Made by a program: the position numbers and the translations under genes. A DNA stretch of 47,057 nt, taken from positions 1 to 47,057 of the forward strand of contig JBCDCH010000027.1 in NCBI GenBank assembly GCA_039182125.1, given 5' to 3'. Origin of the DNA: Planctomycetota bacterium (GTDB taxonomy: Bacteria; Planctomycetota; Phycisphaerae; Tepidisphaerales; Tepidisphaeraceae). The notes under the pieces are model-generated. The model saw only the letters and a program-made list of their open reading frames with translations. It searched no databases and had not been told where the DNA came from. Positions 1-47,057 of the stretch are shown piece by piece (position 1 is the first letter of the stretch; the number at the start of each line of letters is the position of its first letter).

Positions 1-202
1 CGGCGACCTTGTCCATACGGACATCGTTGGTCTTGGCCGTCTCGAGCATGCCGCCCAGGCCCGACAGTTCCAGACGGTCCTTCGGCGTGGTCGATTGTGC
101 GGCGGTGGCGGCGTCGGTGGTCGGCGGCTGGATCGCCTGCGAACGGACCTGCTGGACGTTGCGGACTTGCGCGGTGACGGCGTTGTTGATCGGCGTGGTC
201 AT
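1..202 (-). CDS. flgM: FlgM-like flagellar anti-sigma factor (C-terminus cut off by window edge)
   Basis: The reverse strand opens with an ATG at 202 and reads without a stop to the window edge. It gives about 67 residues, beginning MTTPINNAVTAQVRN. The later part contains RLELSGL, then METAKTND..VRMDKVA spread over about 25 residues. This matches the FlgM layout of a disordered polar N-terminus followed by a DRLELS segment and a helix ending in DVR.DKVA, which precedes the sigma-28 binding helices. FlgM holds the flagellar sigma factor inactive until the hook-basal body is complete. The C-terminal helices lie outside the window, so the family call rests on the first two thirds only. If right, the organism probably has flagella or a relict regulon. 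The 269 bases upstream (203-471) contain no gene I can support. Confidence 0.68.
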   Translation of the reverse strand, partial: MTTPINNAVTAQVRNVQQVRSQAIQPPTTDAATAAQSTTPKDRLELSGLGGMLETAKTNDVRMDKVA

Positions 203-471
203 GTAGATGAATGTGTCTGAAGGTGTGATGAACGGGCGAGCGGACTTTCGCCGGGATGTCCCGATAAAAACGCCCTCCCAGTACTGTCATCGGCACACCG
301 GCAAGTTTCTCTCCAGTCAAAACCGCTTCCGGCGCGTCCTGTAAACCACCAATCGAACCGACGTTACGACAAACGTCCGAGAAAAACGCGCAAAAAATGC
401 CGATCGCGGGGGCGCAAATGTTGCCGAACGGTTGGGAGGCTGGGGAAAGGCCGCGAACCACAGCCACCGGG

Positions 472-1560
472 TCAATGCACCAGCGCCTCGCCGAGCAGCA
501 TCGCCCTGCCGAGCCGGGCCATCATTGCCTGATTGCTATAGATCAGCGGCAGCAGGAACGGCAGGTTCTGCTGCGGGCCGCGCAGGTAGTTACCGAGGGT
601 CGCGCCCCACGTCCCGCGAAATGCTTGGAGCGGTTCCTGCGGATAGTCGGCCGACAGGGCCAGGCGGATCGACTCGGCCGCGAACGTCGCGCTCCACAGT
701 CCGGGGTACAGCGACTCCCCGAACTCGCTCACGAAGCCCCCCGCCGGCCCGATCAGCAACGTCCGGTCGCCGACCATGTCCTGGCCGAGCGCCCCACCGA
801 GCGCGACCTCGGTGCGGGTGATCTTGCCGGGCCGGCCGTCTTCCAACAGGCCGTGCATCCCGAGCCGCTCGCACCACTGGTCCATCATCGCTTCGGCGTC
901 GGGCGTGGGCGTCGGGACGAAAAGCGTCGCTTCGGGCTTGCCGGCCTGGTCCACCAGCAGCCGTGCGACGGAGTTGGGGACCAAATCCAGGCCGGCAACA
1001 ACCTCGGGCAGGTCCGCCGTCGCGTCGTTGCCGAACGCCCGGTACATCAGCGTGTGGGAAGTCCGCCGCGCGTGCAGGCCCAACGGGGCGAGGATGCGGT
1101 CGGGCATCGGGTCGGTCACGACCATCAACGTCGCCCGCCGCTCGGTCGCACCTTCCTTGAACCTCACACCTCCGCGATCGGTGCCGAGGATTTCGATCGG
1201 CCGGGTCCGGCTGACCGCGCCGGCCTTGCTCGCATGGTCGTCGATGACCTGCGTGAAAGCCTGTTGGTTTAGCGCCAGCGCCTGAGGCTCGTCGGCGTGC
1301 CAGAGGCCGTGCGTTTCGGCGTCCGGTCCGAGCAAACAAACCCCTGCCATCGGAGTGAGGTTCGGCAAATCGCCGAGCAACGGATGGAGCCGGGCAGCCG
1401 CGGGATTGAGCACTTCGAGGGTCGGCTGCTCGGCGAAGAACAGGTGTTCGGTCGGCCGAGCTGCCCGCAGCACTTTCGCCTCGCCGGCCAACAGCAACGC
1501 CAGAAACGCCGCCGAGGGATGGTCGCCCAGGATCAGAACATCAAAATCGGCATCGGCCAT
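472..1560 (-). CDS. FAD-dependent oxidoreductase, geranylgeranyl reductase/halogenase-like fold
   Basis: About 362 residues from the ATG at 1560; an in-frame ATG at 1596 would add 12 residues (MARPREVGTVPN), which look like non-coding upstream sequence. The N-terminus has the beta-alpha-beta pattern of a dinucleotide-binding fold (DVLILGDHPSAAFLALLLA), but the usual GxGxxG is altered to GDHPSA. Near the C-terminus GDRTLLIGPAGGF followed by ES.YPGLWSA matches the second FAD contact motif (GD..LIGDAAG) of group A flavoprotein monooxygenase, GGR and halogenase families. The substrate cannot be read from sequence. It is the last gene of a minus-strand set that starts with the PqiA-domain gene, about 60 bases behind the C2-like membrane protein. 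A role in lipid or isoprenoid modification is possible but unproven. The degenerate glycine motif is the notable oddity. Confidence 0.7.
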   Translation of the reverse strand: MADADFDVLILGDHPSAAFLALLLAGEAKVLRAARPTEHLFFAEQPTLEVLNPAAARLHPLLGDLPNLTPMAGVCLLGPDAETHGLWHADEPQALALNQQAFTQVIDDHASKAGAVSRTRPIEILGTDRGGVRFKEGATERRATLMVVTDPMPDRILAPLGLHARRTSHTLMYRAFGNDATADLPEVVAGLDLVPNSVARLLVDQAGKPEATLFVPTPTPDAEAMMDQWCERLGMHGLLEDGRPGKITRTEVALGGALGQDMVGDRTLLIGPAGGFVSEFGESLYPGLWSATFAAESIRLALSADYPQEPLQAFRGTWGATLGNYLRGPQQNLPFLLPLIYSNQAMMARLGRAMLLGEALVH

Positions 1561-1620
1561 GTTCGGGACTGTACCGACTTCTCGGGGCCGCGCCATGGCG
1601 TGATACGGATCGGCCGGGCC

Positions 1621-2172
1621 TCACACGACCTGCTCCCACACCAGCCGGCCGCCGCCGATGAGCGCGAAAACACCGCCGATGAGCGCGGCGGGGATCGCCC
1701 CGGTCGGCACTTTCGCACCGGGGCCGCGGAGAATCACCTGGTACTCCTGGCCGCTGGTCACGCGCTGCCCCTCGGGCGTGACCTGGTCGAGCAGGTCGTT
1801 GCCGAAGGTGTCTTCGTCCCACACTTCCACCCGCTCGATCGCGGCGAGCGATAGCGAAGAGTCCAGGTTCCACGTCAAACCGCCGCCGACCGGCGTGTCT
1901 TCCATCGTGTCGGTTTGCAACGTTTCTCCGCCGACGATGACCCGCACGTACAAGTCCGGATTGCCCGGCGAGAGCATCGACTTCACGCCGGCCGCGTCGT
2001 TGACGATGCCGGGCCGGGTCTTGACGCGGACGCTACTCACACGGTCGCTCTGCACGGGGTTGGTCCATGACCAAAGGCCCCACGCACACGCCGCCCCGCC
2101 GATCAATAGCAGCGCGAGCCAAACGACGAAACGCCATTGTCTTGCCCGAAGTTGGACGGGGGGCGTGCTCAT
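1621..2172 (-). CDS. Membrane protein with C2-like beta-sandwich between two transmembrane segments
   Basis: 183 residues. One transmembrane helix lies at about 15-37 (FVVWLALLLIGGAACAWGLW) and a second hydrophobic glycine/alanine-rich segment near the C-terminus (about 157-175). The soluble middle carries a pattern that resembles C2-type domains: PDLYVRVIVGG, then TWN, then VEVWDEDTFGNDLL, where the WDED..GND acidic loop would sit in a C2 calcium-binding position. No enzyme motif is visible. The start codon overlaps the stop of the PqiA-domain gene in an ATGA (2169-2172), so the two are translationally coupled and probably act together at the membrane. I do not recognise a named family. A role in lipid or membrane contact is inferred only from the C2 resemblance and the PqiA partner. 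Confidence 0.6.
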   Translation of the reverse strand: MSTPPVQLRARQWRFVVWLALLLIGGAACAWGLWSWTNPVQSDRVSSVRVKTRPGIVNDAAGVKSMLSPGNPDLYVRVIVGGETLQTDTMEDTPVGGGLTWNLDSSLSLAAIERVEVWDEDTFGNDLLDQVTPEGQRVTSGQEYQVILRGPGAKVPTGAIPAALIGGVFALIGGGRLVWEQVV

Positions 2173-2774
2173 CGTGCCTCCGGTTTAGCGTCGAGTTTCA
2201 CGAAGAACCCCGCGGCAATCGATAAAAGCACCGCGACGCAGAACAACACCGTCCCGCTACGGGCACTCACCTCGGCCATGCCGTCGAGTTTCACCACGAC
2301 GATCATCACCGCGACCACGAGGATGTCGAGCAGCGAGTACTTGCCGGTAAGCACGGCAGCCTTGTGCAACACCGAACGGCCGCGATCCGACAAAGCCGTG
2401 AGTTTGCTCGTCGCGGCCAGGAGCGCGATCAGCTTGGCGAACGGGAACGCGACGCTGAACACCCCGAGCACCACCGCGAGTACGACGTTGTTGCGGCGGA
2501 ACAACTCGGCGATCGAACCGAGCAAGCTGAACGTCCGTTCGTTGCCTAGCGTGTTCATCGTGATGAACGGCAACACCACCGCGGCGGTGAGGATGGCGAT
2601 CGCGGCGACCGAGAGTAACGCGGCAACACCGTTGGAACGCAGGTCCCTGACGCGTGCCAGCAGCGACATCGGTGCCGCGCCGCAGTGCGGGCAACCCGCC
2701 CCGACCGGTGCCGGCCTCGGCAACGTGTACGCCTTCCCGCAACGGCGACAGTCGACGTTTCGCTCAGCGGACAT
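2169..2774 (-). CDS. PqiA-domain (paraquat-inducible protein A-like) membrane protein
   Basis: 201 residues. The N-terminus is a zinc-ribbon-like pair of CxxC motifs (CRRCG at about 9-13, CPHCG at about 28-32). Four predicted membrane helices follow, and the segment containing FPFAKLIALL plus GKYSLLDILVVAVMIVVVKLDG is the hallmark of the PqiA family. PqiA proteins in Proteobacteria work with PqiB MCE-domain proteins in lipid transfer across the envelope. No MCE protein is visible here; the downstream partner is a C2-like two-TM protein coupled by ATGA overlap. Length is about half that of E. coli PqiA, so this is the single-domain form (YebS/PqiA half). Family assignment is firm; the lipid-transport role is inferred. 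Confidence 0.82.
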   Translation of the reverse strand: MSAERNVDCRRCGKAYTLPRPAPVGAGCPHCGAAPMSLLARVRDLRSNGVAALLSVAAIAILTAAVVLPFITMNTLGNERTFSLLGSIAELFRRNNVVLAVVLGVFSVAFPFAKLIALLAATSKLTALSDRGRSVLHKAAVLTGKYSLLDILVVAVMIVVVKLDGMAEVSARSGTVLFCVAVLLSIAAGFFVKLDAKPEAR

Positions 2775-2792
2775 CGTCCCATGTTACGACCG

Positions 2793-3404
2793 TCAGCCAT
2801 CGAACCGGCAATGCTTGCGTAACGCCGTCGCCAGGCGCCGCATGTACACGTCGGCGGCGATGTCGACGCAGCCGAAACGTCGCAGGTGTGGCGTCGATGC
2901 CTGCGTGTCGAGCAACTCAAACCCCCGTGACTGCAATCGCTCGACCAACGCGACCAGCGCCACCTTCGACGCGTCGCGGACGTCGTGGTACATCGACTCG
3001 CCGAAGAACACCCCGCCGAGGGCGACGCCGTACAGCCCGCCAACCCTGCGACGCTCGACGCCGTCTTTTTGCCAGGCCTCGACGCTGTGCGCGTAGCCGA
3101 AGCGGTGCAATGTCGTGTAGCAGGCGATGAGATCGTCGCTGATCCAACTGCCGATCTCGCCCCGCCGACGCGCGAGCATGCAAGCCCGCATGGTGCCCTC
3201 GAAGTCGGCATTGATACGGATCTGGAACTTGCCTTGGCGGATCGTCGTCCGCAGCGTTTTGGGTATGTGAAAGCGGTCGAACGGAAGGACGCCCCGTGGG
3301 TCAGCCGTATACCAGCGCGTCACCCCGTCGGCGTCGGTCATCGGAAACGCCCCGCGGGTGTACGCCGAGAGGACCGTTTCGGGTTTCAGATCCGCGTCCG
3401 ACAT
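2793..3404 (-). CDS. aat: Leucyl/phenylalanyl-tRNA--protein transferase
   Basis: 203 residues, close to the family's usual 200-240. It transfers Leu or Phe from aminoacyl-tRNA to proteins with N-terminal Arg or Lys, creating N-degrons for ClpS/ClpAP. Typical motifs are visible: AYTRGAFPM near the N-terminus, WYTADPRGVLPFD (the W.SP..R..L region), GGLYGVALGGVFFGESM (substrate pocket), then DASKVALVALVERL and LDTQ.STPHL..FG near the end. The start at 3404 keeps the whole N-terminal motif. It lies 18 bases upstream of the PqiA-domain gene on the same strand and 76 bases downstream of the pilin-like gene. No clpS or clpA is in view. Cytoplasmic housekeeping enzyme; assignment is firm. Confidence 0.93.
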   Translation of the reverse strand: MSDADLKPETVLSAYTRGAFPMTDADGVTRWYTADPRGVLPFDRFHIPKTLRTTIRQGKFQIRINADFEGTMRACMLARRRGEIGSWISDDLIACYTTLHRFGYAHSVEAWQKDGVERRRVGGLYGVALGGVFFGESMYHDVRDASKVALVALVERLQSRGFELLDTQASTPHLRRFGCVDIAADVYMRRLATALRKHCRFDG

Positions 3405-3480
3405 CTGCCGTACTTTACGCAGGGGTCGAAAGTGGTGAACACCACGTCACTGTCGAAGTGGCTGAAACAAACCGCCGCGA

Positions 3481-4260
3481 TCATGTTCCGCCGTCGGTGT
3501 CCTCGTCCTCGTCGTCTTCGCCTTCTTCCTCGAAGTCCCACGGATCAAGCCCGGGCAAAGCCTGACCGTAAGTCGTGAGCGAAACGTGCGCGTCGAAGAA
3601 GAGGTAGTTGCTGCCCTGGTTTCGGCCGTGGCGGAACTGTTCGACGACGCGGTCGAACTCGCCTTGCTCCATGTACAGATCGCGCTCGTTGCTCAACTTC
3701 TCGCCGGCGACGATCACGTCGGACGAACCTTTCTTACCAAAACGCGTGGTGCTGGCCCGGGCACCCTCGTCGGTGAGATGCTTGTTGAGAATGTAGCTGA
3801 GCCCCTCGGCCCGGCCTTCCGGAATCTCCGCGTCTTCCGGGCACCAAAGCACCGGCGATACCCAGGGCAACGGATCAAACGTCACGGGGTCGTAGACAAA
3901 CTGGTTGTACGCCGCCGGGTCGTACGCGGGCTCATCGGGAAATGCGGTGTCGAACACGTACACCGGCCAGCGCAAGTGTGGCGCGAGCTGACTGCCCAGC
4001 GTCGTCGCCTCGAAGCGATCGTCGAGCGGGTCGTACTGGGCCTCGCCCATCGGGAACAGGTAGTACCGGTTCTCGTTCTGGTACATGAACAGGTAGTTCC
4101 CCAACTCCTTGAGATTTGCCGCGCATGCGACAGACTTGGCCTGGCGCCGCGCACTTTGCAGGCTCGGCAACAACAGACCGATGAGCAATGCAATGATCCC
4201 GATCACCACGAGCAGTTCGACGAGCGAGAAACCGGTGTGACGTTCGTGTTTTCTAGCCAT
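3481..4260 (-). CDS. Type II secretion/type IV pilin-like protein with prepilin cleavage site
   Basis: 259 residues from the ATG at 4260. The N-terminus is a class III prepilin signal: basic leader [10 protein letters not shown], cleavage expected between G10 and F11, then [22 protein letters not shown], with the conserved Glu at position 5 of the mature protein (E15). A Gln/Arg/Lys-rich stretch and the C-terminal [11 protein letters not shown] resemble the DUF1559-type pseudopilins that are expanded in planctomycetes. The last about 20 residues are strongly acidic ([11 protein letters not shown]), which is unusual and may be surface exposed or bind metal. An AGGAGG at 4271-4276 fixes the start at 4260 rather than the in-frame ATG at 4284. 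It is divergent from the TMTC-like gene. Its specific pilus or secretion role is unknown. Confidence 0.85.
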
Positions 4261-4270
4261 GACGTTGCAT

Positions 4271-4276
4271 CCTCCT
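4271..4276 (-). promoter_or_regulatory. Strong Shine-Dalgarno site for the pilin-like gene
   Basis: The reverse strand reads AGGAGG here, ten bases before the ATG at 4260. Most genes in the window have weak or no such site, so this one stands out and decides between two in-frame start codons. Confidence 0.7.
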
Positions 4277-4323
4277 GTAATCACCCGAACGGGCGAAGTC
4301 GCAACTTCTAAGATCGAACGTTA

Positions 4324-5841
4324 ATGCCCCTGCTGCTCAGCGCCAACGAAAAAGGCACCGCCGAACCACGCTTTTGGGTGTGGCTCATCCCCGCACTGCT
4401 CGGGGCGCTGGTCTTCCTCCAAACGCTCGGGGGGTCGGCCATCTACGACGACTCGATGGTCTTCAAGAACGACGACCGCCTGCGCGATGTCGCCGCTTGG
4501 GGTCGGTACTGGACCGAGGCCTACCACGACGGGCCCGACAACCTCTACCGCCCACTCGGCAGCATGACCTTCGCCGCCGTCTGGTGGCTCTTCGGTGATG
4601 CGTGGCTGCCGCAACACGCGGTCAACGTCGCTCTCCATGGCATATGTGCCGCGCTCACCGCATTGCTCGCACTGCGGATGCTCGGCAACGTCCATCTCGC
4701 CACCATCGCCGGCATCGCCTTCGCGCTACACCCGATCCACGTCGAGCCGGTCGCCATGCTCGTGGGCCGGTTCGAGCTGCTCTGCACCGCCGCGACGCTC
4801 GCCGGGTTGGGACTTCTCGTCACCGACAAAACCATCGGCTACGGACGCGCGCTGGCCGTCTTCGCTTGCTTTGTCATCGCGATGCTGAGCAAAGAACAAG
4901 GGCTGATCTTCCCACTGCTCGCCGGCGTCGTGGCGGTGACCTGTCGACCGATCCGCCGACCGGGGTACGGAGCCGCGCTGCTCATCGCCCTGATCGGCAT
5001 CGGACTCGCCACGATGGTCGTCGTTCGCGAACAGGTGCTGGACCTGAAGTTCTGGTGGGATCGCAACTTCCTCGACCCGAACGTCCAACCGCTCATCCTC
5101 GCCGAGGGGGGCGACCGCTGGCTGATGCCTTTGGAACTGATCGGACGCTACGCATGGCTGCTGATCTGGCCCAACCCGCTCAGCATCGACTACGGAGGCC
5201 GCGTCATCGGACACGAGTGGTCGGCCACGAGTCCGTACTTTTGGCTCGGGACGGGGCTACTGCTGGCGTGGTTCGTCGGCATCGCCGCGACGGTGATCAA
5301 GCGCCGCTGGGTGCTGCTCGCGTTGCTGCTGCTCGTCGCACTCTCTTACGGCCCGGCGTCCAACATCGCTTCCCTCATCGGCACGATTTTCGGCGAACGG
5401 CTGCTCTACATGCCCAGCGCGTTCTTTGCGATTCTGCTGGCGATGGTCGTTGTGAAACTGCCGCGTAAGGCGTTGGTCGTGCCGGTCGTTGTCGCATTGG
5501 CGTGGGCCGGGCAGACGCTGCGGTACGCCGACCGCTGGACCGAGCCGTACACGTACTACCAGCAGGCGGTGATCGACCAGCCGTTGGGTATGCGGCTGCA
5601 CATGCTGCTCGCCCAGGAACACCAGGCCCGCGGCAAGTTCGACGAAGCCCGCGCCAGCGCCACCGCCGGACGCGAGGCCGACCCCGCCTCGCACCTGGCT
5701 TGGCGTTGGTCGGCGATCCTCGCGTTGGAGCGTGGCGAACTGGAGGTCGCCGAGCGGTTCGCCCTCGAAGCCAACAGGCGTTTCCCCAACAGCGGCGGCG
5801 GCGTGCTCGAAGCGATCCACGAAAAACGCAGCGCCGAGTAA
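4324..5841 (+). CDS. TMTC-like GT-C membrane glycosyltransferase with C-terminal TPR
   Basis: 505 residues with about ten hydrophobic segments. The first periplasmic loop begins with IYDDSMVF (41-48; an acidic pair typical of GT-C catalytic loops) and continues with YRPLGSMTFA, HAVNVALHG and FALHPIHVEPVAMLVGRFELL. This succession is characteristic of the TMTC/DUF1736 family, whose animal members are O-mannosyltransferases acting on cadherins, and which has many bacterial relatives with TPR tails. The last about 90 residues form TPR-like helices (LLAQEHQARGKFDEARASA, then WSAILALERGELEVAERFALEA). Predicted to sit in the inner membrane and transfer a lipid-linked sugar to secreted substrates, possibly the neighbouring pilin-like protein; the substrate link is inference. 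It converges on tilS. Confidence 0.75.
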   Translation: MPLLLSANEKGTAEPRFWVWLIPALLGALVFLQTLGGSAIYDDSMVFKNDDRLRDVAAWGRYWTEAYHDGPDNLYRPLGSMTFAAVWWLFGDAWLPQHAVNVALHGICAALTALLALRMLGNVHLATIAGIAFALHPIHVEPVAMLVGRFELLCTAATLAGLGLLVTDKTIGYGRALAVFACFVIAMLSKEQGLIFPLLAGVVAVTCRPIRRPGYGAALLIALIGIGLATMVVVREQVLDLKFWWDRNFLDPNVQPLILAEGGDRWLMPLELIGRYAWLLIWPNPLSIDYGGRVIGHEWSATSPYFWLGTGLLLAWFVGIAATVIKRRWVLLALLLLVALSYGPASNIASLIGTIFGERLLYMPSAFFAILLAMVVVKLPRKALVVPVVVALAWAGQTLRYADRWTEPYTYYQQAVIDQPLGMRLHMLLAQEHQARGKFDEARASATAGREADPASHLAWRWSAILALERGELEVAERFALEANRRFPNSGGGVLEAIHEKRSAE

Positions 5842-5850
5842 TCACTCGGC
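5833..5850. terminator. Hairpin shared by two convergent stop codons
   Basis: A perfect 7-bp inverted repeat (GCCGAGT / ACTCGGC) with a four-base loop spans the TAA of the TMTC-like gene and the TGA of tilS, which abut with no spacer. There is no T tract on either side, so it would be a bidirectional stem rather than a classical intrinsic terminator. Confidence 0.5.
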
Positions 5851-6729
5851 CAGCACACGCAAGACGCCCCGCTCGCGCATCAGTCGCCGGCGACCCGGCA
5901 ACTGCATCCGACGCGGGGCGGCCCGGTCGGTCGCCATCTCCGCCACCCGTTCCAGGAGCGCCGGCGACAAACGTCGTCCGGGTACGCCCGCCGCTTGCAA
6001 CCATCGACGCAACGCGTACTCCGCGACCAACGGCGGCAAGCTCGCGATGACGTCCATCTCCACCACGCTCGGCAACGTCGGTGCATGGGTGGCCAGTTCA
6101 TCCCGCAAACGCCGTGCGTCCTCCGACAGCCGCACCAGCGCTTCGGCCAGCGGGCGGTCGGCGGTCAACCGTGGGCGATGCCGGTTGCGCCGCTGGCCGG
6201 GGTCGGCGTTGCTGGAATCTTCACGCCATGACTGGCCGAGCCGCAGCAGGTAATCACGAAACGCGTCCGGCCAAAGTCTGAGCATCGGCCGCCACAGTTC
6301 GACGCCCGACAGCGTCGTGGTCGCCGCCATGCCGACGAGTCCGAGGTGGCTTCCGCCGCGAATAAGCCGAAGCAACACGGTCTCGGCCTGATCGAGCGCG
6401 TGGTGCCCGGTCGCCACGGTGCCGACCTCGGCGAAGAGTTTCATGCGTGCGTCCCGATGCCCCGCCGGCGTTGCGGGGAAGTCGCCGAGCTCCGACTTAC
6501 GCCGACGCAGCAGCGGCAGCCCATGCGCCTGCGCGAGTGCTTCGACGAAGTCCGCATCCTCCGCGCTCGCGCCGGCGCGTGTTTCGTGATCCAGATGCAC
6601 AACCGTCGGCCGATGCCCGGCGTCGAGTGCGAGCCGCAGCAGTGCAACGCTGTCGGCCCCGCCGCTGACCGCGACGCCGAACGAACCGCTCGGCCAGTTC
6701 AACGCGGACGTCACCGCCGGCACGTCCAT
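5842..6729 (-). CDS. tilS: tRNA(Ile)-lysidine synthase, short form
   Basis: 295 residues. TilS attaches lysine to C34 of the CAU-anticodon tRNA-Ile so that it reads AUA. The PP-loop SGGADS (22-27) is intact. HLDHETRAGASAEDADFVEAL matches the region after the PP-loop, and TGHHALDQAETVLLRLIRG is the second family signature (xGHxxDDQxET, here HALDQAET). WRPML and the REDSSN.D region are also present. The family is often 320-450 residues; the C-terminal TilS-specific domain seems absent or reduced, as in short bacterial forms. Start at 6729 overlaps the stop of the upstream zinc-ribbon gene by one base (TGATG). The reading frame stays open further upstream, but that extension is low-complexity shadow sequence. 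Confidence 0.88.
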   Translation of the reverse strand: MDVPAVTSALNWPSGSFGVAVSGGADSVALLRLALDAGHRPTVVHLDHETRAGASAEDADFVEALAQAHGLPLLRRRKSELGDFPATPAGHRDARMKLFAEVGTVATGHHALDQAETVLLRLIRGGSHLGLVGMAATTTLSGVELWRPMLRLWPDAFRDYLLRLGQSWREDSSNADPGQRRNRHRPRLTADRPLAEALVRLSEDARRLRDELATHAPTLPSVVEMDVIASLPPLVAEYALRRWLQAAGVPGRRLSPALLERVAEMATDRAAPRRMQLPGRRRLMRERGVLRVLAE

Positions 6730-7517
6730 CACTCCGCCTTGCTCTTTGGCTGGCCCGCGACCGCCGACTTCACGTCCTCCCACGCGCCGGCCCAGTCGTA
6801 GTCCTGCGCCGCCTCCCACGTTCGCGGCACCACGCCGGGGTCGTACGCCACGAATCCGCCCAGCCCGATCGCCGCCAGCAGCAGCACCGCCAGTGCAAGC
6901 CGTCGCTTGCGCCCGCGCGGACGATCGACCTTCACCGGCCCCGGCGGCTTGGCCGCTGCGGGCACCTCCGCGTTGATCGCTTCGGGCAAGGACCCGTCCG
7001 CGCTGACCCGCCAGGTGTTGGGCACCTTCGCCACCGGCCGACGCCGCACCGTTCCCAGCGCGAGCAATGCATCCGGATCGCCGGGGGGTACCTGGTCGGC
7101 GTTGCACTCGGGGCAGAGTTCGGCGGTCTTGGCGATGGACTCGCCGCACTGCCAGCAGAGGCCGAAGAGCCGCGACACGCCGCGAGCTTTCGAAGCCGGC
7201 ACCCAGAGTTGGCCGGTCGTCGGGCCGCGCACGACGCTGCGCGGCTTGACCCGGCCCTGATCGATGAGCTGGCGGAGCGTGGTCCAGTTCATGCCCGGCG
7301 CTGCGGGGTTGCGGCGTTGGAAGACGAACCACGGCCCAAGCCGAGCGCTGGTCGCGGTGCGCGTCGCCGGCGTGTCCGGCAGGGAGCAACGCGGGCAGGC
7401 TTCGTCAGCCACGGCCGAACGGATCGCCGCGCAGAACGGACAAATGGTCGACGGCGCGACATCGGTGTCGCTGGTCAACCGGTCAGTCGCCGCGGTCCGT
7501 TGCGGGAGTGGGGTCAT
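6729..7517 (-). CDS. Zinc-ribbon membrane protein with GYF/DUF4339-like domain
   Basis: About 262 residues from the ATG at 7517; an ATG at 7571 would add 18 residues without recognisable function. An N-terminal CPFC...CPRC pair (about 26-44) is followed by a GYF_2-like domain (LGPWFVFQRRN, then MNWTTLRQLIDQGRVKPRSVVRGP). A second zinc ribbon follows (CWQCG..CPEC). Then comes a proline-rich linker, a basic patch (RPRGRKRR) and one transmembrane helix (LALAVLLLAAIGLGGFVAY), ending in a short tail. This modular plan (ribbon, GYF-like, single TM) occurs in planctomycete proteins of unknown role and suggests a tail-anchored protein-interaction adaptor. It is translationally coupled to tilS. No enzymatic motif is seen. 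Confidence 0.62.
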   Translation of the reverse strand: MTPLPQRTAATDRLTSDTDVAPSTICPFCAAIRSAVADEACPRCSLPDTPATRTATSARLGPWFVFQRRNPAAPGMNWTTLRQLIDQGRVKPRSVVRGPTTGQLWVPASKARGVSRLFGLCWQCGESIAKTAELCPECNADQVPPGDPDALLALGTVRRRPVAKVPNTWRVSADGSLPEAINAEVPAAAKPPGPVKVDRPRGRKRRLALAVLLLAAIGLGGFVAYDPGVVPRTWEAAQDYDWAGAWEDVKSAVAGQPKSKAE

Positions 7518-7588
7518 CGGCAGGGGAAAACGTAGCGTCTGTGCCGCCCCGACTCCAATGAGAAACGGCAAAGTGAGCTCGGAGGCGC

Positions 7589-8908
7589 TCAGGCTTCGGC
7601 TTCGGATGCGGCCGACTCGAGCTCGCCGGCGAGCAGTTTGATATGAACCCGCGTGATCCGGTGGGCCTCACCGTCGGTGACGGTGAAGCGGGCTTCCTCG
7701 TGGTCGAAGGTCGTGCCCACCTGCGGGATTCGTCCCAGGTGCGTCATGACGAAACCGCCGAGCGTGTCGTAATCCTCTTCCTCGCTCAGCTCCAGGCCGA
7801 ACATGCGGTTGAGGTCGTCGATGTGGAGGCGTGCGTCGCAGTCGGCTTCGGTGTCGTTGAGCTTGTTGAAGTACGCCAGCTCGGCCGGCTCGTGCTCGTC
7901 ACTGATCTCGCCGACCAGTTCCTCGAGCACGTCCTCGATACTGCACAGACCGGCGGTCGCGCCGTACTCGTCCTGCACCACGGCGAGGTGAATCTTCTTG
8001 AGACGGAAGTCCTGCAACAGGTCGAGCAACGGCTTGCGTTCGAAGACGAACAGCGGCGGCCGCATCGCTTCGGAGATGTTGAAGTCCGCCCCGCTCTTGG
8101 CCACCCGACCGATCAGGTCACGGGCGTAGAGAATACCGATGATGTGGTCGAGGTCGTTTTCGTAGACGGGAATGCGGCTGTGGCCGGACTCGATGACCAG
8201 ATCGCGGATTTCGTTGAGCGTCGCATCGCGACGCAAGGCAACGATGTCGGGGCGGGCGGTCATCGCCTCGGACACTTCGCGGTTGCCGAAGACGATCGCA
8301 CGCTCGATCATCTCGCGCTCGTGGTTGTCGAAGGCCCCTTCCTTCTCGCCTTCCTCGACGGCACTGAGCAGTTCGGCTTCGTACTCCTCCTCGACCTCGT
8401 CGGGATCCTCGTCACGCCCGCCGCCGGAAATGCGATCGACCGTCGCGTTGGTCAGATCCTTCAGGGCCGTGAGGGGTTTGAAGATCGTGGCCACCGCGAG
8501 CAGGGGTCGGCCGAAGAACGAGACGACCGACTCGCCGACATGCTCCGCGATGGCGTGCGGCAACAGGACGCTGCAGACCAACGCGATCAAGCCGGTGATG
8601 CCCAGCGCGTAGGCGTAATGCACCAACAGGCCGCCGACCCAGCCGGTCGTCAGATCGAACACGGCCATGAGTAACACGAGGTTGCAGAGCAGCCGCCCCA
8701 CCGCCGCGAGGAACGCCATGTCGTCGCGGGCGTCGTAGATCGGATCAAGCATCGCCTCGCGGTCGCGTTCCTCGAGGACCGCTTCGAGCTTGGCCCGGCT
8801 CAGGTCGCGCGTGGCGAAGGCGATCGTCGAGAGCACAAACGTCAACCCCGTCGCGGCGATGGCAACGAGCCAGACCCACCAGACACCCCCGGTCGTCGCG
8901 GCAAGCAT
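7589..8908 (-). CDS. CorC/HlyC-type transporter-associated CBS membrane protein
   Basis: 439 residues from the ATG at 8908. The N-terminal half is a DUF21/CNNM-like membrane domain with three to four hydrophobic segments (WVWLVAIAATGLTFVLSTIAF; CNLVLLMAVF; ITGLIALVCSVLLPHAIAEHVG). It is followed by an acidic linker, then the conserved GAFDNHEREMIERAIVFG. A CBS pair lies at about 217-335 (MTARPDIVAL, SGHSRIPVYE, GILYARDL, VVQDEYGATAGLCSIEDVLEELVGEI). The C-terminal CorC_HlyC domain covers about 350-430 (GGFVMTHLGRIP). The family is linked to Mg2+/Co2+ efflux; CorC proteins commonly sit beside ybeY, as here (5-base gap). Substrate not determinable. The open frame continues upstream of 8908, but that part overlaps ybeY and is shadow. 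Confidence 0.85.
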   Translation of the reverse strand: MLAATTGGVWWVWLVAIAATGLTFVLSTIAFATRDLSRAKLEAVLEERDREAMLDPIYDARDDMAFLAAVGRLLCNLVLLMAVFDLTTGWVGGLLVHYAYALGITGLIALVCSVLLPHAIAEHVGESVVSFFGRPLLAVATIFKPLTALKDLTNATVDRISGGGRDEDPDEVEEEYEAELLSAVEEGEKEGAFDNHEREMIERAIVFGNREVSEAMTARPDIVALRRDATLNEIRDLVIESGHSRIPVYENDLDHIIGILYARDLIGRVAKSGADFNISEAMRPPLFVFERKPLLDLLQDFRLKKIHLAVVQDEYGATAGLCSIEDVLEELVGEISDEHEPAELAYFNKLNDTEADCDARLHIDDLNRMFGLELSEEEDYDTLGGFVMTHLGRIPQVGTTFDHEEARFTVTDGEAHRITRVHIKLLAGELESAASEAEA

Positions 8909-8913
8909 GGGAC

Positions 8914-9396
8914 TCACGCGACGCCTCCGGTGCTGGATTCGACCGATGATTCGAAGACCGCCCCGACGCCGATCTCCGTGAGCAGCTCGTCTTCTCGCGC
9001 GTGCATGGCGCGGAAGTCGTCGGCCGATTGATCGTCGTAGCCGCACAGGTGCAGCGTGCCATGCAACGCATACAGCAGCAGTTCGTCGGCGAGGTCGGTG
9101 CCGCGCTCGGCGGCGGTGCGGCGGGCCTGGGCCACGCACACGATCACCTCGCCCTCGGTGCAGCGTTCCTGCTCGTCGTGGTCGAGTTCGAAGGTCAGCA
9201 CGTCGGTCGGCGTTGGGTCGCCGCTGAACCGTCCGTGCAACTCGGACATCACCTTGTCCCCGACGAGCGCGACCGAAAGCTCGACCAGCACCGACTCACC
9301 ACGCTCGGCCAGCAACGCCAGGCAGCGGTCGAGGTGCTCACGGACATGTTCGACATGCGCGCGTCCGGCGCGGGCGGTGACGGTCAGGTCGGTCAT
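8914..9396 (-). CDS. ybeY: Endoribonuclease YbeY
   Basis: 160 residues from the ATG at 9396 (MTDLTVTARAG). Several in-frame ATGs upstream up to 9459 would add residues that do not align with the family. YbeY is a single-strand RNA endonuclease required for 16S 3'-end maturation and ribosome quality control. GDPTPTDVLTFEL matches the family's GxxxxTDVLSFP segment, and HGTLHLCGYDD matches HGxLHLxGYDH. The first two zinc histidines are present, but the third ligand is Asp instead of His; a substitution at this place also occurs in other bacterial YbeY proteins, as far as I recall. It lies in the conserved phoH-pgpH-ybeY-corC order, supporting the call. Confidence 0.9.
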   Translation of the reverse strand: MTDLTVTARAGRAHVEHVREHLDRCLALLAERGESVLVELSVALVGDKVMSELHGRFSGDPTPTDVLTFELDHDEQERCTEGEVIVCVAQARRTAAERGTDLADELLLYALHGTLHLCGYDDQSADDFRAMHAREDELLTEIGVGAVFESSVESSTGGVA

Positions 9397-9455
9397 GAAT
9401 GACGGGGTCATCAAGGACGAGCTCATCAGCGTCGGCAGTATACACCCGTGCATCG

Positions 9456-11771
9456 TCAACCCGCCGCCGCGATGGTGGGACCGGTTGTCTGGACCGGCAC
9501 GACGGGCTCTTCCTTGTCGCTGGGGTACTCGATCCGGCCGTGGTAGATGCTCACCAGCGACTTCACCAGCGAGCGCTTGACCGCGTCGAGATCGCGCATG
9601 GTCAGGCCGCTGTCGTCGAACTGGCCGTCGAGCAGCCGTTTCATCGCCAGGTCGCCGACACGCTGCTCGATCTTGTTGGGCGTGTGTTCCTTCATCGCCC
9701 GCACCGCCGACTCGCAGGTGTCGGCGAGCATCATGATCGCCGTCTCGCGACTGCGCGGCTTGGGGCCCTGGTAGCGGTACTGGCTCTCGGCGACCGTCTC
9801 GTCGGACGCCTCGGACTTCTCCATCGCGTTGCGGTAGAAGTACTCGACGAGCGTCGTGCCGTGGTGCTCGGTGATGAAGGGGACGATCGACCGCGGCAGG
9901 TGATGCTGGCGAGCGAGTTCGACGCCGTCCTTGACGTGGCCGATGATCACGAGGATCGACACGCTCGGCGAGAGATTCAGGTGACGCGACTCGCCGCCGG
10001 ACTGGTTCTCTATGAAGTACTCGCTCTTGTTGATCTTGCCGATGTCGTGGTAGTAGCCGGCGACGCGGCAGAGCAAGGCATCAGCCCCGACGGCGCGGGC
10101 GGCTTCCTCGGCAAGAATCGCGACCTGCATCGAGTGGTTGTAGCTGCCGGGCGCACGCAACTGAAGTTGGCGGAGCAGTTCGCTGTTGACGTCGGCCAGT
10201 TCGAGCAGCGTCATGCTCGTGGTGATGCGGAAGGCCTTCTCAATGAACGGCAGGATGCCGAGCACGACAAATCCCACGCCCAGCCCCGCCGCCCCGGCAT
10301 ACAACGCGTTACGCAGGATGAACGAGTAGGGATCGAGCTCGGTGAGCCCGACCGCCGTCGCGGTGAGCATCATCACGACCGCCGACGCACCGCCGACCTC
10401 GATGAGCTTGGAGCGGTTGCGGACCTCATCGAGCAGGACGACGACAGTCACCACGCCGGCCGCGATGATCAACAGCAGACCAATACCTTGTGACGTTGCC
10501 AGCGTGACGAATGCGGCGTGCACGATCGACGCGCCCAAGGCATACCGCCGGTCATACGCGATCGACAGGATCATCGCGACGAGCAGGGTCGGCGCGACGG
10601 CAAAGAGATAGAGCGGCGAGGTGCCGGTCGCGGCGAGTTGGGCCACGAGCACGGTACCGATGAACAGGCCGGCCAACCCAATCGCGCGGACATGGTTCTG
10701 GATGATCCGCGGCTGATACACCATCGTGTAGACGCCGAGGAACGCGGTGAGCAGCAGCGTCATCCCCGCGAGACCGCCGAGCTTGGCATAGACCGCATCG
10801 GCACCGAGCGATCCGCGATAGGCACGGGCTTCGGTGCGCAGCAGGGCCAGGTCGCGGAGGTCGATCTTCTTGCCGGCCGGGACGACGGTATCGCGGGCGG
10901 CGAAGCCGAGGTTACCCCGCACGGCCGCCACCAAATCACCGGCGACCTCCCTCGCGCGGGACGTCGCATCCTCGTCGAGCTCGTGTGTCGCCGAGATACG
11001 GGCAAGACTCAACAACGCGATCTTCCCGTACAGTTCCGGCGCGAACTCCTGCTCGCCGGTTTTGATCAGCAGTTCCTGTAGCTTGTCCGAACCGAGCGGG
11101 TAGACATAACTCAGGTCGAGCCGATCGACGCCCTCGGCACGGATGTCGTTCCGGGAATCGCCGAGGATTTCCTCGGGCCGGAGGATGACCGGGTTACGTG
11201 TTCGAAGGCGGCTGACGTATTCGTAGACCTCTTTGTTGTACGTCCGTGGCTGCACCCCGGCGATCGCCTGAAGTCGGACCATCGTCGCATTGTCCAGCAC
11301 CTCTCGCAGTGCCGGGTCGAGATCTCCGAGATCCTTACCAACCAACTGGTCCGGAAGATCGGTCAGCCATTGCTCAAGATCGTCGAACGGATCGAGCTCG
11401 ACCCGGTTGAACACGCGCGGCGTCGCCTCCATCTCGACGACTCGCTCCTGCTGATGCTTGGCCTGGTCGTAAAACTCGAACGGAACGCGGGCCACGACAT
11501 CGTGGCGAACCGTCTGCCCGAGTCGGTACGGCACGACGTCCGGGCGAAGTTGGAGCATCAACCCCAACAGCATCGCGAACACCAAGCCGATGCACACCGA
11601 CACCCAAGTCGAGTCGCGCGTGAGCCATTCCCGGACCCCGGTCATGTCTTCCTTGCGCAGTCGGCGGACCATGTCCCGGCGTTGCTCGACGGCGACCTTG
11701 CGGGGTCGCACCGCCTCGAGCGAGCCGGAGAAGTGGGTAGGCGTTTTGCTGGGTTTCTTGCCGTCAGGCAT
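9456..11771 (-). CDS. pgpH: 7TMR-HD membrane phosphodiesterase, PgpH type (cyclic-di-AMP)
   Basis: 771 residues. Order: basic cytoplasmic tail, one TM helix (about 55-75), a large extracytoplasmic 7TMR-HDED domain (about 80-325), a block of seven TM helices (about 335-512), then a cytoplasmic HD domain (about 530-710). HD residues are clear: H546 in SYNHSMQVA, H575-D576 in YYHDIGKINKSEYF, and EHHGTTLVEYFY further on. PgpH in Listeria hydrolyses c-di-AMP to pApA, and this architecture is the same. It sits between phoH (41 bases upstream) and ybeY, the common order in Firmicutes and planctomycetes. The C-terminal tail overlaps the 5' extension of ybeY but not its chosen start. The c-di-AMP substrate is inferred from family; no diadenylate cyclase is in the window. 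Confidence 0.87.
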   Translation of the reverse strand: MPDGKKPSKTPTHFSGSLEAVRPRKVAVEQRRDMVRRLRKEDMTGVREWLTRDSTWVSVCIGLVFAMLLGLMLQLRPDVVPYRLGQTVRHDVVARVPFEFYDQAKHQQERVVEMEATPRVFNRVELDPFDDLEQWLTDLPDQLVGKDLGDLDPALREVLDNATMVRLQAIAGVQPRTYNKEVYEYVSRLRTRNPVILRPEEILGDSRNDIRAEGVDRLDLSYVYPLGSDKLQELLIKTGEQEFAPELYGKIALLSLARISATHELDEDATSRAREVAGDLVAAVRGNLGFAARDTVVPAGKKIDLRDLALLRTEARAYRGSLGADAVYAKLGGLAGMTLLLTAFLGVYTMVYQPRIIQNHVRAIGLAGLFIGTVLVAQLAATGTSPLYLFAVAPTLLVAMILSIAYDRRYALGASIVHAAFVTLATSQGIGLLLIIAAGVVTVVVLLDEVRNRSKLIEVGGASAVVMMLTATAVGLTELDPYSFILRNALYAGAAGLGVGFVVLGILPFIEKAFRITTSMTLLELADVNSELLRQLQLRAPGSYNHSMQVAILAEEAARAVGADALLCRVAGYYHDIGKINKSEYFIENQSGGESRHLNLSPSVSILVIIGHVKDGVELARQHHLPRSIVPFITEHHGTTLVEYFYRNAMEKSEASDETVAESQYRYQGPKPRSRETAIMMLADTCESAVRAMKEHTPNKIEQRVGDLAMKRLLDGQFDDSGLTMRDLDAVKRSLVKSLVSIYHGRIEYPSDKEEPVVPVQTTGPTIAAAG

Positions 11772-11812
11772 GAAGGTCGAACTCCGAAAGGGAGCGATCC
11801 ATCGGGTTGGGG

Positions 11813-12775
11813 CTACGGCATGTCCTCGTGGCCGTAGGCGGTGATGATATTCTGCACGAGCCGATGTCGTACCACATCACCGCGTAAAAGTTGAACCGTC
11901 GCGACACCTTCCACACCTTCTAAGCGGTGAATGGCGTCGACAAGTCCGGAACGTGTTCGGGCATCGAGGTCATTTTGACGCACATCGCCCGTGACGATCA
12001 TTTTGCTGTTGTGGCCGAGTCGGGTCAGAAACATGAGCATCTGCGACTCGGTGGTGTTCTGGGCCTCGTCCATGATGCAGGCGGCGTCGTTGAGCGTCCG
12101 GCCCCGCATGAACGCCAACGGCACCACCTCAATGACGTCGTTGACCATGAACCGCTTGACCTGCTCGAAGTCCATCATGTCGTTGAGCGCGTCGAAGAGC
12201 GGGCGGAGATACGGGTTCACCTTCGCCTGCAGGTCGCCGGGGAGGAACCCGAGCCGCTCGCCGGCCTCCACCGCCGGGCGGGCCAGGACCAACTTCTTGA
12301 TCTGGCCCCGCTTGAGCATCGACACGGCGGCGGCGACGGCCAAGTAGGTTTTTCCCGTACCCGCCGGGCCGCTGCAAAACGTCAGGTCGTGGCTGAAAAT
12401 CGCGTCCAGGTACGCTTTCTGCCCCGGCGTCTTGGCGAACACCCGCCGGCCCTTGGCGAAGACCTCCACCGCGTCGCCGCTGCGGGCCTGTTCCGCATCG
12501 GCCGCTTCGAGCACCGCATTGCCCACATCCTCGGCCGAGAGGTGATCCTTGCGGCGGAGGGTGTGCTGTAGGTTCTTGATCACCGCCGCGGCTTTCTCGA
12601 CCTTGGCTGAGTCACCGTCGAGGCGGATCGTGTCATCGCGTGCCACGACCTTCACGCCAAGATTGCTGCGCAGCAAACGAAGATTCCGATCGGCGGTGCC
12701 GAAAAGGGCCAACTTCTTCGCGGGTTGGTCGATGGGAACGGTGAGCTGCACGGTGAGGGTCGTAGAACGTCGCAC
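11813..12775 (-). CDS. phoH: PhoH-family P-loop ATPase
   Basis: 320 residues, typical for PhoH/YbeZ. An N-terminal KH-like segment (about 10-75) precedes the ATPase domain. Walker A is GPAGTGKT (136-143), and Walker B with its glutamate is MDEAQN (235-240), followed by [14 protein letters not shown] and [11 protein letters not shown], all diagnostic. PhoH proteins partner with YbeY in rRNA processing and RNA turnover. It heads the minus-strand phoH-pgpH-ybeY-corC run, with a 123-base divergent gap to a P-loop kinase gene. The chosen start follows the conserved basic N-terminus. Cytoplasmic; assignment firm. Confidence 0.93.
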
Positions 12776-12898
12776 GCCTATCGGCGGTTTACCACTTTAG
12801 TCAGTCGGAATCGGAATATCGGACGCCCGCCGGAAATCCAAACATTCTACTTACCCGCAGTCCCCGCCACCCTTGCCGAAAGGGTCGCCATCGTCAGG

Positions 12899-13414
12899 AT
12901 GATCCCCGTGCCCCGTCCTCAACTCCACGTCATCTGCGGCTTGCCCGGCAGTGGCAAGACCACGCTTGCCAAACGGCTCGAAACGGACCTGCCCGGGGTT
13001 CGCCTCAGCCCTGACGAATGGATCACTGCGGTGGTCGAGCCGGAGAAACACCTGCACGTCTCCGACACCTACCGCGATGCGATCGAGACGCTGCAGTGGG
13101 ACCTCGGCCAACGGATGCTACGGGCCGGCTGCAATGTCATCATCGAATGGGGCACCTGGGGTCGCGGCGAACGGGACAAGCTCCGCGACGAAGGCCGGGC
13201 CGCCGGGGCAAGCGTGCATTTGCACTATCTCGAAGTCGATCCCGCCGAGTTGCTCCAACGCCTCCGCGCCCGCAACGCCAACCTCCCCGCCGACGAAATC
13301 TTCATGCCGCCCTCGCACTTGGAGGAGCAACTGGGCGCGTGGGCGAACCTGATCGAAAAGCCCAACGCTGCGGAGCTGGCGACGTGGGACAGGGTTTCTC
13401 CAAACACGGCGTAG
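12899..13414 (+). CDS. Predicted P-loop kinase (zeta/CPT-like AAA_33 family)
   Basis: 171 residues from the ATG at 12899; a GTG at 12908 is an alternative, and the open frame continues upstream over phoH without family support. Walker A is CGLPGSGKTTLAKRLE close to the N-terminus. RLSPDEW supplies the Asp expected for phosphotransfer in this group, and NVIIEWGTWGRGERDKLR resembles the segment in small-molecule kinases (often WG.W.R.ERD). YLEVDPAELLQRLRARN forms the lid with Arg residues. Members of this AAA_33 family phosphorylate small metabolites or antibiotics; some are zeta toxins, but no antitoxin partner is seen. The gene stands alone, divergent from phoH, and its stop codon is embedded in a long inverted repeat. 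Confidence 0.7.
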   Translation: MIPVPRPQLHVICGLPGSGKTTLAKRLETDLPGVRLSPDEWITAVVEPEKHLHVSDTYRDAIETLQWDLGQRMLRAGCNVIIEWGTWGRGERDKLRDEGRAAGASVHLHYLEVDPAELLQRLRARNANLPADEIFMPPSHLEEQLGAWANLIEKPNAAELATWDRVSPNTA

Positions 13415-13479
13415 CGGAGCGACGAAGTCGTCCGTAATGCCAACGTCACCGCAACACGGGCGACTTCATCGCCTCGCTA
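13412..13479. repeat. Imperfect 24-bp inverted repeat with 20-base loop (REP-like or terminator)
   Basis: Arms 13412-13435 and 13456-13479 match at 20 of 24 positions by my count; the conserved core is GACGAAGTCG against CGACTTCATC. The left arm begins at the stop codon of the kinase gene. It may act as a bidirectional terminator between this gene and the convergent small gene ending at 13530, or be a dispersed REP-type element. No second copy with this core was found in the window. Confidence 0.5.
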
Positions 13480-13529
13480 AACGTTGGAACCAAGAACTGA
13501 CCGACGCAAGTGATGCCAGCACGGTTTTT

Positions 13530-13871
13530 TTAGCCGCTGGACTTTTCATTTGTTTGAACGTCGAGCAGGACGAGAAGCTCCCGCAACTCCGCTACGCAAC
13601 CGCCGCGATATTCGCTCGCGAAGACAGAAGCGGCATCGTTGATCAACTCCGTGGCGATGTTTCGAACAACGTCGCTATACCGCTCGGGCAAACCCTCGAT
13701 CGTCCAAGTATCGATCGCCTGCATGGACGCTTGTTTCGCGATGAACTCGCGGCAGAACGTCGGGTCACCGACCGATCGCCGTTTCAGTTGGTCGATCGGA
13801 ATCCGATGCGGCGTACGATGCGTTGAGAACCAGATCTCGCCATTCTGCAATGCTATCGCGGGCGCTCCCAT
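13530..13871 (-). CDS. Hypothetical 113-residue protein
   Basis: I do not recognise a family. The product begins MGAPAIALQNGEIWFSTHRTPHRIPI and is otherwise helical and polar, without signal peptide or membrane segment. The start lies three bases beyond the stop of lptB on the same strand, which argues for a real co-transcribed gene rather than a chance frame. A plus-strand frame covers the same bases (13437-13826), but its composition is poor and it has no matching context. The segment is somewhat less GC-rich than its neighbours and ends in Ser/Lys residues, so it could be a recent acquisition. Function unknown. Confidence 0.5.
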   Translation of the reverse strand: MGAPAIALQNGEIWFSTHRTPHRIPIDQLKRRSVGDPTFCREFIAKQASMQAIDTWTIEGLPERYSDVVRNIATELINDAASVFASEYRGGCVAELRELLVLLDVQTNEKSSG

Positions 13872-13874
13872 CGC

Positions 13875-14618
13875 TCACACCCCCGCCAGTTCGTCCATGT
13901 CGAACGTGCTACCGAGGTAGGTCCTGCGCACCGCTTCATCGTTCTTGATCTCGGCGGGGGTGCCCTCGGCGAAGACTTTGCCGTTGTCGATCACGAGCAC
14001 ACGATCGCAGGTCTTGAGCGTGAAGACCGCGTCGTGGTCGGTGATCAGGACGCTCTTGCCGAACTCATTTTTCAGGCGGATCACCTCGCGGCGCAGGTCG
14101 TCCTTGGCGATCGGGTCAACTTCGGCAAAGGGCTCGTCGAGCAGGATCAGCTTGGGGTTGGTGATCAGCGACCGGGCGATTTCGAGCTTGCGTTTTTCGC
14201 CGCCGGAGCAGAGGTGGGCTTTCTGATTACGGACCGATTCGAGCCCGAAGCGCCGCAGCAGTTCCTCGCCCTTTTCCCGGCGCTGGCTCCGATTGAACGG
14301 CATCGTCTCGAGGATCGCCTGAAGGTTCTGCCAGACGGTGAGCTGGCGGAAGATGGATTGTTCCTGGGAGAGATACCCGATGCCGCGACGGGCGCGTTTG
14401 TACATCGGCAGCTTGGTGATGTCGTCGCCGTCGAAGTGGACCACGCCCTGGTCGGGGCGGACCATGCCGAGAATCATGCGGAAGCAGGTGGTTTTGCCGG
14501 CCCCGTTGCGGCCGAGCAGGCCGACGATCTCACGCTGGCTGAGGGTGAACGAGACGTCGTCGACGACCCGCCGGCCGGCGTAGCTTTTGACGAGTTGGCT
14601 GACGGTGAGCAGGTTCAT
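13875..14618 (-). CDS. lptB: LPS export ABC ATPase LptB
   Basis: 247 residues from the ATG at 14618; the frame is open to 14786, but those extra residues precede the conserved N-terminus. LptB powers extraction of lipopolysaccharide from the inner membrane with LptF/LptG. Walker A is GRNGAGKT (36-43), the Q-loop lies in YLSQEQSIFRQLTVWQNL (a run specific to LptB and its relatives), the signature is CSGGEKRKLEIARSL (one change from LSGGE), Walker B is LILLDEPFAEVDPIA, and the switch histidine is in ITDHDA. The rest of the Lpt system is not in the window. It indicates a diderm envelope with LPS-like lipid, consistent with a planctomycete. The downstream 113-residue gene is probably in the same transcript. 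Confidence 0.9.
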   Translation of the reverse strand: MNLLTVSQLVKSYAGRRVVDDVSFTLSQREIVGLLGRNGAGKTTCFRMILGMVRPDQGVVHFDGDDITKLPMYKRARRGIGYLSQEQSIFRQLTVWQNLQAILETMPFNRSQRREKGEELLRRFGLESVRNQKAHLCSGGEKRKLEIARSLITNPKLILLDEPFAEVDPIAKDDLRREVIRLKNEFGKSVLITDHDAVFTLKTCDRVLVIDNGKVFAEGTPAEIKNDEAVRRTYLGSTFDMDELAGV

Positions 14619-15089
14619 GGTCGTCGGCCGCCGGTCGGGTGACAGACCGGGCAGCGTGGCCAGCATCGGGCGGGCGTCGCCATTTGCAAGCGCGGTCCTG
14701 CCCGGGTGAGACACGGAGCCCCTCACGACCCCCTTCGGCCGATCGCGGACCGGTTGCAGCTTCAACAAGTGCGGCAATGTGGTCACCCCCGCCGGACGCC
14801 ACCGGTCGACACCGCGTTTCGTCGATCAACCTGGCCGATCCGCCACGACAGGTCATGGGGAAACAATGGGGACAACCCCAAAGTCAACCTCCGCCGACTG
14901 TCAGAATGGCGGTTTTCGGCGGGAGCCGAGCCGGCCGGCCAAATCAGATCGTAACGGTTACGCGGACCACCCCGCCGCAACGGCAAATCGTTCCTAAATG
15001 CTTTTGAAAAGACTATTTAGGCAGAAATCACCCCGAAATCCTGTTCCGCGACTTGAATCTTTGTTGGCAACGCGCTAGCGACCCGAACG
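14619..15089. other. Gene-free 471-base region between lptB and the ABC ATPase gene
   Basis: No supportable gene on either strand; the short frames (about 70-120 codons) here have no start context or family features. The right half holds two palindromes: a perfect 13-base one (CGTAAC-G-GTTACG, 14950-14962) and an AT-rich stem at 14993-15021. A GGGG/CCCC stem lies at about 14867-14880. This region must contain the lptB promoter, but no convincing -35/-10 pair could be read. Confidence 0.6.
14993..15021. repeat. AT-rich inverted repeat, possible operator or terminator
   Basis: CCTAAA pairs with TTTAGG at the ends, and CTTTT with AAAAG inside, in a locally AT-rich patch within GC-rich DNA. It lies about 70 bases past the stop of the ABC ATPase gene. 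There is no T run on the minus strand, so a terminator is only one option; an operator is equally possible. Confidence 0.4.
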
Positions 15090-16049
15090 TTATCGGGCGG
15101 GAGCCGAAGGGTTGCCGACAACCTCGGGTTTGCTTGTGGATAACTCGTCGACAACTGCCCCGGCGGTTTTGTCGCGGGGCACCGGTTCGACCGGCATTTC
15201 AGGCTCGAACACGATGCGACGGATCGCGTGACGCTGCTCGTAGAACGACTCGGGCTTGCGTTCATCCCCGACCGCGAAGATCGGCGCGGGCTCGTCGTAA
15301 ACGATCGTCGCCCCGGGGCACTCGGCATGCCCGGCCCCCTGCCAGTTCCAATACTGGCTCAGGCCCAAAATCCGGTCGCTCACAAGGATCGCCTCGTTGA
15401 GTTCGTGCGTGACGATCAGAATCGTGTGCGGCGGGCGCTTCCCGGCGGCTTTGGCGGCTTGATTCTCGGCGTAAAAGCCCAAAAGCATGTCTTGCAGCTC
15501 TTCGCGGGTCGCCTCGTCGAGTGCACCGAAGGGTTCGTCGAGCAAGAGGATGCTCGGACGAAGGATCATGGCCTGGGCGATGGCGACGCGTTGCCGCATG
15601 CCGCCCGAGAGTTCGGACGGGTACCGGTCGGCTGCGTCGGCGAGGCCGACCTTCGCGAGCCACTTGTCTGCCTCGCCACGCCACTTGCGTTTCATCTCCC
15701 GTGTCCGCAGCGGGTGCAGCAGGCGTTGCCAGAGGTGCGTCGAGTCAAGGATCGGTCCAATCGCAACGTTCTTCCGCGCGGTCAGGTACGGAAACAGCGT
15801 GTACCGCTGGTAGACGATCCCACGGTCACGCCCCGGGCCGTCAACCTCGCGACCATCGACTTTGATCGACCCCACGTTTTGCGGCACCGTTCCCAGGATC
15901 GCGTTCAGCAACGTCGACTTCCCGCAACCCGACGGCCCGACCAGTGCCGTGATCGACCCGGCCTCGATGTCGAAGTTCAGATCGTGCAGGACGTGCGTGT
16001 CGCCGAATGACTTGGAGACGCCGCGGATTTGGAGAAGCGTGTCGGTCAA
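15090..16049 (-). CDS. ABC importer ATPase, NitT/TauT family
   Basis: About 319 residues if translation begins at the TTG at 16049, which overlaps the permease stop in a TTGA, the analogue of the common ATGA coupling; a GTG at 16067 is the alternative. Walker A is GPSGCGKST (about 38-46), the signature LSGGMRQRVAIAQAM, Walker B ILLLDEPFGALD and the switch histidine VTHEL. The ABC core is like SsuB/TauB. After the core there is a long C-terminal extension (about 80 residues with AECPGATIVYDEPAP and a Pro/Lys tail) that is not typical of SsuB/TauB. Together with the adjacent permease and lipoprotein it forms one importer, probably for a small organic nitrogen or sulfur compound; substrate unproven. 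Confidence 0.85.
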   Translation of the reverse strand: MTDTLLQIRGVSKSFGDTHVLHDLNFDIEAGSITALVGPSGCGKSTLLNAILGTVPQNVGSIKVDGREVDGPGRDRGIVYQRYTLFPYLTARKNVAIGPILDSTHLWQRLLHPLRTREMKRKWRGEADKWLAKVGLADAADRYPSELSGGMRQRVAIAQAMILRPSILLLDEPFGALDEATREELQDMLLGFYAENQAAKAAGKRPPHTILIVTHELNEAILVSDRILGLSQYWNWQGAGHAECPGATIVYDEPAPIFAVGDERKPESFYEQRHAIRRIVFEPEMPVEPVPRDKTAGAVVDELSTSKPEVVGNPSAPAR

Positions 16050-16918
16050 CTTTTCACTCCATACCACGGCGCGACGAGGCCACGTAGCTTGCGGACGACG
16101 AAGTCCAACGCGAACCCGACCAGCCCCAGCACCACCGCGTAGACGATCATCACGTTCACGTTCAACGGCCTGATCTGAAACCGCAGCTGGTAGCCGATGC
16201 CGACGTCGGCGTTGACGTACTCGGCGGCGATCAGGAACACCATCGCCGGCCCGATCTGCAAACGGGCCGCGTCGATTACGCGCGGCAGCACCGTCGGCAC
16301 GATCACGTCCCACACGATCTCCGGCTGGCTCGCGCCCATCGTCTGAGCTTTGTGAACCAACTCGGCTGGCACGTCTTCTCTCACCGCGCCGAACACCGTC
16401 TGTGCGAGGATCGACACCACGCCGATCCCGATGCTCGCAACGAAGAAGTCAAGGTTTCCGAGTACGTCACGCCCAATCACGCTTGCCAGCCATTTCGGCA
16501 TCCAGCCAGCGATGTCGAAGTCAAGCACCACGAAGAGAATCGTGAAGATCGCCGGCGGTGGGATTCGCGAGAGGAATGAAATCGGAAAATGTACCACCGC
16601 TTGCACCGCCGCATAACACCCCATCGCGATCCCGAGCACCACGCCCAGCGCGATGCCGATGCCAAGCCCCGCAGCGAGTCGGCCAAACGTTGCTTTGCCG
16701 TCTTCCCAGATGCGGATTTCGCCGGTCCGCTTGTCAGGCGTAAAGCTAAACCGAACACCGTCAGCGAGTTGCGACCAAGACGGGATAGTCTTGTCCTCGG
16801 GGTTCTCGGCTTTACGCTGCAACGACACCCCGGTGTACGCCAGCAGCAGCACGATCACCCCCGCCGCCGCGAGCAGCAGGTAGACGGGGCGTGGTATGGG
16901 CTCGCGGAGTCGGAACAT
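16046..16918 (-). CDS. ABC importer permease, NitT/TauT family
   Basis: 290 residues from the ATG at 16918 (an ATG at 16936 adds six residues). One N-terminal TM helix (LLLAAAGVIVLLLAYTGVSL) is followed by a soluble stretch of about 45 residues containing TPDKRTGEIRIWEDG, then a BPD_transp_1 core of five to six helices. The EAA-like cytoplasmic loop is AELVHKAQTMGASQPEIVWDVIVP (E, A and G positions kept), followed by LPRVIDAARLQIGPAMVFLIAAEYV. The periplasmic insertion between TM1 and the core is longer than in SsuC. Its ribosome-binding region lies beside a 73-bp palindrome that separates it from the lipoprotein gene, which could lower expression of the downstream genes. Confidence 0.85.
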   Translation of the reverse strand: MFRLREPIPRPVYLLLAAAGVIVLLLAYTGVSLQRKAENPEDKTIPSWSQLADGVRFSFTPDKRTGEIRIWEDGKATFGRLAAGLGIGIALGVVLGIAMGCYAAVQAVVHFPISFLSRIPPPAIFTILFVVLDFDIAGWMPKWLASVIGRDVLGNLDFFVASIGIGVVSILAQTVFGAVREDVPAELVHKAQTMGASQPEIVWDVIVPTVLPRVIDAARLQIGPAMVFLIAAEYVNADVGIGYQLRFQIRPLNVNVMIVYAVVLGLVGFALDFVVRKLRGLVAPWYGVKS

Positions 16919-16926
16919 GGGCGAAA

Positions 16927-16999
16927 GAACGCCCACGCCTTCAGGCGTGGGTCGGCGTCGAACACGCTCGCCGACTCACGGCTGAAGCCATGGGCGTTC
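16927..16999. repeat. REP-like imperfect palindrome inside an ABC transporter operon
   Basis: Outer arms at 16927-16947 and 16979-16999 match at about 17 of 21 positions. Inside the left arm sits a perfect stem GCCCACGCC-TTCA-GGCGTGGG, and the right arm holds GGCTGAAGCC. The element fills nearly the whole gap between the lipoprotein stop (17003) and the permease start. The inner part contains CGAACACGCTCGCC, which recurs exactly next to the hairpin at 31856. Structure and position resemble RAYT-associated REP elements, although no REP transposase is in the window. Confidence 0.6.
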
Positions 17000-17002
17000 G
17001 GT

Positions 17003-18106
17003 TCATTGGTTCAAGAAGATCAGATCGGCCGACGATGCCTTGACGCCGTCGAGGTCGCTTACCACTTCGACGCTCGGGTCGCCTTCCTCGATCAGGCCGC
17101 GGTCCTTGGCGAACTGTTCGACGAAGTCCATCGTCTGCGTGAGTTTCGCGTCGCCGAAGAATGCTTTTGCCGAGTCGGGCGTCATGAAGATCTGCGTCTG
17201 CTCCAGGCACTCGGCCATCTCGCCAGCGTCGAGGTCGCTGAACCGGGCACCGAGCGCGACCAACGTGTCGTCACGCTTGTCGCCTTCGAGCAGATCGGCC
17301 ACGCCGTAGAACGCCTCGGCAATCGCGGCCACGGCGCGGTCGCCGCCGTCGCGCTCGAGGCTCGCCTTGCTCATCACGACCATGTCGATGATTTCGCCAG
17401 GGATCTCCGAGGAGTCGAACAGTCGCTTCGTGCCCGGCGTGTTCTTGAGCGTCTGCAGGACGAACGGGTTCCACACGGCGATCGCGTTGATCTCGTCGTC
17501 ACCCGATTGCAATGCCGCAGCGGCGATCGCGGGGTCGCGGTTCTTGAAGCTGAAGTCGTCGGGATTCTCGCCGCGTACTTCGAGCACACGACGGAACATG
17601 TACTCGCTGACGCTGCGCTCCAGCCCGTAGGTGTCGGTCAGGTTCAACGCCGCGATGTCCGACACGCTCTCGTTCACGATCACCGCATCCGCCCCGACGC
17701 TCGTGCTCGTGGGCAACACCGCCACGCTCGGCACCGACAGCGCGATGCCCAACACGTCGATGTTCGTGATGCATACCGCGTCGAGCTGGCCGGCACCGTA
17801 CTGCTGGAGACACGGGTCGTAGTCGAGCTGCTTGAGCACGATGTCGACGTTGTGTGCGAGCTCGGCGGAGCCCATCTCGCCCTCGGCCCCGTTGATGAAG
17901 CCGTTCTCCTCGGCGACGCCGAAGACGCTCCAGGACGGGTACTCCGACCAGGCGAGGGTGAAGACCGGCGCGTCGCCGGACGTGGCGGTGGTCGTGGTTT
18001 CGGTCGCGTCGTCGCCGTTGCAGCCGGCCTGCAGGCCGATGAGAAGAGCGAAACCGGCGGTGATTCCGGTGACAGTGGCGATCCAATTCTTGGTGTGCTT
18101 CTTCAT
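17003..18106 (-). CDS. ABC importer substrate-binding lipoprotein, NitT/TauT (urea-carboxylase-region-like) type
   Basis: 367 residues. A lipoprotein signal (MKKHTKNW, hydrophobic core, LQAGC with Cys at 29) is followed by a Thr-rich linker. The binding fold starts FTLAWSEYPSWSVFGVAEE; later CLQQYGAGQLDAVCITNIDVLG and AVWNPFVLQTL match periplasmic proteins of the family often encoded near urea carboxylase. No urea carboxylase or amidohydrolase lies in this window, so urea is only a possibility. The stop is followed by the REP-like palindrome and the permease. The gene starts 11 bases after the PspA/IM30 gene stop, indicating one transcript with that gene and the coiled-coil protein upstream. 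Confidence 0.78.
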   Translation of the reverse strand: MKKHTKNWIATVTGITAGFALLIGLQAGCNGDDATETTTTATSGDAPVFTLAWSEYPSWSVFGVAEENGFINGAEGEMGSAELAHNVDIVLKQLDYDPCLQQYGAGQLDAVCITNIDVLGIALSVPSVAVLPTSTSVGADAVIVNESVSDIAALNLTDTYGLERSVSEYMFRRVLEVRGENPDDFSFKNRDPAIAAAALQSGDDEINAIAVWNPFVLQTLKNTPGTKRLFDSSEIPGEIIDMVVMSKASLERDGGDRAVAAIAEAFYGVADLLEGDKRDDTLVALGARFSDLDAGEMAECLEQTQIFMTPDSAKAFFGDAKLTQTMDFVEQFAKDRGLIEEGDPSVEVVSDLDGVKASSADLIFLNQ

Positions 18107-18117
18107 GGGTCGGTTCC

Positions 18118-18942
18118 TTACTCCGGCAGTTTGGCGTCGATCTCGTTCTGCTTGGGGGCGGCGACACTGTCGGCTTCATCGGCGAGGCCGATGAGTTGGT
18201 CGAACTCGTCGCTGCTCACGCCCGTGCGGGCATACTCAAGGAACTCGCGCTCCTGCGCTGCGGTGTCGGTCCCGGCCATCTCGCGGGAGACGCGGGCCTG
18301 GGCCTTGGACTGATCGCGCAGGTCGCGCATCTCCTCGAGCTCCTTGCTCGTGCGGTCGTCGCTGATGCCGCTGAGCATGTCGGCGATCTCTTCTTCTTCC
18401 TTGGACGTGATCACGTCGGCCACCGTCGCGGCGGCCTCTTCCTTGATCTTGTCGATCTCGCGGAGCAACTGCTGGAGCTGCACCTTGTGGTTCTTCACGT
18501 TGCCGCTGATCTCGGCGACATCCGTTTCGAGCTCGGTGATGTGCTCCTGCTTCTCGGTGAGCGTCGAGGAGAAGTCGTTGAACGCCGCCAGACAACGCAT
18601 GTAGTCATCGTTGCTCTTGATCTGCTCCATGCTCATGCCCTGGGCCTTGAGCTCTTGGACGGTGATCCGCGCCTTCGCGGCGGCACCTTCCTTGAGCTTC
18701 TCAAGGTGATTCACCTCATCGGAAAGACTTCGGAGCTTGGAGAGTTTCTTTTCCTCCTGCGTGATCATCCGCGCGACCGCGTCCTTGTACTGCTGGATGC
18801 GGGCCTTCTTTTCGTTGACGATCCGGTCGTAGGTCGCCTGAATCACGGCGGGGTTCTTCGACAGCTCCTTACGCTTCGCGTCAACCTTGCCGGTGAAAAG
18901 GTATCCGATGGCGCGGAAGAATTTTCCGATGGCTTTGAACAT
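18118..18942 (-). CDS. PspA/IM30-family coiled-coil protein
   Basis: 274 residues from the ATG at 18942 (MFKAIGKFFRAIGYLFTG), which restores the amphipathic N-terminal helix typical of the family; the longer frame to 19017 adds 25 residues of no known role. Almost the whole remainder is a long coiled coil (for example RIQQYKDAVARMITQEEKKL, VQLQQLLREIDKIKEE), as in PspA/IM30 membrane-remodelling proteins. The acidic C-terminal extension beyond the core (about 200-274) is not present in E. coli PspA. Neighbours are a two-TM coiled-coil gene and an ABC importer, not the classical pspBC/pspF genes. It probably supports membrane integrity around the importer; this is inference from context. Confidence 0.82.
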   Translation of the reverse strand: MFKAIGKFFRAIGYLFTGKVDAKRKELSKNPAVIQATYDRIVNEKKARIQQYKDAVARMITQEEKKLSKLRSLSDEVNHLEKLKEGAAAKARITVQELKAQGMSMEQIKSNDDYMRCLAAFNDFSSTLTEKQEHITELETDVAEISGNVKNHKVQLQQLLREIDKIKEEAAATVADVITSKEEEEIADMLSGISDDRTSKELEEMRDLRDQSKAQARVSREMAGTDTAAQEREFLEYARTGVSSDEFDQLIGLADEADSVAAPKQNEIDAKLPE

Positions 18943-19032
18943 GGCGGAATGCTCCGGGAAACGAGGGGCGTTGTCTATTGGAAACGTGCCCATTGTTTGT
19001 AACCGCTCATCCGACATTTGCCGAACGGCGAA

Positions 19033-19764
19033 TCACTCACGCTCGCGGTCGATTTCGTCGGACATTTTCGCCACGCGTTCCTCGACCCGGCGGGCGATGT
19101 CGAGCGTCGCATCGAGCTCCGCTCGGACCTTGCTCAGCCCGGCCGCGTCGCCACGGCTGGTGCGGACATCGTCCAGCGCCCTCTCCAAGGCCGCGACGCT
19201 GTGGGCAACTTCGCCGATGACTTCCTCGCGATCCGCAAGCAGCCGGCGATGGGCACCGACGCTGCGTAGCTGTCGGGCCGTGTTGACCATCTCCAACGTC
19301 TTGACCAACGACTGGACGCAGCCGTCGAACAATTCGTCGGCCTTGGCCCGGACTTCGTGGGGAACGCCGCGGGTCTCGCGGAGCGTCGTGTACACCGCAC
19401 GCAGCCGACGCAGCAACCCCTCCGTCCGGCCGTCGCGGTCGGCACGCAACGCTTTGTCCAAACGGTCGAGCCATTTCTCCTGCTCGGCGTGGGCTTCCTT
19501 GGTAAGTTGTTCGTAGGACTTCTCGACGTACCCGTCGGCGTTGGCGAGCCACCGAGTCACCGTCAGCCCTGCCCCGGTCGCAAGCGTCGCAACACCGCCG
19601 AACGCGAGCAGCGCGCCGGCTCCGATCGACGCCGGCACCGCGACCGCCGCCGCCAACAACGACCCGCCGATCGCCGCCGGCACCAGCGCCCACGGGCTGG
19701 TCAGCACGTTCCACGCCGTGCGCTTCCGCAACGCTTCTCGACTAGGCGGGTCCACCCGGGGCAT
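19033..19764 (-). CDS. Membrane-anchored coiled-coil protein of unknown function
   Basis: 243 residues. A basic N-terminus (REALRKRTAWN) is followed by two close hydrophobic segments (WALVPAAIGGSLLAAAVAVP and IGAGALLAFGGVATLATGAG), a likely membrane hairpin. The remaining 170 residues are predicted coiled coil and contain GYVEKSYEQLTKEAHAEQEK and VEERVAKMSDEIDR. No enzyme motif. It lies 9 bases after the GT-C-like gene stop and 90 bases before the PspA-like start, all on one strand. A membrane hairpin plus coiled coil beside PspA suggests a membrane receptor or assembly factor for it, comparable in position to XpaC/TelA-type partners, but there is no sequence evidence for that identity. Confidence 0.65.
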   Translation of the reverse strand: MPRVDPPSREALRKRTAWNVLTSPWALVPAAIGGSLLAAAVAVPASIGAGALLAFGGVATLATGAGLTVTRWLANADGYVEKSYEQLTKEAHAEQEKWLDRLDKALRADRDGRTEGLLRRLRAVYTTLRETRGVPHEVRAKADELFDGCVQSLVKTLEMVNTARQLRSVGAHRRLLADREEVIGEVAHSVAALERALDDVRTSRGDAAGLSKVRAELDATLDIARRVEERVAKMSDEIDRERE

Positions 19765-19773
19765 GGCGACACA

Positions 19774-21603
19774 CTACTCCGCCCCGCGTTCGACGACGAG
19801 CAGGGCCGGCCACGCGCCCGGTGCTTGCGGCGCCTCGAGATAGTTCGCGCCGGCCGTGCGGAGGTAGCCGGGTATGGCAACGATCAGCGCGTCGTCGGGC
19901 GCGTCACCGGCGTACGCATCGAGAGCGTCACCGCTCTGCACATCGAAGATCGTGCGGTAGCGCACATCCCGCGGCGGGTAGAACCACGCCTCGCCATCGC
20001 CGACAAGCACGACCGGCCGGCCCAGCGCGTCGGCCGCCGTCACCTGCTCGGCCACCGGGCCACGCACGAGTTGGAGGACATCTTCCGGGTTCGTCACACC
20101 GATCAACGGCTGGTAGGTCGTGAGATGTTTCGGGATCGACACGAGCGTCGCCACGAGGCACACGGCCGTCACCGCCCCGCCGACCCACCACCGCGGCAAC
20201 ACACACAAGATCGCCGCGACGGGAATCGCCGCCGTGAAAAAGCGCGACTGCAAATGCGTGGCGAACAGCCAGAAAACACCCCAAAACAAGAGAAAACCGA
20301 CGGATATCGCCGCGGCACGGCGTTGATCCTCGGTAACCCGAACCGCCTTGCGAAACAACGCGGCTGTGCAGCCTGCAACGAGCGCCACGATCGGCAACAC
20401 GAACCCGTAACGCACATCCACAACCACCTGTCGTACAAGCTCGCCAAACGCATTCATGTCCGCGGCGGCACTATGGGCCATCTGCCAGCGATCCACTTGC
20501 AGATCAGAAAAGTGCCCGACGCCGAACAAGCCCAACGCTTGGGGGAAGACCGGGTTGCCGGTCCATGCGACATTGCGGATGAGCCACGGGCTGAACACGG
20601 CGAGGCCGACGAGCACGGCGACCACGCCGCCGAGCTTTGCACGCCGGAACACGACCGCCGCCAACGGCACCGCGAGCAGCAACATCGGCACCGCCGTGTA
20701 CTTCACCCCGCACGCCAGTCCGATCAGCCCGCCGACGACCGCCCATTCGCGTGTCGTCCTGCTCCGCAACAACCAGCCGAGCGCGAGTGCCGTGTACAGC
20801 ATCAGCCCGCCCTCGTTGTACGCCACGCCGCCGAGCAGCACCGTCCACGGCACGCACGCGGCAAGAACGCCGGCGACTGCCTTCTGCAATCGCGACCCCG
20901 GCACCGCGCCGTACACCGCCAACGGCATCAACGCCATGAACGCAAAGTGCATCAGCTTCGCGAGGTACATGCCCTCGTAAGCCCCGCCGCGCAGGTGCAT
21001 CGCGAGCAGGCCGTGCATCTCGACCGCAAGCGGGAAGTAGCCGTACACGTTGTGCGTCGGCTCGGTGATCCGACCCGCGTCGTGCCATTCGCGCGGGAGT
21101 TGCATGTGGTACCCGGCCACGTCGTAGCCGGCCGGCTCGATGCCCCACGACATCTCCGGCCAGAGCAGCCCGGGATACACCGTCGCTGCGGCCAACGCGA
21201 TGCCGAGTGGGACGGCCGGGATGAGCAAAACCCAGTGTGACTTCGCCCGGACGTCCAACCGCTTCTGCAACCGTTCGCGGTGGACGTATCCGTGCCCGAC
21301 GGCCAACACGATCCCGACCGCGAGCAGCGCAAACCCCACGACCTGCGACAACACCCCCGCCAATCCGAGCAGCAACACCGCCAGCGAGATCACGCCCAAC
21401 CCCAAGCCGATCGCCGTGACCTCGGCGAGCACGTCCGCCCTTTTGACCAACCACCGCCCAAGTCCGTATGCCGCCACCAACACCGCCGCCGCATACGGCG
21501 ACTCCGCGAGCACCGTCACCAAGAACGCCGCCCACGACGATCCCGCCACGACGCCGCCAACGGCCACAGTCAAGATCGGGAGTGCGAGCAGGACGTACTT
21601 CAT
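19774..21603 (-). CDS. Polytopic membrane protein, GT-C glycosyltransferase-like
   Basis: 609 residues from the ATG at 21603 (MKYVLLALPILTVAV); the frame to 21660 adds 19 residues that overlap the hemA terminator and are unlikely. There are about twelve hydrophobic segments. The loop after the fourth contains WGIEPAGYDVAGYHMQLPREWHDAGRITE, with Asp and His in the place where PMT/ArnT-type GT-C enzymes carry catalytic acidic residues. YPGLLWPEMS and NVYGYFPLAVEMHGLLAMHL, ACGVKYTAVPM and SPWLIRNVAWTGNPVFP are typical of DUF2029/GT-C-like planctomycete proteins. The C-terminal 120 residues form a soluble domain. Substrate unknown. It stands between the hemA terminator and the coiled-coil/PspA/ABC run. 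Confidence 0.68.
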   Translation of the reverse strand: MKYVLLALPILTVAVGGVVAGSSWAAFLVTVLAESPYAAAVLVAAYGLGRWLVKRADVLAEVTAIGLGLGVISLAVLLLGLAGVLSQVVGFALLAVGIVLAVGHGYVHRERLQKRLDVRAKSHWVLLIPAVPLGIALAAATVYPGLLWPEMSWGIEPAGYDVAGYHMQLPREWHDAGRITEPTHNVYGYFPLAVEMHGLLAMHLRGGAYEGMYLAKLMHFAFMALMPLAVYGAVPGSRLQKAVAGVLAACVPWTVLLGGVAYNEGGLMLYTALALGWLLRSRTTREWAVVGGLIGLACGVKYTAVPMLLLAVPLAAVVFRRAKLGGVVAVLVGLAVFSPWLIRNVAWTGNPVFPQALGLFGVGHFSDLQVDRWQMAHSAAADMNAFGELVRQVVVDVRYGFVLPIVALVAGCTAALFRKAVRVTEDQRRAAAISVGFLLFWGVFWLFATHLQSRFFTAAIPVAAILCVLPRWWVGGAVTAVCLVATLVSIPKHLTTYQPLIGVTNPEDVLQLVRGPVAEQVTAADALGRPVVLVGDGEAWFYPPRDVRYRTIFDVQSGDALDAYAGDAPDDALIVAIPGYLRTAGANYLEAPQAPGAWPALLVVERGAE

Positions 21604-21629
21604 CCCCCCACGATAAGCATTGCCCGACG

Positions 21630-21653
21630 AAAACCCACGCGTCCGGCCGTGGG
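21630..21653 (-). terminator. Probable intrinsic terminator downstream of hemA
   Basis: On the minus strand a CCCACG / CGTGGG stem with an eight-base loop is followed directly by TTTT. It starts four bases after the hemA stop codon and precedes the GT-C-like gene start at 21603. The stem is short (6 bp), so termination may be partial. Confidence 0.5.
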
Positions 21654-21656
21654 CGC

Positions 21657-22916
21657 TCACTCATTGTCGAGGTTGAACAACTCCGCCAATGCATGCTGAT
21701 AAGCATGCCCCTCGCCACGACGCCGCAGGGCTTTCACAGGATCGTGCATGAGCTTGTTCACCAGTTTGCGGCGGAAGTCCTCGAGCCTTGCCCGCTGTGT
21801 CTCGTCCAGATCCGGCATCGTCGCCAGCAGTGCGTCAAGCTCCAACTTGCTGCGGTCGTGCTGCTTCTTGTACAGCGCGGCGATCGTCGGGCCGAGCTCG
21901 CGTTGGCGGTTCCAGACAGTGAATTGTTCGACGTGACGGGCGACGATCGCCTCGGCGTCGGCGAGCGCTTCCTGTCGCCCGGCGGTGGTCCGACTCACCA
22001 CGCGTTGCAGGTCGTCGACGTCATAGCGGTACACCGATTCGAGCTCGCCGCAGGCAACCTCGACATTGCGGGGTACGGCCACGTCGATCAGAAACATCGG
22101 CCGATACCGACGCCTGCTCATCAACGGCTCGAGCATGTCGACCGTGAGGACCGCCGTGTCGGCTCCGGTGCCGAAGGCGGCGACGTCGGCTTCGACCAAG
22201 GCTTGTTCGAGGTTCTCCCATGGCACTGTTTCGCCGCCGTGGGCTTGGCGCAGCGATTCGGCCCGGTCGGCGCTGCGATTGCATAGCAGCATCCGCTTCG
22301 GCTTCTGGTCCACGAACGATCGCGCCACGAGCCGAGCCATTTTCCCGGCACCGACGACGAGCACGGTCTGCTTGCCGAAGTCACCGAAAATCTGCCGGGC
22401 GTAGTCGACAGCGACCGACGCGATGCTGACCCGCCCCTCGCCGAGCGCGGTCTCGTGGAGCACCTGCTTGCCGACTTGCAACGCGCGTTGGAACAACGGA
22501 TGCAACCGTTTACCAATGGTGCCCTCGGCTTGCGCGGTGGCGTAGGCGGCCTTGACCTGCCCGAGGATTTGCGTTTCGCCCACGACCATCGACCCCATGC
22601 CGGCCGACACACGGAAAAGGTGTTCGGTCGCGGCCCGGCCGGCGAGCTGGTACACGCTCTGGGTCAACGCCGCCGGGTCCGCGCCGCGCATGGCCGCGAG
22701 TTCGGCGACGAGCCGGGCGTCGTCCCACGGCTCCTCGGCGGCGTGTACCAACTCCACGCGGTTGCACGTCGAGATCAGCACGAACTCGCCGTCGGGCTTG
22801 CGTTGCCGGAGCGTCCGCAACGCCTCGACCTGTTTGACCGGTGGGAACGCCATGCGCTCGCGCACGTCCAGCGCCGCGGTGGTGTGGTTCAGTCCCAGCA
22901 GGCGGATCTTGCGCAT
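21657..22916 (-). CDS. hemA: Glutamyl-tRNA reductase
   Basis: 419 residues. It reduces glutamyl-tRNA to glutamate-1-semialdehyde, the first step of C5 tetrapyrrole synthesis. The catalytic Cys is in STCNRVE (C51), GLNHTTA lies near the start, and SAGMGSMVVGETQILGQVK, then the NADPH-binding VVGAGKMARL and the dimerisation region (VNKLMHDP) are clear. One variation: the usual SSTG of the NADPH domain end reads FGTGA. The start at 22916 is supported by the conserved N-terminal motif. A CcsA/HemX-like gene starts three bases before it on the same strand, and the precorrin-2 dehydrogenase gene precedes that. This is the classical hemA-hemX arrangement, in reverse order of transcription. Confidence 0.95.
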   Translation of the reverse strand: MRKIRLLGLNHTTAALDVRERMAFPPVKQVEALRTLRQRKPDGEFVLISTCNRVELVHAAEEPWDDARLVAELAAMRGADPAALTQSVYQLAGRAATEHLFRVSAGMGSMVVGETQILGQVKAAYATAQAEGTIGKRLHPLFQRALQVGKQVLHETALGEGRVSIASVAVDYARQIFGDFGKQTVLVVGAGKMARLVARSFVDQKPKRMLLCNRSADRAESLRQAHGGETVPWENLEQALVEADVAAFGTGADTAVLTVDMLEPLMSRRRYRPMFLIDVAVPRNVEVACGELESVYRYDVDDLQRVVSRTTAGRQEALADAEAIVARHVEQFTVWNRQRELGPTIAALYKKQHDRSKLELDALLATMPDLDETQRARLEDFRRKLVNKLMHDPVKALRRRGEGHAYQHALAELFNLDNE

Positions 22917-22919
22917 GAA

Positions 22920-23717
22920 CTACATGAACTGGACGGTGACGAGAACGCCGAGCATGACGACGAAGCCGGCGATGGACAACGACGCCGCCGCCCGGCCACG
23001 AAAGCGCGGGTGCAACGGCGCGTGGAGCACGAGCAGATAAACGACCCACGCGGCGACGGCGAGTGTGATCTTCGTGTCGGCCGCCGCCGCATCGCCGAGG
23101 TAACGCCAGCGCCAAACACCGGTCAGCAGCCCGACGGTGAGCAACGCGAACCCGGTGACGGCGGCATAGAAGGTGACGCGCTCGAGGTTGCTCAACGACC
23201 CAAGTCCGGGCAGTGGATCGGCATGGTCGCGGAGGCGTTGACGGAGTACGAGGTAGGCGGTGCCGCCGGCCGCCGCGAGTGCGAACGCCGCCGCCCCGCC
23301 GTAGCTGCTCACGCGATGAACCCAGTGCCATAGCGAGTCCAGGTGATAGTCCTGCGGCCGAGTCGCGCCGAACACGCCCGCCGCGACAAGCAACACCGCC
23401 GCGACGACCGGCAGCGTCGCGTCGAGCCAGCCGAAACGTTTGCCGACGAGCCCGACGTGTAGCGGCAGAGCGATGGCGAACAACGCAAGGCACAACAACG
23501 CGTCGAAGTTGTCCCGCATCGGCAGCCAGTTGCCCCGCTCGGCCATGTGGGCAACGAGCGCGACGGCCGAGAGCGTCACCGCAACACCCTGCACCCAACG
23601 CAGCGGCGCGTCCTTGCCACGCAAACGAGCGAGGCCGGCCCATCCCGCCGACACCGACGCAAGCGCGGCCCCGCCGATGAGCATCAACGGCAGCGGATTG
23701 ACGTGCGGTGCCGGCAT
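22920..23717 (-). CDS. CcsA/HemX-like cytochrome c assembly membrane protein
   Basis: 265 residues from the ATG at 23717 (an ATG at 23738 adds seven). Eight hydrophobic segments; HMAERGNWLPMRDNFDALLCL and HRVSSYGGAAAFALAAAGG match CcsA/ResC/HemX proteins, with the histidines in the expected haem-ligand positions. The tryptophan-rich WGxxWxWD loop of true CcsA is reduced to GVWRWRYLGDAAAADTK. This reduction, the length and the location directly upstream of hemA favour a HemX role, that is, control of glutamyl-tRNA reductase level, over full cytochrome c synthase. The family is firm; which role applies is uncertain. Confidence 0.78.
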   Translation of the reverse strand: MPAPHVNPLPLMLIGGAALASVSAGWAGLARLRGKDAPLRWVQGVAVTLSAVALVAHMAERGNWLPMRDNFDALLCLALFAIALPLHVGLVGKRFGWLDATLPVVAAVLLVAAGVFGATRPQDYHLDSLWHWVHRVSSYGGAAAFALAAAGGTAYLVLRQRLRDHADPLPGLGSLSNLERVTFYAAVTGFALLTVGLLTGVWRWRYLGDAAAADTKITLAVAAWVVYLLVLHAPLHPRFRGRAAASLSIAGFVVMLGVLVTVQFM

Positions 23718-23770
23718 CGAACCGTGACTGTACGCCACACCCCGAAAACTGCACGAATTGTCGCACGCCG

Positions 23771-24355
23771 CTAACGAATATGTTGGTCGACGAGACGGCG
23801 GACGGCGGCGAAGCCCACCGTGGCTGCATCGAGCGCATCGTCACGGACGAGCCGACGGAACAACGCCCGGCGGTCCTGCAAGGGGACATGCTCGATGATC
23901 CACGGCCGCAGTTCGGCCATCACCCGCGCCATCGCCGCGATCCGCGGATCGGGTCGCAACTCGTCGAGCAAACGTTTGCTCAGCGCCGGGCTGCCGGTGG
24001 TGGCGGTGATGGTGATGTCGCCGTCGGTGCGATGCGGCGGGGTCGAAAAGTCGGCACGGACCTGCCCCTCGCCGGGATCGGCGCGGTTGCAAAGCACGCC
24101 GTAGTCGCGGGCCGCCTTGCACACTGCGTCGTTCACGTCGGCCCGGTTGGTCGCGGCGAACACCATCCGCTTGCCGGCAAGGTGGACGGGGTTGAACCGG
24201 TCGACGATGCGGATGACTTCGGCCGGCACGTCGCCGAACTCCGGCGAAACCATCGTCACCCGAGCCCCGTGTTCCAACAGCCCCTCGGCCTTTCGAGCCG
24301 CGACGGTCCCGCCACCCACGACCAGCACCGGCCAGGTTTCAATGTTCAGAAGCAT
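23771..24355 (-). CDS. Precorrin-2 dehydrogenase (siroheme synthase N-terminal domain)
   Basis: 194 residues from the ATG at 24355; an ATG at 24394 would add 13 residues and overlap the divergent aldo/keto reductase start, so the shorter form is preferred. The Rossmann motif VLVVGGGTVAARKAEGLL is characteristic of the CysG N-terminal/Met8p family, followed by VFAATNRADVNDAV and CNRADPGEGQVRADFSTPP. It oxidises precorrin-2 to sirohydrochlorin using NAD. Only the dehydrogenase half is present; the methyltransferase half of CysG is absent, as is usual outside Proteobacteria. It leads the hem-related run (53 bases before the CcsA-like gene start). Confidence 0.88.
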   Translation of the reverse strand: MLLNIETWPVLVVGGGTVAARKAEGLLEHGARVTMVSPEFGDVPAEVIRIVDRFNPVHLAGKRMVFAATNRADVNDAVCKAARDYGVLCNRADPGEGQVRADFSTPPHRTDGDITITATTGSPALSKRLLDELRPDPRIAAMARVMAELRPWIIEHVPLQDRRALFRRLVRDDALDAATVGFAAVRRLVDQHIR

Positions 24356-24392
24356 CGGCAACGGAAACACGCACACCAGTCTAACGTCTCCC

Positions 24393-25292
24393 ATGGCCCT
24401 GCAACGACGAACTCTCGGTAAAACCCATCTCGACGTCTCCGTGCTAGGCTGGGGATGTGCTCCGGTGAGCTTTTTGAAGACCGATGCCGACCGCGCGGAA
24501 AGGGTCGCCCACACCCTCCTCGACGCAGGCGTCAACCTGATCGACACCGCGACGGCCTACCCCGGCAGTCACCAGTTCATCGGCAAGCATCTGGCCGATC
24601 GCCGCGATGAGTTCGTGATCGTGTCCAAGGTCGGCACGCCCGGCGGCGACGGTGATGCGTTCGCGCCGGAGAAACTCAAGAAGCAGGTCGACGCGGCGCT
24701 GGCCGGGATGAAAACCGACCGGGTCGATGTCATGCTCATCCACTCGTGCGATCTGCACACCCTTGAGATGGACGAGGCCCTGGGTGCGCTCGTCGAGTGC
24801 CGAGATGCGGGGAAAATCTTGCACGTCGGTTACTCCGGCGACAACGAAGCGGCGGCGTTCGCGTGTCGGCTGCCGGATATTGCCGTGCTCGAGACCAGCG
24901 TCAACATCGCCGACCAAGCCAACATCGACAGCGCGCTCGCCAAGGCCTCGACTCACAACGTCGGCGTCATCGCCAAGCGGCCCGTCGCCAACGCCGCGTG
25001 GAAACATGTTGACGATCGCGAGGGGCTGTACAAGAAGTACGCCGCGACCTACGCCGATCGACTCGACAAGATGAACCTCGACCCCGCTGCCCACGGCTTC
25101 GAATGGGCCGAGCTCGCGTTGCGGTTCACCCTCGCCCAGCCGATCACGTGCGCGATCACCGGCACGACCAACCCCGACCACGCGGCGGCGAACCTCGACC
25201 TCGCCGCCAAAGGGCCGCTCGATGACGACGTCGTGACCGCCATCCGGCGGGCCTTCGCCGATGCCGCCGACAACTGGACGGCCCAGATGTGA
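24393..25292 (+). CDS. Aldo/keto reductase
   Basis: 299 residues from the ATG at 24393; the longer open frame from 24117 runs across the divergent precorrin-2 dehydrogenase gene and is shadow. RRTLGKTHLDVSVLGWGC is the standard N-terminus, NLIDTATAYPGS contains the catalytic Asp and Tyr, SKVG the Lys, and VDVMLIHSCD the His of the AKR tetrad. The C-terminal ITGTTNPDHAAANLD is the NADPH-binding loop of the small AKR group that lacks known substrate. A cytoplasmic NADPH-dependent reductase. It is divergent from the siroheme gene and 40 bases upstream of tRNA-Ser. Confidence 0.88.
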   Translation: MALQRRTLGKTHLDVSVLGWGCAPVSFLKTDADRAERVAHTLLDAGVNLIDTATAYPGSHQFIGKHLADRRDEFVIVSKVGTPGGDGDAFAPEKLKKQVDAALAGMKTDRVDVMLIHSCDLHTLEMDEALGALVECRDAGKILHVGYSGDNEAAAFACRLPDIAVLETSVNIADQANIDSALAKASTHNVGVIAKRPVANAAWKHVDDREGLYKKYAATYADRLDKMNLDPAAHGFEWAELALRFTLAQPITCAITGTTNPDHAAANLDLAAKGPLDDDVVTAIRRAFADAADNWTAQM

Positions 25293-25332
25293 CGGGTAAA
25301 ATCTTGCCCGCCCATACCGGCGGCAACAACCC

Positions 25333-25421
25333 GGAGAGGTGGCCGAGTGGCTTAAGGCAACGCTTTGCTAAAGCGTCGTAGGGGTCAAACCCTACCGGAG
25401 GTTCGAATCCTCTCCTCTCCG
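25333..25421 (+). tRNA. tRNA-Ser (GCU)
   Basis: 89 nt with acceptor stem GGAGAGG/CCTCTCC, a D arm (GCCG..GGC), anticodon stem ACGCT/AGCGT with loop TTGCTAA (anticodon GCT at 25367-25369), a long variable arm (GTAGGG/CCCTAC) as expected for class II tRNA, and T arm GAGG-TTCGAAT-CCTC. The 3' CCA is not encoded. Reads AGC and AGU. Confidence 0.96.
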
Positions 25422-25432
25422 CTGAGCAAACG

Positions 25433-25467
25433 CACCCGTGACCGTAAGGTCGCGGGTGTTTGTGTTT
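25433..25467 (+). terminator. Intrinsic terminator of tRNA-Ser
   Basis: An 11-bp stem (CACCCGTGACC / GGTCGCGGGTG, with one T-G wobble) closed by GTAA is followed by TTTGTGTTT. The outer flanks GCAAAC and GTTTGC extend the pairing. It ends about 70 bases before the trpD start. Confidence 0.8.
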
Positions 25468-25538
25468 GCACGGTGTCGTTACACCTCAACACCCGATCGA
25501 CATTCAGCATGGTCGCAATGCCCCGCTACACTCGACCC

Positions 25539-26546
25539 ATGCGGGAACTCTTGTCGAAACTGATCGGTGGCGAGCATCTCACGGCCGAAGAGACGCGGTG
25601 GGCGTTTGAGCAGATCATGTCCGGGACGGCCGAGCCGATCGCGGTCGGGGCGCTGCTTGCCGGGCTGGCCTGTCGTGGGCCGGCCGCCTCGGAGTTGGTC
25701 GGTGCCGCGACGGTCATGCGTGAGAAGGCCCGCAAGATCAATGCGGGCGATTTTGATCCCGTCCTCGACACCTGCGGCACCGGCGGCGACGTGACCGGCA
25801 CGTTCAACATCTCCACGGCCGCCGCCCTCATCGCCGCCGCCGCCGGAGTCAAGGTTGTCAAGCACGGCAACCGCTCCGCCTCCAGCAAGTCCGGCAGCGC
25901 GGACGTGCTCGAATGCCTGGGCGTTTACCTCGACGCGCCGTCACACGTCGAACGGCAGTGCCTGGAAGAGGCCAACATCTGCTTTGCCTTCGCCCGCAAC
26001 CACCACCCGGCGATGCGCAACGTCGCGGAGATCCGCCAGAAGCTGGGCGTGCCGACCCTTTTCAACCTGCTCGGCCCGCTGACCAACCCCGGCGGTGCGG
26101 GCTACCAATTGCTCGGCGTGTTCGCGCCCGACCTGACCGAAATCATGGCCCACGCGCTCAAGGAACTGGGCACCAAGCGGGCGTGGGTCTGCCACGGACA
26201 CTCCGGACTCGACGAGCTTTCCACCCTCAGTAGGACGCAAATCAGCGAAGTCCGCGACGGGCAAGTCACGACCTGGACGCTCGACCCGGCCGACCTCGGG
26301 CTAAAAACCCCTGAACTATCTGACCTGCAGGTCGACGGCCCGGCCGCGTCGGCCAAGGCGATCGAGGCGATTTTCGAGGGCGAAACCGGCCCACGCCGCG
26401 ACATCGCCCTACTCAACGCGGCGGGCGCGTTGGTCGTGGTCGGCAAGGCGAACGACCTCGCCGACGGCATGACGCAGGCGGCCGCCACGATCGACGACGG
26501 CCGGGCCAAGGCGACGCTCCAAGCTCTGATCCGTGCATCCAAGTAA
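25539..26546 (+). CDS. trpD: Anthranilate phosphoribosyltransferase
   Basis: 335 residues from the ATG at 25539 (MRELLSKLIGGEHLT), which matches the family N-terminus; the frame is open back across the tRNA, and ATGs at 25509 and 25518 are weaker choices. It transfers the phosphoribosyl group of PRPP to anthranilate. The PRPP/Mg motif is DTCGTGGD; KHGNRSASSKSGSADVLECLG binds substrate, and RNHHPAMRNVAEIRQKLGVPTLFN and LGPLTNP are family-specific. No other trp gene is near, so it stands alone downstream of the tRNA terminator. Confident. Confidence 0.95.
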   Translation: MRELLSKLIGGEHLTAEETRWAFEQIMSGTAEPIAVGALLAGLACRGPAASELVGAATVMREKARKINAGDFDPVLDTCGTGGDVTGTFNISTAAALIAAAAGVKVVKHGNRSASSKSGSADVLECLGVYLDAPSHVERQCLEEANICFAFARNHHPAMRNVAEIRQKLGVPTLFNLLGPLTNPGGAGYQLLGVFAPDLTEIMAHALKELGTKRAWVCHGHSGLDELSTLSRTQISEVRDGQVTTWTLDPADLGLKTPELSDLQVDGPAASAKAIEAIFEGETGPRRDIALLNAAGALVVVGKANDLADGMTQAAATIDDGRAKATLQALIRASK

Positions 26547-26699
26547 CGACATTTGCACCCGAAACTAACTTTGACGCTACACTTGGCACATACGTTGCAC
26601 ATGCGCCGGCCCCATGTTGGTGCTCTCGACAGTGCGCCGTGTCGTGGTAGGGCGAACTGGCTTGGGAAGGACACCGCTCCCCTTTCAACGGACTAGCCC

Positions 26700-29189
26700 G
26701 TGACCAACGCACCAAAACGCATCGACCTGCACTGCCACTCCGACGCGTCGAACAAGACCGGCGAGGCGATGCTTAACATGATCTCCTGCCCCGAGAGCTA
26801 CTCTCGGCCACAGGACGTCTACGCCCAGGCTCTGCGGCGTGGCATGGACTTCGTCACGCTCACCGACCACGACACGATCGCCGGCGCGCTGCGCATCGCC
26901 GACATGCCGGACGTGCTGGTTGGCGAGGAGGTCACCGTCCGTTTCCCCGAGGACGGCTGCAAGATTCACCTGCTCGTCTTCGGCCACACCCAGGCCCAGC
27001 ACGACGAACTACAGGCGATGCGCGACAACATTTACGATGTCGCGAACTACCTCCTTAAGCACAACCTCGCCCACTCGGTCGCCCACCCGATCTACCGGCA
27101 GAACGACATGCTCTTCCGCTGGCATCTCGAGCGGATGCTGCTTTTGTTCAAGGGGTTCGAGTGCCTCAACGGCGCCCACTCGCCGGTACATCGTGAGGCG
27201 TTCGAGCCGTTGCTCGACAAGCTGACCGAGTCGGAGATCGAGCGCCTGGCCCACGTGCATGGCATCGACCCGCTCTGGCCCGAGCCACACGTCAAGAGCC
27301 GCACCGCCGGCAGCGATGACCACGGTCAGCTCAACATCGGCCGCACGTACACCGAGTTTCCCGCCGACACCGAGACCGTCGAGGACGTCCTCGAGGCGCT
27401 CCGCACCGGTCGCACGGCCCCCGGCGGCGAATCGGGCTCGACGCCGAAACTCGCGCACCAGTTCTACGGCGTCGCGATGCGGTACTACGCCGCCGAGCGG
27501 AACAAGGAACGCAAAGCGTCACTCGCCAAGGACCTGCTCAACACGCTCACGGGTCACGCCCCGATGCCGAGCAAGACGCGCCTCGCCTGGACGCTGGCCA
27601 AGAGCAAGGTCCGCAAGTCGCTTGCCCTGCGGAAGGAGCCGGACCGCGGCACCAAGAAACTCGGCGGCATGTTCTTCCGCGCCGCCCGACGCCACTCCGG
27701 GGATCATCCCGAACTTTGGACCGCCCTGCGTGAAGGCCTGCCTCCGTTGGGCGAGCACGAGAAGTTTTTCGAGCTGGTCAACTCGATCAACCGCGACGTC
27801 AGCAGCGATCTCGTGGAGGAGCTTTTCGACGCTTTCCGCAACGGCCAGTTCGCCCGGCTGTTCGACGGCTTCGGGGCGGTGCTGGCCCACCAGTTCGTGC
27901 TCGCGCCGTACTACTTCGCGCTGTTCCACCAGAACAAGGAACGCAAGCTCCTGCCCGAGATCACCCGGCAGACCAAGCCGATGACCGCCGGGAATCTCAA
28001 GGTCGGGCTTTTCACCGACACCCTCGACGAGATCAACGGCGTCGGCCGGTTCATCCGCGACATGGGCGTGCAGGCTGGCCGCATCGGGCGCGATCTCACG
28101 ATCCACACCTCGGTCGCCAAACCCGTCTTCGACGTGCCCAACCGGCGGAACTTCGAGCCGTTGCTGTCGCGGCCGATGCCGTATTACGCCGAATCGGACC
28201 TTTCGCTCAACATTCCACCGCTGCTGGAGATGCTCGAGTTCGTCGATCGTCAGCAGTACGACGTGATCCACATTTCCACCCCCGGCCCGGTCGGCATTGT
28301 CGGCTATGCGGCGGCGAAGATGCTGCGTGTGCCGGTGCTGATGACCTACCACACCGACTTCCCCGCATACGTGCAGGAACTCACCGGCGACCATCGCATC
28401 GCCGGCAACTGCCGCCGGGCGATGTCGTGGCTCTACGGCCAGGCGGCGGCTGTCTTCAGCCGCTCGGTCGCGTACCAGTACAACCTCCGTGAACTCGGCG
28501 TCGCCGAAGAGAAACTCCGCCTCATCACGCCTGGCATCGACACCGAGAAGTTCAGGCCGCAACCGACCGACCTGTGGGACACCCTGCCCCACGCGGACCG
28601 GCCGAACAAGCTCTTGTACGTCGGCCGAGTGAGCGTCGAGAAGAATCTGCCGCTGTTGGTCGAAACCTTCAAGCAACTCGCCGCCGTGCGAAACGACGTC
28701 CGGCTCGTGGTCGCGGGCGTCGGCCCGTACCTCGAAACGATGAAGGCCGAGTTGGCCGGGCTGCCGGTTCACTTCACCGGCGGGCTCGACGACGAACAAC
28801 TCCGCCCGCTCTACGCCGGGGCCGACCTGTTCGTCTTCCCGTCCCGCACCGACACGCTCGGCCAAGTCGTCATGGAAGCGCAAGCGTCGGCGCTGCCGGC
28901 GATCGTCTCCGAGACCGGCGGCCCACGCGAAACCATCGAGGACAACATCACCGGCCTCGTACGCCCGGCGACCGATCCAACCGTCTGGACCAACGCCATC
29001 AACGAATTACTCGATCAGCCAGGGAAACTGGCCGCGATGCGTGTCGCTGCCGAGCAACGTCGGTCGCGTTGGAGCCTCGAACGGACGTTCGAAGGATTTT
29101 GGGCCGAGCACCTCGCGGCCGTCGTTCCGCCGCCGACGAGCGATCACCACGCGGTACCGACCCCGGTCCAGCCACCCATGCCGGCCTAA
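26700..29189 (+). CDS. PHP phosphoesterase - GT4 glycosyltransferase fusion protein
   Basis: 829 residues starting with GTG at 26700; an in-frame TAG lies six bases upstream, so this is the first possible start, and later ATGs would remove the PHP metal motif. Residues about 7-290 form a PHP domain: DLHCHSD (H11, H13), LTDHDT (D56-D58), HSVAHP and SDDHG. Residues 290-430 are a helical linker. From about 430 to 825 a GT-B fold of family GT4 is evident: GLFTDTLDEINGVGRF, FVDRQQYDVIHISTPGPVG, YHTDFPAY, LYVGRVSVEKNLPLL, then FPSRTDTLGQVVMEAQASALPAI with the E..ASG-type donor motif. The two activities suggest a sugar-phosphate hydrolase coupled to glycosyl transfer, as in glycolipid or exopolysaccharide synthesis. 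It converges on a PEP-CTERM gene with overlapping stop codons. Confidence 0.85.
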   Translation: MTNAPKRIDLHCHSDASNKTGEAMLNMISCPESYSRPQDVYAQALRRGMDFVTLTDHDTIAGALRIADMPDVLVGEEVTVRFPEDGCKIHLLVFGHTQAQHDELQAMRDNIYDVANYLLKHNLAHSVAHPIYRQNDMLFRWHLERMLLLFKGFECLNGAHSPVHREAFEPLLDKLTESEIERLAHVHGIDPLWPEPHVKSRTAGSDDHGQLNIGRTYTEFPADTETVEDVLEALRTGRTAPGGESGSTPKLAHQFYGVAMRYYAAERNKERKASLAKDLLNTLTGHAPMPSKTRLAWTLAKSKVRKSLALRKEPDRGTKKLGGMFFRAARRHSGDHPELWTALREGLPPLGEHEKFFELVNSINRDVSSDLVEELFDAFRNGQFARLFDGFGAVLAHQFVLAPYYFALFHQNKERKLLPEITRQTKPMTAGNLKVGLFTDTLDEINGVGRFIRDMGVQAGRIGRDLTIHTSVAKPVFDVPNRRNFEPLLSRPMPYYAESDLSLNIPPLLEMLEFVDRQQYDVIHISTPGPVGIVGYAAAKMLRVPVLMTYHTDFPAYVQELTGDHRIAGNCRRAMSWLYGQAAAVFSRSVAYQYNLRELGVAEEKLRLITPGIDTEKFRPQPTDLWDTLPHADRPNKLLYVGRVSVEKNLPLLVETFKQLAAVRNDVRLVVAGVGPYLETMKAELAGLPVHFTGGLDDEQLRPLYAGADLFVFPSRTDTLGQVVMEAQASALPAIVSETGGPRETIEDNITGLVRPATDPTVWTNAINELLDQPGKLAAMRVAAEQRRSRWSLERTFEGFWAEHLAAVVPPPTSDHHAVPTPVQPPMPA

Positions 29190-30067
29190 CGCCGACGACG
29201 GAGTAGCAACCCGCCCAGTGCCATCACCGCAAGCCCGCCCGGCTCCGGCACCGGATCACCCGGCACCAGTTCCAACTGCAACGAAGCGTTGTCGAACCCG
29301 GCGTCGATGTACGTACCAAGCACGAGTTCGGTCCGTGCCCAGAACGAGATGTACCGCGTGTTTTCGGGGATGATGACCTCGTCGGTCACGACCTTGTTCA
29401 CGCCATTCCACGGACCTTCATTGATCTCGGGCTGGTACCCGTGCTTGCCGAGGTCATCGACACGAAGCACTTGGCCGTCTTCGTCGAGATACCGCAACTC
29501 GAACTCGACGGTGTCGTAGCCGTAGATCGCCTCGACCGACACGTTGAGCCGATCGGTGGGCACGAGTTCGATCTCGACCGGACCGTTGTTGGGTCCGTCG
29601 CCGGGGTCGGGGCCATCGCTTGGCGCGGGCCCGTCGCCGGGTGGGACATAGCCGGGGATGTGATACGGCAAGTTCGCCTGATCGGTCGAAGGGAAGACGA
29701 CGGTTTCGACGTTCGAGCGGTTTTGCGATGCGTCACCGCCGACGATGATCGTCGGGAAGGTGAGACTATCCAGGTCGATCGCCTGAAGCAGTGTCCCCCA
29801 CGGCATCGAAATCGGCCCCGCGTTGAACGGCGTCGCGAACTGCGACTCGTCCGTTGGCACCATGCCCGACGCACCGAGCGGCCCGGTGACAACCTCCCAT
29901 TTGCGGCCGCCGTAAGCGTTGTCCTCTTCCCAACCGGTGTAATCACCGGTCTCGAAGTTGCCGTTGACCAGCAGTTCCTGGAAGAACTCGACCTGCCCGA
30001 AGGCGGAGGATGCCGTGATTGCGGTGCCGACAGCGAGAGCGGCGGCGAGGTGGTGCGATCGTGCCAT
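29186..30067 (-). CDS. PEP-CTERM exported protein
   Basis: 293 residues from the ATG at 30067; the frame to 30133 adds 22 residues before the true signal peptide. A signal peptide (RSHHLAAALAVGTAITASSAFG) leads, the body opens with LVNGNFETGDYTGWEE, typical of PEP-CTERM proteins of planctomycetes, and a low-complexity Gly/Asp/Pro insert lies in the middle (about 146-165). The C-terminus PVPEPGGLAVMALGGLLLRRRR is a full PEP-CTERM sorting signal: PEP box, hydrophobic helix and Arg tail, used by an exosortase. The protein is presumably anchored at or released from the outer surface. No exosortase gene is in the window. Its TAG overlaps the TAA of the PHP-GT4 gene. Confidence 0.85.
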   Translation of the reverse strand: MARSHHLAAALAVGTAITASSAFGQVEFFQELLVNGNFETGDYTGWEEDNAYGGRKWEVVTGPLGASGMVPTDESQFATPFNAGPISMPWGTLLQAIDLDSLTFPTIIVGGDASQNRSNVETVVFPSTDQANLPYHIPGYVPPGDGPAPSDGPDPGDGPNNGPVEIELVPTDRLNVSVEAIYGYDTVEFELRYLDEDGQVLRVDDLGKHGYQPEINEGPWNGVNKVVTDEVIIPENTRYISFWARTELVLGTYIDAGFDNASLQLELVPGDPVPEPGGLAVMALGGLLLRRRR

Positions 30068-30148
30068 GTGTGTTTCCGTTGATCCGGCGGCGGGGTTCGG
30101 AGAAAACATGTCGCGCGAACCAGACCCCGGCAAACGAAAACACCCTGT

Positions 30149-31018
30149 TTACGAGGCTAAATGCATCGTCAACACACGCGGCCTGCGAGCCAGATCACGC
30201 ACGATCTGCCGGTCAGTAAAACTGGGAAAGCCCTGCGCCAATGCCAAAGCGTTTTCGCCTTGGTCAAATGCAATTTCCAGCGCGAGCAGTCCGCCGGGTT
30301 CGAGAAAGCTATCGGCCTCGGCGAGGATGCGTCGGTGCGGGTCGAGACCGTCAGGCCCACCGTCCAGCGCGAGCATCGGCTCGTGATCGCGCACGTTGCG
30401 ATCGAGTCCGACCAACTGATCCGTCGCGATGTACGGCGGGTTGGCGACAACGGCATCGAACGTGCAACCCGCCACCGGCGCGAACAAGTCGCCGGCAACC
30501 ACCTCGACGCGGTCGCCAAGCCCGTGCTTCTCGACGTTCCGACGCGCAAGCGCGACCGCCTCGTCGGCGATGTCGACCGCGACCACACGTGCCGTTGAAA
30601 TCTGCATCGCGATCGCCAGCGCGACACTTCCTGTCCCCGTGCAAAGGTCCAGCACCGTCGGCGACTCGACCGGCTTCAAGTGCGCTATCGCCTCTTCCAC
30701 GAGCGTTTCGGTGTCCGGCCGCGGGATGAGCACGCCCGGCTCAACGTCGAGTTCGAGGTTGAAGAAGTACGCTTTGCCGACGAGGTACTGGATCGGCTCA
30801 TGCTCGCCGGCACGCTTCACCAGATCGCGGAACTCGGTGAGTTCGTCGGTGGCGAGGGGACGGTCGTGGTCGGTGTAGAGCTGAATCCGCCGGAGCGAAA
30901 GCACGTGCCCGAGCAACATCTCCGCCGAGAGCCGGGGGCTGTCGATACCCTTGCGATCGAGGAATGAGGTTGTCCATTCGATGAGTCGGCGGACCGTCCA
31001 TGTCTCCGTTGCCGGCAT
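30149..31018 (-). CDS. prmC: Peptide chain release factor N5-glutamine methyltransferase
   Basis: 289 residues from the ATG at 31018 (MPATETWTVRRLI), the start that matches the family; an ATG at 31036 adds six. PrmC methylates the GGQ glutamine of RF1 and RF2. SAM motif I is DLCTGTG (124-130) and the catalytic NPPY is at 193-196. The N-terminal helical domain with RLSAEMLLGHVL and EPIQYLVGKAYFFNLELDVEPGVLIPRPDTE is diagnostic. No prfA is adjacent. It is divergent from the XRE-S24 regulator gene with about 50 bases between the starts. Confidence 0.92.
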   Translation of the reverse strand: MPATETWTVRRLIEWTTSFLDRKGIDSPRLSAEMLLGHVLSLRRIQLYTDHDRPLATDELTEFRDLVKRAGEHEPIQYLVGKAYFFNLELDVEPGVLIPRPDTETLVEEAIAHLKPVESPTVLDLCTGTGSVALAIAMQISTARVVAVDIADEAVALARRNVEKHGLGDRVEVVAGDLFAPVAGCTFDAVVANPPYIATDQLVGLDRNVRDHEPMLALDGGPDGLDPHRRILAEADSFLEPGGLLALEIAFDQGENALALAQGFPSFTDRQIVRDLARRPRVLTMHLAS

Positions 31019-31070
31019 GGCGTGAGCGTAGCGCATGACGAGCCGAACGCCCACGGTTAGGATGACGGCG

Positions 31071-31841
31071 ATGCCCTCCGATGCCTCACCCCTCGGCCAA
31101 CGCATCCGCGACGCGCGGCAAGGGCTCGGGCTCACACTCGACGAAGTCGCCGGACGCACGGGCATCTCCAAGCCCTACCTGTCGCTCATCGAAACCGGCC
31201 GTGTGAGTAACCCGCCGAGCACGGAAAAACTCGAAGCACTCGAACGGGCTTTGGGACTGCCGCCAAGAGTGCTGGTTCATCATGCGGAGTTGATGCGGAC
31301 GCCGCCGCATGTGCGGAGTGTGTTGGCGAAGCTGCTCAAGGCCGGCGAGAACGACGAAGGCCTCGACCTGGACGCGGCATACCTTGACGGCTTGCTCCAC
31401 GATGCGGCCGAGTCGACCGGCAACGTCGGCGAACCCGTCGAGCTGCAGCGCGGCGTGCCGATCATCAACAAGGTCGCCGCCGGCTATCCGCACGACTTCA
31501 CCGACCTCGACTACCCGCCACGCGTCGCCGACGACTACCTCGCCGTCCCCGGGCTCAACGACCCCGACGCCTTCGCCACCCGCGTCCACGGCGACTCGAT
31601 GCAGCCCAAGTACAACGAGGGCGACATCGTCGTGTTTTCCCCCGCCCTCGCCCCCCGGCCCGGCGACGATTGCTTCGTCCGCTTCGCCGACGGCACGACC
31701 ACGTTCAAGCGCGTTTTCCCCGAAGACGACGCGGTCCGCCTACAACCACGCAACGAGAAGTACCGATCGCAGACGATCGCGATGGGTGAAGTCGCCGGCA
31801 TATACCGCGCCGTCTACCGCTTCGAACGCGTTGACAAGTAA
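31071..31841 (+). CDS. XRE-type regulator with S24 (LexA/CI-like) autoprotease domain
   Basis: 256 residues from the ATG at 31071; ATGs at 31062 and 31035 are less likely. Residues about 6-70 form a helix-turn-helix of the XRE type (LTLDEVAGRTGISKPYLSLIETGR). Residues 130-255 are an S24 peptidase domain with all elements of self-cleavage: an Ala-Gly at 137-138 (VAAGYPHD), nucleophile S176 in HGDSMQP and general base K213 in TTFKRVF. Such CI/HdiR-like repressors are inactivated by RecA filaments after DNA damage, and the pairing HTH + AG site + Ser/Lys makes this a strong inference here. Next in line are radA (53 bases downstream) and the STAND-like NTPase. Promoter and operator not identified; the target genes are unknown. 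Confidence 0.88.
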   Translation: MPSDASPLGQRIRDARQGLGLTLDEVAGRTGISKPYLSLIETGRVSNPPSTEKLEALERALGLPPRVLVHHAELMRTPPHVRSVLAKLLKAGENDEGLDLDAAYLDGLLHDAAESTGNVGEPVELQRGVPIINKVAAGYPHDFTDLDYPPRVADDYLAVPGLNDPDAFATRVHGDSMQPKYNEGDIVVFSPALAPRPGDDCFVRFADGTTTFKRVFPEDDAVRLQPRNEKYRSQTIAMGEVAGIYRAVYRFERVDK

Positions 31842-31855
31842 CGGCGGCTTGGCAC

Positions 31856-31871
31856 GTTCGCTTCAGCGAAC
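31856..31871. repeat. Short hairpin in the XRE-radA gap (REP-like)
   Basis: GTTCGC-TTCA-GCGAAC, a perfect 6-bp stem with the same TTCA loop as the inner stem of the element at 16927, followed by CGAACACGCTCGCC, which also recurs there. It occupies most of the 53 bases between the regulator stop and the radA start. Confidence 0.5.
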
Positions 31872-31894
31872 ACGCTCGCCCTACCATTACCCTA

Positions 31895-33271
31895 ATGGCT
31901 AAAACCCGCTCCCAGTTCCTCTGCAACTCGTGCGGCAGCGTGCATCCGAAGTGGATGGGCAAGTGCCCGGACTGCGGGACGTGGGATTCGCTCGAAGAGT
32001 TCAAGGAGGCGAAGACCGACGCGCGGGACGCCGTGGGTGTTCGCAGTACGGGGGACTTGGCCGGCGGTGCGGAAGCGTTGACGCTCGACGCGATCGACAC
32101 GGCCGACGCGCCGCGAATCACGACCGGCATCGGCGAGTTCGATCGCGTGCTCGGCGGCGGGTTCGTCGCGGGGTCGGCGGTGCTTGTCGGAGGGGAGCCG
32201 GGAATCGGGAAGTCGACGCTCCTGCTACAAGCCGCGGCAGAGCTCGCCAAGCACGGCACGCCGGTCATGTACGTCACCAGCGAAGAGTCCGCCCGACAGA
32301 CCAAGCTGCGTGCCGAGCGGCTCGGCCTGGCGAAGACCGACAGCCTACGAATCTTGGCCGAGACCAACCTCGAACGCGTCCGCCATCAGCTCGACAAGCA
32401 CAAACCCGCCGTCGCGATCGTCGACTCGATCCAGATGGTGTACAAGCCCGACCTCCCCGCAGCGCCCGGTTCGGTCACGCAGCTGCGCGACGGATGCATG
32501 GACCTGGTCTACCACGCCAAGCGGACCGGCTGCGCGATCGGCATCGTCGGCCACGTCACCAAGCAAGGCACCCTCGCCGGCCCGAAGATCATCGAGCACA
32601 TCGTCGACACCGTCATCTACTTCGAAGGCGACCGCTTCCACAGCCACCGCATCGTCCGCGGCATCAAAAACCGCTTCGGCTCCACCCACGAAGTTGGCCT
32701 GTTCGAGATGACCGGCACCGGACTCGCCGAGGTCAAAGACCCCGCCGGGCTGTTCGCGACGCAGCATCCCGACGGCGCGCCCAGCGGCTCGGTGCTGACG
32801 TGCGTCTCGCAAGGCTCACGTTCGTTGCTTGTCGAAGTTCAAGCACTCACCGCCAGCAGCGTCGTCGGCGCCGCACGTCGCAAGGTCAGCGGCATCTCCG
32901 CCGACCGCGTGTCGATGATCATCGCGGTGCTCGAAAAACGCTGTGATGTGCGTCTCGCGGCAGACGACGTGTTCGTCAACATCGCCGGCGGCGTAAAGAT
33001 CGCCGAACCCGCGGCCGACCTCGCCGTCGCCCTTGCCATCGCATCGGCCCACTTCAATCGCCCACTCCCGCCCGGCACCCTCGCCCTCGGCGAGCTCGGC
33101 CTCGGCGGTGAAGTCCGCCCCGTCCCCCAGATCGAAGGCCGCCTCAAGGAAGCCGCCCGCCTCGGCGTCGGCCACGCCGTCGTCCCCCCACTGCCCACCA
33201 AACCCGCCCTCAAAGGCACCGCCCTCCACGAAGTCCGCCGCCTCCAGCAGGCGATGGGCGATCTGGTGTGA
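31895..33271 (+). CDS. radA: DNA repair protein RadA
   Basis: 458 residues, the standard length. A zinc finger (C10, C13, C24, C27), the RecA-like ATPase core with Walker A GGEPGIGKST (about 99-108) and the RadA-specific KNRFG (258-262), and the Lon-like C-terminal domain (FVNIAGGVKIAEPAADLAVALAI, GELGLGGEVRPV) are all present. RadA promotes branch migration of recombination intermediates and fork restart. It is 53 bases past the XRE-S24 regulator and 39 bases before the STAND-like gene on the same strand. Assignment firm; whether it is under control of the regulator is open. Confidence 0.95.
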   Translation: MAKTRSQFLCNSCGSVHPKWMGKCPDCGTWDSLEEFKEAKTDARDAVGVRSTGDLAGGAEALTLDAIDTADAPRITTGIGEFDRVLGGGFVAGSAVLVGGEPGIGKSTLLLQAAAELAKHGTPVMYVTSEESARQTKLRAERLGLAKTDSLRILAETNLERVRHQLDKHKPAVAIVDSIQMVYKPDLPAAPGSVTQLRDGCMDLVYHAKRTGCAIGIVGHVTKQGTLAGPKIIEHIVDTVIYFEGDRFHSHRIVRGIKNRFGSTHEVGLFEMTGTGLAEVKDPAGLFATQHPDGAPSGSVLTCVSQGSRSLLVEVQALTASSVVGAARRKVSGISADRVSMIIAVLEKRCDVRLAADDVFVNIAGGVKIAEPAADLAVALAIASAHFNRPLPPGTLALGELGLGGEVRPVPQIEGRLKEAARLGVGHAVVPPLPTKPALKGTALHEVRRLQQAMGDLV

Positions 33272-33310
33272 GTGACTCGATGACCGAACTTCCGTTAGGA
33301 TCAAACACGC

Positions 33311-35938
33311 ATGACCATCTCGGGGGCAAAGCTCGGTAAGACCATTCGGGGGTTTGGCATCGTCGGACTCGTGGGCGGGGTCGCGACGTCGCTCGGCATC
33401 GATATCGCCGGCTTTCTCGGAACCCCTGGCGATCCCAACCTACTCGCCGGCTCGATCGCCGGACTCGTCGGCGGGTCGGCGGCGGTGGTCGACCTCTTTA
33501 ACCAATCCTCACAAGGCAAAACGCTGCAACGGGCCGCGCGCTATCTGAAGGCGCTCGGCCGTGAACGGGCGGTGGATCTCGAGGCAATCGCCGACGCACT
33601 ACGCCAAGCCGGCGTTGCCGAGCATATCGTCGCCGACCACACCAGCAAGGGTCCGCTGCACGGCATGCTCGTCTTGATCCACCTCGATCAGAAGAAGCAG
33701 CTCGACGCATTCCTCGACAAGCACCGCGAGCTAGCCAACGAACTTACCAAAGCCCTGGCCGATCGTGTCGAACAGCTGCGGATCCTCGGCTCGATCGCTC
33801 TCAGCGAACTGCTCGCGCTGCAGAAGGTGCAAGACGAGCGGCACGAGCAGGTCATGACCGCCGTCGCGGAGCTGCAACGGTTCGCGCGTGAATCGAAGAA
33901 GCGCCCCGTCCTCGACCTTGTCGACTTACGTTGGGACGAGAAGCGTCGCGACATCGACAACCCCTTCGTCGCATCCGCGCGGCGTGTGCCGATGGTTGGA
34001 AGATCCGCGGAAATGGCTGAGCTCTGGCATTTCCTCAACGAAGACGACGGACCGAACACCCGTTGGTGGCTGTGGCATGGCCCGGGCGGCTACGGCAAAA
34101 CGCGTCTCGCGCTCGAACTCTGTTTCGAGGCGGCCGCGCGTAGCTGGTATGCCGGCTTTCTGCCCCGAGACTCGAAGTTTGAAGCATGGGACGAGGCCAC
34201 GTTCGACAAGCCGACGCTCATCGTCGTCGACTACGTCGCCGAGCGACCGAAGGCGGTGGCCAGTGCGATCGCGGCCCTGTGCAAACGTGCGAAAACGATC
34301 GGCCAACGCATTCGCTTCCTACTGCTGGAACGCTCACCGGACGATCAGTGGCGAACGACGTTCAACACCGAGCCCGACTCGACCGGCGAGGTGTTGCTGC
34401 GCCAAGCGAACTGGCAGAACGACCCCAACGACAACAGCGGCCGACGAATCGAGACAATCGCGACGAAACACCTCTGGGACGCGATGCGTTATGTCTTCGA
34501 TCTCCGTGAGATCGAAACACTTGCCGCCTTCCAGACGCTCCGCGCTTTGCAGCGAATCGACCCCGAACGCCGACCGCTGTACGCGGCCCTCGCCGCAGAC
34601 GCGATCGCCGATGTCGGCTTGGACAAAGCCCAACAGTGGGACGGCTCGCAGCTACTCAACCACCTGCTGCGGCGCGAACTCAAGCGCCTGCACAAGCTCG
34701 GCGTCACGAAGCCGGAGTTGAACGCGCTCACCCTGGCAACGCTGATCGGAGGAATCACCCTTAAGCCGGAAGGCAACCCCGAACCGATCGCCAAGCTCAT
34801 CGAATCCAGGATGTTCCCCGATCCAAACGCCCATCACGACAAGCCCGACGAAGCCGACGCACACAACAACCGCTGGTCCGCATTACATCGCTTCGCCGGA
34901 TCGGATGACACATCTTCGCCCTACACACTCCCGCCGCTCCAACCCGACATCTTCGGCAGCTATTTCCTCCTCCAACGCCTCCGCGGCCGCAACCCCAACG
35001 CCTTGCCCAACGCGAAACCCGACCCGCAGGTCGAGCGCGACACAGCCGAACTGGTTCAAGCTGCATGGTCGACCGACCCGTTGAACACCGCCATCGTCAT
35101 CTACCGCCTGGGCCGCGATCATCCTCTCGAAACCGCCACCATCAATCGACTTGAACCACGGTCGAACCTTCTGCTGTGGTCGATGATTTGTGTCAACTTT
35201 ACGAGCCGGCTTGGTGATCGCAGCATGATGGACGAAGCCCAGGTCCTACTCGACCGACTCCACACACGCGTCCGGGATGATGACACCGACGACATACGTC
35301 TCGAACTCACCAAAACCTCCGCGAACGTCGCGACCGCATGGGTCAAGGCTAACGAGCCGGAGCATGCCCAAGCCGTACTCGACCGACTCCACATACGCGT
35401 CCGCGACGATGACACCGACGACATACGCCTCCAACTCGCCAACACCTCCGCGAACGTCGCGACCGCATGGGTCAAGGCTAACGAGCCGGAGCGTGCCCAA
35501 GTCGTACTCGACCGACTCCACATACGCGTCCGCGACGATGACATCGACGACATACGTCTCGCGCTCGCCAGAACGTGCATCAAGGCTGTTGACGCTTGGA
35601 TGGAAGATGAGCACCCGAGTGATGCAGCAAGAGCAGTCGAAATCGTTCGCTCAAGGTTTATGCGTCCGGCAAACGAGGATGTGCGGTTCCATTTTGCTCT
35701 TGCCCGCTTTGGCGTTGCATGGAGTTGGGATAATGCCGGCGAAAAATCGAAAGCATGCGAGGCGTGCCGCGAAGTCGCAGGGAGCATGCACGAACTCGCG
35801 GGTGTTGATGCCTCCTACCTTAGATATTGCGTCTCTACTCTTGCCTTCGCCCGACGACTCGGCTGCGACTGGGTCGAGGGGTTCGCGGCGGAGCATGGGT
35901 ATGAGTTGCTGCCGCCCGCGTCGCCGGAGGATGACTAG
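33311..35938 (+). CDS. STAND-like P-loop NTPase with N-terminal hydrophobic segments and C-terminal helical repeats
   Basis: 875 residues, not a family I can name. Residues 14-63 contain two glycine-rich hydrophobic stretches (GFGIVGLVGGVATSLGI and LLAGSIAGLVGGSAAVVDLF), like a membrane hairpin. Residues 80-200 are helical. Then VGRSAEMAELWHFL (229 on) opens a signal-transduction ATPase: Walker A GPGGYGKT (257-264), Walker B LIVVDY (303-308), and RIRFLLLERS as likely sensor. Residues 350-640 look like winged-helix and helical linker. From 643 there are 43-residue helical repeats, three close copies and two degenerate ones. The architecture matches STAND NTPases that sense ligands and trigger an effector. 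It follows radA by 39 bases, and its stop overlaps that of the convergent GH56-like gene within CTAG. A conflict or immunity role is inference. Confidence 0.65.
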   Translation: MTISGAKLGKTIRGFGIVGLVGGVATSLGIDIAGFLGTPGDPNLLAGSIAGLVGGSAAVVDLFNQSSQGKTLQRAARYLKALGRERAVDLEAIADALRQAGVAEHIVADHTSKGPLHGMLVLIHLDQKKQLDAFLDKHRELANELTKALADRVEQLRILGSIALSELLALQKVQDERHEQVMTAVAELQRFARESKKRPVLDLVDLRWDEKRRDIDNPFVASARRVPMVGRSAEMAELWHFLNEDDGPNTRWWLWHGPGGYGKTRLALELCFEAAARSWYAGFLPRDSKFEAWDEATFDKPTLIVVDYVAERPKAVASAIAALCKRAKTIGQRIRFLLLERSPDDQWRTTFNTEPDSTGEVLLRQANWQNDPNDNSGRRIETIATKHLWDAMRYVFDLREIETLAAFQTLRALQRIDPERRPLYAALAADAIADVGLDKAQQWDGSQLLNHLLRRELKRLHKLGVTKPELNALTLATLIGGITLKPEGNPEPIAKLIESRMFPDPNAHHDKPDEADAHNNRWSALHRFAGSDDTSSPYTLPPLQPDIFGSYFLLQRLRGRNPNALPNAKPDPQVERDTAELVQAAWSTDPLNTAIVIYRLGRDHPLETATINRLEPRSNLLLWSMICVNFTSRLGDRSMMDEAQVLLDRLHTRVRDDDTDDIRLELTKTSANVATAWVKANEPEHAQAVLDRLHIRVRDDDTDDIRLQLANTSANVATAWVKANEPERAQVVLDRLHIRVRDDDIDDIRLALARTCIKAVDAWMEDEHPSDAARAVEIVRSRFMRPANEDVRFHFALARFGVAWSWDNAGEKSKACEACREVAGSMHELAGVDASYLRYCVSTLAFARRLGCDWVEGFAAEHGYELLPPASPEDD
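35237..35623 (+). repeat. Three tandem 129-bp coding repeats in the STAND-like gene
   Basis: Units at 35237-35365, 35366-35494 and 35495-35623, each 43 codons and TPR-like. Units one and two differ at only about 11 of 129 positions by my count; unit three matches for the first about 80 bases and then diverges. A fourth, degenerate unit of the same length (35624-35752) follows. The identity at DNA level points to recent duplication or gene conversion. Confidence 0.8.
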
Positions 35939-37068
35939 TCGCCCTGCACTTCGCGTTTGACCATCTCCGCGTACGGCTCGGCGTAGAGGTCGGTGTAGAG
36001 TTGCCAGATGCCGCTGCGGAACGCGGCGCGGTCGATGCGGCGGTGGCGGTCCCAGAGGCGGACGCTGTCCCAGAGCGCTAGGCCGTCGGCACCGGCGGCG
36101 ACGCTGCCGTGAATGTGGGCGACGGCGTCCTCGGCGTCGATCGGGGTGAACGCCTTGGCCGCGTTGGAGGGGTGGTACAAGCCCCAGACGTAGGGGATGA
36201 CCTGGCGATCGCCGCCGTCCTCGGCATTGGCCAGGTCGGCGAGTCGGCGGGCTTCGCCGACGTTGAGTTCGACGTAGCCGCGACCGTCGTTGCCGCCGTT
36301 GTGGTAGAAATTGTAGATCGTCGGAAAGAGGATGTCGGATGCCCGCACCGTCGGCATCGACGCCTCGTTGCGTTCGCGCCATTCGTCGGCGCGGGCGTCG
36401 GTTTTCTCCCACGCGTCAGGCCAGGTCCTGCGCTGCACCGTGAGGCCGTAGTAGCCGACCCTCGTGCCGGGGATGGTCTCACGGACGACCTCGGCACTGC
36501 GGACGAAAATCTCGTTGGCCCGGCGTTCCCACTCGCGGGCGGTAAGCGCTTCGACCTGTTCGTCGGTCATGTGACGCACGGCATCGGGATTGCGCTCGCG
36601 GATCTGCTCTATCGCAAGAGCGCGGTACTTGGCGTCGACCCGTTCCCAGGCGATCGGCCACGCCTCGAAATCGAAACAAAGCACGCCGGCCGCCCGAACG
36701 CGATCGCCGATGAACGTCGGCTTGGCATCGCGACGGGTCAGTTGCTCGCGGAGCTTGGCGAGGTGGAGGTTGAGATTGTGGCCGATCGGCGTACCACCGT
36801 AGACAGGCGTGCCGTCCTTCTCGATCCGAGGCCAAAAACCAAAGATATGCTCGGCCATCGTCGGGATCACGCCGACGATCGGCACCCCCTCTGGCACCGG
36901 GAACACCTCGGGCGATCCCGCCCAATACAGCGGCAACGGGTTGTCCCTTGCGACCAGCTCAACGACCGGCCGACGCGTCACGTCGGTCACCGACCAGCGG
37001 TCCACCAGCGACCCCGGCTGACCGGCCGACTGAACGAGCATGAGCACCGACAAGACAAGAAGTTTCAT
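35935..37068 (-). CDS. Secreted GH56 (hyaluronidase)-like glycoside hydrolase
   Basis: 377 residues with an N-terminal signal peptide (MKLLVLSVLMLVQSAG). The body follows the pattern of eukaryotic hyaluronidases: PLPLYWAGS near the start, HIFGFWPRIEKDGTPVYGGTPIG (compare the GLYP...G.PVNGG.PQ of GH56) at about 74-96, and FDFEAWPIAWER at 132-143, where D133 and E135 align with the catalytic acid pair (D-x-E) of the family. Further on VGYYGL and PTIYNFY correspond to later barrel strands. Length is within the family range. GH56 is known almost only from animals and their venoms, so a bacterial relative is unusual. Substrate is unknown. Distinguish from generic DUF4434-like barrels by a structure prediction. 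It lies downstream of the YjjX gene on the same strand. Confidence 0.58.
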   Translation of the reverse strand: MKLLVLSVLMLVQSAGQPGSLVDRWSVTDVTRRPVVELVARDNPLPLYWAGSPEVFPVPEGVPIVGVIPTMAEHIFGFWPRIEKDGTPVYGGTPIGHNLNLHLAKLREQLTRRDAKPTFIGDRVRAAGVLCFDFEAWPIAWERVDAKYRALAIEQIRERNPDAVRHMTDEQVEALTAREWERRANEIFVRSAEVVRETIPGTRVGYYGLTVQRRTWPDAWEKTDARADEWRERNEASMPTVRASDILFPTIYNFYHNGGNDGRGYVELNVGEARRLADLANAEDGGDRQVIPYVWGLYHPSNAAKAFTPIDAEDAVAHIHGSVAAGADGLALWDSVRLWDRHRRIDRAAFRSGIWQLYTDLYAEPYAEMVKREVQGD

Positions 37069-37117
37069 ACCGACTCCACCGTGTTACACCCGGGTGGGCT
37101 GATCGCGAAACAAAAAA

Positions 37118-37645
37118 TCACCACAGTTCGGGCTGACGCCAGCGCAAGGCAGCGAGCGTGACGGCGTGGGCATAGTACTCGGTCCGGCCGATCGCATCGC
37201 CACTGAGCAAACCGACGGCGCCGTTGGTGCGCTTGCTGTCCTTACGACCGAAGACCTGATCATCGGCGTCGCCGAGTTCGACGCCATCGGCGACGAGGCG
37301 GGCGACCGCCGGCGGCAGCGAAAATGTCGCTGTTCGTGCCGACCCGATTTGTCCGTCACGGTCCAGCGCGACGACCCACGCCATCGCATCGAGAATATCG
37401 CCACGCCAAACCACGCCACCCTCGATACCGAACGCCAGAACAGCGTCGGCCGCCGAAGCACGGACGGCATGGGCACGGTTGAGCGCGCCCTGAAACGTTT
37501 CGTCGTCACCGACGGGCTGCGCATCGACGCCGCTGGGCACGTCGATACCGACGACGGCGACATCGAACCCCAACGCGACCAGGCCGTCATGGGTGGCGTC
37601 GATCTTGACGGGATTGGCCGACCCGACGGCGACGGTGCCGGTCAT
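37118..37645 (-). CDS. yjjX: Inosine/xanthosine triphosphatase (YjjX family)
   Basis: 175 residues, the family size. It removes ITP and XTP from the nucleotide pool. VAVGSANPVKIDA at the N-terminus, PSGVDAQPVGDDETFQGALNRA, FGIEGGV, ARTATFSLPP and LGDADDQVFG are the full set of family motifs. The start overlaps the stop of the large TPR gene in an ATGA at 37642-37645, so the two are coupled. Cytoplasmic house-cleaning enzyme; firm. Confidence 0.92.
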   Translation of the reverse strand: MTGTVAVGSANPVKIDATHDGLVALGFDVAVVGIDVPSGVDAQPVGDDETFQGALNRAHAVRASAADAVLAFGIEGGVVWRGDILDAMAWVVALDRDGQIGSARTATFSLPPAVARLVADGVELGDADDQVFGRKDSKRTNGAVGLLSGDAIGRTEYYAHAVTLAALRWRQPELW

Positions 37646-40600
37646 TCGAACGCCTCATCGAGCCGGGCAAGCGTGGCTTGCGTTTCGGGTTCGAGATTGC
37701 GTCGCCCCGCCGCGAGACGTTTCGCTTCTTCCCAGTTCGGGCGGGCGGCATCGGGGAGGTTTTGCTCGAGTTGCACCTCGGCGAGGTTGGCGAACCAGCG
37801 CGGGTTTTGCGGCTCGGCACGCGTCGCCTCGTACAACGATCGCGCCGCATCCGAGAGTTCACCACGCGCCCGCTGCACACTGGCGAGGGTATCGAGGAAG
37901 TACGCGTGGGCCGGATGATCCTCGATCGCCGCGACCCGCTCGGCGTGTGACAACGCTTCCTCGAGGGATCCGTCGGTGGGCTCCTCGATCAACTGCATCG
38001 CGAGGTTGTTCAGGGCGATCGGGTTCTCCGGATTGACCGAAAGCGCCTTGCGGTAAAGCGCGGTCAACTCCTCGCGGCTCAGCAGGTCGGTGCCGAGCAT
38101 GGCGGTTTCGACGATCAGCCCGTCACCCACGGTTTGATCCGACCCGAGCATCTGCGTTGCGGCGGCGAGGACCAGCGTATCGAACTCGTTGTTCTCAACG
38201 CCCCGCCGCTCAAGATCCTTCCACCCGCGAGCGAGAAGAATCATTTCGGCCGGGCCGCTACGCCGCATGACCGGGTCGATCGCGGCGAGCTTGTCCGCGG
38301 CATCGGCGGCGTCGGGCCATTGCGAGCCGAGGATGCGGATGTAAATGCGTCGGGCGAACGGCATCTCCTGAACCAACGGCTCGAGCAACGGCAATGCCTC
38401 GCTGCCGCTGTTGCGCTGCAAGAGCGCTTCGCTGTACACGGCGATAACCTCGGCGTAGGCCGCGGGATCTTCACGCATGCGCTCTCGGTAAGGTCGCAAA
38501 AGTGCGAGTGTTCGAGATGCCTGATCCTGAGCGAGCCGCGCACGGGCCCGGAGCAAGATCGCCGGCAACGGGTTGGACCCGGCCGAGATCGAGCGCTGCT
38601 CCCAACGCCGGGCCAGGTCGATCACTTCATCCCACTCTCGCGCTTGCGCCTTGGCCTCGGCAGCGAAGCGTGCCGGCTCGATGCGGATGGGATCGAAGCG
38701 TGCCGACCGCTCGGCCGCCTCGTAAGCGATATCCCATTTGCTCGCCAGCATGGCGATGCGGGTCAGCAGGTCCTGCACTTCGTAAAGCCGCGGCGCGTCG
38801 GCCGCGATCACCGCCAACGCCTCGGTCAACTCGTCGAGTTGTTGGTCTTGGGTCCGGGCGGCAATGAGCGTGTCGACCATCCGCGCGGCCGCCTCGTTGT
38901 CGGCGTCGTTGACCAACAGCGTCGTGAGCACTTCGCCGACCTGCGGGATGTCGCGCAGCAAGTTTTCCGACGCGTCGGCCGCGGCGAGTTTCTCGGCAAA
39001 CAGCGCGTAAGCACCGCCGTTCTCGAGTTTGTCCGCAGCCTCGGCAGCGGCGGCGATGGCGGCGGGAATGTCGCCGAGACTGAAGTTGGCGATCACGAGA
39101 CGACGCCAGGTTTCACGATTGCTCGGGTCGTCGGCAACCGAGGCCCGGTAGCTTTCGAGCGCGCCGGCCAAGTCGCCGGACCGCGCCGCCGCATCGCCTC
39201 GCACCCGCGCGAGCTCCGCCGGGCTCAGCTCGCTCGACGTAAGCCGGTCGAGCGCGGTGGCGATGCCTTCCTTGTCGCCGCGGCTGGCGAAGTAGTCGAT
39301 GACGAAGAGCAACTGGGCCGTCTCGCCACTTTCGAGGAGCTTGGCGATAATCTCGGGGTCCATCGCGCCCTGCCGGCGGTAGAGCTCGAGCAGTTGCATG
39401 TCCGGCAGGTCGCCGGTGCGTGGAAGACCTTCGAGGACGGCCACGGCTCGCTCGGCCTGGCCGGCACCGGTGAGCAGCTGCGCGAGTAGTCGACGCTCCC
39501 CGTCCGACGCCCGGACCGATGGCCGCGCGACCAGTTCCTCAACCGTGCGCAAGTGCTGATCCGCGCGGCCGAACTCGCCCTCGCGCTGCAGCATCTCGGC
39601 AAGTTTGAGCCGCAGCGGAATGTTGTCGGGAACCGCGCGGGTCGCCTCGGCGACCTGCTTGATCGCTTCGTCGCGGCTTTCCAGCCGGGTGAGCACTTCG
39701 GCCAACACGAGCCGAGGTTCGACGGCATTCTCATAGGCCCGCGTCACGGCCGACACCCGCAACGCCAGCTCGGACAGTTCTCTTTCCGGCAACGTCTGAC
39801 CACGCTCGTCGGCTTGCTGCAACACCAGCACCGCCGCAGTCGTCGGCCAGTTGAGTCCGTACGGCTCGACCAGACCGACCAACCTTTCGACCGCGGCCCG
39901 GCGTTGGGCGATCGTCGCCGAAGCGGCGGCGGCACGCTGCTGGATGTCGATACGGGCCGGGTATTGCTCGGCCAGCGCGGCGATCCGTTCGCCGACCGCC
40001 GTGCGATCGTCGCCCATGGCGAGACGGAGGTCGATCTCGGAAAGCGCGACGGACGCTCCGCCGCCGGTCAGTTGCATCGCTTCGATCGCCGCCTCGGATG
40101 ACGCAGCACCGACCGCGCGTTCCCGGGCAAAGGCGATCCGCGCATCCTCGCCCGGCCATGTCACGTCGTTGAGCAACCTTTGCGCGTCCATGTCGAGCCG
40201 CCGGGCGAGCTGACTGGCACGCAACCCGGCACGCGGGGTGTCGGCGAAGACGTTCGGGTCTTCCAGCAATGGCGCGAGCAATGCGCGGGCACCATCGACA
40301 TCTTCCCGCTCGGCCAGCAGGTTGGCTTTGAGCACGATGGCCTCTACTGAACCGGGATCAATCTCGAGCGCGTCTTCGAGAAGTTGGAGCGCGTCGTCGA
40401 TGCCTTTGGAGTTCGCATCACCGCTGAGCCGAGCGATCGCCTCGGCGACCACGGCGAGCGTCTCCGGATCGGAACGTCCGCGCTGCAGGAGCACCCGCGC
40501 GGCCCGGACCGATTCGTTACCCCGGCCGCTAGCAAGAAGCGTTCGCAGATGATCCACGGCGGGCGCTTTCCACGAAGGCGCGAGTCGGGCTGCGACTTGC

Positions 40601-41904
40601 AGATGCTCGGCCGCCGCGATCGGCTCACCGGCGCGGGCCAATGACACGCCGAGCAGGTACTCGAACGATGCGTGCTGGCCCAACGAAAGCGCGGCGCGTG
40701 CCGCGGCGATGGAGTCAGCGACGTCGGCAGTCGCGACCGAGAAGAGTCCACGCTCATCAGGCCAGACCGGCAGGATCGCCGCCCAGGCGTGGCCGCGTGT
40801 GCCTTCCGGACGTTCGAGCAGTCCGGCCACGATCGGCGCGACCTCGTCACGCCGGCCCTCGCCGATCAGTCCGAGCCCGCGCAGCCCCAGCAGACGTGCA
40901 TCGGCGGTCGGATCGGACGGATCAAGGTCTTCAGTCAGCCCCAGCAACGCCGCGTAGCGACCGCCCTCCCACAATCGTTGGGCGAAACGAATGCGGGCGT
41001 CGAGGTCGTCGACATCGGCCGCGTTTTCGAGCACGGCAAGCGACAGCTCATACTCGCCGTAGCCGTCGAGCAGGTTTACCAGCGGCGCGACGAATTTCAC
41101 GTCGGTCTCGGGGTCGGCGGCGGCTTGCTTGGCAAGCTCGACCCCGCGTTCGTGGTTGCCGAGAATCCGCTCGGCAAACCCCCGAATCACCGCGGACCGG
41201 GCCGGCGTCATCGGTGCGGCGACTTCCTCGGCGCGGGCCCGAATGACTTCCTCGTCGGCGCGGCTGGCCCGGAAAATCTCGAGTGTGCGGACATGGCCGA
41301 GCAGGTCGGCCGGCAGTGCCTGGTTGTACGCCCGGGCGTAGGTGAGTGCATCGTCGAGGTCACCGGTGGCGGCGAGCGCGAGTGTTCGGGATTCGAGCAG
41401 CACCGGGTCCGACATTGGTTCGGGCGGAAGGTCGGCCGTCATCCGCAACACGTCGTTGTTCAGGCCCAGCAGCACCGAAAGCTCGACCAAGTCACGCTCG
41501 GCTTCGGTGTGGTTCGGGTCGGTGTTGAGGATCTGCCGGAGGAAGCCGATGGTTTCGATGATGTGCCGGCCGTTGGGCTGCTCGACTTGGCGGTTGGCCC
41601 GGGCGTAAGCATACTTGGCCTCGACATCGTCGGGGTTGGCTTGAACGAAGGGGCCGATCAGGATTCGGGCCCGGTCGGGTTGGCCGGCTTCGAGCAGTTC
41701 GTAGCCCTCCTGCAAATCGGCGAGCATCGCGCGTTGCACACGAGCCTTGCGGACGACAACGAACGACGCCCCGACCACCGCGATCACGAGCAACAGCACA
41801 CCGAGCCCGATGAGCAGCTTCCACTTCGGGCCGCGCTCTTGTTCGTACGGGGCTGGCTCGGGGACGCGTTCTTGCTTGGTGGTCGGCTTGGCTTGCTCGG
41901 TCAT
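37642..41904 (-). CDS. Very large membrane-anchored tetratricopeptide-repeat protein
   Basis: 1,420 residues from the ATG at 41904; the ATG at 41931 adds nine. A short cytoplasmic N-terminus with Glu/Lys/Pro is followed by one TM helix (LLIGLGVLLLVIAVVGASFVVV, about 38-60). The rest, which must lie in the periplasm by the positive-inside rule, is alpha-helical TPR-like repeats from end to end (for example LLEAGQPDRARILIGPF, AEHLQVAARLAP, PENPIALNNLAMQLIEEP). The repeats have little Gly/Pro, fitting a solenoid scaffold. No enzyme domain seen. Similar giant TPR proteins accompany exopolysaccharide or PEP-CTERM/exosortase loci; the neighbour upstream is the WecA-GT4 fusion, which fits an envelope polysaccharide role. 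Function unproven. Confidence 0.75.
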   Translation of the reverse strand: MTEQAKPTTKQERVPEPAPYEQERGPKWKLLIGLGVLLLVIAVVGASFVVVRKARVQRAMLADLQEGYELLEAGQPDRARILIGPFVQANPDDVEAKYAYARANRQVEQPNGRHIIETIGFLRQILNTDPNHTEAERDLVELSVLLGLNNDVLRMTADLPPEPMSDPVLLESRTLALAATGDLDDALTYARAYNQALPADLLGHVRTLEIFRASRADEEVIRARAEEVAAPMTPARSAVIRGFAERILGNHERGVELAKQAAADPETDVKFVAPLVNLLDGYGEYELSLAVLENAADVDDLDARIRFAQRLWEGGRYAALLGLTEDLDPSDPTADARLLGLRGLGLIGEGRRDEVAPIVAGLLERPEGTRGHAWAAILPVWPDERGLFSVATADVADSIAAARAALSLGQHASFEYLLGVSLARAGEPIAAAEHLQVAARLAPSWKAPAVDHLRTLLASGRGNESVRAARVLLQRGRSDPETLAVVAEAIARLSGDANSKGIDDALQLLEDALEIDPGSVEAIVLKANLLAEREDVDGARALLAPLLEDPNVFADTPRAGLRASQLARRLDMDAQRLLNDVTWPGEDARIAFARERAVGAASSEAAIEAMQLTGGGASVALSEIDLRLAMGDDRTAVGERIAALAEQYPARIDIQQRAAAASATIAQRRAAVERLVGLVEPYGLNWPTTAAVLVLQQADERGQTLPERELSELALRVSAVTRAYENAVEPRLVLAEVLTRLESRDEAIKQVAEATRAVPDNIPLRLKLAEMLQREGEFGRADQHLRTVEELVARPSVRASDGERRLLAQLLTGAGQAERAVAVLEGLPRTGDLPDMQLLELYRRQGAMDPEIIAKLLESGETAQLLFVIDYFASRGDKEGIATALDRLTSSELSPAELARVRGDAAARSGDLAGALESYRASVADDPSNRETWRRLVIANFSLGDIPAAIAAAAEAADKLENGGAYALFAEKLAAADASENLLRDIPQVGEVLTTLLVNDADNEAAARMVDTLIAARTQDQQLDELTEALAVIAADAPRLYEVQDLLTRIAMLASKWDIAYEAAERSARFDPIRIEPARFAAEAKAQAREWDEVIDLARRWEQRSISAGSNPLPAILLRARARLAQDQASRTLALLRPYRERMREDPAAYAEVIAVYSEALLQRNSGSEALPLLEPLVQEMPFARRIYIRILGSQWPDAADAADKLAAIDPVMRRSGPAEMILLARGWKDLERRGVENNEFDTLVLAAATQMLGSDQTVGDGLIVETAMLGTDLLSREELTALYRKALSVNPENPIALNNLAMQLIEEPTDGSLEEALSHAERVAAIEDHPAHAYFLDTLASVQRARGELSDAARSLYEATRAEPQNPRWFANLAEVQLEQNLPDAARPNWEEAKRLAAGRRNLEPETQATLARLDEAFE

Positions 41905-41965
41905 CTCACTTCTCTGTCGGTCCGACGTCAATGCACATCATTGGAGTGCGAATCGGACGGGCGAT

Positions 41966-44884
41966 TCAGTCAGGGTCACCGGGCAGTTTCAGTCCGGCCT
42001 CGGGCTTCTCGGGATCAACGTGACCGTTCCTGGAATAGTCCGGGGCCTCGTCGTCGTGGCTGCCGTGGATCGAAGCGTCCGCCACCCGCTCGACGCTGCT
42101 GCCGTTGCGCAACACGCGATGTGGCAGCCCGTGATGCTCGCAGAAGTAGAACCACGTGCCCTCCACGATCGCCCGCAACTGCTCGCGGAAGTTGGCTTCG
42201 CTGAACTGCTCGGCTCGTGCGCGAACAACGGCGTGGTCGATCGTCGCGTTGTCCTCGAACGCATGGACCGCATCGGCGATCGCCTGCGGGGTCTGCTCGT
42301 CGAAGAAGACACCGGTTTCACCCTCGACGACGCTCTCACGAACGCCGCCCCGTCCGTAAGCGATGACCGGCGTGCCGCACGCCATGGCTTCGACCGGCAC
42401 GATGCCGAAGTCCTCCTCCGCCGCAAACACGAACGCTTTGGCAAGACGGAAGTAATGGAGCATCTGCTTGCCGTCGACCCGGCCGACCAGCTTGATGTTG
42501 TCGGCCTCCTCGGCGATCCGCTGAATCTTGGCCCTGTCCGGGCCGTCGCCGATGACGACCAACCGCTTGTCGGGCATCTGCTTGAATGCTTCGACGACGA
42601 GATCGATCCGCTTGTACGGCACGAACCGCGAGGCCGTGACGTAAAAGTCACCGCGTTCGCCGTATTGCGCTTCGTCGCCGGGGCTGAAGAAGGTCGTATC
42701 GACCGGCGGGAACAGCACCGTGCTCTTGCGGCGGTAGGTCTTGAAGATCCGGCGACCGACGTAGGCGCTGTTGCTCAAGAACTCATCGACGCCGGTCGCG
42801 CTACGCACGTCCCAGTTGCGGATGTAGTGCAACAACGCTCGGGCCATGAACAGCTTCGGCGTGGCGATCGGGCCGCTGCGATGGAGCTTGCTCTCGGACA
42901 GGTACTGGTTCTGCAGGTCCCACGCCCAACGCGGCGGCGAGTGGCAGTAGCTGATGTGCAACTGATCCGGCCGGGTGATCACGCCCTTGGCCGCGAGGTA
43001 ACTGCTCGACAGAACCACGTCGTAGTCGCTGACGTTCAGCTGCTCGATCGCCAACGGCATCAGTGGCAGATACGCCCGGTGCTTGCTCTTGGCCAACGGC
43101 AATCGCTGGATGAACGACGTCTTGACCGGCTTGTTGCGGATGAACTGCCGCTTCTCGGCCGGAACGAAGTCGATCAGCGAGAACAGATCGGCATGCGGGA
43201 ACACCTCGAGCATCTGTTCGAGAACCCGCTCGGCACCCGCATAAGTGTAAAGAAAGTCGTGGACGATGGCGACGCGTGGCTGATCGGTGGGCGCTTCCTC
43301 GGAACTCATCAAATCGGCCTCGCTCGGTGCGTCTTCCGAGGTATTAGAAAATTCAGTCGCCGCCTTTTCAAAGCGATTCAGGGCATGCAGCGAGTAGTCG
43401 CTGAGCAGACGTGACATGAGCGACAGGCGGTGGGCGGCCGACTCGATGTTTGAGCCGTCGAGCTTGTCCGCCGGGATCACGATCGAAAGCCGCATCTGCT
43501 CGCCCAACCGGCGCTGTCGAACCGGGAACTCGGCGGTGAGCGGTGCGACCGTCGGATTTTCGTTGCTCTCGGCGTGTCCGGGGCGATCCCAGCGCTGCGC
43601 GAACGGCTCGCCGTCCCGATGCAGACCGCTGAGCGTCATCCGCCGTACGTCGAGCATCTCCGCGGCAGCAATCAACTGCACCCACCACTGCTCGAAGGTG
43701 CGGGCCTTGCCTAGTTTGAGTTGGGCGTCTTCATACTTCTTGGTCCAGTAACTCGAATCACGCTTGGCCGCCCGGTTGCGACGCAGGGCTCGGAAAGTCT
43801 CACGCGCCCGCACCGACCCAGCAAGTCGGAACAGTCCCACCATCAACGGGATCAACAGCGACAATCCGCCGAGCGTGGCCCAGCCGTTCCCGAAGCCCGC
43901 GACCAGCGCGACAATCGCCGCCGTGGCCGTGACGCCCCAGATCAGGAACACCGCATAACGGTGGGTCAGGCCGACATGCAAAAGCCGGTGGTGGATGTGC
44001 TCCTGCTCGGCCGCGAAGATGCTGCGGCGGTGTAGGATGGGCCGGCGGATCATGGTCAGTGCCGTGTCCATCAACGGCACCGACAGTGCGATGGCCGGCA
44101 CGATCAGGGCGTGCAGCGTGCCGATCCGCGCTGCCCCCTCGGCCGCGTTCGGTGGCGACGCGTGCAGCACGGCCAAGGCCGAGATGCCAAAGCCGAGCGA
44201 CATCGAGCCGCAGTCACCCATGAACGTCTTGGCCGGGTGAATGTTGAACGGCAGGAACCCGAGCAAGGCACCGCACCACGCCAACGAGATCACCGCCACC
44301 ATGACCGATCCGTCGCTGATGCTCATCGCCGCGATGACGCCGAAGACGATCAACGAAATGCCGGCAGCCAGGCCGTCGAGCCCATCGATGAAGTTGACCG
44401 CGACCACCACGGTCACGATCCACAGCATCGTCAACGGCCACGCCGCCCAGCCGAGTTGGATCACTTGCGTTCCGTCACGCCAAACGATCTCGTCGACACG
44501 AATGCCCGCCCCGCAGAGCGTCGCCGAAGCTGCCAGGAGGACGAGCAGCTTGTACTTGCCCGGGATGTTGAACGCATCGTCCGCGAGCCCCAACGCGAAG
44601 ATCGCGACCGACGCGAGTAAGAACGTCCAGCCCCGCCCCACGGACACCATGTCGTGAAAAACGTCTTCGCGGAGCAACAGCAGCACTGGCACGGCCGCGA
44701 CGGCGACCGCGACGAAAAAAGCGATCCCGCCGACCCGAGGCATCGGCATCGCATGCACTTTTCGCGCGTCCGGGTTGTCGATCAGGTTCCACGCCCAAGC
44801 CAGCCGGCGCGTGGGTAGCACTAACATCGCGGCAACACCCGCCGCAACAAGTAACGCAATGAAGTAGGCCGCAGTCGCGGTCAT
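41966..44884 (-). CDS. WecA-like phosphoglycosyl transferase fused to GT4 glycosyltransferase
   Basis: 972 residues from the ATG at 44884; the frame to 44932 adds 16. Residues 1-355 are a WecA/TagO/MraY-type polyprenyl-phosphate sugar-1-phosphate transferase: about ten TM helices, catalytic ADD (101-103), VNFIDGLDGLAAG (163-175), KTFMGDCGSMSLGF and the C-terminal histidine motif HIHHRLL (296-302). A soluble linker of about 180 residues follows. From 537 a GT4 domain begins with RVAIVHDFLYTYAGAERVLEQM and ends with EEDFGIVPVEAMACGTPVIAY. So one polypeptide could start a lipid-linked sugar and add the next residue. An internal ATG (43309, M526) lies just before the GT4 part and could make a separate GT4 product. 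It lies just upstream of the giant TPR gene, suggesting an envelope polysaccharide pathway. Confidence 0.85.
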   Translation of the reverse strand: MTATAAYFIALLVAAGVAAMLVLPTRRLAWAWNLIDNPDARKVHAMPMPRVGGIAFFVAVAVAAVPVLLLLREDVFHDMVSVGRGWTFLLASVAIFALGLADDAFNIPGKYKLLVLLAASATLCGAGIRVDEIVWRDGTQVIQLGWAAWPLTMLWIVTVVVAVNFIDGLDGLAAGISLIVFGVIAAMSISDGSVMVAVISLAWCGALLGFLPFNIHPAKTFMGDCGSMSLGFGISALAVLHASPPNAAEGAARIGTLHALIVPAIALSVPLMDTALTMIRRPILHRRSIFAAEQEHIHHRLLHVGLTHRYAVFLIWGVTATAAIVALVAGFGNGWATLGGLSLLIPLMVGLFRLAGSVRARETFRALRRNRAAKRDSSYWTKKYEDAQLKLGKARTFEQWWVQLIAAAEMLDVRRMTLSGLHRDGEPFAQRWDRPGHAESNENPTVAPLTAEFPVRQRRLGEQMRLSIVIPADKLDGSNIESAAHRLSLMSRLLSDYSLHALNRFEKAATEFSNTSEDAPSEADLMSSEEAPTDQPRVAIVHDFLYTYAGAERVLEQMLEVFPHADLFSLIDFVPAEKRQFIRNKPVKTSFIQRLPLAKSKHRAYLPLMPLAIEQLNVSDYDVVLSSSYLAAKGVITRPDQLHISYCHSPPRWAWDLQNQYLSESKLHRSGPIATPKLFMARALLHYIRNWDVRSATGVDEFLSNSAYVGRRIFKTYRRKSTVLFPPVDTTFFSPGDEAQYGERGDFYVTASRFVPYKRIDLVVEAFKQMPDKRLVVIGDGPDRAKIQRIAEEADNIKLVGRVDGKQMLHYFRLAKAFVFAAEEDFGIVPVEAMACGTPVIAYGRGGVRESVVEGETGVFFDEQTPQAIADAVHAFEDNATIDHAVVRARAEQFSEANFREQLRAIVEGTWFYFCEHHGLPHRVLRNGSSVERVADASIHGSHDDEAPDYSRNGHVDPEKPEAGLKLPGDPD

Positions 44885-45065
44885 GGGGTTCCCGTGAGTT
44901 CGAATGCCCGTGCGGCCCGAGCGAGACCGCAATGATTATCGGACGCCACAGCGTGTGACCGGGCGGGGTTGGTTCACAACACTGTACCACACCGAATAAG
45001 CCGCTGCGATCGCCAAGTCAAATTCACGCGTCCTTTACAGTCGCTCCGTGACCTAGCATCGGGCC

Positions 45066-45971
45066 ATGGCAGCACATACATCGCCGGAAGCCGCCAAACC
45101 GGTCGTTATCGGTTTGGGCGAGGTCCTCTGGGACGATCTTCCCGGCGGACGTCGGCTCGGCGGCGCGCCGGCCAATGTTGCCTATCACGCCCGGCTCCGC
45201 GGGGCTGACGGACAGTTGATCTCGGCGGTCGGTGACGATGATCTGGGTCGGGAGGCCCGAACCAAGATCGCCCGCAACGGCGTGAGCATGGACGGGCTCA
45301 GCGTCCTCGAAACCCACCCGACCGGCATCGTCGACGTCACCCTCGACGGCGGCGGCAGTGCGACTTACGACATCCGTGAAGGCGTTGCCTGGGATCACAT
45401 CCCGGCCACGCCCGCCGCGCTGGACCTGGCCCGCCACACGCGCGCGATCTGCTTCGGCACCCTCGCCCAACGCCACGACGTTTCCCGTGACACGATCCAT
45501 GCCCTGTTCGACGCCGCCGGGCCAGACTGCCTGCGGGTCTACGACATCAACCTCCGTGCCCCGCATTTCACGGCCGAGATCATCCGGACGTCGATCCAGC
45601 GGTGCGACGTGCTCAAGCTCAACAACGACGAGATCTCCGACGCGGCCGACGCATGTGGCCTGGAATCGGACGAGGCGGTGTTCGCCCGGGAACTGTTGAG
45701 CCGGGGCCTGCGAATGGTCGTGGTCACCCGCGGTGGCGACGGCTCGGCCCTCTACACCGCCGACGACACCAGCGAGCTCGACCCGGAACCCGTCGACGTG
45801 GTCGACACCGTCGGTGCCGGCGACAGCTTCACCGCTGCGGTCATCATGGGCCTGCTCAACAGCGAAGATCTGCGGACCATCCATCGCAAAGCGGCTGCCG
45901 TGGCGAGTTATGTTTGCACGCAGAACGGCGCGACGCCGGAGGTGCCGGAGGACGTGTTGAACGCGCGTTGA
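45066..45971 (+). CDS. PfkB-family sugar kinase (fructokinase-like)
   Basis: 301 residues. The N-terminus VIGLGEVLWDDLPGGRRLGGAPANVAYHARLRG is the PfkB substrate motif, and the C-terminal signature DTVGAGDSFTAAVIMG carries the catalytic Asp of GAGD. VVTRGGDGS binds ATP. Best matched by fructokinases and 2-keto-3-deoxygluconate kinases; substrate not decided. No sugar transporter or hydrolase adjoins. It is divergent from the WecA-GT4 gene with 181 bases between starts and ends nine bases before a large inverted repeat. Confidence 0.88.
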   Translation: MAAHTSPEAAKPVVIGLGEVLWDDLPGGRRLGGAPANVAYHARLRGADGQLISAVGDDDLGREARTKIARNGVSMDGLSVLETHPTGIVDVTLDGGGSATYDIREGVAWDHIPATPAALDLARHTRAICFGTLAQRHDVSRDTIHALFDAAGPDCLRVYDINLRAPHFTAEIIRTSIQRCDVLKLNNDEISDAADACGLESDEAVFARELLSRGLRMVVVTRGGDGSALYTADDTSELDPEPVDVVDTVGAGDSFTAAVIMGLLNSEDLRTIHRKAAAVASYVCTQNGATPEVPEDVLNAR

Positions 45972-45980
45972 TCAGAACAC

Positions 45981-46054
45981 AACCGCGTTGCAGAGCAACG
46001 CGGCTATGCGCCGTTGTCGCTGTCCGCGAAGCGGCGTTGCTCCGCAACGCGGTT
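45981..46054. repeat. Cruciform-like double hairpin between convergent genes
   Basis: First stem CCGCGTTGC-AGA-GCAACGCGG (45983-46003), second stem GCGTTGC-TCC-GCAACGC (46034-46050). The ends AACCGCGTTGC and GCAACGCGGTT also pair with each other, so the DNA may fold as a four-way element. It fills the gap between the PfkB stop and the AICAR transformylase stop (46065), where a bidirectional terminator would be expected; it looks like a REP-type element. Confidence 0.65.
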
Positions 46055-46064
46055 CGAGAGCCGA

Positions 46065-47003
46065 TCAGTGTCGGAAGTGCCGACGCCCGGTGAACACGAG
46101 CGCCGCCCCGCGTTCGTTGCACAGGTCGATTGTTGCCTGATCGCGGACGCTGCCGCCGGGCTGGACGATGGCGGTGACGCCAGCGTCGAGGAGGATTTGC
46201 GGGCCGTCGGGGAACGGGAAGAACGCATCACTCGCGGCGACGGCACCCTTCGCCCGTTCGCCCGCCTTGTCGACTGCCTGCTTGGACGCGGCAACACGAT
46301 CGACCTGTCCGCCGCCGATGCCGAAGGTGCCATGCGGCCCGCCGATGACGACGGCGTTGGACTTCACATGCTTGACCGCGAGCCAGTTGAACTTGAGGGC
46401 GGCAAGTTCGTCGTCGGTGGGCTGGCGCTCGCTGACGACTTTCCACTCGCTTTCGACGACGCCGGCGGTGTCGCGTTCCTGGACGAGCTTGCCGCCGACG
46501 ATGTCGTGGCTCATCGTGCCGCCCTCCGGCCAATGGACGTTGCCGCCGACGCTGAGCAGCCGCACGTTCTTCCACCGCTCGGTCAGCACCTTGAGTGCAT
46601 CGTCGTCGAAGCTCGGCGCGACGATGACTTCAAGGAACTTCTGCCCCTCGGCCATCGCCTCGGCGGTCGCAATGTCGATCGGCTTGTTCAACGCGACAAC
46701 GCCGCCAAAGGCCGCGAGCGGATCGGACGCGTGGGCGTTGAGGAAGGCCGCGAAAAGCTCCCGTTGGTCGCCGCTCAACGGGGCGATCCCCACCCCGCAC
46801 GGCGTCGCGTGCTTCACGATGCAACACGCCGGCACGTCCCACTCACGCACCACGTTCAACGCCGCGTCGGCGTCGAGGAGGTTGATGTATCCGAGTTGCT
46901 TGCCATGATGCTGCGTGGCATGGGCGACGGAGGCGACGTCGCAGGATTCGGCGATCAGGCGGGCGGATTGGTGCGGATTTTCGCCGTAGCGCAGTTCGGT
47001 CAT
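46065..47003 (-). CDS. purH: AICAR transformylase (C-terminal half of PurH)
   Basis: 312 residues from the ATG at 47003, the point where bifunctional PurH normally begins its AICAR-formyltransferase domain (LRYGENPHQSA). Motifs kept: CIVKHATPCGVGIA (the Lys and His of catalysis), DPLAAFGGVVALNKPID, and GIGGGQVDRVAASKQAV, ending with RHFRH. Bifunctional PurH is about 520 residues and has an N-terminal IMP cyclohydrolase domain. Upstream of 47003 the frame stays open to the edge (18 codons), but the residues do not resemble that domain and a strong hairpin sits there, so this is most likely a stand-alone transformylase. The alternative, an N-terminal domain outside the window, cannot be excluded. 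Confidence 0.85.
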   Translation of the reverse strand: MTELRYGENPHQSARLIAESCDVASVAHATQHHGKQLGYINLLDADAALNVVREWDVPACCIVKHATPCGVGIAPLSGDQRELFAAFLNAHASDPLAAFGGVVALNKPIDIATAEAMAEGQKFLEVIVAPSFDDDALKVLTERWKNVRLLSVGGNVHWPEGGTMSHDIVGGKLVQERDTAGVVESEWKVVSERQPTDDELAALKFNWLAVKHVKSNAVVIGGPHGTFGIGGGQVDRVAASKQAVDKAGERAKGAVAASDAFFPFPDGPQILLDAGVTAIVQPGGSVRDQATIDLCNERGAALVFTGRRHFRH

Positions 47004-47037
47004 GCCGCACCTTATCCCCTTTGAGCGGCGACCAACG

Positions 47038-47057
47038 GGAGCTTCCCCCGAAGCTCC
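47038..47057. terminator. Hairpin at the right window edge
   Basis: GGAGCTTC-CCCC-GAAGCTCC, an eight-bp perfect stem 35 bases upstream of the purH start. It may terminate the preceding gene or control purH; the flank beyond the window is not visible. Confidence 0.4.

Follow-up and report, generated by a model that had tools for sequence, protein, structure and literature searches.

When phosphate is limiting, environmental bacteria respond in large part by exchanging their phospholipids for glycolipids. The known route runs through PlcP, which two reports describe as a phospholipase C (PMC4796936, PMC8528852). The same reports describe the pairing of PlcP with Agt, in plcP-agt operons of SAR11 and others and in PA3219-PA3218 of P. 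aeruginosa (PMC4796936, PMC8528852). Agt enzymes put glucose or glucuronate on diacylglycerol, and P. aeruginosa Agt2 was assayed as a purified enzyme on diacylglycerol with UDP-glucuronate (PMC8528852). In D. alaskensis, Dde_3613 is called a glycosyltransferase group I and is needed for all glycolipids under phosphate limitation, the 'agt' mutant being without MGDG and GADG under that condition (PMC5193443). The words PHP, phosphoesterase, phospholipase and hydrolase are absent from the main text of that paper. Glycolipid-rich bacteria without PlcP, such as the Desulfovibrionaceae-type family in which PlcP was found in none of 199 genomes, raise the question of where their diacylglycerol comes from.

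The locus described here lies in a stretch of 47,057 nucleotides (the window). An uninterrupted frame encodes a PHP domain whose metal site is intact, then a predicted helical domain and finally a full GT4 glycosyltransferase. The features are as follows, with conservation given as rows of a family alignment.

25365..26546, + strand: upstream neighbour, trpD-like (PF00591/PF02885), a name we take from its motif; no functional link is claimed.
26700..29189, + strand: PHP-GT4 fusion gene, a single open frame of 829 aa with a GTG start.
26700..27428, + strand: predicted PHP metal-dependent phosphoesterase domain, residues 1-243 (PHP_C match, AlphaFold2, fold matches to RNase AM, PsfC and 2yb1).
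26724..26738, + strand: DLHCH, residues 9-13, with putative metal ligands H11 and H13 (99/101 rows, 2 gaps).
26862..26873, + strand: TDHD, residues 55-58, with H57 (100/101 rows, 1 gap).
26928..26930, + strand: E77, putative bridging ligand (E in 95/101 rows, Q in 6/101).
26967..26969, + strand: H90 (101/101 rows).
27084..27086, + strand: H129 (101/101 rows).
27315..27323, + strand: DDH, residues 206-208, with putative ligands D206 and H208 (both 101/101 rows).
27429..27998, + strand: linker, residues 244-433, a predicted helical domain (helices 248-422) with invariant P403 (AlphaFold2, conservation).
27999..29123, + strand: GT4 glycosyltransferase domain, predicted Agt type, residues 434-808 (Pfam, tree, Foldseek to BshA/MshA/PimB).
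28350..28352, + strand: H551 of the GT YHTDFP motif (101/101 rows).
28626..28643, + strand: GT R643-K648, which we take to be the donor phosphate binding position (R643, E647 and K648 in 101/101 rows).
28851..28877, + strand: GT D718-x7-E726, presumably the E-x7-E position of GT4 enzymes, here with D first (D718 and E726 in 101/101 rows).

Our main reading, to which we assign a probability of roughly 0.6, is that the fusion is a single-chain lipid-remodelling enzyme whose PHP half would make diacylglycerol and whose GT4 half would glycosylate it. The PHP half, as a metal-dependent phosphoesterase, would most likely cut the phospho-headgroup from membrane phospholipids to leave diacylglycerol, as the unrelated PlcP does. 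The GT4 half would transfer glucose and/or glucuronate from a UDP-sugar onto that diacylglycerol, yielding phosphorus-free glycolipids, and the helical middle domain, which joins both halves, may seat the protein on the membrane. When phosphate is scarce, the fusion would swap phosphorus-containing membrane lipids for sugar lipids, and one fused gene would do a job that is split over two separate genes in other bacteria. We infer these substrates, the order of the two reactions, the membrane contact and the action under phosphate limitation for the source organism.

The family alignment of 101 rows comprises the window, 80 named loci (best 80 of 542 relatives) and a further 20 drawn from a set of 27 Planctomycetota loci, the other seven being omitted as cut or unlike (L043, L047, L061-L065); two rows (L042 and L145) come from one genome. 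The first-pass annotation had reported an 829-residue protein with intact PHP motifs and a full GT4 domain. The motifs are where it placed them (DLHCHS at residues 9-14, TDHD at 55-58, SDDHG at 205-209), and the Pfam matches, together with both active sites being kept across the alignment, bear out a genuine fusion. It was also right to think a frame-joining sequencing error unlikely. The gene is one frame in the window and a continuous frame over most of the fusion length in all 80 of the named relatives (best 80 of 542), so that a sequencing or assembly artefact is ruled out. One relative, L117, begins at a contig end and is matched from residue 71 on.

The best 80 of the 542 relatives in the scan of named genomes belong to Planctomycetota, Desulfobacterota, Verrucomicrobia and others. 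Since the alignment query patterns lay in both domains and the best 80 of 542 were listed, the scan does not measure how often the two domains occur apart. A scan of genome contigs with a single protein as query returned no relatives, and it was the alignment query that found them; the plasmid collection held no record with 80% coverage of the fusion. The first-pass annotation had allowed that this might prove to be a widespread known fusion with an assigned role. Widespread it is, but in the open-paper literature we found no paper that describes a PHP-GT4 fusion or assigns a role to the fusion as such.

By fold and by its conserved ligand set, the N-terminal half belongs to the PHP superfamily. 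The putative metal-site residues H11, H13, H57, H90, H129, D206 and H208 are kept in 99-101 of the 101 rows, the remainder being gaps; the putative metal-ligand role of the DLHCH residues, like the His/Asp/Glu ligand set, is assigned by analogy with the PHP family. The fusion passes the Pfam PHP_C model (PF13263; 33.1 bits, cut-off 21.3) and falls below the curated cut-off of the general PHP model PF02811 (15.7 bits vs 26.4) and below that of the NCBIfam CehA/McbA metallohydrolase model NF038032 (36 bits vs 80). Among 18 family members at E 0.01, PF02811 matches 6 and PHP_C 9. In Foldseek, the PHP region of the AlphaFold2 model hits RNase AM 7ug9 at E 1.8e-8, and its VIA fold alignments give Z 17.3 to 7rty and Z 14.6 to 2yb1, with sequence identities of 18-28% to 9etk, 7ug9 and 2yb1. 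The PHP fold is thus common to the fusion and to the RNase AM/TrpH-type and Cv1693 (2yb1) phosphoesterases, whose substrates are nucleic acids or nucleotides. The PHP enzymes known to us have nucleotides, histidinol phosphate, nucleic acids or phosphotyrosine as substrates, and there is no phospholipase among them. A PlcP query gave no match at 1e-5 in the window's genome, and the N-terminal half has the PHP fold, not that of the PlcP type.

The C-terminal half carries Pfam GT4 domains (Glycos_transf_1 at 113 bits, Glyco_transf_4 at 71.2 bits), a GT-B fold and conserved donor-site residues, with D718 in place of the first E in the E-x7-E pattern. A tree of 54 rows puts the fused GTs, together with four nested standalone GTs, in one clade (100/100) on a branch common with the Agt1 and Agt2 clades (90/83), and the joint Agt and fusion group is separated (100/97) from six other, more distant GT4s that the window's genome encodes. 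L187, a row that had initially been given an Agt2-type label, lies with L207 outside the Agt group. The GT half matches Agt2 by blastp at E 2.6e-34. Judged by this tree, the GT half is Agt kin and forms a third clade of its own next to Agt1 and Agt2.

Foldseek lists MshA, BshA, PimB and a sucrose-phosphate synthase among the solved structures nearest to the GT half, whereas the sequence tree, in which MshA, BshA and PimB were not included, places it with Agt. The acceptor of MshA is inositol phosphate. Of the MshA acceptor-phosphate contacts, threonine alone is kept in the profile alignment and one residue is unaligned; an MshA-like role with an inositol phosphate acceptor is not supported by this comparison. 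Sucrose-phosphate synthase with its phosphatase also unites a GT4 and a phosphatase in one chain, there with a C-terminal HAD-type phosphatase and soluble sugar products. The existence of such fusions, and the presence of both MshA and a sucrose-phosphate synthase among the structural neighbours, would fit an order in which a phosphorylated acceptor first receives its sugar from the GT, and dephosphorylation of the product by the PHP half afterwards draws the reaction onward. We consider that order improbable, given a GT that groups with Agt, whose acceptor is diacylglycerol, the single threonine kept and the way in which the fusion trades places with PlcP.

The linker was first taken to be about 140 residues long and conserved-looking; it is instead about 190 residues (244-433) and mostly poorly conserved. 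The C-terminal tail excepted, no other part of the fusion is so poorly conserved, but the linker does contain a few conserved strips, among them P403 (101/101 rows). A stretch near 270-314 was poorly predicted in the AlphaFold2 model and improved in a second prediction. A helix at about 391-409 is moderately hydrophobic (family mean 1.26, Kyte-Doolittle), under a stretch of the GT at 1.37, and the most hydrophobic 19-mer falls within 375-420 in 41 of the 101 rows; membrane insertion of this helix is a possibility.

The fusion and the PlcP-Agt pair alike combine a metal phosphoesterase with an Agt-type GT4, and each arrangement takes the place of the other, across genomes as well as at the locus itself. 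The pair consists of two chains with a PlcP-type phosphoesterase, whereas the fusion is one chain with a PHP fold and a GT of the third clade. In the class of the window's genome (n=41 genomes), the PHP part was found in 10, PlcP in 12 and both in none (P 0.018, with genomes treated as independent though related). Counted by genus (n=34), the figures are 10, 9 and none (P 0.025, genera likewise treated as independent though related), and in a sample of the phylum (n=392) they are 25, 79 and one (P 0.023, again treating related genomes as independent). The one genome with both (G259) means that exclusion is not strict. PlcP was also sought in 50 of the 80 named fusion genomes (best 80 of 542 relatives): a strong match (E of at most 3.1e-49) is present in three, each of which carries the label Verrucomicrobia or Chthoniobacterales, and a weak one (5.5e-11 to 4.3e-15) in four more. 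An Agt1-type GT4 adjoins PlcP in six genomes (L181-L186) and adjoins the fusion in three (L042, L045, L048).

Losses of either half were also seen. Six genomes of one family retain the GT alone, from residue 430-433 on, and PlcP is present in four of these, which are of one genus. The other two (G278 and G325) have neither PlcP nor the PHP part, with no more than a match of 39 residues elsewhere in G325 (7e-4). A dedicated maker of diacylglycerol is therefore not always needed. One further genome (G303) has an Agt1-type gene with neither PlcP nor the PHP part. Conversely, G185 retains the PHP ligands without the GT C-lobe, and has a separate Agt2-type gene and no PlcP. The PHP half might instead have no catalytic part in lipid making, serving as a regulatory or scaffolding domain or degrading a nucleotide by-product; the two genomes that keep the GT without the PHP part or PlcP, and the lack of any PHP phospholipase known to us, would agree with this. 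Metal ligands that are kept across phyla, and in G185 despite a broken GT, make it very improbable. Taken as a gene-content pattern, these data suggest that the PHP part behaves as a stand-in for PlcP, as the main reading would have it.

The same gene-content evidence would suit a PHP half that is a phosphatidate phosphatase, or that uses another phosphorylated lipid precursor, for instance phosphatidylglycerophosphate, and so serves new synthesis and not the breakdown of existing phospholipid, with the GT half making glycolipid from the diacylglycerol. Many PHP enzymes are monoesterases, which also favours it, as do a locus (L148) where a gene with a PAP2-family phosphatase annotation lies 24 nt after an Agt2-type gene and three loci with a phosphatidylserine decarboxylase-type gene directly upstream (L104, L111, L115; Pfam was run on L115 alone). 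These three loci speak for the main reading as well. However, the partner apparently replaced, PlcP, is a phospholipase C (PMC4796936, PMC8528852), and we regard release of phosphate from such precursors as unlikely.

Within the Desulfovibrionaceae-type family the PHP part occurs in 101 of the 199 genomes. The best match to P. aeruginosa Agt2 lies at most 1200 nt from it in 88 of these 101, and in 7 more that match is a second piece 1.3-1.5 kb on; in two genomes of the set (G546 and G502) the PHP part is in a 653-aa frame and there is no Agt2 match at 1e-15. Because the best Agt match in this family-wide sample is nearly always the fusion, Dde_3613 of Desulfovibrio alaskensis G20 is probably a PHP-GT4 fusion, a conclusion drawn from the sample and not from its own sequence; the glycolipid loss in its 'agt' mutant would then favour the main reading. 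Among sulfate reducers, six comparisons with one reference gave 3.7e-113 or better for the GT half by itself, and hence BLAST E values below 1e-100 do not prove that the 'agt homologs' in print are full-length fusions. Should the PHP half supply diacylglycerol, a single protein and a mutant that already exists would serve to test where it comes from. A new fold would then join the phospholipases, and metagenome counts of PlcP would overlook the lipid remodelling that many sulfate reducers and Planctomycetota carry out. We advance more tentatively, at slightly less than even odds, a fuller version in which the PHP half would be a new kind of phospholipase or phosphatidate-type phosphatase within a one-chain phospholipid-to-glycolipid converter. 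Diacylglycerol would be handed between adjacent sites without building up in the membrane, many sulfate reducers and Planctomycetota would rely on the fusion as their main phosphorus-sparing lipid enzyme, and its first half would have been overlooked in the one genetic study that hit upon it.

The first-pass annotation had proposed that loss of phosphate from a sugar-phosphate acceptor could be coupled to transfer of the next sugar, taken here as that of a polysaccharide. The idea of coupling is supported, but a sugar-phosphate acceptor is not supported, because the GT groups with diacylglycerol-using Agt and the PHP part varies as PlcP does. Both domains are intact, as that version needs; another glycosyltransferase-type fusion lies 13 kb away in the window (41966-44932), and a PHP-only relative (L065) sits, by eye, near polysaccharide-type genes. 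Nevertheless, no polysaccharide gene adjoins the fusion in the window and none recurs in the clusters inspected across 80 loci (best 80 of 542), which with the Agt kinship leaves this version highly improbable.

Upstream of 97 loci, an E. coli-type Pho box with at least 11 of 14 matches was found once, vs 1.95 expected from shuffles; plcP controls were also low, so this test has little power. Operon partners were rejected as a functional guide: recurrent ones vary by lineage and many loci have no common near neighbour. Pfam was applied to one member of each recurrent neighbour cluster. Across the 80 loci (best 80 of 542), a radical SAM gene is near the fusion in 14, a DksA/TraR-type gene in 12 and DUF2334 in 6; the non-overlapping gene set has 10, 4 and 4 of these, and 4 phosphatidylserine decarboxylase-type neighbours. 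A trpD-like gene is also upstream of the fusion in two other loci (L068 and L069).

The preferred reading of the gene at 26700-29189 (+) of the window is a single-chain form of the PlcP-Agt lipid-remodelling pair, in which a phospholipase (PlcP) is coupled to a diacylglycerol glycosyltransferase (Agt); it differs from that pair in being one chain and in having a phosphoesterase fold unrelated to PlcP. The gene is a single frame of 829 residues. Its parts, from Pfam and from an AlphaFold2 model (18-row alignment, mean pLDDT 85.0, pTM 0.82), are as follows:

Residues 1-243, PHP domain (model)
Residues 201-239, PHP_C (Pfam)
Residues 248-422, helices of the middle domain (model)
Residues 434-808, GT-B fold (model)
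Residues 445-617 and 630-786, GT4 domains (Pfam)

The top structural matches of the whole model were GT4 enzymes, led by BshA and MshA. A second model of residues 1-432 (42 rows, pLDDT 87.4) was compared with solved PHP proteins, matching RNase AM (7ug9) at E 1.8e-8 in Foldseek and giving VIA-align Z scores of 17.3 (7rty), 16.8 (3e0f), 14.6 (2yb1) and 14.0 (7ug9). Both active sites are intact, in line with the intact PHP motifs and full GT4 domain of the first-pass annotation, with PHP ligands and GT catalytic residues essentially invariant in 101 full-length rows. Its description of the linker as conserved-looking did not hold: the middle domain is poorly conserved, with 20-residue means down to 0.19, though an invariant proline (P403) is kept, and only the C-terminal tail is less conserved.

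A domain search for the frequency of the fusion in planctomycetes, suggested by the same annotation, found PHP-part matches at E 0.001 in 47 of 392 Planctomycetota genomes, 25 of them (the window's own included) at 1.5e-25 or better. Near full-length relatives occupy 20 of the 27 Planctomycetota loci fetched. Among the other seven, the GT is truncated in L043, L047 and L061 reach contig ends, and L062, L063 and L065 hold PHP-only frames. The PHP-only relative of L063 (9123-10409, +) is flanked, by eye, by UbiA-type prenyltransferase-like and geranylgeranyl-reductase-type oxidoreductase-like genes. The seventh, L064 (3232-5871, +), codes for a relative of 879 aa whose PHP part is joined to an unlike C-terminal half from which the GT motifs are gone. 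Named genomes were scanned with an alignment query, and the best 80 of 542 relatives include, by record titles, Phycisphaerae, Desulfobacteraceae, Desulfovibrionaceae, Geobacteraceae, Verrucomicrobia, one Acidobacteria bin, one Nitrospirae bin and others. All 80 are single frames across most of the query. Together with the near full-length loci, this shows that the fusion family is common and excludes the feared joining of two frames by sequencing error. No description of the fusion was found in the literature library searched.

Searching plasmid records by tblastn brought up a glycosyltransferase of P. aeruginosa adjoining plcR, which we take, from the gene order plcH-plcR-PA0842, to be Agt2 (PA0842). 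A second record held a PlcP-Agt1 pair in which PlcP overlaps Agt1 by 4 nt. A tree of 43 rows places the fused GTs in one clade (100/99), inside a group that also holds the Agt1 and Agt2 rows (100/97) and leaves out six further GT4s from the window's genome, which sit on long branches. A second tree took in 15 intermediate GT4s and left out four of those six distant sequences; in it the fusion clade persisted (100/100), now with four standalone GTs nested in it, and the branch joining it with Agt1 and Agt2 had 90/83; both trees were built without SQD2, MgtA, PimB and MshA sequences. L187, a locus labelled Agt2-type beforehand, fell outside the Agt group in the later tree. Purified Agt2 has been assayed with diacylglycerol and UDP-glucuronate (PMC8528852). 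In an Acinetobacter record (L148, 2944-4818), a PAP2-family phosphatase gene lies 24 nt after an Agt2-type gene, possibly a third way to pair Agt with a diacylglycerol maker.

We then compared the distribution of the PHP part with that of PlcP, using a P. aeruginosa-type PlcP query. That the query works is shown by the Planctomycetota, where 179 of 392 genomes matched at 1e-5 and 79 at 1.6e-25 or better. In the window's class (41 genomes, its own included), 10 had the PHP part, 12 had PlcP (E 3.7e-74 or better) and none had both, against 2.9 expected (P 0.018, genomes treated as independent of ancestry); weak pieces in G287 (PlcP, 1.6e-6) and G325 (PHP, 7e-4) were left uncounted. By genus (n = 34) the figures were 10, 9 and 0 (P 0.025, shared ancestry ignored), and in the 392-genome sample 25, 79 and 1, with 5.0 expected (P 0.023, shared ancestry again ignored). 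Among named fusion genomes, 50 of the listed 80 were scanned, giving three strong and four weak PlcP matches. The PHP part and PlcP thus occur together in G259 and in the three genomes with strong matches, which are Verrucomicrobia-type, and an Agt-type GT occurs with neither in G278, G325 and G303.

Natural rearrangements were also found. Agt1-type GT4s directly adjoin PlcP in loci L181-L186; in L042, L045 and L048 they follow the fusion, 44-180 nt downstream. Within family f2, G270, G319 and G384 carry the full fusion, and G002, G034, G095, G172, G278 and G325 carry the GT alone, from residue 430-433 on; a methionine stands just ahead of the first GT motif in the five whose frame was read. 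In the 7.5-8 kb around these six GTs, matches to PHP or linker did not rise above chance (E 0.058 or worse). PlcP is present in G002, G034, G095 and G172 (one genus) and absent in G278 and G325. Conversely, G185 retains the PHP ligands and P403, but has an altered NGV motif and has lost the GT C-lobe, and with it R643, K648, D718 and E726; the break lies inside a 183-kb contig and is therefore not a contig end. PlcP is absent from this genome, which carries a separate Agt2-type gene. That PHP is lost from genomes having PlcP, and retained beside a dead GT in a genome with another Agt, suggests that PHP is the partner supplying diacylglycerol. The PlcP-bearing GT-only cases and G185 are probably single events each. 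The PHP half may act as a phospholipase C or, alternatively, as a phosphatidate phosphatase. A Pho-box scan upstream of the fusion gave no signal usable for or against phosphate control.

Lastly, we examined a sample of 199 genomes belonging to the same family as L140, whose record title reads Desulfovibrio sp. The PlcP query matched none, and 101 have the PHP part. In 88 of these 101, the PHP match has the best Agt2 match no more than 1200 nt away; in seven others the best Agt2 match is a second piece, 1.3-1.5 kb further along. In G432 the best match is a neighbouring gene grouping with Agt1, a second lying beside the PHP part; in G527 and G547 weaker matches lie close to the PHP part (3e-18, 1e-19), G419 has the two on separate contigs, and for G546 and G502 the search gave no Agt2 match at 1e-15. 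With an Agt2 match near the PHP part in nearly all PHP-bearing genomes, Dde_3613, the 'agt' of Desulfovibrio alaskensis, is most probably a PHP-GT4 fusion. The mutant in this gene is reported to lack glycolipids (MGDG, GADG) when phosphate is limiting (PMC5193443). The main text of that paper nowhere uses the words PHP, phosphoesterase, phospholipase or hydrolase.

In Desulfobacterota and Nitrospirae loci the fusion is directly followed by a radical SAM-type gene (L094, L097, L099, L101, L110, L113, L125, L128, L141; Pfam run on L094), which overlaps it in places and may serve a further lipid modification; in L103 this gene is 451 nt away. In Verrucomicrobia-type loci (L127, L132, L134, L139; Pfam run on L127) a DUF2334-type, polysaccharide-deacetylase-like gene lies directly upstream. 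Other frames of the window are:

29186-30133 (-), convergent frame, its stop overlapping the fusion stop by 4 nt; no Pfam match at 0.001; its C-terminus has a PEP-CTERM-like tail
41966-44932 (-), 988-aa frame in which a WecA/MraY-type sugar-phosphate transferase domain (PF00953) is joined to a GT4 domain (PF00534), giving this contig a second unusual fusion of glycosyltransferase type
35935-37068 (-), frame matching the GH56 hyaluronidase family, which is known mainly from animals (PF01630, 84.9 bits)
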